This document shows, one piece after another, positions 1-64,000 of a DNA stretch of 64,000 bases (positions are counted from its first letter, which is position 1; each line of letters opens with the position of its first letter). Source of the stretch: Ilex aquifolium (lineage: Eukaryota; Streptophyta; Magnoliopsida; Aquifoliales; Aquifoliaceae); assembly GCA_951799425.1 (NCBI GenBank), contig OX637401.1, positions 15,773,501-15,837,500 of the forward strand, read 5' to 3'. Both the position numbers and the translations under genes were made by a program. The notes below the pieces were generated by a model. The model was not told where the DNA came from. It worked only from the letters and a program-made list of their open reading frames with translations, and made no database searches.

Positions 1-2245
1 TCGAGGGTCCTTTGTCAACCAGTTGATCACCCATCAACCCGCAGAATACCCGTGGATACCATGTAACTCGATATCACGCCGTTATACCCCATTTACCGGG
101 ATCCATAATTTAACAAAATTCGGGCATAGTCTCCTTTGTACGGGGAACTCTACCCAAAACACAACATGTGCAATCGTACAACATTGACCATAACGGGTCC
201 ATTTATCCATACTCATATAACAACATGCAATTTTACACCAAAAAATAGTTCATATGATTTCGATTACAATTCTTTTCCATAGATTTACATGCCCAAAATC
301 AAATTTAGCAAATGTTTTACAAAAGATGGTTTTTAAAAGCCACAAGTCGGTTTTTCTTCATCCTTGAGACCCTGAGTGTGAGCCGTCCACCGTTGTATAT
401 CCTTCACCTGAAATGTTCCCCATAAAGGGTGAGTCACGCTCAATAGGGTATCTCCTAAAGAGGCTACTTCCCAATCTAGATGCAAATGAAATGTCACATG
501 CAATTTCAACAGGCTACAAAGCATTCCAATCAAGAATATACAACTCAATGTTGTAATTCACAATTCCATGCTATGAAATGAGATGAGACTCACTCATGCA
601 ACTCAACCCGAGCCTTCACTAGCTCCCATCACCCCATGCAATGTCATGAGTATAAAACCGGGCATTCCAAGCCCTTGCCATTGATGTTGCACATTCAATG
701 GCCTTTTAAAAAAATTCGGATCTTTTTTGGGGTGGGTATTTATGGACTTATACCAACAGCCCCCAACCGACACGGAAATCATGGACTTCCACCAACTGTT
801 CCGCGTACACCGACACACTTTATGAACTAAACCAAGGGAGTGCGTATCCTAAACACCGAGTCTCTCACCTGAGGGATAGTCTAGTCCTTCTTGTTAACCT
901 CGACCCAACTTATCATGCAAACCGTGTGACTCAATCGGGTCCTCAACCCAACTTTCCTGAGCCCACCCATCATCCTCCAAGTGTAGTGTTTGTTGACAAC
1001 CATGCACACATACCCACAAAATGCAATATCTCCGTGCATATGTAATGTAATGCACAATTGCAAAACAACAATCATGTCCAATATGCTGTGAATGCCATAT
1101 GTGCCAATTTAACCACATAACAACATATTCCATGATAAATTATATCCCAAGCATATAATTACCATAATTCATCACAATGTCAATATATCAACAAATATAT
1201 ATCAACATTTTCATTCAACTACTATTTTCCCAAACATTTTATACATAATTTATGCAATAACACATTTAATTTCACATAGCATTTAATCAAACACCTTCAA
1301 GACACCAAATTATGTAATCACATAAAATGCCCAAATTCATCACCTAACTCAAGAAATCACATTAAGTGGTTTCTACATACCCAATTATCAAAACTTCCAA
1401 GAAATCACAAGTTAGCAATTTCTAATTACCAATTCATACTAGAATTGAATTTACCCATTTCCATTATATCAACTTCAATAGGCAAGTGTTAAAATACATC
1501 TAACAACCTACCCATTTCATATAATCGTCCTAGGTTGAAAATAAACCTAGCTAAGGAGAAAACTCTACCTCTTGGAGCGTAATACGAGTTATAGAAAACC
1601 TCCAAGAATACCTCCCAAGCTCTAACTTTGATTTTCCCAAGACTTCATTTTTTAATCTTAGGTGAAATCCATCTTTTTTTTGTATGGTTGTGTAGCCCTC
1701 GTCGCGTAGATGAATTTTAATACTTGGCCCGAAGGATTCCGACTGACGGAACTCCGTAGATCGTAGAGAGAGGTTGGAGTTTTCTCTATTTTTCCTCTCT
1801 TTCCTCTCTTATCTTCCACTGTTAAAACCCAGCAGAGAGTTGTGGAGAAAAATCAAATTTTTGTCTCCTATTTATACCTTTTAATGCTTGGTCCACGTCG
1901 CGCCATGCGTTCCCTATTCCCGAGTTCATTTTCGTCCCGATTTAAGTTCAAAATATTTTTATATGAACTTCCCTTAAATTATTTTAAAATTTTCGAAATT
2001 TTATTTCCAAGGTCATTTTTTAGGTCACCCGACACCCGGTCGCCTCGTAAAACGTAAAAAATTCTACTGTCTCAGAATTCGACGAAAATTGACAGAGTAA
2101 TTAGATTTTGCGAGATGAATCCAAAGGTCAGGTCCGTTTTTTCATCTGAGTTCTAGAAAAAATATGAGTTTTTCAACCCGCACCAAAGTGATAAATTACC
2201 GTTTTGCCCCTTTTCACAAAAATTCAAATTTACCCGGGTTTTACA
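1..2245 (-). mobile_element. LTR of a long-LTR Ty3-gypsy-like element, partial at window edge
   Basis: Read on the minus strand, this begins TGTAAAACCCGGG at 2245, the point where similarity to the other LTR of the surrounding copia element stops, so it inserted into that LTR. Its part at 1-300 matches, in inverted orientation, the end of the solo LTR at 61182-63642: both hold the same stretch about GGACCC, TTGTGTTTTGGGTAGAG and AAAGGAGACT. The element runs off the window, so I cannot tell a solo LTR from a complete element. I see no coding capacity. Assignment to a Tekay/Del-like long-LTR lineage is an inference from length and the TGTAA start. It is a fossil. Confidence 0.7.
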
Positions 2246-2423
2246 GATAGTTTTTCTAGAGAGTGAGAGATGCTGTAAGCGTAAATAAAAGATGGGGTCT
2301 CTCAGGTAATTTATATCCCCCTCACTGGTAACCAACCGTGTTTATTAGTAACTATTCCCTCCCATCAAAGAAACTGTCAGGAAAACTGACCATTATTTAA
2401 ACAGTTTCCTTGTACCTAGGACA
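2246..2423 (-). repeat. Partial 3' LTR of the copia element
   Basis: Matches the 5' LTR part at about 15590-15876 in the same orientation: both carry the '...AACCAACCG...TTTATTAGTAACTA' and 'CCCTCCCATCAA...GAAACT' blocks. Read minus, it starts TGTCCTAGG, preceded by a purine-rich GGTGAAAGTGG that fits a polypurine tract. The remaining LTR is displaced beyond the window by the insertion at 2245. Confidence 0.7.
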
Positions 2424-5400
2424 CCACTTTCACCAAGAAGTAGTTCAGCTACATTCCAAACGTTTTTTTGATCCATTGAGTTCAATTCTTTCTTCATTAC
2501 ATCATACCAGTTAGAAGAATTCAAACTATTCATGGCTTGTGAGAAAGTAGTAAGATCATCACACTTTCCAATATCAAAATCGGAATCCTGAAGGTACACA
2601 ATATAATCTGATGGAATTGCAAATTTCTTAACCCTTCACATGTGTAAATGAAGCAAGAATCTCAGTGATGGTGGGTTCAATTACAAATGTTACATTAATA
2701 GTTGTCTCATCCTCCATCATATCATTATGAATAATAAGAGGAGGAATCATTACCGATTCATCTGAACTTTGCGTAGAAATTGGAGTTTGATGTTCCTAAA
2801 AATATTTTGAGGTTGTATACTCCTAATAACTTTGTCATTTTCAACAAATTTTGCATTCTATGTCTCTACAATCCATAGAGGATTATCAGGACAATAAATT
2901 TTGTATCCCTTGGACTTCTCTGGATAACCAATGAAATAGCCACTGATGGTTCTAGGGTCCAACTTTTTCTCTTGGGGGTTATACACCCGAGCCTCAGCTT
3001 GACAACCCCAGATATATAGATGTGTCAAATTAGATTTTCTACTTGTCCATAATTCAAAAGGTATTTTAGGGAGGATAGCCTTAGTAGGAACCTTGTTTAG
3101 AATGTACACGGCGGTTTTCAAAGCATTGCCCCAAAAAGAAACTAGGAGAATGGAGTAACTAATCATACTCCTAACCATATCCATTAGTGTTCGATTCCGC
3201 CTTTCAGCTACTCCATTTTCATCAGGAGTACCTGGCATGGTATATTGTAACGTTATACCTTGCTCCTGAAGGAATCAAGCAAATGAACATAAGTGTTGTC
3301 CTGATTCAGTGTACTTAACATAATACTCACCACCCCTATCCGACCTCACAGTTTTGATCTTTTTATCAAGTTGTAACTCTACCTTGGTTTTAAAAACTTG
3401 AAAGCATCTAAGGCTTGGTCCTTATAAAACAAGAGGTAAAGATAATTGTATCGTGAGAAATCCTCTATGAAAGTGACGAAGTATTTATGGCCCGTAAACA
3501 TCGGGCGAGAATGACCCACAAATATCTGTATGTATGATATCCAACACATTCAAGCTACTTATGGCAACTTTCTTGAACTTGTTAGTCTGTTTACCCTTAT
3601 TATGGTAAGATCTTATCATTTACCAATCCCTTGATTCTCCTTATGGAGCTTTGTCCTAATTTCCTGTGCCATAAAGTGGAAGAATTTTCATTCAAAATGT
3701 CATGTTTCAATCCACAATATTCCTTATCATGCAGGGAGAACAAAGATGTTTCAAATGATATATCTAGGGATAATTTATATAATCTATCCTCTAAAATACC
3801 ATTATCAACCACAACATTATTCAAGTGCAAACTAACCAACGAAGGTCCAAACATAACATGATAACCAAAAAAAAACAAGTGTACTGATAAAAGGTTTCTG
3901 GAAAAGCTAGGAACATAGAAAATGTCATGTAAATATAAGATGTGGTTAGTCTTTAAAACAAATCTGAACATCCCAACAGCTTCCACATGTGACATCATCT
4001 TATTTCCCATAATGATGCTTCGTTCACTTTCCCTAGAGGTCTTTTTGTTCAGCAATTCTTGCATGGTGTTACATATGTAGATAGTTGCACCAAATCAATC
4101 CACCATGTGTTATAAGTTACATTTATGAAATTTGATTCATAGCACACTAAAGAAAGAGATGTGCGTTTCTGCTCAAGCCATTTCTTATACTTGATGCAGT
4201 CTTTCTTTCCATATCCCTTGTTCTTGCAGAAGAAACACTTGAAGTCATTTTTGCCTGCCGATTTGGCAGACATCTTCATGTTCTTAGTATTGGAACATGG
4301 TAACTGCTAGTACCTGCTTCCACCTGTCCTTTCCCTTTATGAGAGGTCAAAATGGACATTTTTTTGCCTCTCTTGATTCAGTCTCTATTCTTCATCAACA
4401 CACATGGTAAGAAGCTGATTCATAGACCATTTATCCTTATATGTGTTGTAAGAGATCTTAAATGGAACATACTCTGAAGGTAGAGTATTAAGGACAAAGT
4501 GGACAAGAAATATCTTAGACATGTCGACTTCCAATGATTTGAGTTGGGCAGAGATGTCACGTAATTTCATAATGTGCTCGCGTACGTCACTGTGACCTTT
4601 ATACTTCAAAGAAACAAACATAGATATTAGGGTGCTAGCAAGTGCCTTTGTCAAAGCTCACAAATTGCTTCTCAATTGTAGTCATGAATTCTTTAGCAAT
4701 TTTGGAGCCCAGAATGGTGCCCCTGATTTTCCTTGAGATATGACTTTAAATGAGTAAGAGGCTAAGGGGGTTTAGATCTCTCCAGTTCTCATGCACCTTT
4801 TTCTCCTCAGGCATACTGAATCCATAGGGATAGGTGGCCTATCCTCACGAGGCGTCGTGTCAATCTCCAAGCACCCCAAAGTAAATATTATTCTATCTTT
4901 CCATTACGAGAAATTTGAATCATTTAACAAAGGGATATAAGATGCAGATTAAGACATAAGGCAAGGAAGTGAAGCTGCAAAATAAAACATTACATGCTTA
5001 CAATCAATATACATGCTAATAATCACGTTTAAACTTTATCTAAATTACTAACCCAGATTAGTAATTTTATTAGTAAATCACTTTTTATGACATTATCTTG
5101 ATTTACCAATGTCACGATGAAACTAATGGCATGGAGTATCATAGAAAAGATGAATTCAAGGCCTTTCGGCAACAAGAATTCAATTTGGCCACAATAACTC
5201 AAACAATTCTTTCGTCCCGCCGTTCACTATGATATAATAGCTTTCCTTTAGGATAAAACCATTATTTAAAATGGTGCAAGCGTTCAATGTCATGGATAAC
5301 AATCAATGTAAATTACTTTATTGAAAAATTTCCTTGTATTTTAAAATTATGGGATGCTTTTGCTAGTCACCATAAAATTAAAATAAATATAACTTTATCA

Positions 5401-5743
5401 AACATAAATTTCTATAATAAGATATTTTGGCTCGTCATTATGTATATAATATTCTGAATTATGACATGTGAACAAATAAATTTACTTATATGAATCCAAT
5501 AAATAAACAGTTAATTATGGCAAAAAAAAAATTGGACTATGATAAACCTTATGGCCAACGTATCATAAATCGATTGCAAACAATTTCATCAAATAGGACA
5601 AATATACTGTAAAATAACATTAGAGATGTCCCACATATACAAAATGCACAGTAGTTATTTCTTGTAATATTGTTTGAATTCATTCAATTTCAGACATGTA
5701 TTCATTATCTGCAACATAAAGTTTCTTGCAATATAATAATACC

Positions 5744-6441
5744 TAATAATGATGGGCTTAAGCTTGGGCCGCCCATTTGGAATCCAATGCATCCAACGAG
5801 CCTCTTTAAAAGAGGACCTTAATGGCCCACCCATAGAGTACCCCCCGTACCATGGGGTTGGGCCACAACCCAAGGACATGAAAGCCCAAGATCTATTAGC
5901 TCGGGATACATTAGCCTGGTGATATCAAGCATGGTGACATGTGCCAGCTCAGGGATAAGAAGCTTGGTACATGATGGGCCCCAAACAGCTCCGGTTGCGC
6001 CATGTGTCCAGGGGACAGGGGGACAACCTCTAATAACTCTAACAAACAAATATTCTCTGATAAAGGGAATAGTTGGATACATTCTATTTCTAAGGATCGG
6101 GGGCACAAAATACGTCAGGGTGCAGACCCCGCTACAGGACAAATGAAGAGGGGACCAAAGATTCAACCAAGACAAATAAGGATCATAAAAAATCCTAGAT
6201 GGCCAGATGTATAAATAGAAGACAAAACCACTGTAAAAGGGAGCTTCCATAACTTTACTTGAGATATACTATGTAAAAAAAAAGGCTCTCAGCTAAAAAA
6301 CTCGTTGTAACCACTATCTTGTTCTTCAAGTAATACAATCCCCCCCCCCCCCAAGGAGCAAGAGCTTCCATTATAGTGGACGTAGCCTTAGTCTCTCGGC
6401 TGAGGTGAACCACTTATATCTTATTCTTTGATCCAACATCA
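5744..6441 (+). repeat. 5' LTR of the gypsy-type element
   Basis: Direct repeat of 13465-14156. Both share the opening ATGATGGGCTTAAGCTTGGG block, the TATAAATAGA box and the closing TTTGATC-AACATCA. A poly-C tract near 6341 is absent from the other copy. Confidence 0.85.
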
Positions 6442-6445
6442 ACGA

Positions 6446-7061
6446 TCAGCCCGAGACAAGTAAGGCGACAAACCCTGATAACCTCGTTCGGGGTCGGCCC
6501 GGGATCATCTGCATTAACACAGAAACAGTTAGGTCCCCAAGAGGAAACACCGAATAGAGACACCTCTTTGTTTTAAAAGAGCAAAGCCATCTCTTTACCT
6601 CTATCCATAATGCGACCCCAGGAGGGAGGAACTCGGAAGTGCTCAAATCGCGCCTCATTAGACTCCCAAGAGTCCCCAAGAAAAAAAAAAGCGTTGTAAC
6701 CACCCCTCAGGAGAGCCCGAAGCATCAAGAACCAACTTTGGAACATGGCACCTCCATATAAAGCGACAATACAAGAGGGCATGTCAAAGTCAAAATAAAA
6801 AAAATAAAGGAACTCAGAAACCATAGGAAAATTATCGTGGCCTTGCAAGTGCCAGACAACGAAGAAGCTCACAAGAGTGCCCCATCCCTCTAGTGAAAGA
6901 CACGAAGGGCAGAGCCCAAAGAAGGTAAGAATCTGCCCTATCGATAGGTGAATGGGCAAGCGGAGTCCCATCGCGGATGTGCCCATAAAAATACAAACCT
7001 TCTTCGAGGTTCGTCGGGGGTGGGAACCCGAATGGTTAAGACGGACGGGAAGTGGTATCAC
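6446..7061 (-). pseudogene. PF04195-like frame, first partial module (antisense in gypsy-type element)
   Basis: Antisense frame with a 'LRLPIHLSIGQILTFFGLCP' stretch and a following GW-containing hydrophobic run. This is the pattern of the PF04195 plant 'putative gypsy type transposon' family. It is the N-terminal part only, and the same domain recurs in the other two modules. Function unknown. It is a decayed part of the element. Confidence 0.5.
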
Positions 7062-7781
7062 CTCCTAACCTTCCCCCCCCCCCCCCCCCGGCGCTTTAGG
7101 CACAGTGATGGCAGCAGTGAGTAAAAACATAGCATACCACGGATCCTCTATCATAATCCGGGCGCGCTACTTGAACAAGGAAGTAGAAGAGGAATCCATG
7201 AAACCACAAAGTAAGCAACACTCAGGAAAAGTTCCAATGAGGGATAAGAATACGAAAGGTGGACGGTTTCAAGCTAGTTTGAGTGGACAACCTATGGAAG
7301 CTAAAATGCAACCATTATATTTCTATAATGAAGAAGCTTTATGGCAGAAGTTAATAAAGGCGGCACCAGGAGGAGTTAGGTGAGTTAGGTGGGCGCGAAT
7401 AACGACGCAGCCTAGCCCCACTCTGCACGGCCACAAACACCTCGGGGTTAATCAACCCGAGACCATATAGCTCAAACACAAGGGGACAAGAGACGAACTA
7501 AGCAGCCCAAAACCAACAGTATCATAAAGCTTGAGATATTGTTACATCAGAACACTATGAGTAGCAAACTTAAACAAGTTCTCAAGAACCATACTCCAAC
7601 AAGATCAAGACATCATTGGAGTAGGGGGCAAGGGGAGTAAAAGATATGCAAGATATGTAAAACGTCTCCAACAACATTTATAGGAAGTCAAAATGTCTCT
7701 CACTCCAATATCAGAAGAAGGATTACGGTTTACATTCCAAAAATATATGCAAAAAAAAAAAAAAAGCAAAAAGTCTCAGGG

Positions 7782-9699
7782 CTAAGTAGATGATGGAATA
7801 GCACCGCCTCCTACAGAGGAACCACTAGAAGGAAGGTCGAACCGAGGTTCGAATTGATTGAGGCCAAGTTCAGGGAATTTCTCGAGCACTTGGTCCTTGA
7901 AATTGAAAAACCTGTCTACAAAGGCTTTAGTGGCCTCCCTCTTTGTTTTCTCGATCTCCTTACATTGTTTCTCAATCAATTGGCGCTCAGCACTCCAAGA
8001 ATCTTCTAGATTGGCAATAATTGCATGAGATTCACCCACCTGGGTAGTTAGTTCTATGTTATCAGTTTGACAATTGATCAGCTCATCAAATTGAGCAACG
8101 AACTTCTATCGCAAGGAGACTAGTTCTTCCGATTGATCCTTTAGTTGTTCTCGCAAAGAGATCTCTAAGGTGGTAGCGATGATTAGCTGCCGAAAAACTT
8201 GAGCTCTCTGTTCAAGAGCCGTCTCCAGCTCGAATTCCATCTCTAGGCCCCAACGCAGATGCTCAGCAAACTTGGCATCCTTCTTGCGAGCTTCCACCTT
8301 CAAGTGATGAATCTCCCCTCCAAGGGTACAAACATGCATCACAGCCTGAAGACAAGACAAAAAGATAATTCACTGCACAGCTAAAGCGAGAAAGGTTGGA
8401 GACGAAAGAGACGATAAACTTCACCTCAAGGAGCGCATGCAAGACATCCCAAGTCCTAGCCCTGAAAGGCTGATTAACAGAGCAGCGAAGATCAACCTGA
8501 GGGATCAACTTCATGAGGGCCCGGTTGCATATGGACGCATCAACCAAAAGACTTGCCCCAGGACCCATGATCGAGGCCAAGTCAGGACGACCCGAGCTAG
8601 GCCTCTCCACACCACCAAGAAGGGGACCACGTCGAATTGGCCCCACTTCAGGATTACTGGTCACAATTCCCGCTGTGGCTTGTTCAGCACTAGGTGGAAC
8701 CGCGGGCACGGTAGGGGAGCTCGGCACTAGCGCTGGCTCTGTGGCATCGTCAGCACTAAGTGGTACCACGGGCACGGTAGGGGAGCTCGGCGTTGACCCT
8801 GGTGCTAGGCTGTCCTCAGAGAGCCTTGCCCTCTTCGCAGGAGATCTTGAAACTCGTGCTAGTCTCCTCTGACCCACCTGCTCTATAATCACGTCCCTCT
8901 TGCTGATCGAGTATGTTAGAACTGGGCAGGTAAGGCAGTCAAAGGATGAGTCGAGAAAATTCACCAGAAAGAGATGATATGACCTTGAAGAGATGAAAGA
9001 CGTTTACGGTTGCTCGGGATCGTGGCCAGCTCGGGATCGTGGCTAGCTCAGGATGCATTAACTCGGAATAGGAAATAGGTAGCATGGCTCTAACCTAGTC
9101 AACCCTAGCTTGCGTTTCTCCAGTTAAGCTCAGATATTCACCTATAGAAACGAAGGGAAAACAGACAGAGTAAGTTAGAACCCTAGAAGCACCAGAAGGA
9201 AAAGTTAGTAGAAGAAAACTCACCAAGACGAGGGAACTCACTAAGATGACCACGTCTCCCCTAGACCGTGGGAACCCTAACTTGCGATATCATCTGTGGG
9301 GGCAAACTCCCAACCCGTCCCAGAAATAAAAAATACCTCATCCTCCATCCCTCAAGCTTAGGAGGAAGGTCAAAAATGGGAATTTCTTCCCCCCTCCCTT
9401 CGTCTCGAGGCAAAATAATAGAATTCAGACACCTCTACCGAACGAAAGAAATTAAAGAACTCCGCCAAGGTGGCGCGAGGCCGTGTGAACAGACGCTCCC
9501 ACATCACTAGGAACGCCAGCAAAACTGCCCACCCTACTGGCAGCTGCATATCCGGACAAAGACTAAAGAAATGCAGAACCTCCCTTACAAAAGGAGGAAA
9601 ATGAAATCTAAGGCCTAGTTGAAAGGGAACTTCAAAAAAGCAAACCCAGCCCTCTAGGAACTGATGGTACGAGTAGCGCCCAGTGGCATGAACAGTCAC
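7782..9699 (-). pseudogene. PF04195 plus coiled-coil module, second (antisense in gypsy-type element)
   Basis: Read on the minus strand, parts appear in this order: a PF04195-like region (about 9699-9370, 'LRFHFPPFVREVLHFFSLCP'); a Ser/Pro/Ala-rich low-complexity region (about 8960-8560) in which a P-S-S-P-T-V-P-type unit is repeated; a Glu/Lys/Gln-rich, coiled-coil-like region (about 8360-8106); and a similar tail (about 8039-7782). This order matches other antisense plant frames of this class. It is broken, and I propose no cellular function. Confidence 0.5.
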
Positions 9700-10487
9700 C
9701 CCGATAGGAAATGCATAACGACTAGAAATCGCTCGAGCTCCCTCGACGTCAATCTCACTGGCTTGGAGGTTAGGAAAAATCTGTCGCTGAAAATCGTGGT
9801 AGGAAATAGGTGTTTGCGCTATGCAAATAAAATGTGAGAAAGTTGAAGGAAAAAAGCCCTAAAATGAGGACAATGAACAAGGAAGAGGATACTCAAGCAC
9901 CAAGGTAAGGAGCCTACAAACTAAGGGACCTATATATAAGGATCTCGGATGGCGCACATCACATCTATAGAGTGCAATTTATGCATGTCCATCACATTAA
10001 ATGCCCCAGACACATGGTGAACGTAGGGGAAATGGGCGCTACTTTTGAGGAGACACCCACACTACCGCTGGTACACGTTCTCAATTGAATAAAATTGTCA
10101 AACTTGGGATGCACGAAAAGATAAGAAAAAAGTCCAAAATAGCCCCCAACAAATAAAAGCAGCTTGTGAAAGGGGTAGCACAGGTCTATAAAGGTCGAGA
10201 TGACTTCCAACAGAGTTGTTTGACCCAACCACAGCACGAGATAAAACCAGGCAATGGGCCAAGTTGAGTGCAGCCCAGGGTAAACTATATCACCCACTAG
10301 TCAAAAAAAAAGGGGGGGAAGAAGGAGCCAGCTGGTGAGAAGACATGCAAGGCCTTTCATTAGGAAGACAAGGGAAATACATAAAGAAATTTCAAAGACA
10401 GGAATTGAGTCTTTCCAAGAATTAAGTCTCGTTATTAAAAAAAGTTTAGTACTAAAAAGAAATGGCCACAGCAGCCAAAGACAAAAT

Positions 10488-12554
10488 TCAGGCAGTAGGC
10501 TCTTCACCACCTCCAGCAAGCTTGGCAACGGCCTCCTTGGATACTTCCGTAGGGTCGGTAGTGACCTCATTGGCTGCATCCACAGGCTCAGCAATGGCCT
10601 TCTCGGCTACACCTGCGGGCTTTGGTGCGTCAATTTGTGGCACGAAAGAGTCCAGGTCAAGGTTAGGGTATGCCTTCTCGGCTTGATCTTGGATGTTCAA
10701 AAACCCCTATACGAAGGCAGAAGCATTCGCCTTAAGCAGCTCAGTAACCCTCTCATTCAGGGACTTCAGTTCGGCATCCTTTACCTTCAGCTCCTCGTCT
10801 TTTGCCTTCAGCTCGGCGTCCTTCTTCTTTGCAGAATCCTGATAGCGGGTGTCTAAGTCAGACTAGGTTCTCTTCAGTTCAGCCACCTTGGCGACCAAAA
10901 AGGCAACCTTCCCCTTGGCTAAGCCTTTCCCCGTCTCAGCAGCATCAACGACGTCTAGTTTACTCTTCAGCTCGCGCTCTTTCGCAGCCAATTGAGTCGC
11001 AAGTCGATCATGATGAAATTCCATCATCTTTGCACATGCCAAGAACTGACAAAGAGACACAATCAATACAAACGGGAGACAAAGGGATCCAAATAAGGAT
11101 ATTCCAGTAAGGAAGGCGAAAGTGTATGGTACATCAGTCATGCCCTGGATAGCGTGCTTGGTTTTCCTTTTAAAATTGACCTGCATAGCCATCTCAGGTT
11201 CTGGAGTTGGGACCAGCTCAGCAAGAGCTTCTACAGCAGCCTCGGGATTGCGAAGGAACCCGCTCCCTTGGGCAATCGTTTGGGAAAGACCGGGTTCCTT
11301 TTTTCCCCTTCAACAAAGTTGGCTGAGGAGGAGCAGGAACCCCCTCTGAGAGTTTTCCCATTTTGGATGAGGGTTTGCTCTTGGATGGCTCAATAAGTAG
11401 GGAAGAGGAGACGTCACCCTCATGAGAAGCCAAATCCTCACGCTTCTACTCCAGGGAGACACTCGTCGACATCAGTTCTTCCTTAGGGGGAAGCTTAGAA
11501 GACTTTAGTAGCTTCCTCCTATTCCTTGTCCTCTCATCTGTAAAGGCCGCCATGATTTCAAGGGTCCATTTGATCGCAAAAGTCTGTGGGCAATAGTTCA
11601 ATGACGTGGGCAGGTTGCACTTCCACCAGGGGCCGAGCTCATGTTTCCTAAGAGTTTCCTCATCACCATATCCGAAAAAGATTTAAGACCAAAAACCTCT
11701 ACTAGAGCCACCACCCTACCAGCCTCCGTAGCGTTGAGAGCCGTACAGAAGCCTATAAATCAAACTAGAAGTCAGTATTACAACCCCAAATAGAAAAGTC
11801 ACAACCAACAGACATATATTCAATGAAGATTTACAGTCAACTATTGCCCTTACGAGTGTTCCTTGGGATTCCCTAGAACCTAGGGATATAAAGAATGTCG
11901 CCAGGTGTTCCCAACAACTCCCAAAAACTTCGGCTTCCACCCTTTGTTAGAAGATGGAAGCCTAGAAATCAGAATATTCGCCTTCATCCTCTTGACAAAG
12001 TAGAAGAAACCCAACGAAGGAGAAGATTTGAGTTGGAAGAGGTGGGCAAACTCATGAATAGTGGGCGGAGAGGTGTTCCCACTCTCAAGCAAGTGGACAA
12101 GGAAGTTAACCAGTAAGCTCCAGCCGTTAGGAGATACCCAAGCTGGACAGGCATTTTAGAAAGCAAGGATATCTCGGATAAAAGGATAAACGGGAAACCG
12201 AAGGCCAGCACGAAACGCCGACATGAAGAAACAGGTCATCCCGAGAATTGAAGAGTTGCACCTCTCATCCTCCCTAGGAGGATGAAGTAGGACAGATTCT
12301 GGGAAGGAGTACTCTTCCCTCAGAGCCTCCAAATCATCCTCGTCAAGATGGCTCGAAGTCAACTCGACACAACAAGTAAGGTCAAACAAGTCTCGTCGAA
12401 CCTTTTTCTTCTTGGGGGTGGAAGATGAAGTGCCCTTAGATCTTTTCCTCTTAGTGTGACTTAAAGGAATGGGGGGCAGCGCTAAAGAAGCCTCAACAGA
12501 ATGACCAGAAGTTGAAGCCTCGAGAGCCGGCCTTGGACCATTCGAATCTGGCAC
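10488..12554 (-). pseudogene. PF04195 plus coiled-coil module, third (antisense in gypsy-type element)
   Basis: Same order of parts as the module at 7782-9699: a basic Lys/Ser-rich stretch resembling a nuclear localisation signal (near 12400), a PF04195-like 'LRFPVYPFIRDILAF' start (near 12160-12210) with continuation to about 11880, an Ala/Lys/Glu coiled-coil-like part (11192-10863), and an Ala/Pro/Glu-rich tail (10700-10488). The two modules are diverged in sequence, so the duplication is older than simple recent slippage. Broken. Confidence 0.5.
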
Positions 12555-13464
12555 CCTCGGAAGGAATTCAAACTTTTTTGCTAAAGCCAGGGAAAACTGG
12601 TCATCCCTAACCTATGCACTATCATCTACAGGAACCTCCTCCCCACCTAGAGGGGAGAAGATCTCCTCCTCGGCTTGGCCACTGAGTGATGAAAAGGAGA
12701 CCTTATCAACCACCCTCATCACTCCGCTCCCTTGACACAGAATCAGAGGTCTCAGAAACTACCCTCCCCATTAGTTGTTCAAATGATAAATCTGAGTGCA
12801 AGGGGCCAAATACGAAGCAGAATCAATCAAGAATACGGGGACTAAACACCAAGATCTAAGTAAGGACACCCTCAGCAAAATAGGATAGTCTACGAATCGC
12901 TAAAGGAAAGAAAAGCTACCAGAGTGACTCTGGAAATAGCTAAACCTCCAACTAATGAAATGAAATAAAACCCATAGCACAACTAGGGAGGGTTAAAGGG
13001 ATCCAGATGGAAGAAGGAGAGGAACGTACCTAACAAAGAGCTAGAGTCAATTCGCATAAGGGCTAAAGGCACAAAACTCGTAAAATCACCAGGAAATCGA
13101 AGCGGCCGCCGTGGAATCCAGAAAAGGGAAAAGGAGCGCGAAGAGGTAGGAATTCGAAATATCTGTAAAGAAACAAAGAGGTTTTTCCCCCTTTTATACA
13201 TATCATTTATTACCACGATGGAACGTGGGGAAGAATGTGCAAAAGAGGTCGTACAAGGACATCCCTCTCCAAATGACATGTGTCCTCCCCAAGGACATCT
13301 ATCCCATCAAAGCCAGCATAGGATAACTACACACGCTGATAGAGCAACAACAGTAATTATGGGAAATTGCCATCTGCAGAAGCAATCATAACTGAGGAAA
13401 AGATGATTTTAACCCCAGGTCAGAGCCGAAAAGTCATCCTCCTGACCTGTGGCTGGGGAGCAAC

Positions 13465-14156
13465 TGATAATGATGGGCTTAAGCTTGGGCCGCCCATTTG
13501 GAATCCAATGCATCCAACGGCCTCTTTAAAAAAGGACCTTAATGGCCCACCCACAAAGCACCCACCTTACCATGGGATTGGACCACAGCCTAGGGACATG
13601 AAATCTTAAGATCTATTAGCTCGGGATGCATCAGCCCGGTCATATCAAGCACGGTGACATGTGTCAGCTCGAGGATAAGGAGCTCAGTACAAGATGGGCC
13701 CCAAGCAGCTCCGGTGGTGCCACGTGTCCAGGGGACAGGGGGACAACCTCTGATGACTCTAACTATCAAATATTCCCTAAAAAAGGGAATATTTGGATAA
13801 ATTTCGTTTCTGAGGATCGTTGGCACAAAATATGTCATGGTGGCAGGCCCTGCTACAAAACAAATAAAGAGAGGACCACAAAATCAGCCAAGAAAAGGAA
13901 AAATCGTAAAAAATCCTAGATGGCCAGATGTATAAATAGAAGACGAAGCCACTATAAAAAGGAGCTTCATAGCTTTACTTGAGATATACTATGTAAAAAA
14001 AAGGCTTCCAGCCAAGAAACTCGTTGTAATCACTATCTTCTTCTTCAAGTAATACAATCTCCCTCCCAAGGAGCAAGAGCCTCCATTACAGTGGACGTAG
14101 CCTTAGTCTTTCGACTGAGGTGAACCACTTATATCTTGTTCTTTGATCAAACATCA
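13465..14156 (+). repeat. 3' LTR of the gypsy-type element
   Basis: Second LTR copy, starting TGATAATGATGGGC just after a purine-rich GGCTGGGGAG that fits a polypurine tract, and ending ACATCA. It carries the same TATAAATAGA box near 13932. Confidence 0.85.
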
Positions 14157-14264
14157 ACACTAACTCCCCCATTAACCCAAGCGTTCATAAAGCCCCCACT
14201 GGGCCTTACACAACAATTGTTCTGCAACTGGGTATAGCAATGTCGAGCACCATCAATATCCATG

Positions 14265-15009
14265 AGATGATGCACAAATCGGTATTGCGCAAAATCAACA
14301 ATCAAGTATATGAACATGTGTAATTAATGAGCAATAAATAGGCCATCAATGACAGATCAATGGCAAAACAGTAAATATAGAGTCAACACAAAGATTTATA
14401 GTGGTTCGGTCCGAGTGACCTACTCCATTCTCAGGAACGGCTGCGGTGGCCAGAGATCTTTATTGATGAACAATGTAACCGGGAGAGTGCACTCCGGGAG
14501 AATTACAATGCTTTAGGAGGAGAGAGAAGCAATGTGTGTAGGGATCTCAAAGTCTAGAGATGATAAGGTTGTGGAACATGCGCTCTATGTGGAGAGAGCT
14601 TACATTACATAGGTATGGTGAGGAGGTCACCACTATTTTGGTAAATACAATTAAGGTAGGACTCTACCACTTTGGTAAGTATAATCATGGTAGAACTAGA
14701 TCTTCGTGCGTATCCCGATATTCTCTCCCTCGTGCTCCTATTCCGTCGGGGGAGGATCCTGAGCTGGACTGGACTTGAGTTGGAGTGACAAAGTCAAGAG
14801 GGCGAAGGACTACGCAGGAGAGGGAGTGTGAAACTACGGAGGGAAGGAATCCCCTTGGGGTAGCCCCTTGGGCGGCGCCCCTTTGGGGGTGTCCCTTTGG
14901 ACTCCTCTTTGATTTGATGACTCTTCCTTGACTTGATGACTTGGGCTCCGGGATAACGTGGGTCTCTCTTGATTCGTTGGGCCTGACCCAGTTAATATCG
15001 GAATCATCA
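14265..15009. mobile_element. Solo LTR (family A) with 5-bp target duplication
   Basis: A 745-bp segment starting AGATGATGCACAA and ending GGAATCATCA, flanked by a perfect CCATG duplication (14260-14264 and 15010-15014). Its first 400 bp match 26753-28302 (shared 'GATTTATAGTGGTTCGGTC', 'TTTATTGATGAA', 'GGAGAGAGCTTACATTA'). That copy has its own, different 5-bp duplication. The ends (TGATGA...TCATCA) and the 5-bp duplications point to a solo LTR. No interior or coding part is present in either copy, so superfamily is unassigned. Confidence 0.75.
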
Positions 15010-15404
15010 CCATGCATTATTAACTAGCAATATAATAATACCATTCATCATGATTTCATGCTCTGTGGAGTATTTACATTCAAACATAAAAACCGTCAAA
15101 CAAGACAAGAGACTGTCAACAATTTATTTGACTTTTCAGAGTCTATACCACAATTATTGCCTAGAACAAAGACATTCAATTTACCCTCTATTTATGCCTT
15201 GCGACTTGCGTACTGAGCATTCATTTCTAAACATAGGAACTAAGAAAGGCTATGTCTGATACATCGCATACAGATCGAAACATTACCAACGCATAAAATT
15301 TCGACAAGGAAATTTTATTTCATAAAAAAAAAATTCGCAGATTTGATCATATAAATAAAAATAAATTCTAAGAATCAATTCCTATGACCAGTTCTAATAC
15401 CAAT

Positions 15405-15876
15405 TGATAAACATAATAGTCATAAATCGGATCAAATAGAAAATTAACATTGACTCACGGGATCCATAATGATGATTCTTAATAGAGATATGCAGCCAAA
15501 ATTCCCACGAGAAGAATAGCAAGAATACCAAATATATCACGAACTAAGAACACTGAATATATCACAAACTTAATTCTCCATAGGTTGCAAATAGTTTTTC
15601 AAGAAGAGAGATGTTTTAAGAGTGAATAAGAGATGCGGTATCTCAAGCAATTTATATCCCTTGGTAACCAACCGCCTTTATTAGTAACTAGGGATAACCT
15701 GTGCCTACACGGTGCAATGTGAATAGTTTGGTGGCCGTTGGATGAGTTTATTATTTGAGATCGTCAGATGAGTTTATTGCAGTCTACCTTGTTTTATATC
15801 ATAGATTGTTCCCTCCCATCAATGAAACTATTAGGGAAACTAACCATTACTTATACGGTATTTTGTACCTAAGACA
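15405..15876 (-). repeat. 5' LTR of the copia element, with a small insertion
   Basis: Read minus, it starts TGTCTTAGGTAC at 15876 and ends TTATCA at 15405, two bases before the primer-binding-like TGGTATTAG. Compared with the 3' copy, it holds an extra block of about 120 bp at roughly 15690-15808, absent from 2330-2370. Confidence 0.65.
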
Positions 15877-16074
15877 CCACTTTCACAAAGAAACTGCATA
15901 CTAACAAAACCAATGTAGGTTAGGTCTTTTAAGTAGGATATCCTTATTCTATAACCCAAGTCTGTAATTGTGGTCCACATATCAGTCCCGCCAAATAAGT
16001 CCCAACAAATCGACCCACAAATTTTATCCGACCATTCTTGAATCAATGGAAAATATGTATCACTTTCTTGAGTT

Positions 16075-17245
16075 GAATTGGGCAGGTGTTTATGCCATTT
16101 GTTCATTAGCGGGGCATGATTTTCTTTTCTTCTCTTCCATTGTGGCTTATTTTTATGCTTCATTTATACTTTGAGTTTACTTTTGCATTATCAACCATCT
16201 TCAGCCACAGCCCCTCAGCTGCCTGCAGCCACCACCACCAACCGCTGTCACCAACCCACACCAAAAAGCCCACCCCACAGGCCCACCTTAAAGCCCCAAT
16301 TCCCCAATTTCTTTGTGTATGATTATCTATTCGTTTATCATCTTGATTGTGATTTAGCATCTTCAATTTGTGTTTTTTTTTTTCTAATATGTTGTCGTTT
16401 AATTCTAGGTAGTAAATTAGAAACAAGAACAAAATTGATTTTTAAATTCTCTCATCTCTAAACTTTCAACACAATTTGGGTTATTTGACAATGGTAAAGA
16501 TTGGAGATGAAATCTATCTTGTTGTTTCTGTATTTGTACTCATTTTTTGTTCTTTTTAATTAAATTTTGCTAATTTTGTTGATGCATTGAACTTTTTCAG
16601 CTACTCACGACCACACGTTTGAGATAGTTGTTGTCAAAGTTGTTAGATTCGTTTTCCAACTGCTTTTATTTCTCAATACACCGAATTGACTATATATATT
16701 TTTTAGATATGTATGTGTTTGTGTTTGTGCATTTTGTGAGTTGGTATTTGATCAAATAGTTCTTTAGTTCACTATAGAGATTGGTTTTCTGTGATGGTTA
16801 TGACAACATGATTGAGAGAAATGGGTAGTGGTGGATTTACTTCTTTCCTTTCCTTTTTTTTTTCTCAGATTACTCCGCTAAAAGTTCTCGGCACGGATGA
16901 CCCCTTGCTCAAAGGCATCCTTCATCTACTTAAAAAACTTGCCAATTTTTCCCAAACATCACTATTTGCTTAATTGGTTAAGTGGTATTATCTTTTTATT
17001 TTTGTTTGTTTAGCTTTGGGAAATTTTGTTGAATGTTGAATTATTAATAGTGTTATTAAATGCTGATGGGTATTTTTTTTCGTGTTGATTTTTTTTACTA
17101 ATGAATGCATATGGCATTCTTAGTGTTCTTGAGTTGAATTGGACAAGTGTTTATGCCATTGATTCATGATTTTCTCTTCTTCTCTTCCATCATGGTTTAT
17201 TTCTATGGTTCATTTATACTTTGAGTTTACTTATGCATTATCAAT
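16075..17245 (+). repeat. Pair of about 120-bp direct repeats 1.05 kb apart
   Basis: The stretch at 16077-16195 (TCTTGAGTTGAATTGG-CA-GTGTTTATGCCATT ... TTATACTTTGAGTTTACTT-TGCATTATCAA) recurs at about 17127-17245 with few changes. The spacer is AT-rich noncoding DNA with no gene I can support. The repeats could be remnants of LTRs or of a duplication. There are no clear target duplications. Confidence 0.6.
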
Positions 17246-18088
17246 AATTAACAGTTTTTGTGCCGTTGCAGCTTTTGGTGATATATGCACACTCCCCATC
17301 CAACAGTAATCGGAGCCACGAAGTACTTCCATATGTGCAATATTTTCATAAAATTTTTGGTTAATTTTTCTTGGATAGAACTTTGGCGGAGTGGGTATTT
17401 GTGAAGGGTTTGACAAATGTAAAATTGGTGGATAACCAAAATTTCTGAAATATCAATGGAAGTTCAAAATTTATTTATTTTTTTTTTTTTTTTTTTTTTT
17501 GAAATTTGGTGATTGTCCATTTAATTGAAGTCCTATGGTTTCATGCTAACCTAATATGGGAGTTATATAATTATTCCTGTCAATCTTTTGTTCTCAGCCT
17601 AATCCATGCTTCTCAATTAGTATGCCTACCAAACGTTTGATTTCCAAGGGGTACACACCATGAAAGTGAGACTGTTAAAAGGTCAAGGTTTTGTTTGTCA
17701 TTTTGTCATCATTAAATACCATTTTTGGAAGTGTGTTTTGGATTTTTTTGTAAGGGGAATAGTTGAGTTGAGATGGTTTTTTGCGATTGTTATTGGTTGT
17801 GGACTTGGGATTGGTGTTGCCAATGGTGATGAATTGCCATGGCCGATGGGTTGTGGCTGGGTTGTACCTAGTGGTGGGAGGCATAGTTACAGGGTATGGT
17901 GCTTGGGCTAGGTGTTTGGCAGTGGTGGTTAAGAGCATGGGTGGGCATGTGTTTTCTATGGTTGGGCTGCCTTTTGGATCGCCCTTTTGTTGTCGTCTCC
18001 TTGCGTCACATTGCAAAGCTACTCATAGTGCAGTCAAATGGTGGATTTCGGATGTATTTCATGGCAGTAAGGCATTGAACATGATGAT
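17246..18088. other. No gene seen
   Basis: AT-rich DNA with a T-tract (17473-17500) and a short G/T-rich stretch (about 17760-18000). Several open frames overlap here on both strands, but none shows a known domain, codon bias or splice structure. Confidence 0.5.
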
Positions 18089-18096
18089 CTCCATCT

Positions 18097-18584
18097 CAAG
18101 GGCGGCTCAAGCCAATTTGAGAGAGAGAGAAAGAGTGGATGAGAGTAAATATGAGTTGACTTTTGAGTATTTTTTTGTTTTTTTAATGAGCAATACTATA
18201 TATCCCCAATTTGTATCCCAAATGTGCATCTCAAATCAATAAGGATGGTTGGATCAGTGGGTCCCAATTAAAAAAGTTGATGGAACTCACTCATTCAATG
18301 GTTCCGATTCATTTAGGATGCAAATTTGGGTTACAAATTTGGGTTACATAGTATTTCTCTTTTTTAATTTCTAAGTTTTTAGTATTATGGATTTGATTAT
18401 AGGCCCAAATTATTACAATAAAAATTTTGATTGAATTTAATTTTTTAGAGTTTTTTTGTAGGGCTTAAAATTTAATGGATTTAATTTTTTTGTGGGCTAG
18501 TGATGTACCTAAAATTATGGGACCTTCTAAAAATTTGGGGCCTAAAGCCCGTGCTTTTTTTCTCATACTGTTGAGCCGGCCCTG
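18097..18584. mobile_element. hAT-type MITE (family B) with perfect 8-bp duplication
   Basis: A 488-bp element opening CAAGGGCGGCTCAAGCC and ending GTTGAGCCGGCCCTG, which are inverted repeats of each other. CTCCATCT flanks both sides (18089-18096 and 18585-18592). An 8-bp duplication and a CA-GGGCGGCTCAA type end are hAT hallmarks. It has no transposase. Related sequence lies at 29684-29917 (same orientation, 3' part) and at 63720-64000 (inverted). Confidence 0.85.
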
Positions 18585-19336
18585 CTCCATCTCACCAATT
18601 TTTGTACTTTTTTGTATTTAGTTTTAGGTATCTATTTGGCATTATTCTAATGGAACACATTGTCAATACCAAATTTTGTAATGAAAAGGCAAAGCTCTGT
18701 ATCCAAACTCGAAAGTGGAATCTTGTTCCATTTAGGGGGGTTCAATCCCGTCTAGCAGAACCATTTGTGAGGTTTGTTTCTTAAACCGGATCGAGCGGGT
18801 GCCTAAGCTTGAGTCATGATCATTAAGAAGTGTAATAACTTATTAACTTGCAACGAGTTAGCCTCCTTATGAGTCGGGCACTGTTGCTTTGTTTCGGATG
18901 GTAAATCATCAATTTTATTATGTTATGGTGTTTCACTCAAAAGCAATTGTCTAATGGTTTGATTTTGGCCATTGGGGTGCTTCTTTTTAATGGGATCTTT
19001 TTTTTTCTCTAAATTGGATATGTTGGTTTCTGCATTGTTTGTGGCACTGTGAACAAAGTCAGCACATAAGAATATGGCCGAATTAAAGCTTAAGTAAGGC
19101 CAAAGTCGGCATATGTGTTGCAGACTATATAAGCGTGACCAATTTGATTTACTCGCCCCTTTACTTATAAATATTATGTTCAACCAACCAGTGTACCACA
19201 AGTTTTGTGCTTTCCTTTTATATGCGCATAACCCTTTTTTTTAGTGGTTGGTTTTGGATGCAAGTTATATGAGTTAGGCATATTAGTTCTTTTATTTTGG
19301 CACGTGATTAGGTCTCTATGTGTACGTGTTTGTGTG

Positions 19337-19545
19337 TGGCAATGGCTTCAAACACTTAGCTTTACCATTGATAAAATGAATGTTCAAATTATTTCAATTG
19401 GCTCCCACATTTAAGATCCAAATATATGTTTTCACAAACATTCCCACACTTTGCAAATTAGTTAGTCTTCACCATGAATGAAACACTGTTTACAGCTTTT
19501 TTCAATGGCTTCAAACACTGTTAGCTTTTCCATTGATCTAAAGAA
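19337..19545 (+). repeat. Short direct repeat
   Basis: CAATGGCTTCAAACACT...TTAGCTTT-CCATTGAT occurs near 19340-19373 and again near 19503-19540. It sits just upstream of the copia remnant, but I could not link it to an LTR. Confidence 0.4.
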
Positions 19546-19569
19546 GGGTTTTATGTTGGTTTTTTAGTC

Positions 19570-21890
19570 TGACAAATTTGTATTCACCAAGAGTGAGATT
19601 TATATAAGTAAGGGATATATGAGCAATGAATTCTTTCAAATGAATGTAAGGACAATTGTGTTTGATTTTAATAATAAGAACACATCTTCTACTTATATGC
19701 TTGAGTCTTCTAATGTATGATATGTTAGATTATGACATGTTAATTTTGATATTTTGTACCTAAATTCAATATTCAAATCTAGTGCATCATTTCATACTAA
19801 TGAAAGAAGTATTAAACCTCTAGAATTAATTCATAGTAATACATGTGATTTGAAATATTTTCAAACTAGAGGTGGAAAGAAGTATTTTGTTACTTTTATT
19901 GATGATTGCACAAGATATTGTTATGTATACTTGTTAAGGAGTAAAGATGAAGTATTAGAAAATTTTATGCATTATAAGAATGAGGTTGAGAATCAACTTG
20001 GCCAAAAGATTAAGACAATAAAAAATAATCGAGGTAGTGAATATGACGCACCTTTCGATAGATTCTAGCAAGAACATGGTATTATTCACCAAATTTTTGC
20101 GTCGTATACGACTCAAAAGAGATAATGAATGTCATATTGATTAGTTCAGGATTACCTCAAAGCTTGTGTGGGAAAGCTTTACTTTCAAGAAACTATATTT
20201 TAAATAAATTACCCCATAAAAAATTAGGCAAAACTCTTTATGAATTATGACAAGGTTGGAGTCCTTCCTATAAATATTTAAAAGTGTGGGAGTGTTTGGC
20301 TAAGGTGATGATTCATATTCCCAAAAGGATTAAAATAGGACATAAGACTATTGATTGTTAATTTATTGATTATGCAGTAAATAGTAGTGTATATCATTTT
20401 CTCTTGCATAAATCTGATATTCCTGACATACATGTCAATACAATCATTAAATCTAGAAATGCATCATTCTTCGAAAATGTCTTTCCTAATAATAATGCAT
20501 GTGATGAGAATTCTCTTAAAAGAACTCATGGTACTACGACTAGTAATATAGACCATGAGTCTATAGATGAAGAAAGTGAAGAGGCACTTAGACGCAGTAC
20601 AAAGGTAAGGACTTCCAAGTCTTATGGTTCAAATTTTCTAACATATTTATTAGAAAATGTGCCTCAAAGCTTCAATGAAGCAATGTCCACTCCTAAAACA
20701 CCTATGTAGAAAGAAGCTATAAACAGTAAAATTAAATGTATCATGCAAAATCATACCTGAGAGTTGGCAGATCTTCCTCCAGAAAATAAACCATTAGGGC
20801 GTAAATGGATTTTCAAGTGGAAAATGAAAATTGATGAATCAATTGATAAAATATAAGCTAAACTTGTAGCTAAAGGTTACAGGCAAAAGGAATGTCTTGA
20901 TTATTTTGATACATATTCTACTATCACGAGAATAAAATTCATTCGTATATTCATAGTTATTGCAGCGTTGCATAATCTTGAGATACATCAAATTGATGTG
21001 AAAACAACTTTCTAAAATGGTGACTTAAATGAGTAAATATAGATAAACCAACCCGAATGATTCATTTCTCCAAGACAAGTGAAAGGTGTGTAGGCTTGTT
21101 AAATCTCTTTATGATTAAAAGCAAGCACCAAAACAATGACATGAGAAATTTAACAAAGTACTAATGTCAAATGGATTCACAATTATTGAATGTGATAAAT
21201 GTATAGATATGTCATTATTTTCCTATATGTGGATGATATGTTTACTTTAGGTAGTAATAATGATATTGTTAAAATTACCAAAAAAATGTTGTTTAGTAAG
21301 TTTGACATGAAAGATTTGGGTGTTGCACTTGGTATACTAGGAATTAAAATTTCTAGAACATCTGATGGGCTTATATTATCGCAATCATATTATATTGAGA
21401 AAATACTTGAGAAATTTGACAAAGATGAAAGATATATTGCTAGAACACACAGTTGATATAAATCTTCATTTGTCTAAAAATACTGACCAAAGTATATCAC
21501 AATTGGAATACTCTCGTATCATTAGCAGTCTAATGTATGTCATAAACTGCACTAGACCGGATATAGCATACTTAGTTAGTAATAAAGTAGATATACGAAT
21601 AATCCAGGAGTAGACAATTAGAAGACAATTATCAGGATTCTTAGATACTTAAGATATACCCTGAATTTTGGATTGCATTATACAAGATATCCAGTTGTAC
21701 TTGAAGGGTATAATGATGCTAACTGGATATCTGATATGAATGATGTATCTTCAAAATTCTCTAAGCAAACATGTATTATCAAATCCATGATGGAATATAA
21801 ATTTATTGTCTTAGATAAAGCAAAAGAGAAAGCTGAATGACTTCGTCAATTTTTAGAGGATATTTCAATATAGGCTAAACCCTTGCCAGC
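19570..21890 (+). mobile_element. Ty1-copia remnant, coding part without recognisable LTRs
   Basis: Plus-strand fragments in copia order: the end of gag/pre-integrase (about 19570-19740), integrase core (19754-20068, 'YFVTFIDDCTRYCYVYLL'), integrase-to-RT linker (20404-20709), reverse transcriptase (about 20760-21450, with the 'FLYVDDM' catalytic box near 21220) and RNase H start ('YNDANW' near 21710). It is broken by many interruptions and is clearly an old copy. I see no flanking LTRs or target duplication. Confidence 0.8.
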
Positions 21891-24284
21891 AATATATAGG
21901 TGTCTTCTAGCTGCATTTGTGTCTTTTCACATAGTGGTTGTCCGGAACAGTCATCAATTTGTCTATATAAGCTCAGGCTCATTACCATTCTACATCAATT
22001 CATTTTTAGGATTAAGGCAGTCATTAGAACATTGCAATCTGCATTTGGAGAGTACACAACGTAATTTCTAGTTCGTTGAACAAGTAGATTGGAGTGCTAT
22101 TTCTATTCACGGGAAGATCATTGTATCATAGGAGACAGACACTTTGATTTAGAATGGTAATGATATTGGCTTGATTACAAATTTATGTCTAACTGTTTCG
22201 TACATACTTGTAACTATTTCGTACATACTAGTGTATACTATATTTGAAATACCACAAATAACACAAATAAGTCAAATAGAATTTATGTTGTGGCGTTTCT
22301 CTTTTGCACATTGAGCAAATATTGCCCTCGTTGGCTCCTTTCATATCACAAGGCTTCCACATTATAAGGTGCATGGAGGTACAAAACAGACATAAAGTTT
22401 CAACAGTTCTGCTTCCAAAGATGGATTCTCTTGTTTGTGCTTCGTAAAAAGAACAAGCAGGTTGATGGATCATTAACTTGATGATATAACATAATAAAAA
22501 GTTTCAACTGTTTGAAGTTTCAGATTTTTATTTTTGGAATTAAGCAATTTAAGTTTTTATACTAAATTATTATAAGCTTTGAGAGTTAATTTTGTCCATT
22601 TCTAGTTCATTTACTATGATATCACATCCACCTTATTTTCTTTTCTATAACAAGTTGTGGGAGAAAATAAAATTACGAAAGCACCTCTTGTTTTTCAATA
22701 AAATATAAAAGGTAGAATTTTCACAATAGAAGTCTTAGAAATGGCTTTTTTTGCTGTGTATAGGGTGATTTTGTCCACTCGAAATCCATTTGCCACTAAG
22801 CCATATCCACACCACTCTCTTGCCTTAGCAAGTCATCTGAGAAAATGGAATGCCAAAATCTCACCATGCTCCTGTGTTGAATAAAAGTAGAATTTTCAAA
22901 TTTTATGTTCTTAAGGTACTTTCTCTTGCACATTATGGGTTTTTCAAAAAAAATCGTTCACAATACTATCTTTTGGAGGAAAAAGGCTTGTGTTTTTCTA
23001 CTTCTTACCCTCCAAAATGATGTATTCAATTAGCAGTATTGCTTCGGTTTCTTAACAAAAAAAGGAATGGTGTCAGCTATTTGAGGCTCAATCAAGGATT
23101 GACATTTCATTTTGATTCCACTGAAAAAATTGAAAATTTACAATCGGTGAAAATAAGAATAAACTCCTTACAAAAACTCAAAATTCTCATTTCCTCATGA
23201 TAGATTAGAATGTTTATATTACATTTTAGAATATTTTAACCAATGTTTCAAAAATCAAAATTGTAAATTTTTTTCTTTGTTTTCATTATGTTTTCGAAAC
23301 ATTCATTTATGATCTAACAAAATTATATATCAAAATTTTAATCTTGAATTAAACTTCCACCAAATTGCATCCGCATTACTCGCTTTCTTTTCAATAGTTG
23401 TAAGAAAAAATTGGATTGCAAAATCATCCAATATTCTCACGATATGAGAAAGAAATTAAAATTAAAATTTCATGAATGGCCTTTTTTGCTGTTTCATAAG
23501 CAATTTCAATCATTGGAGAATTTAGAAAGTATAAAATAGTCACATGTACAACCACGTGATTGGTGTATACTGTTGGATTTTGTTTTATTCATGCTCTGCC
23601 TACATGGATGACGATTAGACTTGCTACTATTGTTTATTATTTGAGCATAACATATACACCGAAGAATGTCACCAAAATAGAAAATAAACTAAAACAGAGA
23701 ATTTCAAAAAAAAAAATTGACAGTGACGAATAAAAATCACTGTCAACTGAACATGTAGATGAATAAATACAACTTAGGCTTTTCGGCACTCGCTCAAAAA
23801 AACTAGTTAATCATTGTTACCAAATCCAACCGTTGAATTCAACCACGCAAGTCAAAAGCATAACAAGTGACCAATAATAATGAATAAAACAATGAAACAA
23901 ATCAAAAGTCTCATCTACAATACAAAGTTTAATTGACCCATTTCATCTTGTGAACTAAAATAACAATTACCTGAAACCCAGACCACCATGGTAGCCGCGA
24001 CCACCATAAATTGCCAAAGCTGCTGAAACACTAGATAACAATACAAAGGTGAATCAAGCTCTATCCTGAACATGTGTCCTTAATAATCCAAAAAGATTGC
24101 TTATGAATCTATTGATAAAAGAGATCATTATATTATACTTGGTTCCAATTTTTATAATTTAATATATATCGCCGGGAGGGATAGGTGAACATAGCCGTTG
24201 GACAAGAATGCATGGCTTATGCAGGTAGGATGGTGACCTTCCACTGGACTATTTCCTTTGAGCTCAAATTTTTTGTTTTTTGGG
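21890..24284. other. No gene seen
   Basis: AT-rich intergenic DNA. It has a short repeat of a TTTCGTACATACT motif near 22195-22230 and otherwise only short frames without domain signatures. Confidence 0.5.
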
Positions 24285-24479
24285 TTTTTTTGAAGGGAAA
24301 TTTGGAGGCCGATCCCCCTAGATAGACTTGTTTGGACTTAAGTCCGCCACGGAAACTTATTTGTTATGAAGTCCGTTTTTTGTCAATTTTACCAGACTAT
24401 CCTTTTCCTTTAAAAGTGAAGTAAAACTAAAAATTAAAAACTCATAAATCTTAGGAGTTTGATTGACATTAAAAATTTT

Positions 24480-24488
<9 letters not shown>

Positions 24489-24533
<45 letters not shown>
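24489..24533. repeat. (TA)n microsatellite
   Basis: An uninterrupted TA run of about 22 units inside the Mutator-like element. It is expected to be length-polymorphic. Confidence 0.95.
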
Positions 24534-24536
<3 letters not shown>

Positions 24537-25345
24537 CATGAATAGTAACATACTCAACAAAAATAGTAACATGAAACATTCAATTTAACAAATCAATACT
24601 AATTCCAATAAAACACGAACAGTAACATGAAAAATACAATTAGAACCTAATTTCAAAAATAAAATAAAATAAAACTCCGGTAAAGAACGTCGCGATACGA
24701 ATACCAGTAAGTAACATTGAATTTCAGTAAAAACAAATGAAAAAAAAAATTATAATTCCAAAGCACGAACAGTAACATGAAAAAATAAATTTAGAACCTA
24801 ATTTTAAAATAAAAAATAACTCCGGTACATAACAGTGCAATATGAATTCCGAAAATTATAAGAAGTGTTGATACCGAAAATTCTACAGAGATTTAAGCTA
24901 TACACTTGAATCTGAGAGCTCTTCGCATCTCTCAAAGCTTGTCGGCCAGAAAAATCGCACTGTTCTTCCTCATTTGTGAGCTGAACGAGAGAGAGAGTCT
25001 GTGTTTGTGTGTGTTTGTGTGTGTGTTTCTTTCACTTTTGAGTGCGTGAGGATGAGAACAGACAAAAGACATAAGATAATGTTTGAATTTGAATTTGAAT
25101 TGTTAATGGAATCTTTTGATCTGAAATTGAATTAATAGACCAATGATTTTGTCGTAATTCAAGCATCAGATTATGATATATTCAGTTTCCATAAAAAACT
25201 GAACAATCTGTTACCATATATATCTCAAACATCTAACATATGATTTTCCATAATTGACCAAATTTAACACTGTTAAGGGTATTTTTGAGATTAAAAAAAA
25301 AAAAGTGGACTTAAGTCATTACACATAATTTTAAACATGGACTTA

Positions 25346-26253
25346 GGGTGTGTTTGTTAATCCAAATTCAGCACTTAAAATAAATGTATTCAACAATTAT
25401 TAATTAAGTCCGTTTGATAACCAAAATTTAAAGTCTCTTAATATGTTAAGTGCTCCATAAAAATAGGCTATAAAATTAAGTAGGAGATCTATTACTTAAT
25501 TCTAAAAGCTGAAAGCGCTCAGCAAAAACATCTTTAATAATATTTACAATATGACAATTATAACCCAAAATATTTTACAGTCCTATTAAAACTCTAATTA
25601 GTCTTCTCTTCAAAACTCCTAACCTATATATTCTCCTTGTCAATCTCTTCTTCATTTTTTTTTTCCTTTCCCTTGTCTTCTGTAACAAAAATATACAAAA
25701 ATAATTATAATTACACACACAAATGCACGTATTACACACACTGCAACACACAATTAAACACACACACATACTTACACACACACACACGGCACACACACAT
25801 ACTTATACACACACACACACGGCGCATATACATATTGTTAATGAAATTTAATTTATTGTATTTTTTTTAATATTATTTGATTATTTATTCGTTATTGTTC
25901 TTTTTTTTATCAGATGTTATTGTACACTTATTACGTTATTCAATTTGTTATTGTTCACTTATTGTGTTATTTAGATGTTATTTATTTATTTATTTTGATC
26001 AAATATTTGTTAAATGTAAGCTACAATATAATAATAGTGATTATGATTTATGTTATGACATATTTTATAAATATTTTCAAATTAAAGAGTGGAAAGATAA
26101 AACTGAAAATTAATTTATTTTCAGACGTCAGCTCTGTGTAGTTATTAAACAATTTAGTTCAATTCAGTACTTAAATTTCAGTGAATATCAAACAGTCCAC
26201 AAATTCAGCATTCAGCTTTCAGACTTCAGTTTTCAGTTTTATCAAACACCACC
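25346..26253. mobile_element. PIF/Harbinger-like element nested in the Mutator-like element
   Basis: Opens GGGTGTGTTTGTTAA and ends ATCAAACACCACC, imperfect inverted repeats, with TTA on each side (25343-25345 and 26254-26256). A 3-bp TTA duplication plus G-rich GTTTG ends fit the PIF/Harbinger (Tourist-like) superfamily. It holds (CA)n-rich DNA at about 25710-25825 and no transposase frame I can recognise. The inverted end motif is short, so a hAT origin is not fully excluded. Confidence 0.6.
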
Positions 26254-27069
26254 TTAACCCCTTATAAGTTTCCTTGCCGGACTTATCTCCAAACAAGTAC
26301 ATCTAGGGGGACTCACCTCCAATTTTCACTTTTTTTAAAGCGGGTACTTAATTTAGCACTTTAGTGTGTAAAAGTACTTAGTGAAAAATATTCTGTACAT
26401 AAGTACCTTATTTTTTTGAATGACAAAAATACCCAATACAAACTAGCGCAAGGATTAGTTTTGGAAAGCATCTGGAAAACATACCATAATCCCATGAAAT
26501 CCGGCAAGTGAATCTTTGCACAAAACACGGTTTTTTGAAATTTAAACAAATCCAACCACAAAATCTTTGTGTTTTCAACAAAATCAAACACACAAGCTTC
26601 CGAAAAACAGAACAATAATATTATTCGTTATCACAGTGATATTATATTGTGATATTACACGGATACACGTATCGTACATGTAAAATTGTACGCGTTAAAA
26701 ATTGTTGATATACTGGAATATGTCAAATCATTGATAAAAAAAAATTTGAATTTGATGATGCACAAAATCGTCTTTGGCAAGATCAACAGTCAAGTATGAA
26801 TAATGATGCAATTAACGAGTAAATCAACGGCAATCAATGAATCAAAATCATAAACAGAGAATTAACACAAGGATTTATAGTGGTTCGGTCTCGGATGACC
26901 TACGTCCACTTTCGGGAACGGCATCGGTGGCCTGGTGTTCTTTATTGATGAATAATGGTACTCCGGAGAGTTACAGTGTATTGTGGGAGAGAGACTTGGT
27001 GTAGAGAGGCAAAGCTCTCGGTGGAGAGAGGGAGAGAGGCTTGGTGTAGAGGTCTCAAGGAGGTGTGGT

Positions 27070-27788
27070 TAGGGGTGTCAAACGTGTCGGGTTAAACGGT
27101 TACGTGTCGGGTTAAACGGGTGACGAGTGAAAAATATGTAAACCCGTACCCGACACGTTTAATAAACGGGTGAAAAATCTCAACCCAAACACGACCCGTT
27201 TAATAAACGTGTAACACGACACGACTCGTTTAACCCGTTTAATTTTAAAAAAATTATATTAACAAAATTTAATACTCCACTTTTTTTTTATTGTCAATTA
27301 TACTTACCTCAAAAAAGAGGAATTTTTAACCAAATCTCATAAAAATCATACTTGAAGGCTTAAAAAAAAATTAAAGAGGCAATTGCCTTTTATAGGCAAC
27401 TCAATCCTTCCCATCTCCCCTCATTTTCCAATGTGGGACAAAAACAAAAGGCATTAGTTTGTCTTTGTCTTTGAAGTACTCCCCATCTCTCCTTCTTTGC
27501 CTTTGAACTACTACTTTACTTCTTTTTTTTGTATTAATTTATTTACTTCTTTTTTTCTTACTAATTTTTTAAAATAATTATTAATTTATTATTATATTAA
27601 TTTTATTTAAACGGGTAAACGTGTGATAAACGGTTTGACAGGTCTCACCCGAACACGACCCGTTTATTAAACGTGTTTGGCGTGTCAACCCGTTTATCAC
27701 CCAAACCCGTTAAGATCTCACCCGAACCCGTTTAATTCGTGTCGATTCGTGTCGGTTAATCGTGTCGTGTCGAATTTTGACAGCCCTA
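27070..27788. mobile_element. hAT-type MITE (family D) with perfect 8-bp duplication
   Basis: A 719-bp element opening TAGGGGTGTCAAA and ending TTTTGACAGCCCTA, flanked by GGTGTGGT on both sides (27062-27069 and 27789-27796). The subterminal DNA is rich in a repeated ACCCGTTTA / TAAACGGGT motif on both sides of an AT-rich core. There is no transposase. It inserted into the family A solo LTR, so it is younger than that LTR. A short relative lies at 30343-30484, and a possible one at 33461-33700. Confidence 0.9.
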
Positions 27789-28101
27789 GGTGTGGTATGT
27801 GTAAATCACAAGATGCCTCTCCGAGTGGAGAGAGCTTACATTATATAGGTGTAATGAGGCGGTGAGGCGGTCACTACAATTTAGTAAGTACAATTTAGGT
27901 AGGACTCCTCCACTTTGGCAAGTATACTCATGGTAGGATTCGATCTCCGGTGTGTATCCCGATATTTTCTCCCTTGTGTCCCTATTCTGTCGGAGGAGGA
28001 CTCTGAGCTAGGTTGGACTTGATCCTGAGCTTGGACTTGAGTAGGAGTGGTGGCCTTCATTGGAGTCAAGAGACAAAGGAGGAGGAGGAGACCAGAGGGG
28101 T

Positions 28102-28218
28102 GCGGTCGCCTAATTACCTTTATGCCCTCCGTATTGTTTTGCGGCCGCCTAATTCCCTTTATGCCCTCCGTATTGTTTTACGGCCGCCTAATTCCCTTTA
28201 TGCCCTCCGTATTGTTTT
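28102..28218 (+). repeat. Three 39-bp tandem repeats
   Basis: Units begin at 28102, 28141 and 28180 and share a core of GGCCGCCTAATTCCC followed by TATGCCCTCCGTATTGTTTT. They lie inside the solo LTR and are absent from the copy at 14265-15009. Confidence 0.9.
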
Positions 28219-28311
28219 ACAGCCCAGCTCCGAATAATATCTCATTTGGGCTTTCTCGGTCCGTTCAAGTTGGGCTCGGCCCAGTAAAATTTGGGCTCAT
28301 CAGAATTGACA

Positions 28312-28560
28312 CAAATAAATTTAACATTTATATGAAAACAGAACAATAATATTATACGTTGTCGCAATGACATTACACAGATATACATATCTTGTCACAA
28401 ATAAATTTAACATTTATATGAAAACAGAACAATAATATTATACGTTGTTACAGTGACATTATATTGTGACATTACACGAATAAACGTAACATACATGTAA
28501 AATTGTACTTGTTAAAAATTGTTAATATAATGGAATACATCAAACCATTAATTAAAAAAA
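28312..28560 (+). repeat. Tandem duplication shared with the left flank of the solo LTR
   Basis: AACAGAACAATAATATTAT-CGTT occurs at about 28337 and again near 28423, each after AATAAATTTAACATTTATATG. A third copy followed by the same downstream sequence (ACATGTAAAATTGTAC..GTTAAAAATTGTT) lies at 26600-26715. Confidence 0.75.
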
Positions 28561-28569
28561 AATTGAATT

Positions 28570-29206
28570 GACACAAATTCTTTTCACAAAGTACTCTCGC
28601 ACGTGGTAAGAAGTGTATGTTCCCTAGAAGATGTAGAACACACTCTAATAAGCTAAAAAAAAAAAAAAACATAGCAGATTCCCATTTTGTTTTGATTTCA
28701 AAAAAACAACTGCTAATAAACATGGGGAAAAAAAAAAAGAAGCAAAACCAGCAGTTGTAGTATTTTCCATATGATATAATTTTAAATTTCAAATATGCTT
28801 AATCCATTAAAATAGGAAACCCTTAATATAATACAACAAATCCCATAAAAAATGGGACTGCTAAACTAAATAGTACCATATTTATGGAAAAAAGGTATTT
28901 TAGTAAAGGTAAAATTTTAAAATCTGTCAATGTATATCTAGATACAATACATTTCAAGTAAAAAGAACTTTCTGATAAAAAAAAAAAGTAAAAAGAACTT
29001 ATCTACAAAAGATTTTCAGCAGGGTATTTTTTCACAATTAAGTAGTTTAAAAAGTACCTTCTCATAATTTTTTTTTTTTTTTTTTAACGGGTTGGTCTCA
29101 AGTTACTTGACAGTTGCTTGGTAAAGTTATCGAAAAATAATTTGTCACGTTCCTTCAATATGGTTACCATTACTATATAAAGAAACAATAATATCACAAA
29201 AAAAAA
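28570..29206. other. No gene seen
   Basis: AT-rich DNA with several A-tracts and a T-tract near 29070. No supported feature. Confidence 0.5.
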
Positions 29207-29372
29207 GTGTTTTATGAATCATTAATCTTCTCAAGTAGAAATAAATAGTGTTAATTTTGTCTATTTGTGACTTGTGAGTGGAAAAAATAGTGTTTTATGA
29301 ATCATTAATCTTCTCAAGTAGAAATAAATAATGTTAATTTTGTCTATTTGTGTGTGACTTGTGCGTGGAATA
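29207..29372 (+). repeat. Two 83-bp tandem repeats
   Basis: A unit starting GTGTTTTATGAATCATTAAT at 29207 recurs at 29290 with very few differences, so this is a recent duplication. Confidence 0.9.
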
Positions 29373-29683
29373 TGAATCATACAACAGCCAAGCCAAGCCA
29401 AGCATTCTGCCTCCTTGCTTTAACTTAATTAAAGTCAACTTTTTATATATGTCTGTCGTTATCCATTAACAAAAACTAAGCTTAAACAAATTGTTCTTCT
29501 TAGGGTCCATCAAATTATGCTTCTCATAATGAGATTCCTAGCTTTAAAAATTGCCAAATTGTGGGTTCTATCTTGATTAATTCTATTTTTCGAAGGTGTT
29601 CATTGATCCAACAATGGTTTTGTAAAGTCACAAATAACAATGGATCGTGGTGGAGGATGTGTTGAACATCATTTATTCTAATA

Positions 29684-29917
29684 CTTTTTTTTTAATTGTT
29701 TTTAGGTTTCTAATGTTATAAATTGGATCATGGACTCAAATTATTATAATAAAAAATTTGATTGTACTTAATTTTTTTGGGGCCTTTTTTTTAGGGTTTA
29801 AAATTTAGAGGATTTAAATTTTTTTTGAGTTAGTAATGAACCTAAAATTATGGGACTTTATAAAAATTTGAGGTCTAAAGCCCGAACTTTGTTGTTAATG
29901 CTGTTGAGCCGCCCCTG
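29684..29917. mobile_element. Partial hAT MITE of family B
   Basis: Follows 18330-18584 closely (AAATTATTA-AATAAAAA, CTAAAATTATGGGAC, CTAAAGCCCG) and has the same GTTGAGCCGCCCCTG right end. The left end is not found, so the copy is 5'-truncated. Confidence 0.7.
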
Positions 29918-30342
29918 ATTCTGTCAAACTAGGTGTTTTTCAACTAGTTGACATAAAGAAACAACCAAACAACAATATTAAGTGTATATTATATAGCTGA
30001 AAATAGAGAAGAAGAAATATTGGGCCAAAGGAAGCACATAGAGGCCATCCTATTGAGTATGTATTTAGAAGATAGAAGAATATGTCTTGCTTCTTCTTTA
30101 TTATTTGTTCAATCTTGATTGTAAGAAGAACCCAAGTAAACAAATTAGAGTGGACTTGGAGTGGTCCAGTGGCCCATACATGCATTATATTTATTCCAAG
30201 CTCTATCTATATAATCATTGCTTTGTGTGTGGTCTCCCAAATAATCAAAAAAAATTCTCTTTGGTTGGTAAAAGACAAGAATCGAGTCATTTGGACCCAC
30301 TCCAAGTGACAGCACTATGCCGGCATAGGTTTTTATAACCAC

Positions 30343-30484
30343 AACACCCCCTCCCCGAACATGATTCGTTTATTAAACGTGTCTAACGGGCTAACCTGTT
30401 TATCATCCCAACTCGTAAAAGTCTCACCTAAATCCGCTTAATTCGTGTCGGTTAATTATGTCGTGTCGAATTTTGATAGGCCTA
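30343..30484. mobile_element. Short derivative of the family D hAT MITE
   Basis: Carries the family D right part (CGTTTATTAAACGTGT, AATTCGTGTCGGTTAAT, GTCGTGTCGAATTTTGA) and ends AGGCCTA. ATAACCAC flanks it on both sides (30335-30342 and 30485-30492). This is an internally shortened copy of about 142 bp. Confidence 0.7.
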
Positions 30485-30499
30485 ATAACCACGACACAT

Positions 30500-30523
30500 C
30501 CCCCCCCCCCCCCCCCCCCCCCA
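30500..30523. repeat. Poly-C tract
   Basis: An unbroken run of more than 20 C just after the MITE derivative. True length may differ through slippage or assembly. Confidence 0.85.
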
Positions 30524-30621
30524 AAAAAATACACTTTCATGGCCCGCTTTCCTACTTCCTGGCCTTCTACTATTGTTTATTCTTGAGCTCCCAAAAGCAC
30601 ATGTGCTAAAAATTCTCAAAA

Positions 30622-30950
30622 ATTAGGTAATTTATATTTTAACTCCCTCAACTATGATTTGTATCTCATTTTGCCCCTTTCATTATGGGATTTCACATAT
30701 TGTCTATTCAGCTACTTGAATTAGTTTCATTTTGCGTTTACTAACTTTTGGGTGAAAAATGTTCACGTTGCAGAACACAGTAAAATAAAATCGCTTAATT
30801 CGGGGGACAAAGTGAGATATTTTTTTAGAAATCAGACATAAATTATTGGACCAATATTTCATAAAAAAGTTATAGCATGATCTAAGAGGAATGACTTGAA
30901 AATTTGCATAGTGGTAGAAGGGGTAAAATGTAATTTCCCCTACACCTAAA
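30622..30950. mobile_element. Possible long-ended MITE
   Basis: The left end (GGTAATTTATATTTTAACTCCC, CAACTATG) and the reverse of the right end (GGGGAAATTACATTTTACCCC, CACTATG) are imperfect inverted repeats of about 35 bp. No clean target duplication was found, so the limits are approximate. Confidence 0.4.
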
Positions 30951-31894
30951 TCAAGTAGGGATTAATTCTAGAGTCCTACAGTCAAGGCATAAATGTTTTG
31001 TGGCCAAAGTACCCCTATACAATATTTCTCATCAATATTTATAAGGGAAGGAGACAAATAAGTTCGAACTCACCAACAACGGTAGGATGGTAGTCATTGG
31101 ATCAACTGTTTTCTTTCTTTAATTACATAATTTAAAATTAATTTATATCAATTATTTTTTAAAAAAAATTGACAAAATTTTCTCAAAATACACGACCTTA
31201 AAAAAATATTAACATGTGTGTACTATCGAACATAAACAATGTCTAAATTAAATTATTCAACTTATGATAAAAATAGGTGATGTGATAGAAATGACACAAA
31301 AAATAGGTGATAAAAATTTCAAAATACTAACTATCTTATTTTATTGATTATTTAGTTATAAACAAGCTCTTATCACTTGACCTTTGCTCATTCTACCGGT
31401 AATTAGATTTATACCTCGCACTCACTCCTTTTATTTTAGTTTTTTTGGTTTAATGGTCAGGGATATTTGGACAAATTTTCACGCACCTCGACTAATTCTC
31501 TTTTCCGGTCCGACCAAAGGTAGGTCATCCATGCCGAGACTAGGGAATTCATGAGGGGTAAATTCTTCATAGGCTCATAGTCTAACCCCAAAAAATTATC
31601 AAGATTCAAATTCAGGGTGTCTGAATTTACAGTTCGTCCCCATTACCAAACCCATCCCAACCCATTTAACAAGCATCAATTTGAGCTACTCTACCAATCC
31701 GGAATTAAGTTAATGAATTGGCATATATTCTATTGAAGTGAACAGGTTTGGCAATTATTTAGGACTAGTTATACTTTAATCCTCTTTTCACGTCTCATGT
31801 TGTTCTTTTAATTACGATATTTATCACTTTCACCTTAAATTATATATGATTACGGTTTCACACTATCCAAATTATAAACGTTCACTATAAATTA
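30951..31894. other. No gene seen
   Basis: Noncoding AT-rich DNA without recognised domains, repeats or RNA genes. Confidence 0.5.
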
Positions 31895-31906
31895 GGTGAA
31901 AAGTTT

Positions 31907-32155
31907 TTTTGACACACTTAACCACTTACTCTATCAGAGTAAGGGCCAAGTGGAGACTTATAGACACACTCACACATCCGAAGCTACCCGATGTGGGATA
32001 GTCCAATCCCCCGACACCTCGGCGTTCTTACCATTGCCGCAGGGCCTGTGGGCCAAAGTGTGGGTTTCCAGCCCAACACCGAGCGCCCCACATAAGGCGC
32101 CTGAAGGCGTTTGTTTTTTTACACACACTTAACCACTTACTCTATTAGAGTAAAA
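31907..32155. repeat. About 33-bp direct repeat bracketing a GC-richer block
   Basis: ACACACTTAACCACTTACTCTAT-AGAGTAA occurs near 31913-31943 and 32123-32153. The block between (about 31944-32110) is markedly GC-richer than its surroundings and contains CCGATGTGGGATAGTCCAATC. It could be a small inserted element or an LTR pair; the family is not recognised. Confidence 0.5.
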
Positions 32156-32159
32156 GTTG

Positions 32160-33455
32160 AATCAATTTATCCCCAAAATTATACTATTTTGTTTCATTTA
32201 ACCCCAAAATCAATTAACTTTTCTCGAGTGGGGCCCACCGAGCCCACCATAAAAGCAAAAACTTTATTAAACTATGTGTTATGCACATCCTTGTTGATAT
32301 GGATATGTATCCTATGCAAGAAACCAAAGTAGGGAGGATGGGTAACACATACTGTGGCTTTCACTGCTGCACTTTAAAATTTATCTGCATCTGTCAACTT
32401 CATGACAGCTTGGAGAAATGAAAAAAGACATTGCTATGATTGAAGAGATGCATATCCAATTAATTACTACCACTGCTTTTTACTTTGCATTATGGAGACG
32501 GCACTCATTGAAATGAAACTTTGATTCTTCTTAGAATTAATATGCTTTGGAATGAAATAATGAGCATTGAATTTAACAAATACATGACCAAACATTCCAC
32601 TAACCTACCATTTTGTTTAATAACAGTCTTGTGCCCATAGGGCCAGATGCCATTAAAACATAGCTTCATAGATGCTAATCTAATAATTGTACATAAAAAA
32701 CGAGCAATCAAGATCAAAAAGAAAGTTATCTTCAGCATTTAGTTTTATTAAATCGTGTGACAGGAAAATATTCAATCTAACGGTGACACTAAGTCATTAT
32801 CATCACGTGTTATCATTATCGGATAGAAAAATAACAAATGAGCAAGTAGATCTTAGACAGTTCAATAATTATCCCTCCATGAAAGTAGTGGAGGGTTCAC
32901 TTTATCTATTTAATTGTGTTCTTATTGGATGGTGACATCATTTGACAGTGATGACATGATGTCACCGTTACGTTCAATATTAATTTGTCAACCGAAACTA
33001 ATTGTTATTTTTAAACCCTAGAAAATAGGGTTAAAAACGTAAAAAATAGTGGTAGTTTGTGTAATTTACGTATAAAAATGGGTATTCCTATATTTTGGTT
33101 AATAATTGGACTTTCTCTATATATGTTGAAAAATATGGGGGGCGTATGGGAGGACCATGGCCTTCCTTACATTCCCCCATGCTTCTGTTATCTTCCATGC
33201 CCAGTGTCACCTTGTTGGACCATCTGGTTTGAAGACTAAGGTTGTACGTTTGGTGAAAGTACGGGTGCAGAGATATTTGCAGAAACTAATTGGCAAGAGA
33301 TGAAGATGAAAGTAATCCTAAAAGTGGCAGTTTCAAGGATTTCAAACACTCCTCATGGCCATTTCCATGCATGCACCTATCTCTTTTGTCCAAGTTCTGA
33401 AGAAAAAAAAAAAAAAAGACAACCAAGTCTAGGAGGTTCATAGTGCAACACGTCT
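32160..33455. other. No gene seen
   Basis: Intergenic DNA. Short frames occur, but none has a recognisable domain. Confidence 0.5.
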
Positions 33456-33460
33456 AAAAG

Positions 33461-33700
33461 TAGGGTATCACTCGTGTTGTGTTTGTGTGACCTGCATGTC
33501 GTGTTATTCGTGTCGTGTCATTGTTATTCGTATCTTATTCGTATCAAGATCCACGAAAAAAAATTTATATAGAGTGTTCTGAATATTAAGCATTAGTCTA
33601 GACTATTTATTATGCGTATTTAATAATCATATCAATTTTATAATCGTTTATGTCGAATTCGTGTCGAATTCATATTAACGGGTCAGAATTGACACCTCTA
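33461..33700. mobile_element. Probable hAT MITE
   Basis: Opens TAGGGTATCACTCGTGT and ends GGGTCAGAATTGACACCTCTA. The interior is rich in GTGTCGTG and TTCGTGTCG motifs, as in family D. Flanking 8-mers (GTCTAAAA, GACTCAAA) are only partly alike. Confidence 0.55.
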
Positions 33701-34169
33701 GACTCAAAAGGCATGGGGTGAACAAATATTTGTTGTATTTTCTTGGTGTTGTCATTGTTGAAGTCATATTCAAAACTTTATCTTGTACAAAAATACAATA
33801 CCAGGGCAACGGTCGAATTCAATGGCAATTAAACTACGAACTGTTGGCACCCCTTGTGACCATAGTAATAAAAAGCTTGAGAAGCTAACAGAAGATTTGA
33901 ATCATGAATTCAAATCTATACTTCCCATTTACTGGTAAACATAAAATCTGATCCATAATTGAGTCACGTAAATCCCGAGTAGACGCGTGCCAAATATGAT
34001 TAATTAGAAAAATTCTCATCAACTATAAGATTTATTTTCAATACATGTCATTCTATCCGAGCATGCTGATTATATTTCTTTTTATTTTTTTTTTCTGATA
34101 TCAAAGAATCGTTTTAATTACACATTCTTTAAAGTTATGATTAAAACAACAAAACTTTAAATTTCACAC

Positions 34170-34520
34170 CAAAGATCAAAATTTCGTTTCGGTGCATTGT
34201 TTCGGTCACCTAGGAAATTGAAACGTTTCGAAATGTTTCAGAAATGTTTCGACCTGTTTCGAAAACAGAATTAAAAAAATAAAAAATTTAAGAATTATTT
34301 TTTCAAAATATTGGTCAAAATATACCAAAATATCTTGAAATACCTTTAAACATTCCGAAATAATTGTGCAAATACAATGAAATATAACAAAATATTTTGA
34401 AACATTATGGAATATCTCGAAGTATTAGAATTTCGATTTCATCACTAATTCGTTTCAATCTCCTTAGAAATAGAAACGTTTCGGATCATTTCACCGTTTC
34501 GAAACGATATTTTGATGCTG
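34170..34520. mobile_element. hAT-type MITE upstream of XTH
   Basis: A 351-bp element with ends CAAAGATCAAAATTTCGTTTCG and, reversed from the right, CAGCATCAAAATATCGTTTCG. A perfect TTTCACAC duplication flanks it (34162-34169 and 34521-34528). The interior is dense in GAAACGTTTCGAAA-type palindromic motifs. It ends about 470 bp before the XTH start codon, so it may lie in the promoter region. Confidence 0.85.
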
Positions 34521-34821
34521 TTTCACACTTACATGCAAAACATTTAAACATAACTATTGGTGTGAAGTAACTCTTGATTTGTAATTTTTTTGTCAGTACA
34601 CAATCTGGTTGGCATCCACCCACCCACTGGTCCAATCATACCAAAGGAGGGCCATACCCAATATCCAGAGGACAGAATGATTTGCTCTGAACTCTCTTAG
34701 CAAAAAACCAAAAATCTTAAACCACCCAAATGCCCATACTTAAGGTTCCAGCTTTCATGGCTGCAAAGCTGGCACCAGCTTTATTCCCCTCCAGTTGGGG
34801 TCCTCACGCGTCTCATCCCAC

Positions 34822-34822
<1 letters not shown>

Positions 34823-34859
<37 letters not shown>

Positions 34860-34989
34860 TCTCCTTCACAAGCATTCCCTTCTTCTCTTTATACCAGACA
34901 CCTCCCTCTCCCCCTATATATATGTCCTTAAAACCTATATTCTACTCACCACAAAACAATCTCTCTCTCTCTCTCTCTCTCTATTGAAA
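34823..34989 (+). promoter_or_regulatory. XTH core promoter and 5' leader with CT tracts
   Basis: A TATATATA box lies at 34915-34922, about 70 bp before the ATG at 34990. A CT/TC repeat at 34825-34862 lies upstream of it, and a second at 34960-34982 lies in the presumed leader. Pyrimidine-rich tracts next to start sites are common in plant promoters. A second weak TATA-like TTTATA lies near 34888. The transcription start was not determined. Confidence 0.5.
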
Positions 34990-37619
34990 ATGGGTTTGTC
35001 CTTTAATGGGTTTTCAGGGGTGTGGTTGGTTAGTCTAGTGGTGAGCTCTTTGGTGGTTGCCACTTGTGGTAACTTTTACCAAGACTTTGATTTAACTTGG
35101 GGTGATCGGAGAGCTAAGATATTCAATGGAGGGCAGCTGCTTTCCCTCTCTTTGGATAAGACTTCAGGCTCTGGCTTCCAGTCCAAAAAAGAGTATCTCT
35201 TTGGGAGAATTGATATGCAGCTCAAACTTGTTGCTGGCAACTCTGCTGGCACTGTTACTGCCTACTACGTATGCTTTATATTCTTTTATTTAATGCCCAA
35301 TTTATAAATTATCTTCACGTGCTTTGACTTATGATAGATATACTATTTTCCTATATTTTATAAATTTATACCCAATTCGGGTTTTTCATCAAATTTAAAC
35401 TGTTTGAAAGTTTGTGAAAATTAAGGTCAAATGTCAAATTGTAATAAAATAACTCAAAAAATAATTTTTGTACCTTGTACATATTATGTTTTTATTTTTC
35501 TTTATAAATCTCTCTCTCTCTTCCTTCTTGGAATTAAGTAGATTTTATAATTTGTATATTAGTTTCAACAAGAAAACGGTGAAAAAAATAAAAAAAAAGT
35601 CAAAAGATGATAGGGTTAATATTATTATGTTCTTATATTACATCTTTAATTTTATTTACTATTGTACTCCTTCCGTTCCTAAATATTTGTCGTTTTACAC
35701 AATTTTTTTTATTCCCTAGTATCTGTCGTTTAATGAAACCAAAACAGAATTAATATTGTTTCTTCCAAATTTACCCTTAACTCTTCAATGCATTAGATTA
35801 GGTGTAGGTTAAGTGTCTTTCATATTCCTTTCCTTCCCAATACGTATTGAATAAGGGTATTTTAGTCTTGTGTAATTATTTTTTACTCATATTAGAGCTA
35901 TTTAATAGCTTCCTTAATCCTTGTGTAAAAACCTTAAACGACAGATATTTAGGAACGGGGGGAGTATAATTTTAAACCACAAAGAATTGCGGATTGCGTA
36001 TTCATTTTGAAAGTATCAAGAGGTAAAATGATATTGGTTCAAACTACAAGGGAATGATCTATAATTTCCCTGTACCTAATTCTATCATATTCAAGTCAAA
36101 GAATGTTTCCAAAGCAACTTTAAGGTAAATAAATGACTTTTCTTTGTGGCCTTAAAACTATGTCTGTAGAGTTGATCAAATTATGAATTTTGACTCTCTT
36201 TGCCCTTTAAAAAAAGCAGAGACTTCGCCATCGAAGTGCCAACTTTCACATAGTTCTTTTACCCTGTGTTTACAAGACTCTTCAAAAGCTTGGTCAATGT
36301 TTACCATGCAATCATATTGAGTCATTTCATGAAGGGTTGCTTTCTTCATGCTGAAAACCTTAAAAACGTAATTCCCTAATTATACATATAACTCTTATGC
36401 ATGTACATTAAGAATCATAATACGACACGAATTGAGATCCCGCTATGACTTGCTTTTAGAACGCTATATCATGTTGGAATACGGGTCAATCCTCAACCGT
36501 CCGTGAGGGCAAAGTCCCTTTAAATTTAAATTGAAATTGAAATCGAAATCGAATTGTACCTATACCCAGTAGAATGGAACCCTTTCTAGGTACTATCTAA
36601 ATATAAATTTATGTCTGTGTTTGTGTTGCAGTTATCTTCTCAAGGGCCCACCCACGATGAGATTGATTTTGAGTTCTTGGGAAACCTTACTGGTGACCCT
36701 TATATTCTACACACCAATGTGTTCACTCAAGGGAAGGGGGACAGAGAGCAACAGTTCTATCTCTGGTTTGACCCAACCAGAAATTTCCACACCTACTCAA
36801 TCATTTGGAACCCCCAGCAGATCATGTAAGCAAAACTACTTCTCTCTAAATTATCAGCATTAAGATAAGAATGAAACAAGTTCTTTGTTGGGTTTGGGGG
36901 TGGAGGGATATGTTTTTATATACTTGACAATCATTTTATCGATTCGTTTTTGGAATCCATTACTTTAACCTGAACTCGAGATGTCCACAATAACTCACAA
37001 GCCACATGTATCTCGTCAACCAGAACGTTTTGGCGAGACTTAAACTTGTGACCTCAATTTAATTACCTTGAGACCTTCCCATTTGACTCACCCCAACTGT
37101 TTAGGAGGGATACTTTGGCATCTACCTCATAAATGCATTTGCCAGAATAAACCAATTTAGAGGGAAGTTCGATTGAACCAGTCACTGTGCATTAATAGCC
37201 TCTAATAGGTTCTTTGCTTCTCTTTCAGTTTCTTGGTGGACAACACTCCCATAAGAGTGTTCAAGAATGGTGAATCAATTGGTGTTCCATTCCCTAAAAA
37301 CCAACCAATGAGGATTTACTCTAGCCTTTGGAATGCTGACGATTGGGCCACGAGAGGCGGGTTGGTCAAAACTGATTGGACAAAGGCACCCTTTACAGCA
37401 TACTACAGGAACTTCAACGCCCAGACATGCACTGGCTCTTGCACTTCTAGCACTCCCAAGTCCTCAGATGGGACATGGCAGAACCAAGAGCTTGATGCAT
37501 ATAGCCGAAGACGTCTGAGATGGGTTCAGAAGAATTTCATGATTTACAATTACTGCACGGATTACAAACGATTCTCTCAAGGCGTTCCTCTCGAGTGTAA
37601 ACGATCAAGGGTTCTCTAG
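34990..37619 (+). CDS. XTH: Xyloglucan endotransglucosylase/hydrolase (GH16 family), three exons
   Basis: Secreted wall enzyme that cuts xyloglucan and rejoins it to another chain (or to water), loosening or strengthening the cellulose-xyloglucan network. Exons 34990-35268, 36632-36825 and 37229-37619 join in phase through GT/AG sites to 287 residues, normal for the family. Residues 1 to about 26 form a signal peptide. The catalytic [10 protein letters not shown] is at residues 101-110 (nucleophile Glu103, acid/base Glu107), with the usual N-glycosylation site NLT just after it (111-113). Cys225, 229, 267 and 281 fit the two C-terminal disulfides of the XET_C domain, and the end is the typical Arg/Lys-rich tail. 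By eye it is closest to Arabidopsis XTH15/16 and XTH22-25, so transglucosylase activity is likelier than hydrolysis; the exact orthologue is uncertain. Intron 1 (1.36 kb) holds a Stowaway MITE. Confidence 0.95.
35667..35964. mobile_element. Stowaway MITE (Tc1/mariner) in XTH intron 1
   Basis: A 298-bp element with ends CTCCTTCCGTTCCTAAATATTTGTCGTTT and, reversed from the right, CTCCCCCCGTTCCTAAATATCTGTCGTTT, flanked by TA on each side. These are the canonical Stowaway end and target. The near-identical arms over about 30 bp suggest a fairly young insertion. Confidence 0.95.
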
Positions 37620-37870
37620 AAGACATGATCAAGTCTTAATGGTAAAACATGAATGGTGTTTTCTACGATAATCTGTGGTGAATTCTTTGATTGTTCTTTC
37701 AAGTTTCGCTTGGTTTATGTACAATGTCAAATAAGTGTAATTCTTTGTATCTTGCTAGTAATCCAGAGGGACCGAATCTGCTCCATCCTACCTAGGAAGG
37801 TGGCAATGTTTTTTCGTATCAAATAATAAATATAGCATTGTATTGTATGATTCCAGACTGTAGCAATCCA
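37620..37870 (+). terminator. XTH 3' untranslated region and polyadenylation region
   Basis: T-rich DNA after the stop, with TTTATGTACAATGT near 37714 and AATAAA at 37825-37830. This is a reasonable far limit for the transcript. The cleavage site was not determined. Confidence 0.45.
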
Positions 37871-37899
37871 TTTCTTTTCTTGCACTTTCGATTATTCCC

Positions 37900-39800
37900 C
37901 TTGAGATCACTTCAGAGAAATGTCAGGTTATTAGAAGTATTTCAGCGTTAGAGAGAGAGAGAGAGAGTCCAGTTAAGTGACTAACAGCATCACTCGTATT
38001 TCGCAATCAGCCATATTGTGCAGCTTCTGCAATACTATTTTACTCCTTAAAGATGTTTCTAAGGGGTTCCCTTCCAACGATTCATTGTACAGATGATGAA
38101 CTTCCTATCGGAGAACAAATTAGTTTGCCCAATTGAACATTTCCTGTCGCAAACTCAAATCAAAGTAGCATATTCTTGCTGCCACATACAGGGCATATCT
38201 TGCTATAACTCGGGTGGTAGCACCTTCTGCCTCCTAAATACAGCTTCAAATCCACATTTGTCAGATGCTTAACAAAGTCAATACTGGCTTTTGGTGATCC
38301 ATGTTAAACCTGCCCTGCATGAACTTCCCAGATCCATACACAGCTGGGAACATGCACTAGCATGGTCTTCCACTACCACAAAACTGAACTTTCACCAAAT
38401 GCTTGAAGTTCTGCACTCTTTTGAACTCATACCGAAAAACTAATCCAAGCGTAAGAAACAGGAGTCAACCTATATTTTCATCCAAGTTTCATCCACAGGT
38501 TCAAATAGAATGCAATTGTCCAAGATTCTTCATTTTTTTACTTGGATCCTAACAGAACCGAACAAAAAAAAATCATCTCCCGTATACTCTGTTCACTGCT
38601 AGCCATGGGAATGCCTCTGCAATAACAAAATGTTATACTCTTCATATAACATCATTAGTACTTGCCTTCTTTTCTACAGCAATAAAATTCCAATCTTCCA
38701 ACCTGTTGTGTTTTCATATCTATTCCAAGGAAAGATAGCAACTCTTTCCCTTCTAGATAATCAAGTATCTTGTATTGGGTAATTCAACTTGTAGCCATCT
38801 ATTTTTCTTATAATTTCGTTTTGAGACCTATTCAGAGAAATGTCAGGCATTAGAAGTTTTTCAGAATGAGAGACAGAGAGAGAGAGAGACCCTGTCCAGT
38901 CAAGTGACTATCTGCATCACTCATATTGCACAACTTCTCCTGTACTATTTTATTTCATAGAGATGTTTCTGATGGTCTTCCTTGTGAAGATTCATTGTAC
39001 AGATGAGGAACTTTTTATCTGAAAACAAATTAAGTGATAAACATTTCTGTCGTAAATTTAGTAGCACAACTTGCTATAACTCAGGTAGCCCCATTCTGCC
39101 TCGGTATAAAATACAGCTTGAAATCCATATTTGTCACTTGCTTGACAGAGTAAATACTGCCCCTGACAGAGAACATAAACCTATTGCTGGCTTTAGGTTA
39201 TCCATGTTAAACCTGCATGAACTCCTCAGATCCATCCACAATTTGATATCTCTTGCTTTCTCCAAACAGATCTTCACAGTATATGCAAAAATCCCAATAA
39301 TAGTCTAAATGTAGTTCGTGGTTGGACGCACAAAAGATATTAGGTCAGGCACCAGTTCTGGCATACATCACTAAAAGTGGTCCATTTATAAAGTTCACCA
39401 CACAAATTCTGGGGACATGCACAAGCACAGTCTTCCCCTACCACAAAATTAAACTTAGACCAAATGCTTGAAGTTCTACACTCTTTTGAATGCCTACTGA
39501 AAAACTAATCCAAGTGTAAGAAACCTGAGTAACTTGTATTTTCATCAATTGCCTCAGATTCTTCATTTCCAACTTGGATCCTAACAGAACAAACTAACAA
39601 GCAACAAAAGAAAAACCATCTCCCATAAACATTTGGTTACTGCTATCCAAGGACATGCCACTGCAAAAACAAAAGTTTCCACTCTTCGTAAAATCATTTA
39701 GTTCTTGCCTTCTTTTTTGACAGCAATAAAATTCCACTCATCCAACCTGATGTCTTTTAATATCAATTTCAAGGATAGATAGTTACTCTTCCAAGTTTAT
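37900..39800. repeat. Tandem duplication of about 0.9 kb between the two host genes
   Basis: The segment from about 37905 to 38750 recurs at about 38822 to 39800. Shared landmarks in order are: TCAGAGAAATGTCAGG, a GA repeat, CAGTCAAGTGACTA-like, ATTCATTGTACAGATGA, CTTGCTATAACTC-GGT, ATACAGCTT-AAATCCA, CCAAATGCTTGAAGTTCT, CAACTTGGATCCTAACAGAAC-like, and CAGCAATAAAATTCCA. The second copy has about 100 extra bp near 39300-39400. No frame is shared, so neither copy looks coding. It could hold the 3' untranslated part of the minus-strand gene or a noncoding transcript. Confidence 0.8.
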
Positions 39801-40714
39801 GTTGTTACATACTTTGTAGGCTTTTACATTCTTCTTTTTGTTCCCTTCTCTATAATTACTCATCCCTCGTTTCCTAATTTAGTTATGTTCTAAACTACCA
39901 TGTGGGTTATAACAAGAATACATGCCATGGTTGGAAGAAAGTTAGCTGAAGTCACTGCTGTGCCAGAAAGCTTCTTCATTCTCACAACCCAAGTCGTCCC
40001 ATGTATATCTAGAACTGAAACTATTTCTTCCTTTTCAAAATTCTTCCCTGCACATTTGCTCCATGCAAAAGTAAATTTGCATACTTACTGAGTACTATTT
40101 TTATGCATTGAACATCGCAAAACATATGCCGGAGTTGTCTTTTCTTGAAGAAAAAAAAACCCCAAAGATGTTCTAGTGAATGAAATCAGTTGATTTGATC
40201 TGATTCATCAGATCAAAACTATTGATCCTCTTCAACTGACAGCTATTGTCATCTTCTTACCCTAAAAAAATTTATCATCTCTAAGATATCTTTGTGAGCT
40301 GCCCAGGATAATTCATCCAGTATGTCATTTTCACTTGCCACTACAATTAGATTTCTCTTTCAAATTTCATATATTGCAAACTCAAAGAAACCTGATAATT
40401 CCACAAACCGTCCTTATGCATATATTAGTATTCACAGAAATTAAAAGAAAATTCATGTTCAAGAGCTAACAGTCAAAACTTCAAAAAGTATGTCCAATAA
40501 AAATTGATATAGGTGGACGCAAAGACAGGCAATTTCATGGACTAGCATGTCTTTTTAGCGGCACAAATGGCTAAACTATAATCTCATTCTTTTTCAAGTA
40601 GAATGCTTTAAATGAGACCTCATTGCTATCAAACACTCAAGCTCCACTAAATGCATCGTACTCTATGAACAGCTAAATGTGCAGCAAAGATGCCACTCCA
40701 CGAAAAGAAGATTT
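39801..40714. other. Possible 3' region of the minus-strand gene; no coding seen
   Basis: AT-rich DNA downstream of the last inferred exon of the minus-strand gene. No further exon with a conserved reading was found. Confidence 0.4.
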
Positions 40715-43700
40715 CTAACAATGCAGCTCTGCACGGAACCGTGAGATCTGCCTCTGCATCATGACAAGCCTTACATGTGCACAGAACTTGTGCGCAGACA
40801 AACAGTTGATAATTGTTCAAACCCTTTGTATTGGCGTAGGATTCATCATTTTCTCAGACTGCTTGGCAAATCAGCCTCTTGGATAAACTTTTTTTCAGTA
40901 TTACTGGCAAATGTAACTCTTGGTCGCTGTAAGCACTGTCCAACAAAGCAATGCTAAAGTACCTCAGAACAAAAGCTAAAACAAAAGAAGAACATTGTTT
41001 ATAGTGCTAAAGCTTTTAAAGACATTGGAGAGTACAATGACACTTACTGTTAGTCTGCAGTGAACTTTGAGTTCATCATTCATTTGGCTAAGGCGCATTC
41101 TTGCCAGTTGTTCTGTTTTCAACGCTTTGCCACATGCTTCTTTAACCTGAAGTTAAATGGCAATGAAACTTTAGATCGGCTACTGAAAAAGAAAAGATCT
41201 TTTGTTTCTTTTACTTATCTGAGTGCACGCTTTATTCTTGATATGAGATTCCACCAATGTAAGAAAAGCTGAAACTTCTACCTCTTTCTGGAGACAATAT
41301 GGATTATAAAATAACTGTTTTTTTTCAAGAAAAAGGGAAAGAACGACAAAGACACCAGAGTAAAACCCAAAACGCAACATATATTAGTCTACCTATTTAA
41401 GCTAACTTAATTTAGATCAGTTCAGAGCAAACAAATTATGTGATCCTATTGTTCGCATAGAAGTGCTTCCCTCAGGATGTATGTAGGTCACATGGTACAA
41501 CATGAAAGTAATGTTGGAAGAGTCGAGTAGATGAAATATCAACATACATATTACAATGTTTTCAAGTAGCCAGTTAGTTTTTCTGCCTAAGATACAATGG
41601 CACATGCATTTGTGCAATGCTTAATAACATGCAAAACCAAATCCCATAAAAAAGTAAAGAATGAATAAGCCCACCTCATTTTTTCTAGCATTACAGGAAA
41701 CTATTTGCATGACAAAGCAAGTTATGTAATACTTTTGCACGGATCCTGAAATGGCTAACCTGCGCCTTGTGGTAACTCTCAATCATAATTTAAAGGATGA
41801 TACACCAGACTTTGGAGAAGCCAAGTTCTTTTTTCTTCCCTTTTTTTTACTAAACAATTGCAAATTTTTAAAGTACCACATATTTGAAGAAGCAAAAAAC
41901 ACACAGCGGTAAGGCATTAAGGCAGGGCACGTCTAGTCATTACAACATCTTTAAAAATCTAGTGCAGTAATGCTTATATACTTCACATAGCTAAACCATG
42001 TATATACATTACAGACAGGTTGTTTTTTCTTTTTTACTTTTTTTTTTTTTTTTTTTGTGAACTATACATTACATTGGAACAATATTATTTAAGGCGTAAA
42101 ATGAATCGGTCTCTTGAGGCCTAGCCACAAAGCGAGTTATTTATCGAAACGAAGCGAACAGTATAAAAAAAGAAGCAAATATTTTAGTTTAATTATTTTT
42201 AAATATTCAAGTTCTAACTTCAAAAATATTAAATATTTAAATGCAACTAAAACCATAAACATTTAAATTCAAACAAACACTAATAATTTCAAAACTTAAC
42301 GGCAATCATACCATAAACATTAAATTTTAAAAAAAAAAACAGTTATAGTATCCCAAATCCTAATATTTGAAAACATAAAACATACGATTCAAGCAACATT
42401 TAGCCTAATACTTCCATAAATCTCGAGGACTTAAAAATCATACCCATCACCAATCAAATAATCTTCATAATCCTTAGATTCATATCCCTTTGCATCGTCC
42501 TATCAAAGCAACGAAGCATCGACTTCTAGTCTCCAGAGCAAATTTAGGGTCGATTAGAGTTTAGTCGTTAGATATATATAGGGATAAGGGGCAATCAACT
42601 GTTATGGATATAGTTATTAGTATTGTATGATACGTATCGTATGATACGTCACGATACACCTGAAAAACGATACGTATCATGTCTTTGTATCGTTTTTGTA
42701 CTGTATCGTATAATACACGATACAATATATACGATACGATACGTCCGATACATACAATGAGTGAAGATTCTACTTTTTTATTTATTTTTTTTAGTTTTTT
42801 GGAGCTGAAATGACATTATTTTACCTTGATACTTACTTTTAAATCACTAGCCAGTGAAACGTTGTTTCAGTGGTTATGGTTTAAAAAATAAATAAAATAT
42901 GTTGTTAATGTTGTTCAATTGAATTCAAAATTCCTGATTAATATGAAAGTTGTTCAAGCAGTTGATGTTAGAAATTTGAATTAAAGGTTTTTGCATTTTG
43001 ATATTACTGAACTATGTTGGGAACTTGAATAGTTGATGGAATATTAATGAAATGCTATGTTATTACGAGTCTATGACTTTTTTACAAAGGTATATGTATA
43101 AATTTTATTAATAATTATTTAGAAATTAAAATTGTACGTATCTTACAATACACGATACATGATACGATACAGTATTTTTAAAAAACGATACGCCTTCCGA
43201 TACGCGATTTGACAACTATGATTATGGGCATATCAAAACTTTAATCCAATTGATCAATCTAACGGCTCAACCAACTTAAAATACTTGGCGAAAGCACTTG
43301 CCTTCACTTTGCACTTAAGCGACAAAGCGATCACCTTGGTCGATTTAATCTCGCCTTATTGAAGCTCGCTTCGCCTAGCTGCGTTAGGCGCGACTTTCAT
43401 AGCACTGTATTGGAAGGTATTCATTAGGGGCTCATCCAGAAGATTCAGACCCAACATTCAAAAAGGTCTTCGCAATTAAGGTGTTGTTGACTGTCCTCCC
43501 TATCCCTAACCAAAATCCCTAAAAATAGTTAACAGGCTTATAATAAAGCTTCATCCAAAATTTGATATGTTAGCTGGCTGAAGGACTGGGAATGCAAAAT
43601 ACTAGGTGAAGTAGAAGAAGCTCCATTTTGATATCCTAGTATTTCTCAATCAAAAATTAACTAGCATCGCACTTTGATTTATATGCTCTCTCTCTAAGTA

Positions 43701-46700
43701 ACCACCTCAAAGCTTTCTACCCTGCAATTCATTGCAGAGGTAGTTGGTCATGCTGAGGAAACGGCACAAAAGCATGTGCAATGTCCGGGGAAGATACACT
43801 TAAAAAATGAGGTATTCAACACCGAGTAACTAACCTTTGCTGATGCTAACATTATGTTCACCACTGACCAATTCTACAGATCCTTCACATGATATCTTCC
43901 TTTTTTCAGTTTTTTTTCTTTTCAGCGGGCAACCAAATTTGTTACATCTTTGTACTACTTTCAGCAATTGCAAGGAGTCTACCAGACGTGTTCGAAAAAT
44001 TTGATGTTTTTCTGTTTCTTACCTACTTCTAACCAAGTTTTGCTCTCTCTTGGGATCCAAAACCTCAACTGCATCAAACAAGGAGCTGACCTCTAGGATT
44101 AATTTACACCAGACACTTGAGGAAATGCTTTCCAAAATATCTACAACAAAACATGTGTTGACACTAAGACATTTTATCACCCCCCGGCAAGTTCTCTGTT
44201 CGTATTTTTAAGAGAGCTTTTATCCTACATCAAATGATTAGGGCCACCCAAGGTTGGTTTATATGCTTAAAGGGCCCCTACACTCATTGTCAATTAGTTT
44301 TGGATTAGATACTTTAACACGAATCGGGGCTGGGCCTTTGGGCGGTTAAAAGGTCAAGTCTCTTACCCATTTAAATATGCCGGTATGCATATTTATCTTT
44401 TTTTTTTTAGGTATTCCCGGTTCCAACGTGAATGAGGGTGTAAAGGAAACTTGTATCCTACATCTAAATTAGCATTACCCAATGTTGGTTTATATGCTTA
44501 AGGGCCTCTCCACTCATTGTCAACTGGTTTTTGGTTTGATGTTTTGAAAATATGAAATCATAATGTCCAAGCAGAACTTCTGCATCATATATCTATGTAT
44601 AATATGTATCCCTGCACAAACTTGCTAATCTAAAACCTTAAGAATATACAAATGCCTAGTGAAGAGCGCACATTACCATCAGAATTGCAACTGGTAACTT
44701 CAGGCCACTGAAAAAACATGGTGACACTGATACTTAAAAGTGAAGTCTTTTTTCTTCCTTTTTCAAGATTTGCCAATTACTTCTTTGGATACATTCAGAA
44801 GCACCATTTTAAATTGGATATTAATCAGCTAGTTTGGATACATTCAGAAGCACACGGGTGGCAGCCTCTAACTTTTTGAGTCAGAGCCTCTAATACATTC
44901 AGAGGCTGTGATGGTTGAGCTCTCACTGGTAAAAGTCCACATGAACAACATAAGTCAGCTGCCAGCCATGATGCAGAAAAACCGATGACATTGGCTTGCT
45001 CCATGCAGGCCAACTGTCAGCAATATCCTCGACCAACAAAAAGGAAGGCCTGGGCCAACTCCAGCAATGTGCATCACCATTGATAACACAACAGTGTGCA
45101 ATCATTCGTACGGATGGGATAACTAGGATGAGACAAACAGCTACAATTTCTAGGATAATCTCCCAAGCCATCAGATTTCATCATTATCATGGTTTTGAGT
45201 GGTTGACAAACACCATTCTCCTCAAACACTAACAGTGAACATACAATTCCTTCACAAGGAGATATACATTTTAACTCAACTCATGCTTCTAAGCCAATTT
45301 CACAGTCTAAGCAATATTTGGAGAATTAAAGCTAGCAGTTATCCTTAAAACTTCTCAATATTTTCAACCACGATATGTGAGGACATCAAAACAAGAATTC
45401 TAAAATTCTCTCATAGTGAGCATGCCACAAGGTGAAGTGCATTAGTAAACAGAACATAGAGTAACTGATGCACAAAATTTAAAGCAGAATTAAGAAAGGA
45501 AGTTATAAACCAATCTGAAAAAGTACCATGCATCGTCAGTTTATGCAGTATTCACCTGATTGATGGGGACAACCATAAAGTTACTTGCATCAGCAGCAGA
45601 TTTTTCAAAAACATTCCGAAGGTATGCAAGTTCCTTAATCAACTCCACAACAACTTCTTCAGCATCTTGCATCTGATTTCTTGAGAATTCAAATGCTCTC
45701 TCGGCATGCAGACGAAATGAAGCACAATTCAGACAGTTACAGAGTCCTCGGCATCCTTGTCGATTTCTCTTAAGAATCCCTCTCGTAATGTCAGTAGGAA
45801 GATCAGAAGCTTCAATTTGAAATGGGTTTTGATTCAAGCCAACTGTTTTAATCAGTTTTCGATTGTCTTCAGTGCAATCTGTCCGCATAGCTGTGGGCTC
45901 TATTCCAGTGTTAACTGGATCATTTTGTGAGATTTCTGTATTGCACTTTCTCTTAAAAGTTTCATGATTTACAACTGAACATAATGTCATAACCGAATGA
46001 TTTGTTTCATGACCATCAATAACAACATCAAGTGAACATTCTGGTTCCAACCTTTTGGGGTCGTCTTTTGCGACCTGTTTCGAGCTAACTGTTTTCACTA
46101 GATTTCCATCATCTTTATGGCAATCTGTCCACATACCAATGGGACCCATCTTGGTATTAATTGAGTCATGTTGTGAGACTTCTGCATCAACTGTTCCATG
46201 CAAAGTTTCAAGATTTACAAAGGAGCATAACATCGAAGCTGAAAGATTTGCTCCACAACCATAAGCAAGATTATCCTGGGAAGATCCTCCTTCCAATTTT
46301 TCAGGGCTATCTGTTTTAACCTCTCCAAGTGGTAATGCCCCTTCCACCTGTGAATCTAATGGCATGTGAAGCTCAGCAGATGATACCAAATTTAGCTCAT
46401 CGTTATTAGGTGAACCACTGGGGGAAGTCAACACAGCAATAGGAAAACTTAGACTAGCATCATCACAACAGTCATCAGTAGAAGTTAATGCAGCTGTTTG
46501 CATATTCTCCACTTTATCTGCAGTATGGTGTTCCTTGAAAAAACTTTCAGTGCCAGATTTATTCATCTGAGTCTCTTGATGGGGAGAAATTATCAAAGGT
46601 GATTTTGGATTTTCTTCTAAACCCTTCTCAGATTTTGGGCATTGACTAGTTTTTGGAGCACCTACAAGAAAAATCATAACGAAGGTTAACTTGAAAAGTT

Positions 46701-48802
46701 TGTGGCTCCATCAAGAGCGTAATATACTGTCTCATATTTTGTGTAAGTTAACAGGGGCAGAGAAAACGGCGGAAGCTCTTACAAGAACCGTCTTTCGCAA
46801 TATCCATCAGAAATGGAAGCAATCTTCTGTAGCTGACTGAACTTGGAGTTCTGAATACCTTCAGTCGGGAACATGGATTAAGAACCTAATAAAGAAACAC
46901 AATGTAACATATTTTACCAAAACATCAGTTCCAAGCATTTCATAGAGTCCAACTGCAAACTATCATGCCCCCTTAAACCATTCAGTACAAAATAGGTAAA
47001 AACAAAATCTTCTTCTCATAAACTACAGTGCAACATCCAAAGATCAACAGATCTTACCAGTTTATTCTTTAAAGCAGAGTGATTTCTCAGGACACGGACA
47101 CAACTCTCAGAAGCACTGCCATCTTTTCTGCTAATACTTCCATTTGATGGCTTCCCAATTAGAGAACCCTTGGCCTGCAAATCATTACCTTCCTCACATG
47201 TCCTGCTATCATCCACCTCGGGATTACTGAAGATATCGGCATCTGGTGGTGTCATCTGAAGACATACTTCCATTGAATCATCAGCTTTATTTGAGAGCAC
47301 ATCATCTTCATGGCTTCTCTGCTCATCTTGGGAGTTAATATTCCGCCCAGATTGAGCCAAATAAATACCTCTAGGTCCTACAGTAACCAAATCATGCTTA
47401 TCACATGGCAAAAGGGGATCGGATTTCTTAATCCCTTCATTTTCTAGTGGCTCTCTAACATTAGAATGCACACAACTGTCCTCCTCTTTGACTGCACAGT
47501 AATTTTCACCAATTGATTGCAATTTGGGGTTTATATGGTTTGTGTTCTGAACTTTGCAAGGAAAGCCTGCATCAACTATCTCAATTTTTGGCACACCTAT
47601 CAGAAAAAATTAATATTACAACAGTTAGTTCCCTAGCATTATAGCTCCATATCAACAGAATAATCTCCATGTCTATCACTAGCTATCAAAAAAGTAAGTA
47701 GGAAAGAACAAGAAGTTACTGGAAGTATCATTAGCAATATTCGTCAAGAAGGGTAGCAATCTTCTATAGCTGAATGAGCTCGGAGATTTGAATACCTTCC
47801 GTCTTCTAGATGAATTAACAGCCTACAACAGAATAGAAAGGACAACTTTAAGTTAGCAGAAATCAATTTATATCTTTCAAATCGAACTCACGTATACCCA
47901 CAAGAATCTTAATCTGAAACACCACCAATAAGTGTATAAGCATTTGTTTGTATGTTGCCGTTTAAGTAAACAATGGGAACCAAAACCAGCATATTGTAAT
48001 ATCTTACCAATTTACTCTTAGAAATGGAACCATTGCTCTTTTCAGCATTGGCATGAATACCCACAGCCACAGAGCTCTGGCCTCTTCGACCACTTTCATT
48101 CAAAATCTCACCATTTTCGCCACCATTTCCTTCCACCTCCGGTGGTGTGATTTGCATACATTCTTCAGTCAAATTCCCAATCCCTCCAATATCATTCAAC
48201 TTTCCGTCACCTGAATACCCATCAACACACTTTTCTTTAGAAGAACAAACAAGATCCACAATGAAATCCAAACTAGAATTCAAATCATCCAAATCCTGAC
48301 CCATACAAGAGAAACCCAGATCACTATCCTCATCTTTCATTTCCTTTTTGTTTGTTTCAAGAAATATATCATTCAATTCCAACTCTTTCATTTTGTCTTG
48401 ATTCTTTTCTGATCGAATACCATCCTTAAGAGAGCAATAATCTTCCTCCATCAAAGACATATTAAGACTCGTCCTATCGGAAGGCTGCAAACTACACTCA
48501 TCATCGATAAACGATGCAGGAGAGAAGACCCGTCTAGCGCGAAGATCTTTGGTAGTAAACGGTTGCTGTTCTTGGTGTTTGAATGCTCTGGGTCTACTGT
48601 GGGGTCTATCATCGAACAATTGGGAGGCCTCAGGGAGATGGTGGCGTTTGTAGGCTGTGTCGGACCTAGCTCGCCCCGATCGGTTCCGGTGGAGATATAT
48701 CTGAGACTTGCTGCGAGTGAATACACCGAAGAAGGGATTGGATTGTGACGATGGTTGTTTAAGTTTTCTGGAGCTTAGAAGCTTTGCTGATTCCATGGCC
48801 AT
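40715..48802 (-). CDS. Plant protein of unknown function with duplicated exon pair and C-terminal Cys/coiled-coil region
   Basis: Seven exons inferred from GT/AG sites and phase, in order: 48802-48008, 47822-47720, 47596-47058, 46885-46783, 46661-45556, 41146-41048, and a tentative last one, 40753-40715; about 927 residues in all. Exons 2 and 4 are each exactly 103 bp, in the same phase, and encode related peptides (KVFKSPSSFSYRRLLPFL and KVFRTPSSVSYRRLLPFL). The ends of exons 1 and 3 are also related (Q-[IM]-TPP, then NGSIS, then KL), so one unit was duplicated. Exon 5 ends in a Cys motif, CRGLCNCLNC, then an Ala/Glu-rich helix; exon 6 continues it (KEAC...LARMRLSQMNDEL..HC). No signal peptide or membrane segment; basic N-terminus. 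I recognise the C-terminal pattern as shared by plant proteins but know no function. The last exon has a weak acceptor and may be wrong. Exons 1-6 are well supported. Confidence 0.8.
41048..41146 (-). CDS. Exon 6 of the unknown plant gene
   Basis: 99 bp, 33 codons, phase 0 at both ends, with acceptor TTCAG and donor GTAAGTG. The peptide runs VKEACGKALK...RLSQMNDELKVHC and continues the helix that ends exon 5 (...PINQ). A 4.4-kb intron separates the two, so a gene finder is likely to miss this exon and use the in-frame stop just after exon 5 at 45541 instead. Confidence 0.8.
42080..43407. mobile_element. hAT MITE in intron 5 of the unknown gene
   Basis: Starts CAATATTATTTAAGGCG and, reversed from the right, CAGTGCTATGAAAGTCGCGCC. 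It is flanked by CATTGGAA (42072-42079) and TATTGGAA (43408-43415), an 8-bp duplication with one difference. The subterminal DNA is rich in GCGAAGCG-type motifs. A second MITE (42609-43220) splits it. Confidence 0.75.
42609..43220. mobile_element. Second hAT MITE nested in the first
   Basis: The ends read TATAGTTATTAGTATTG and, reversed from the right, CATAGTTGTCAAATCGCG. Both ends are packed with ATACGATACG/CGTATCGT repeats. The 8-bp flanks GTTATGGA and ATTATGGG share six bases. The order of nesting makes it the younger of the two. Confidence 0.65.
43416..44210. other. Intron DNA, no feature seen
   Basis: Part of intron 5 of the minus-strand gene. No coding, RNA or element signature was recognised. 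Confidence 0.4.
44215..44550 (+). repeat. Direct repeat of about 90 bp in intron 5
   Basis: A TATCCTACATC-AA...GGTTGGTTTATATGCTTAA-GGGCC...CACTCATTGTCAA block occurs at about 44221-44306 and 44455-44537. It could be the flanks of a lost or short element. Confidence 0.7.
44560..45555. other. Intron DNA, no feature seen
   Basis: Start of intron 5 on the minus strand. Short frames on both strands at 44825-45230 lack domain signatures. Confidence 0.4.
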
Positions 48803-48867
48803 CTTCTGCTTTGGGGGGTCGGTCTCTGACGTTGGGGTTCTGGAGATAGTTGGTGCGTTTTGGTGTA

Positions 48868-48920
<53 letters not shown>

Positions 48921-48960
48921 TTCGGCGGGGTGCGAGTAACAACAATGTATTGTTATGGCG
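48803..48960 (-). promoter_or_regulatory. Leader region of the unknown gene with (GT)n/(GA)n tract
   Basis: Just upstream of the ATG at 48802 lies a pure TG repeat (about 48870-48900) joined to a GA repeat (about 48901-48920). On the transcript this reads as CT then CA repeats, probably in the 5' leader or core promoter. No clear TATA box was found within 200 bp. A second in-frame ATG is six bases downstream of the chosen start. Confidence 0.4.
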
Positions 48961-49145
48961 GGAAACCTAGTAGCAAGTTGGCGCGAAAGTTTCTTTTTTC
49001 TATTTTTTTTAGTTTTTGATGTTTTCTATTTTTTATTTTTGTTCTCTTTTTGGCTCTTTTATATTTTAAGGCAAACCTCACGGGGTAATTTTGGTAAAAG
49101 GTCACCTATAATTTGATTTAAAAAATGTTCGCATAATATTTGTTT

Positions 49146-50182
49146 GGGAGAATTACATTTAGACTTCTTGAGGGTTGTCACTTAATCACTCAGACCCTGT
49201 GACATTTAAAATATTACACATAGACCTCTTAAAGTTTGTACACGCGTAGCATGTAGACCCTTGTCATTAATGTTTGTTAATATATCCGTTAATAAATTAT
49301 ACCAAGACCCCCAAAAGTTTGTAAGCATATAATACTTACACCCCTTAAGCTTAAAATATTATATTTAGATAAAAAAAACTTCAATCAAATATAGAATATC
49401 AAATATTTTAAATTTTATAACTAAAATTCATGTTCATAGAAATAAAATATAAAATAAAAATCTATTTTTTTCTTAAAAAATCATAATTATTATATAATTA
49501 TACTATCTATTGAAATTTAATTTGGTCATTTAAATGACCAAATTCAAATATCAAATTACCCTCAATTAAAGTTATAAGATATTATATCCATTACAGTTTA
49601 ATCCTTTATTTAATTTTTTAGTTTTATTCTAATAAATAGTATAATTGTATATTAATTATATTTTTTAAGAAAAAATTATATTTTTATTTTATTTTATTTC
49701 AATAAATGATATAATAGAACATGAATTTTGGTTAGAAAATCCATGTTTTATTATGAATGACTTAGATCTCTTGTTTAATTTTTTAGTTTTATTCAAATAG
49801 ATAATATAATTGTATACTAATTATGATTTTTTAAGAAAAAATTAGAGTTTTATTTTTAGTTTTAATTTTATTTTCAATAAATGATGCAATAGAACATGAA
49901 TTTTGATTGTAAAATTTAAAATATTTGATATTTTATCTTTGATTGGAGTATTTTTTTATATAAGTATAACATTTTAAGCTTAAGTGGCCTAAATATTATA
50001 CACCTACAAATTTCAGGGGATTTTGGTGTAATTTACTAATAGATATATAACGGACATTTGACAATAGGAGTCTAAGTGTTACGCGCATACGAATCTCAAG
50101 AGGTCTGTGTGTAATATTTTAAATGTCAGGGGGTCTGAGAAATTAAGTGACAAACATCGGGGGGTTTAAGTGTAATTTTCCC
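49146..50182. mobile_element. Long-TIR Mutator-type MITE
   Basis: A 1037-bp element whose outer 230 bp or so on each side are imperfect inverted repeats: left GGGAGAATTACATTTAGAC, right reversed GGGAAAATTACACTTAAAC, each followed by matching CACTTAAT/GTCTGAG, TTTAAAATATTACACA and TTAACGGA blocks. The flanks TATTTGTTT and TACTTGTTT form a 9-bp duplication with one difference. There is no transposase. The long arms could form a hairpin if transcribed. Confidence 0.85.
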
Positions 50183-50459
50183 TACTTGTTTTTTTTTGGA
50201 AAAATTTCATCAACACCCCATGTAATTAGGTCTAAATTTAATGACACCCCGTCCTGATTTTAAAACTTCACTGTCACCCTTATCACTGTTTGTCAGGTTA
50301 CGATATTAATGACAATTGTTAATTTACAAAAATACCTCTAAGTATTTTATAGGATAAATTTTATCTCATCCCTTATAAATAAACATAACTTCAACGACAC
50401 CCCTTATAAATAGACCTATATTTAACAATATTTCCTCTCGATTCTGAAATTTCAATGCA

Positions 50460-50945
50460 CTCTTTTTTAGTTCAATTATATTAACTTTTAAGTTCATCAA
50501 TTTAATATTTAATTTTATCAAATTGATGTTATTTATTTAATTTAAACTAAATTAAAATTTTATCTCATCAAATCAACACAAATTGATATTTAATTTTATC
50601 AAATTAGAATTTAGTTATATTAATTTAATATTTTATTTATTTAATTTAACATTAAATTATTATTTAATTTCATCAAATCAACATCAAATTGACATTTAAT
50701 TTTAATAAATTAAAATTTACTATATTATATAGAATATTAAATTCCATTAATTTAACATTTAACGTTATCAAATTAATGTTAGTTATTTAATTTAACAACA
50801 AATTAACATTCAATTTCATTATTTAAATTCAATTAATATTAAATTTTATCAAATCAACACTGAATATAAATATCAAATTAATATTTAAATTTATCAAATT
50901 AAGACCAAATTTATTCAATTATTATTAAATTTTATCAAATGACAT
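50460..50945. repeat. AT-rich degenerate tandem array
   Basis: A unit of about 25-30 bp built on ATTTAATTTTATCAAATTAA recurs many times with drift, inside the long-TIR element. Confidence 0.7.
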
Positions 50946-51324
50946 TTAAATTTTATATATGAAAGGTGATGTGTAAATAGTGGTTAGATGACGTTGTGGA
51001 TGACATATGATATCAAAAGTGTTAGAAATAGATGAGATTTTGAGATAAACTTTATCGATTGTAATTTTTATTATAGAAAAATTATTTTTAACTATAAAAA
51101 CTATAAAAACTCGATTATTTAACAAAATGAGTGATAATATGATCACTAATATTATAACAAAGTTATCATGCAATGCTTTAAAATGATAAAAATTCATTAG
51201 GATAATATAATGAAAGAAATCACGCTTATGTCAAACTCCTCCTCCCCTATGTCTTTGCCTCCACCAACAGTTGAAGAAGACATCAATTATATAATAATAC
51301 ATCACAACATTTGACATAACAAAA

Positions 51325-51570
51325 AGGAAGAAAAAAATTAAAAAAAATGTGCATGAACAAAATTTAAAAAAAAAATTGCATGAAAAATTTAAAATCTCTA
51401 CAAGAAAAAAATAAAAAATATCCGCATGAAAAAAAATAAAAAAAAAACTACATGAAAAATTTTTAAAAAAATTGTATGAAAAAATTTAAAAAAAATGCAT
51501 GAAAAAATTAAAAACAAAACTGCATGAAATTTTTTTTAAAAATCTGCATGAAAAGCATTTACAAATTTGT
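51325..51570. repeat. Short tandem array on TGCATGAAAAA
   Basis: About nine units of (A)n-TGCATGAAAAA-type sequence, 20-30 bp each, with varying A/T tracts. Confidence 0.8.
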
Positions 51571-51947
51571 AAGAAAAAAATAATTTTTTTTTTTTACCAA
51601 TTTAGGTAGTGATCGATCACTGTGGAGAGCGAGTTGAAAAAAAATAACTAGCTTCAGTCTCCTATGTCTTTCAACAATACCATATCGTTTTTCACCTTTA
51701 GCAACAACAAAGGATATGATATAAATATAATGGGAAAAGGGTTGAAACATTTTAGTATATTTACATAAGGAATAGTAGTTTTGATATTTTTAGAAAATTT
51801 ATAGTCAGACTGTTACTTTTTGTACTGACACAGTTAAAAATTACCATTGACGGGGGTGTCTTTGATTTAAAAGTATAAATCAGAAGATGGTGCAGTGAAG
51901 TTTCAGAATCGAGAAGGGTTGTCATTAAATTTAGATTTATGATTTCC

Positions 51948-53990
51948 TTTGTTTTTCTATTACCTATTTTTTATCTAAATTTATGATGGTAATTTAACCG
52001 CATGTATAATACTCTTTTTTCTCAATATTGAGGGGGTGTTCGAACCAGTTTACTCGTAACTCAACTAGTTCTTGTTAAAATCTATATAATAAAGTAGCTA
52101 GATTTCTTTGTCTTTAGCTTTTCGCGGCTCAGATCGCTCGATAATTATTGATTTGACGGTTCTCATGCCAAATTTTTCTAAGACGCCTATCGCTCATCTA
52201 ACTCTCTTTATATCTATCTTATACTCTCTCTCTCATATTATTATCTTATTTTTCTGTTTTCCAAGTGTTATTTTTTTAATTATTTACTCCATAAAAAAAA
52301 AAATTTACATGCTATGCAATTATTTATTCCATAAAATTAATTCAAAGTTTTATATATCTAACATCATGTATTTTGTCACTTGCTTCTTAATTTGTAAATA
52401 ACACTTAATGTAAATACAAAATAGTACACATTTTTGACGATTTGAAGACTTTTTTATCTGAGTTTCACATCTTTGCCTGAAATTTGGTCTTGATTGATTC
52501 AGGGCCTAAAATCCTCTAAATTCTCATTGATAATGGTTTTTATATAGATTATTTTTTTAGTTTTTTTAATGTTTGCTCTATTTGTTATAATTTTGGTACT
52601 AAATTTTTAAATTTTTTTCGGTCTATCAATTTTTCAAAAAATTTTGTCAACTTTTTAATTTACTTTCACTTATTTTCATGTGAATCAAAGATTTTTGAGT
52701 TTAACAAATGGAGGTAATCGATTCTCTTAAAAAAAAAGTGGGGGTGAACAATTTGTTTGGTTTAAGTATATGTGGTCAAATGTTGACCAAAAGAAAATTT
52801 ATCAAATGATATAGTAAGAGAGAATACGCTATACTATGAAAAAATCTGTATTTAAATTACATGGGTTAAAATACAAATTTTTAAGTTTATATACAACAAA
52901 AAAATTTATAATTGAAGGTCAATTTCATGTTGGTTTAATCAACAACAAATAATATTCAACACGAAATGAAACTTAAATTGTAAATTAAAATATATTTTTA
53001 TCAAAAATTGACACTTAATTTTGTCCAATTTATATTCAACTTTGTCGAATTAATATCAAATTAATTTTTATTGTTATCAAATTAATATTAAAATTCATTT
53101 AATCAATTTTTTGGGGTACTAAACTATATCAATTTTTTGGATACTAAATCAAATCTTATTTTATTTTATTAATTTTTTAATTTTTTTGGGTTCTAAAGTT
53201 GGAGAAAGGCAATTATAAAAATAATAATTTTTTTGGGATAAAATCATCACTTTCCGTTAGCAATATTAAAGGAATGGAGATAGATGAGGTCTCTGTGTAA
53301 TAAATTTTAAACTTCAGGGATCTCCATTTTATTTATAAAATATCAGGGGGTGTCCGTATAATATTGTCAAAACTCAGGGGAAGTCCATATTTTTTTTCCT
53401 ATTTTTAATTAGATATTAATTTATTATTATTTTATCATAAAAACTTGAATTATTATATTTCTAATAAAAATAATTATTGGTTAGGAAGGTTTGTTGATAG
53501 CCAAAAAATAAATGTATGAGAGTATGTTTTTGTGTATATTTATATGTGGAAGATTGGAAATTTGGTAATTAAATTTATAATTTTTTGTGCCATTTGGGGT
53601 TGAATGGTGATAGTGGTGATAAATTCATGAGTTTTATAAATGAATAAGATTTGGTTGATTTTATTTATCGTTTAAAAATTGTGAATTTAATTGTGTTATG
53701 TTAGTAATTTTTTTTTTTTTTTGCTTGAGATATTTTTTACATGGGGATAGGGTGGATTAAAAATATGGTGATTGAGTTTATAATTATATTATGTTATTGA
53801 ATTGAGTGGTTGTAAATGTGATAAATTCATGAGTCTTATAAATGAGCAAAATTTTATTTATTACTTAAAGATTGTAAATTTCAATTTATTATGTTAGTAT
53901 TTTTTTTTTTCGGAGGCAGTGGGTAATGACTAGTATTTTTATATTAATTTCAATATTCATAAAACAGTCTTATTGGTCCTACAAAAATAG
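51948..53990. other. AT-rich intergenic DNA with repeat fragments
   Basis: No gene was seen. The stretch 53262-53402 resembles one arm of a long-TIR element (reversed: GGAAAAAAAATATGGAC...ACGGACACCCCCTGA), but no partner arm was found. A diverged tandem duplication of about 200 bp lies at 53560-53720 and 53765-53915 (GATAAATTCATGAGT-TTATAAATGA in both). Confidence 0.55.
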
Positions 53991-55717
53991 TGTTTTTAAT
54001 CATGGGTTAATGGTTGTTTAACCCAACAAGGAGTGTGTAACTTAATTGGATATACATGGGATGTGATTTCCCTAAAAATAAGGAGTGAAGTCTCCTAAGA
54101 CTTCTTTGATGGATAGATAACTATGAAATAAAGTTATACATATATATGTGTGTGTGTGAAAGTCGTCCCCTCCTCAATACAGTATAACGTATTAGCTTTT
54201 CATCACTCTTGTGTGTATCAAAGTAGAGCAAAAGTTATAGGAAATCAAATTGGAAATAAGGGGTCGCATTCATTAATAGGTTTGATCGTCAGAATTACGA
54301 TTAACAGGTGTATCGATCATCTTGCTAAATTTATATTGTGACTATTTTGATTTGATTATATAGAATACCCTATATCCATGTTTTATTGGGGTTACAATAA
54401 GCCCAACAAGTGATATTCGAGCAAGTTTGTAAATTAAATCTGTGAAATAAATCTGATGTTGTGACGATTACCAATCGGTGTTGGCATATGTTGGCTTAGC
54501 AGAAATTTGTTTCTCCTCCTTGTTTACTGGTTCATCACCTTCCATTGGGCTAGTTGTCTTTTGGTCAAATATATGAATTGTTTATTGCATTCAATATCAA
54601 TTAAGGAAACAACATTCATCTTTTGGTCAAAAGATCCTGTCACCGTGCTTTTCCAATTTCTAGTATATAGTTGTTTCATAAACAAAATAGTGAACAATAA
54701 AACTTAACAAGTTTTGGATCCGGTCGATCTTTAATAGCTAGTTTTTTGGGGTCACGCTTCTTAGTTGACGCTGGGTCATTGTAGTTGTTTATGATGGTTT
54801 TGTTACAATTGATGATATATTTATGTTTGGGCTATTAAAATTAGGGGGAATTTTGGGGTCGATCCATTTTTGTAGACTTGTTTGGGAAAAAATCCACAAG
54901 GGGCCTTAATTTGGTTATAAGTCCATTTTCTAATCAAAAGTCTATACTACCCTTATTTCATTCTTTCATCGGGCGTTGATCGATGACGGAAGAAGGGGAA
55001 ACTAGGCGCTACAAATCTGGCGATATGGTGATGCAAAACCGTCTCCCATAATTGATTTTTGAATGCAAAAATCCCACATTCAGCTGGAAATCGTTTTCCA
55101 CCATATCTTCTTCTTGAAGGGATTCAAAGTATTTCGTTTTAGGATTTGGGTTCAAAGTTATTGTTTGGCTGAAACTATATTCCCCCATGTTGTAGTCATT
55201 CGAAGTCACTATTGAATGTAATTGGAAGCCATTGAAGAACCTTATCTCTGTTCTAGGGTTTTGTATCATCTATTGAAATTTGAATAGTAAAATCATAATC
55301 AGGTTTGCTCCTTGACAAAGAAAAAAAAAAACATAGAACTAACTTTACTGTATCATCTATACAAAGAAAAGCTAAAAATTATATTCGATGCTATATTCCA
55401 AAATTTTCAATTTTACTGTTGGAAAATAAAAAATGTATTCCATATTGAATTTTTTGTAATTCTTTTTTCATGTTTCTAAATCATGCTATGATATCGTGTT
55501 ACTAAATTAAACATTCTAATTGTTGTTACTATTTTTTGAACCATTTTTGTTGAATTAGTTAATTTGTGGTTTGTGAAATTGAAGACACAATTAAATTTAT
55601 ATTTTCTTTGTTAATCCAAATTTGGTTTTCATGTTACTGATAATTTTACTGTCCATTTTACTATTTTGTGTCATGTTACTATATCATATTATTAAATGCG
55701 TGTTACTAAAAAATAAC

Positions 55718-56158
55718 TCAATTAAAATTGTATATGCAGTTTGATACTTTCAATTGGTCGCCCAATTCTATGCGTAGAATTAGGTCTAGAAAATATTTTA
55801 TTCCATGATACTTTCTAGAAAATATAGAAAGTATCATGGAATAAACATCAATAAACGCTTCCTTGGTAGGCTCAAAATAACACAACTGGTAAGTGTTAAC
55901 CTGATAAAAGTAATCCACAAACTTATTGATGTTTATTACACTTTTTTGAATAATAGCCACTACATGTGCATAAAGTAAACCGTTAATCTGCCATTTGTAG
56001 CATAAGCACGTGCAACTCTCCAAGTCGACTGTCACCAAAAGATGTGAATTAATTTGAAATGCATGACTTGACGGCACTCGAAAAAAACATCTTGAAGTTT
56101 GGATTCCATAATCAAACATATGACATTGTTCCACTATGTCGATATATTCAATCAGCAA
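55718..56158 (-). pseudogene. C-terminal MULE transposase piece with SWIM-type zinc finger
   Basis: The longest remaining open piece (146 residues). The CTC-x(n)-YAH arrangement is the SWIM finger found at the C-terminus of MuDR-type transposases, with the expected CAH changed to YAH. The finger normally binds DNA or a partner; here it is probably inactive. Confidence 0.75.
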
Positions 56159-56479
56159 CCCATTTTTTCATAATTTGCCCCCTTATGGTGTTAACCATGC
56201 TTATGATAGGTAGGTGACGTGACTTCGTGATCCAAGTATTGAATGACTTTTTCCTTTTTTTTATTTTACAATTCTCCCCGCCTAAGTGATGTGCACAGTA
56301 CAAAGTTCATAATGCAGAACTTGTTTGGGTCAACCTATTGGCTTGGAGACACTTTTGAAGACATCTTCCCATAACATTTACATTTAAAAAATGCATTTCC
56401 TCATTTTTCAAATGGAATGTTTTCTAAAAACCAATCAGCAATGGCTCCTGCCTTCACGCCAAAACACATCAAGTTTCTC

Positions 56480-57360
56480 ATTAAAAAATGCTCTTCCTTG
56501 AACAAGAATATACCATATTCTCACGAAATGTATGGGTAAAGCGACCCCTGCTATACTCTCTCAGATTTACTTTTAAATGTTGCAGACATAAAAAATGGTG
56601 CACTATTGGGAAAACGTTTGACATTGCTTCCATCAAGTCAACATTTCGATCGGATATAATGGTAAGCTCTCTAGAATGATCAATAATCTTAGCTAAATGT
56701 TACAAAAATCAATGCTAGTTACACTCATTTTTCGAATCGACAACCGCAAAACCCATTGGGAACAAACTTATAATACATATAGAAATAGAAACAGTAACAT
56801 CAATCTATTAACACCAAAATACTGTAACATCAATTAGTACTAACAAACAAAAAACAATAACCTCAAATACTAGTAACATAATGAGATTATATTCAAACAT
56901 TAAAATGTAAACCAAACTCGCCTTGGTTGTCGTCTTTAGCAGTCGCAGACAAAATGATGTCTCCATACCTCCCCTTTAAAAATGTGCCATCAACAAACAA
57001 TATGGGTCAACAAAATTTAAATCCATGTATACAAGCCTTAAACGACATGAACAATCTAATAAAATGTTGCGTGTCTGAGTCACCTTCCAACACAAAATGA
57101 TTGTCTGGGTTACTTTTATTCGTAGCATCTACGTACTAATGTAATTGTTGGTATGACAACGAATGATCTCCAAAAAGCATATCCCTTTCTTTCTCGGCAC
57201 CCATCTAAGCATGATATCGTCAAACCATAATTTGAATGAGACATACTTACAACATCAATTGGACGTGTATCAGGACATTTTCGAACATTGTCAACAATAA
57301 GTCCTCTAACCAACTTACAAATCAATCTTTTGTTCTTTGTGATATGTGCCACCACAACAT
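56480..57360 (-). pseudogene. N-terminal and catalytic MULE transposase pieces
   Basis: Separated short frames that together carry MuDR N-terminal and core motifs (see the parent element at 54845-58855). Stops and frame shifts lie between them, for example after 'LRVYQ' near 56560 and within the stretch 56930-57110. Confidence 0.7.
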
Positions 57361-60300
57361 ATGTGTGCTAATTATTTAATTTCCCGATGTAAAACCAACT
57401 GTTAATCTTCTGGAGAGAAACAACAACAAATCACTCACATCAAGCTGAGAAACTTCGAAGCACATTAAGCTTTAACCCTTGTTTTTTTTTTTTTTTTCAT
57501 TTTTAACATAGTTAAATTGGAAAACAAATCACAATTGCATATTTGCATAGAGCATTTCAAATATCAGATACATCGACCTCAAACTTCTGACCAACCTCTA
57601 TTATAATCCAATGTGTTCCACCATTTTCCTATCCCCAAACTCGCGGACCTCATTCTCTCTTACAACAACTGTATCATCAACATAACTGAGTGGAATAGAA
57701 CGCGCAATTAAAAACATATTTTTTTAGGTCAAAATCATTTTGCAAAACGCAATGTGGATGTCCTGGAATCGCTTAAGACAAAACAATACATTTTTTTACT
57801 CAACTTATCCAATTTATCACAAATACCACATACGACAACATCAAAATTCGAATGCATCAAAATTCTAATCACAACAGTCTCAGATGAATACTTGAAAAAA
57901 ATTACCTAGGTATCCTCCATTGCTTTCAGTCAATAAATAAATATATAGAAAACTAGTAATAAACAAAATCAAAAAATTATGATTCCGAGACACCAAAAAT
58001 AGTAACATGAAAAAATTTAACGTACATTATTTACACAACAAAATTCTATGGCATTACAGCTAAATCACAAACGCATTCAGGACCAAAAAAAACAGAAAAA
58101 ATCAAAATACATCCCAAAAAATAAATCCGAACCAACATGTTTAATATCCAAACATAACAATGAACAATTAAACACGAAAAACATGAAAAGCTCAATATGA
58201 TAAAACTACATTAAGTAAAGAACATACTTACAATGAGTATACCTTGACGGATCAACAAGAACAAAATAAAAATTCGACAATCAAACTCAGTAGATTAATC
58301 ACTTCGTGATAGCAAAATTGAAGTATAAACAAAAAATAAAACATATCATTAGCATAATACTAAGGATTGAATAACGAAAAACACACCCAAAAAAAAAAAT
58401 CTGAAAACAACGGTAAAGAGAAAAAGTGAATTACAAGGAGTACATGTTGATGAAAATAACTCCAAAAATCGTAGTCAAGAATTCTGGCAATCGCACTAAA
58501 GAACTCTAGCAAAATCAAACGCAAAATCAAAGTCCGACTATGATCGATGAAAAAATGAAACACAAAGGTTTAACAGAAGAATAATGTAAATGAATTTGAA
58601 TTTTAAATTTTATGGACAAATCTTACTGGCAGATCTTAGTGTGAATTAATGAGTATAGCATTTCTCGGTTAGGAAACAAACTTCACGTTAAAGGTTACTT
58701 TCAACAACATATTAAGGGTATTTTGGAGAGTTTAAAATATTTTGGACTTAACTACTTATTAAAAAGTTTATAATAGGACTTATTCTCAAATATATTTAAG
58801 TGATGGACTTAACTCATTATAAGTTCCTCGAAGACAACTTATCCCCAACTATCACTAAAATCAGCCCTTGTTAAGACTACTTTTGGGCCATCAAACCTCA
58901 GCCCTACTTATAGACTATGTGTGTTCTTGGTCCATGAAAATGATCTATTGGACCAACAATTTTTAGCCCAATTTGTTGGGCTAATATTTTAAGCCCAACC
59001 TTACCTGTTTGGGCTATTAAGGACCAGCCCAACTTAATGCACAAGATAGTTCATTTGGTGATATAGTTTTTGTCGTGTAGACAGCCAACTAAAGGTCTTT
59101 TAAATACCAAATGAGTTAATAAAATTATATGCAACATTGTTTAAGTTTTAAGCCTAGGTACAATGAATTTGTTAGGTATTTCTTGTACTTGGATTTTGAG
59201 TCCAACAAGTTTTATTTAAAGACCCAATGGTCTAGGCCAAATAAATGAACCAAGAAATGCATTTTGTAACTAAGTTTTCTTTGTACATGGCTCTTAAAGC
59301 TTTACCTATGTTAGTTTAAAGACCAAATTTACTTGAACTAGTAACTTAGTTTAATTTGGTTTATTTGTCTTCTACCATTTCATTCCACAGTCGATGTTAG
59401 ACCGAATATAATACATTTACACATTGCATGAAAAATGTTACAATTGGGCTTATATTATGTAGTAGTCATATCTATTTATAGTTGATGTGATCCAATTTAA
59501 GTTCAATTGAGGCCCATGATTAGTCAATGTAAAGATAGTTGAGAACCCTACATGATAGACTATTTTGTTTATGATTTTATGATCATGTTATCATGTGCAA
59601 TATATATCATATGCCTAGGTTAAAATATACATGAAATTTTAATTTCATATCTCATGAGAACTCAAATAATATTATTCATAAAGTATATCGTGTGTTTTAA
59701 ATTTAATTAGAATGATTAAATCGATGTGACTTAGACATAAGATCTATGTCTTTATGGTGATGGGTCTTACCTTTAGAGGCTATGGAAGACCCGTAAGGTG
59801 GTCGTTTAAGAAAACACAACTAATGTAGAATTATGTTCTGCCAAAAGGTGACCGACCTATAGAAGTTGTGTTTCCTTGAATTTTTGGAATTAAATATTAT
59901 TAAGGTCACAAGGTGCACTAGCTTGAGTAAAATTTTAAATTCTGCCAAAAGGTGATTTGGATATTTTGAACAAGTTGAGTGAATAGAATTGTCATAAGTG
60001 TGATAGGAAGATTAGGATAACCCTGTTACAGAGGGGTAGTGGAAGTGTCTGAATTAAACTAAAACAAGATTGACTAGGTCTATGCGCTCTTGACTAGTGT
60101 GACCCTAGGAGACTAATAACATGTCAAAATCTCTATCAAAAGGTGAGACTAAATAATGTACCTCGTCTACAATGGAAAGGTAATGCATAAAAGTAAAATA
60201 TCCCGATCAGACTGATTTTAGACTCAATCATGAATTGAAACATTAATGATTTTATGAACCCCCGTTTAAAGATATGTCATTGATTATGCTGCTTTGTATA

Positions 60301-61181
60301 CAACTATGAATAACACTTCAATCCAGAAGCAATTAGCAGGGATAGATTGAATGATTTTAACTATTCCAACTAGCAGATGAACATTGGCCTCACATTGGGA
60401 TGTGAAGATTATGATTTTGTCATCTTTGATGATGTGCTTAGGGCTCCAGAGGAATATTCTACAGACCCAGTGAAGGCTTATTATGCCAAGTGGAAGAATG
60501 GTCAATCGTATGACCATGATAATCATTTGCACCTCTATCTGTGAGTCTCTACGAGAGGGCATTAAGGTGACTACACTGCAAAAAAGATTTTTGTTAGCGA
60601 TCAAGAAGCAATTTTTTGGGACTAAGAAATCTCTCTAGTATGAGTATTTTTCCAGACTAATGAGCTTCAAATATGATGAAAATGGAAAAGTTTGGGAGAA
60701 CCTTTTAAAGATGTCAAGACAACAATTGGTTTGAGATAGAGTGGTATCACTTTTGAGGAGGATTTTTTAGTTCACATGGCAACACTCTCCTTGCATAAAT
60801 ATTTCGATATATTAGAGGTGAACTATAATGCTTAAGAGACCAAGTGAAGTTTGCACTAGCTTATCACATTATGTTAACTAAGGAAGAGCGTTTGAGGTCT
60901 ATGACAGAGTGCGCATATTTTGGAGATCATCTAAATGGCATGAGGATATTTAAGAAGATAGGATTAAAGAAAAATGAAAACAAAGGAAAGTCTTCCATAA
61001 ATAAAGAAAATCAAGTGAAGTCAAAGATGTTGATTGCTAGTTTTGTAATAAGAATATCCATTTTAAGTAAACATTATTTCAAATATAAAACATAGGTTAA
61101 GAAGAACAAATGAGTGGTTCAGCAACAGTTGTTTTTCCAAAATATGCATAAGATAAATGTCAAATCTATTGGGTCATGTTG

Positions 61182-63642
61182 TGTAAACCCCCACATGTTT
61201 AAACTATCAACAATCGTCCAATTAGCTTCGTTTTGCATTTAACGTCTCCATTTACATCCTAAATCAAAATATAAGAATAATAAGTATATTTAGGCTCCAA
61301 ATAAGTATAAAAAGCTAAATAATAAAAGAGAAAAATATGACATTTTGCATTCTCATCAATTAGCTAGCTTAGAGGAATTGAAGAAAAAAATTTCGATGGA
61401 TATACTAGTTCTACATCATGTTGTTATGGATGATTCTAGGAGACGGATGGTAATTTGGTTTTGGTTAATGAATGATGCTAGACATGGATCTTTATGCAAG
61501 CCATACTACCTATATTGGAGATGGGTATGAGATAAGATTTGTGATAAAAGACACTCAAACTCGAGTTAGACAAGTATAGAAGAACCAAGCAGTCCGGTAG
61601 ACTACCTTTCACCAATTTGATCATAACTCTTTGTTAGAAAGTCCAAATTGTGCACCGTTATTTTTGTTAGAACTCTAACTCGTATATCTTTCCAACCATA
61701 TAGGTCACACATACTAGAAATACCTGAGTCAAATCAGTTTATTCTCTGAAGTTGACCAAAAATCTGCACTGTGGTGTTCCTTGGATAGTAATTTTAATGT
61801 TTCGAGTGTAAATTTATTTTAATTTTGAAATAAATCATAAAAATAAATGTTTTTAGGTTAAAAAAACATTAAAAATGAATCCGGAACGTCGAAAAACCTT
61901 AGGGTAGGCATATGGATCAAATTAGAATGTTTAGTGGTAAAACCGTAATTTTGGAGAAAACCAAAACAGCCCATGAACAGTGAAATTCGGGTCAGCTGTG
62001 TTTAAAACCCCATTTTCATTCCATTTTCCCTCATTTCTTTCATTCCACTCTCACCCCACACCTCTTGGAACCCTAGAGATCATTAGAGAGGAAGCAAGGA
62101 AGGAAAAAACAAGAGATTTAAGGGTAAATTCAAGATCAAAGCTCAAGTTCTTCATACAAACTAAGGATTTAAGGTAGGAGTTTTCTCTCATTCACTTACA
62201 TTGAGACTAGAGTATTTATATATGTATGCTTTAGCTATAAATGTTATATATTTATGATATGAAATCATCATCTCTTAGTCTTTTTGTAAAAATTACATGC
62301 TTGAACAAGTTAGGGTTGAATACCCATGAAATCCATTTTCTTGTCTTAAAAACCCTAGTATTTGAAAATAATGGATTTTCTTCTTAAATGTGTTTTTTTT
62401 TTATTGATTTCTAAACCATAGTGATTTGTGTTGAGTAGTAAAATGACGTGGTTACGATCTCTTGTATTTTCCTAATTGTTTATTGAAATTGCCTCATAAT
62501 GGATTTGTGGATCTTTGGAAAAATTGCTTGTAAATTGGGAATTTATGGAATCGTTGGTTATGTGTGATGATTGTTGGTATGATATGTTCTTGTATGGTTG
62601 TTGGAATGAACATGGGTGAGAGGTTCCTTGTAAGGATGCTCATTCCTTCTCAAGAGGTTTCCTATAAGGATGCTTGGGAAACAATACCGTGATGAGTGAG
62701 AGGTCCCTTATAAGGATGCTCATTCCTTCTCAGGAGGTTCCTTGTAAGGATGCTTGAGAAACAAAGATAACATGGAGGGGGTGGAGGTTACTGTTAAGTA
62801 TGCTACCTGCCAAAGAGAACCTTGAGGGGGTGGAGGTTACCGTTAAGTATGCCGTCTGCCCAAAAGACTTGTTGGAAATTGTTTATGGTGAAACCAATTA
62901 TTATTTTTACGCTGTGCTCGTTTATTCATTTAATTACTGTTTTTACATAAACCTAAGATCTGTTTGAAATGTCACTGTTTTATTTCAAATTGTATATCTA
63001 TGTTATGTTGAAAAATGAGATCGACCGTTTTCTATACTTTTCTAAACCTTGTTCGAGTTTGGGAGGATTTTCCTACAGAGCTTCGTGCTCACCCCCTACA
63101 TATAAACCTTTTCAGATTTTACTCTTGAGGAGGCGGCGGGAGTCGAGGAACCCGTGCATTGAGAGGCCCCACCCGAGGGGAATCTAGATCCCGATGTGGA
63201 CTTGTAAAGCTATAAGTTTCTTTTGTACTAGACTAGAGAAATTATTTTGAGATCATGTAAAGTCTAGTATTTTGTTATTCCGCTGCGTTATCATAGTTTA
63301 ATTATTTGGAAATGTAAATGCCATTGTTGGACATATTCTTTTGATATTGTGGCCATGACTTGGCTTATTCTTTTGGAATGTTATTGTGAGTATTACATAC
63401 GGTGAATGGAAATCTTTTGGGATAATGTTGTAAATATGTTATGGATAAATGGACCCGGTGTGGTCGATGTAATATAATTACACAGGTTGTGTTTTGGGTA
63501 GAGCTCTTCGAACAAAGGAGACTCTGTCCAAATTTTGTTAAATTAAGGACCCCCGGTTATTTATGGATTTTATTAGTGCTCTCATGGTGTAAATGATTGT
63601 TAGTATGTAATGCCGTCCAAATGGGGTATTTGGGGCGTTACA
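61182..63642 (+). mobile_element. Solo LTR, 2.46 kb, of a long-LTR gypsy-like family
   Basis: Starts TGTAAACCCCC and ends TTGGGGCGTTACA, with a perfect TGTTG duplication (61177-61181 and 63643-63647). The ends are inverted repeats, and the last 250 bp or so match 1-300 reversed. It has TATA-like and polyadenylation-type sequence (for example CTACATATAAACC near 63097) and no coding part. The length and the TGTAA/TTACA ends fit long-LTR chromoviruses such as Tekay/Del, an inference only. It sits in the copia remnant, so it is younger than that element. Confidence 0.85.
62608..62870 (+). repeat. Tandem repeats within the solo LTR
   Basis: Two units of about 80 bp (62611-62690 and 62692-62770) share GTGAGAGGT-CCTT-TAAGGATGCTCATTCC and AAGGATGCTTG-GAAACAA. 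They are followed by two shorter units (from about 62776 and 62823) starting GAGGGGGTGGAGGTTAC. Confidence 0.8.
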
Positions 63643-63719
63643 TGTTGCCTTGTATTAGATTCTCATATTTCAATATTTTAGATGACACCTTTTATATCAT
63701 CTCATTCATACAAAATCTG

Positions 63720-64000
63720 TAGGGGCGGCCTTAGTGTAAGGCCTTCAAAGTCTGGGCTTTAGGCCTCATTTTTTTAGTTAGGCTCCATTTTTTGTAATTA
63801 TAACCACTAGTCCAAATAAAAAGTTCAATTTAATATAAACTTAAGCCCAACAAAAATTTTAAAGTTAGATTTAAATTGAATAGTTTGGGCTTAGTTCTCC
63901 ATTCCATGACACCAAAAAAAATCATTAAAAAACTTTAAACAAACAAAAAGAAAAAGTAATGGTAAAAAATAAAATTTTCAACATTTTCTCCCAATTACTC
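63720..64000. mobile_element. hAT MITE of family B, inverted, cut by window end
   Basis: Opens TAGGGGCGGCCTTAGTG and holds GGGCTTTAGGCC and AATTTAATATAAACTTAAGCCCAA, the reverse of the 3' part of the elements at 18097-18584 and 29684-29917. The other end is beyond the window. Confidence 0.6.

Follow-up and report, generated by a model that had tools for sequence, protein, structure and literature searches.

Tandem intragenic exon duplication is a known class of event. According to PMC2674458, which cites earlier work, alternative splicing often arises through such tandem exon duplications. The gene described here resembles the known cases in its architecture: two similar exons of equal length and phase, flanked by introns of near-equal length, lie within one gene. 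It is found in a window of 64,000 nucleotides of Ilex aquifolium DNA, the whole stretch that was analysed. On balance, we lean towards reading it as a single-copy plant nuclear gene whose protein uses the same helical binding motif twice.

A gene with GT/AG borders is readable on the minus strand from 48802 down to 41048, with six exons placed and a disputed last exon. Exon 1 (48008..48802, minus strand; 795 bp, 265 codons) begins with an ATG at 48802 and ends at the donor GTAAGATA. Exon 2 (47720..47822, minus; 103 bp, phase 0 to 1) holds the first copy of the motif, KVFKSPSSFSYRRLLPFL, at 47745-47798. It is followed by exon 3 (47058..47596, minus; 539 bp, phase 1 to 0), which by alignment is a copy of the 3' half of exon 1, and by exon 4 (46783..46885, minus; 103 bp, phase 0 to 1), which holds the second motif copy, KVFRTPSSVSYRRLLPFL, at 46808-46861. 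Exon 5 (45556..46661, minus; 1106 bp, phase 1 to 0) is open in one frame only and includes an internal repeat and the string CRGLCNCLNC, and exon 6 (41048..41146, minus; 99 bp, phase 0 to 0) is bordered by CAG and GTAAGT. In each of exons 1, 3, and 5, one of the three minus-strand frames is free of stops and the other two hold 8 to 45 each; of 2000 block shuffles made per exon, none stayed open.

The end of the gene is less clear. The sequence-only reading placed it at 40715, which implies a seventh exon at 40715..40753 (minus). This exon is doubtful, and the end at 40715 is unproven, because the acceptor before 40753 is poor in pyrimidines (fraction 0.47) and falls far short of the acceptor before 40975 (0.87), the highest of the 18 acceptors listed. 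The latter gives LLF and then a stop. The protein has 918 residues with the acceptor before 40975 and 927 with the exon drawn earlier.

Intron 5, at 4.4 kb, hosts a dispersed repeat some 610 bp long (at about 42610-43220). Matches of 83-90% over most of its length occur in at least 39 other genomic places, a count for which 40 of 757 first-look candidates were scored. GATACG-rich direct and inverted repeats lie towards both of its ends; the element is probably a non-autonomous transposable element. Elsewhere in the window, a neighbour on the plus strand, at 34744-37619, is a xyloglucan endotransglycosylase-type gene (Glyco_hydro_16 and XET_C above cut-off, two pieces scanned). There are also retroelement-type fragments at 2858-3274 (minus; SH3_retrovirus above cut-off, rve_3 just below) and at 19736-20068 (plus; rve just above cut-off).

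The 2 short exons are a clear trace of duplication. They had been described as having a common length and phase and as encoding related peptides, and both points hold: each is 103 bp long, enters in phase 0, leaves in phase 1, and has canonical GT/AG borders. The exons align over their full length without a gap, with 75 of 103 bases identical; the local DNA score is 49 against 11.0 +/- 2.2 for dinucleotide shuffles and was reached in none of 400. Their peptides share 21 of 34 residues. When the protein was compared with itself by blastp, default settings returned the full-length self match only and altered settings returned nothing; the repeats thus went unreported by BLAST, and the comparisons relied on pairwise alignments tested against shuffles.

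These two exons are also the only places reported when the 30-residue peptide of exon 2 is searched against the whole 800-Mb genome at E<=10, in a search that scores first-look candidates only (two for this peptide). The corresponding search with the DNA of exon 4 reported exon 4 alone and missed exon 2; it therefore cannot exclude genomic copies with a divergence like that of exon 2. When the translations of exons 1 and 3 and of parts of exons 5 and 6 were used as queries, the matches were this gene and three weak places, two with stops (E 0.079 and 0.13) and one at E 7.9. As far as the genome search reports, the gene is present in a single copy.

The duplication extends beyond the short exons. 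Among the 15 pairs that can be formed from exons 1 to 6, only 2-4 (0 of 300 shuffles) and 1-3 (3 of 300) fall at or below 15 of 300. The exons that precede the short ones had been said to end in related sequence, a claim that stands at the protein level (for the final 80 residues of exons 1 and 3, 2 of 1000 shuffles reached the score) and is at best marginal for the last 300 bases of DNA (77 of 400 by local and 12 of 400 by global alignment). The relationship extends over a longer stretch: when codons 155-265 of exon 1 are aligned globally, as protein, with the whole of exon 3, the score is 93 against 13.4 +/- 11.4, reached in 0 of 1000 shuffles, for a window whose start at codon 155 was picked after the local match was seen. 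Five control windows gave 208, 41, 286, 292, and 297 of 300. Since exon 3 is collinear over its entire length with the 3'-terminal half of exon 1, the unit reaches into exon 1; on these alignments, what was duplicated comprises that half exon, the intron after it, and a 103-bp exon. At the other border, exons 3 and 5 do start with VPK and APK as claimed, but their first 60 residues show no similarity beyond chance (898 of 1000 shuffles reach the score), and the first 200 bases are at best marginal as DNA (233 of 400 and 32 of 400). Exon 1 also includes a string, RRVFSPASF (48509-48535, minus), that is similar to the start of the repeated motif; the comparison of exon 1 with exons 2 and 4 lies above the limit of 15 in 300 shuffles, and we do not claim a third copy.

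Intron lengths fit the duplication model, at 185 and 172 bp for introns 1 and 3 and 123 and 121 bp for introns 2 and 4. The intron sequences add no clear proof, as mismatched pairs score alike: introns 1 and 3 were equalled in 383 of 400 shuffles by local and 46 of 400 by global alignment, introns 2 and 4 in 4 and 0, the mismatched introns 1 and 4 in 10 and 0, and the mismatched introns 2 and 3 in 18 and 1. Taken on the exon alignments, a tandem intragenic duplication of an exon-intron unit, with both copies kept in phase, is well supported, and so the central proposal of the sequence-only reading is upheld. The copy would have been in frame at once, because the phase shift of the 103-bp exon (0 to 1) is undone by the next large exon (1 to 0). 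Both the duplication and the phases can be regarded as established.

This arithmetic also raises the possibility of an isoform switch, where splicing includes one or both copies of the motif. Skipping exons 2 and 3, or exons 3 and 4, would produce single-motif proteins: 103 + 539 and 539 + 103 both make 642 bp (214 codons), which is divisible by three and in frame. Splicing of this origin is, moreover, called frequent in PMC2674458, on the strength of earlier work. We nonetheless hold a switch to be unlikely. Either skip must also drop the 539-bp exon, and the duplication by itself puts such skips in frame, so that the frame is no sign of use.

The gene has undergone, by alignment, a second in-frame tandem duplication, which was absent from the earlier reading. 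Within exon 5, a 69-codon repeat occupies 46075..46281 and 45829..46035 (both minus), with starts 82 codons apart and 68% DNA identity; its score of 127 against 30.3 +/- 5.2 was reached in 0 of 500 shuffles.

Have both copies of the motif been retained for a reason? Compared over all 34 codons, the two short exons give an omega of 0.32 (bootstrap 0.08-1.02; Fisher p 0.010). The 18-codon core yields an omega of 0.07 at a synonymous distance of 1.06, with 7 synonymous and 3 non-synonymous differences. Its Fisher p of 0.0004 is a post hoc and flattering value, because the core is the motif of the sequence-only reading and was picked for looking conserved. A measure corrected for scanning comes from 5000 neutral simulations scanned in 18-codon windows, where 3 or fewer amino-acid changes were seen in 1.3% (P 0.013). 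There is thus moderate support for selection having preserved the 18-residue core in both copies.

A competing explanation is that the second motif is a neutral leftover: a harmless duplication in a loosely constrained, disordered protein, where one copy of the motif or neither matters and the second is drifting. Near-neutral divergence of the motif flanks (omega 0.94) and of the exon 5 repeat (omega 0.83) fits this explanation, as it implies that the protein tolerates repeats, and over all 34 codons the neutral simulations reached 13 or fewer amino-acid changes in 7% of cases (P of only 0.07). Yet drift does not readily account for the conserved core, with windows so conserved being rare in the simulations, or for the frame, length, and splice sites kept in both exons. 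We consider a leftover a serious minority alternative, well behind the reading in which both copies are used.

Residues 14-32 of the 34-residue peptide are predicted to be helical (mean pLDDT 74.8, in a prediction built from the sequences of the 2 copies only). On this model, KVF[KR][ST]PSS[FV]SYRRLLPFL is predicted to be a short helix beginning at S/T-P. The sequence-only reading likened the motif to a docking peptide. That likeness is compatible with a core kept despite synonymous divergence; it is tempered by the predicted short helix and by evidence for selection that is moderate. The short exons carry a positive net charge (+6 in exon 2, +4 in exon 4), and so do the N-terminal 110 residues of the protein (+10) and its C-terminal 120 (+6); exons 3 and 5, each taken whole, are negative (-9 and -21). 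To judge from composition, the linkers, and most of the length of the protein, are probably disordered.

RxL is the cyclin-docking consensus, and RRLLPF in the motif could be read as such a site beside S/T-P kinase sites, making the protein a cell-cycle substrate. Both motif copies contain the R-x-L and S/T-P strings. When 15 short patterns were counted against shuffles, however, neither RxL-type motifs (6 against 3.5 expected, p 0.12) nor S/T-P sites (10 against 7.0, p 0.14) exceeded expectation over the protein; RxxL motifs were likewise not above shuffles (p 0.07), and there is one full [ST]PxK/R site against 0.7 expected. We therefore regard a cell-cycle substrate as very improbable. TPP occurs twice in the protein (p 0.002, uncorrected), and these 2 occurrences are not independent, because both belong to the duplicated unit.

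The C-terminal part of the protein had been described as a coiled coil next to a cysteine motif, with an adaptor or scaffold role suggested from the two. The motif CRGLCNCLNC is present, at 45724..45753 (minus) in exon 5. The coiled coil is unsupported: a simple test of our own showed no enrichment of core residues at heptad positions (the real arrangement was equalled or bettered by 112 of 200 shuffles), and the long helix predicted for the 104 residues that close exon 5 is a low-confidence one (mean pLDDT 46.3). The proposed adaptor or scaffold role had drawn partly on this coiled coil, for which the heptad test offers no backing.

No Pfam family is matched at its cut-off; the nearest is DUF641 (PF04859), a family of plant proteins of unknown function, which resembles this protein weakly over the predicted C-terminal helix. 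The two differ in that the scores, 17.9 bits (E 0.0042) for the C-terminal 120 residues and 12.7 bits (E 0.16) for the whole protein, lie below the cut-off of 27.6. Among PDB sequences nothing matched at E<=1. Scanning viral, bacterial, and archaeal contigs with 99 residues from exon 5 gave 53 and 57 pattern matches, none of them confirmed; contigs of this origin say little about plants. Neither SYRRLLPFL nor CRGLCNCLNC occurs as a string in the papers searched. The gene may well have annotated orthologues elsewhere.

We return to the reading that we favour, that of 2 copies of one helical binding motif in use. An old tandem duplication would have copied the 3' half of exon 1, the intron, and the 103-bp exon; both copies of KVF[KR][ST]PSS[FV]SYRRLLPFL would then have been retained as linkers and introns drifted. 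We infer that the 2 predicted helices may contact the same partner surface, allowing bivalent binding, and that the S/T-P sites may tune this contact through proline-directed kinases. The cysteine motif and the C-terminal helix would form a separate module. A bolder version is a long shot: the motif would be a helical interaction motif of plants not described before, phosphorylation at its S/T-P start would tune it, the exon-intron duplication would have made it bivalent, and 642-bp in-frame skipping could switch between one and two sites. If both copies are used, the gene would show cleanly how a plant protein can acquire a further binding site in a single step, and its preserved motif and drifting linkers would supply an internal contrast. 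The motif peptide could also serve as a specific bait for this unnamed gene.

Set beside the known class of tandem exon duplications, the locus departs from it in 2 respects. First, the unit takes in a portion of the coding exon upstream, which is why a large exon stands between the two copies. Second, intron homology is no longer clear here. Intragenic exon duplication is already known as an event, and the present gene, as documented by its sequence, is one more instance of it.
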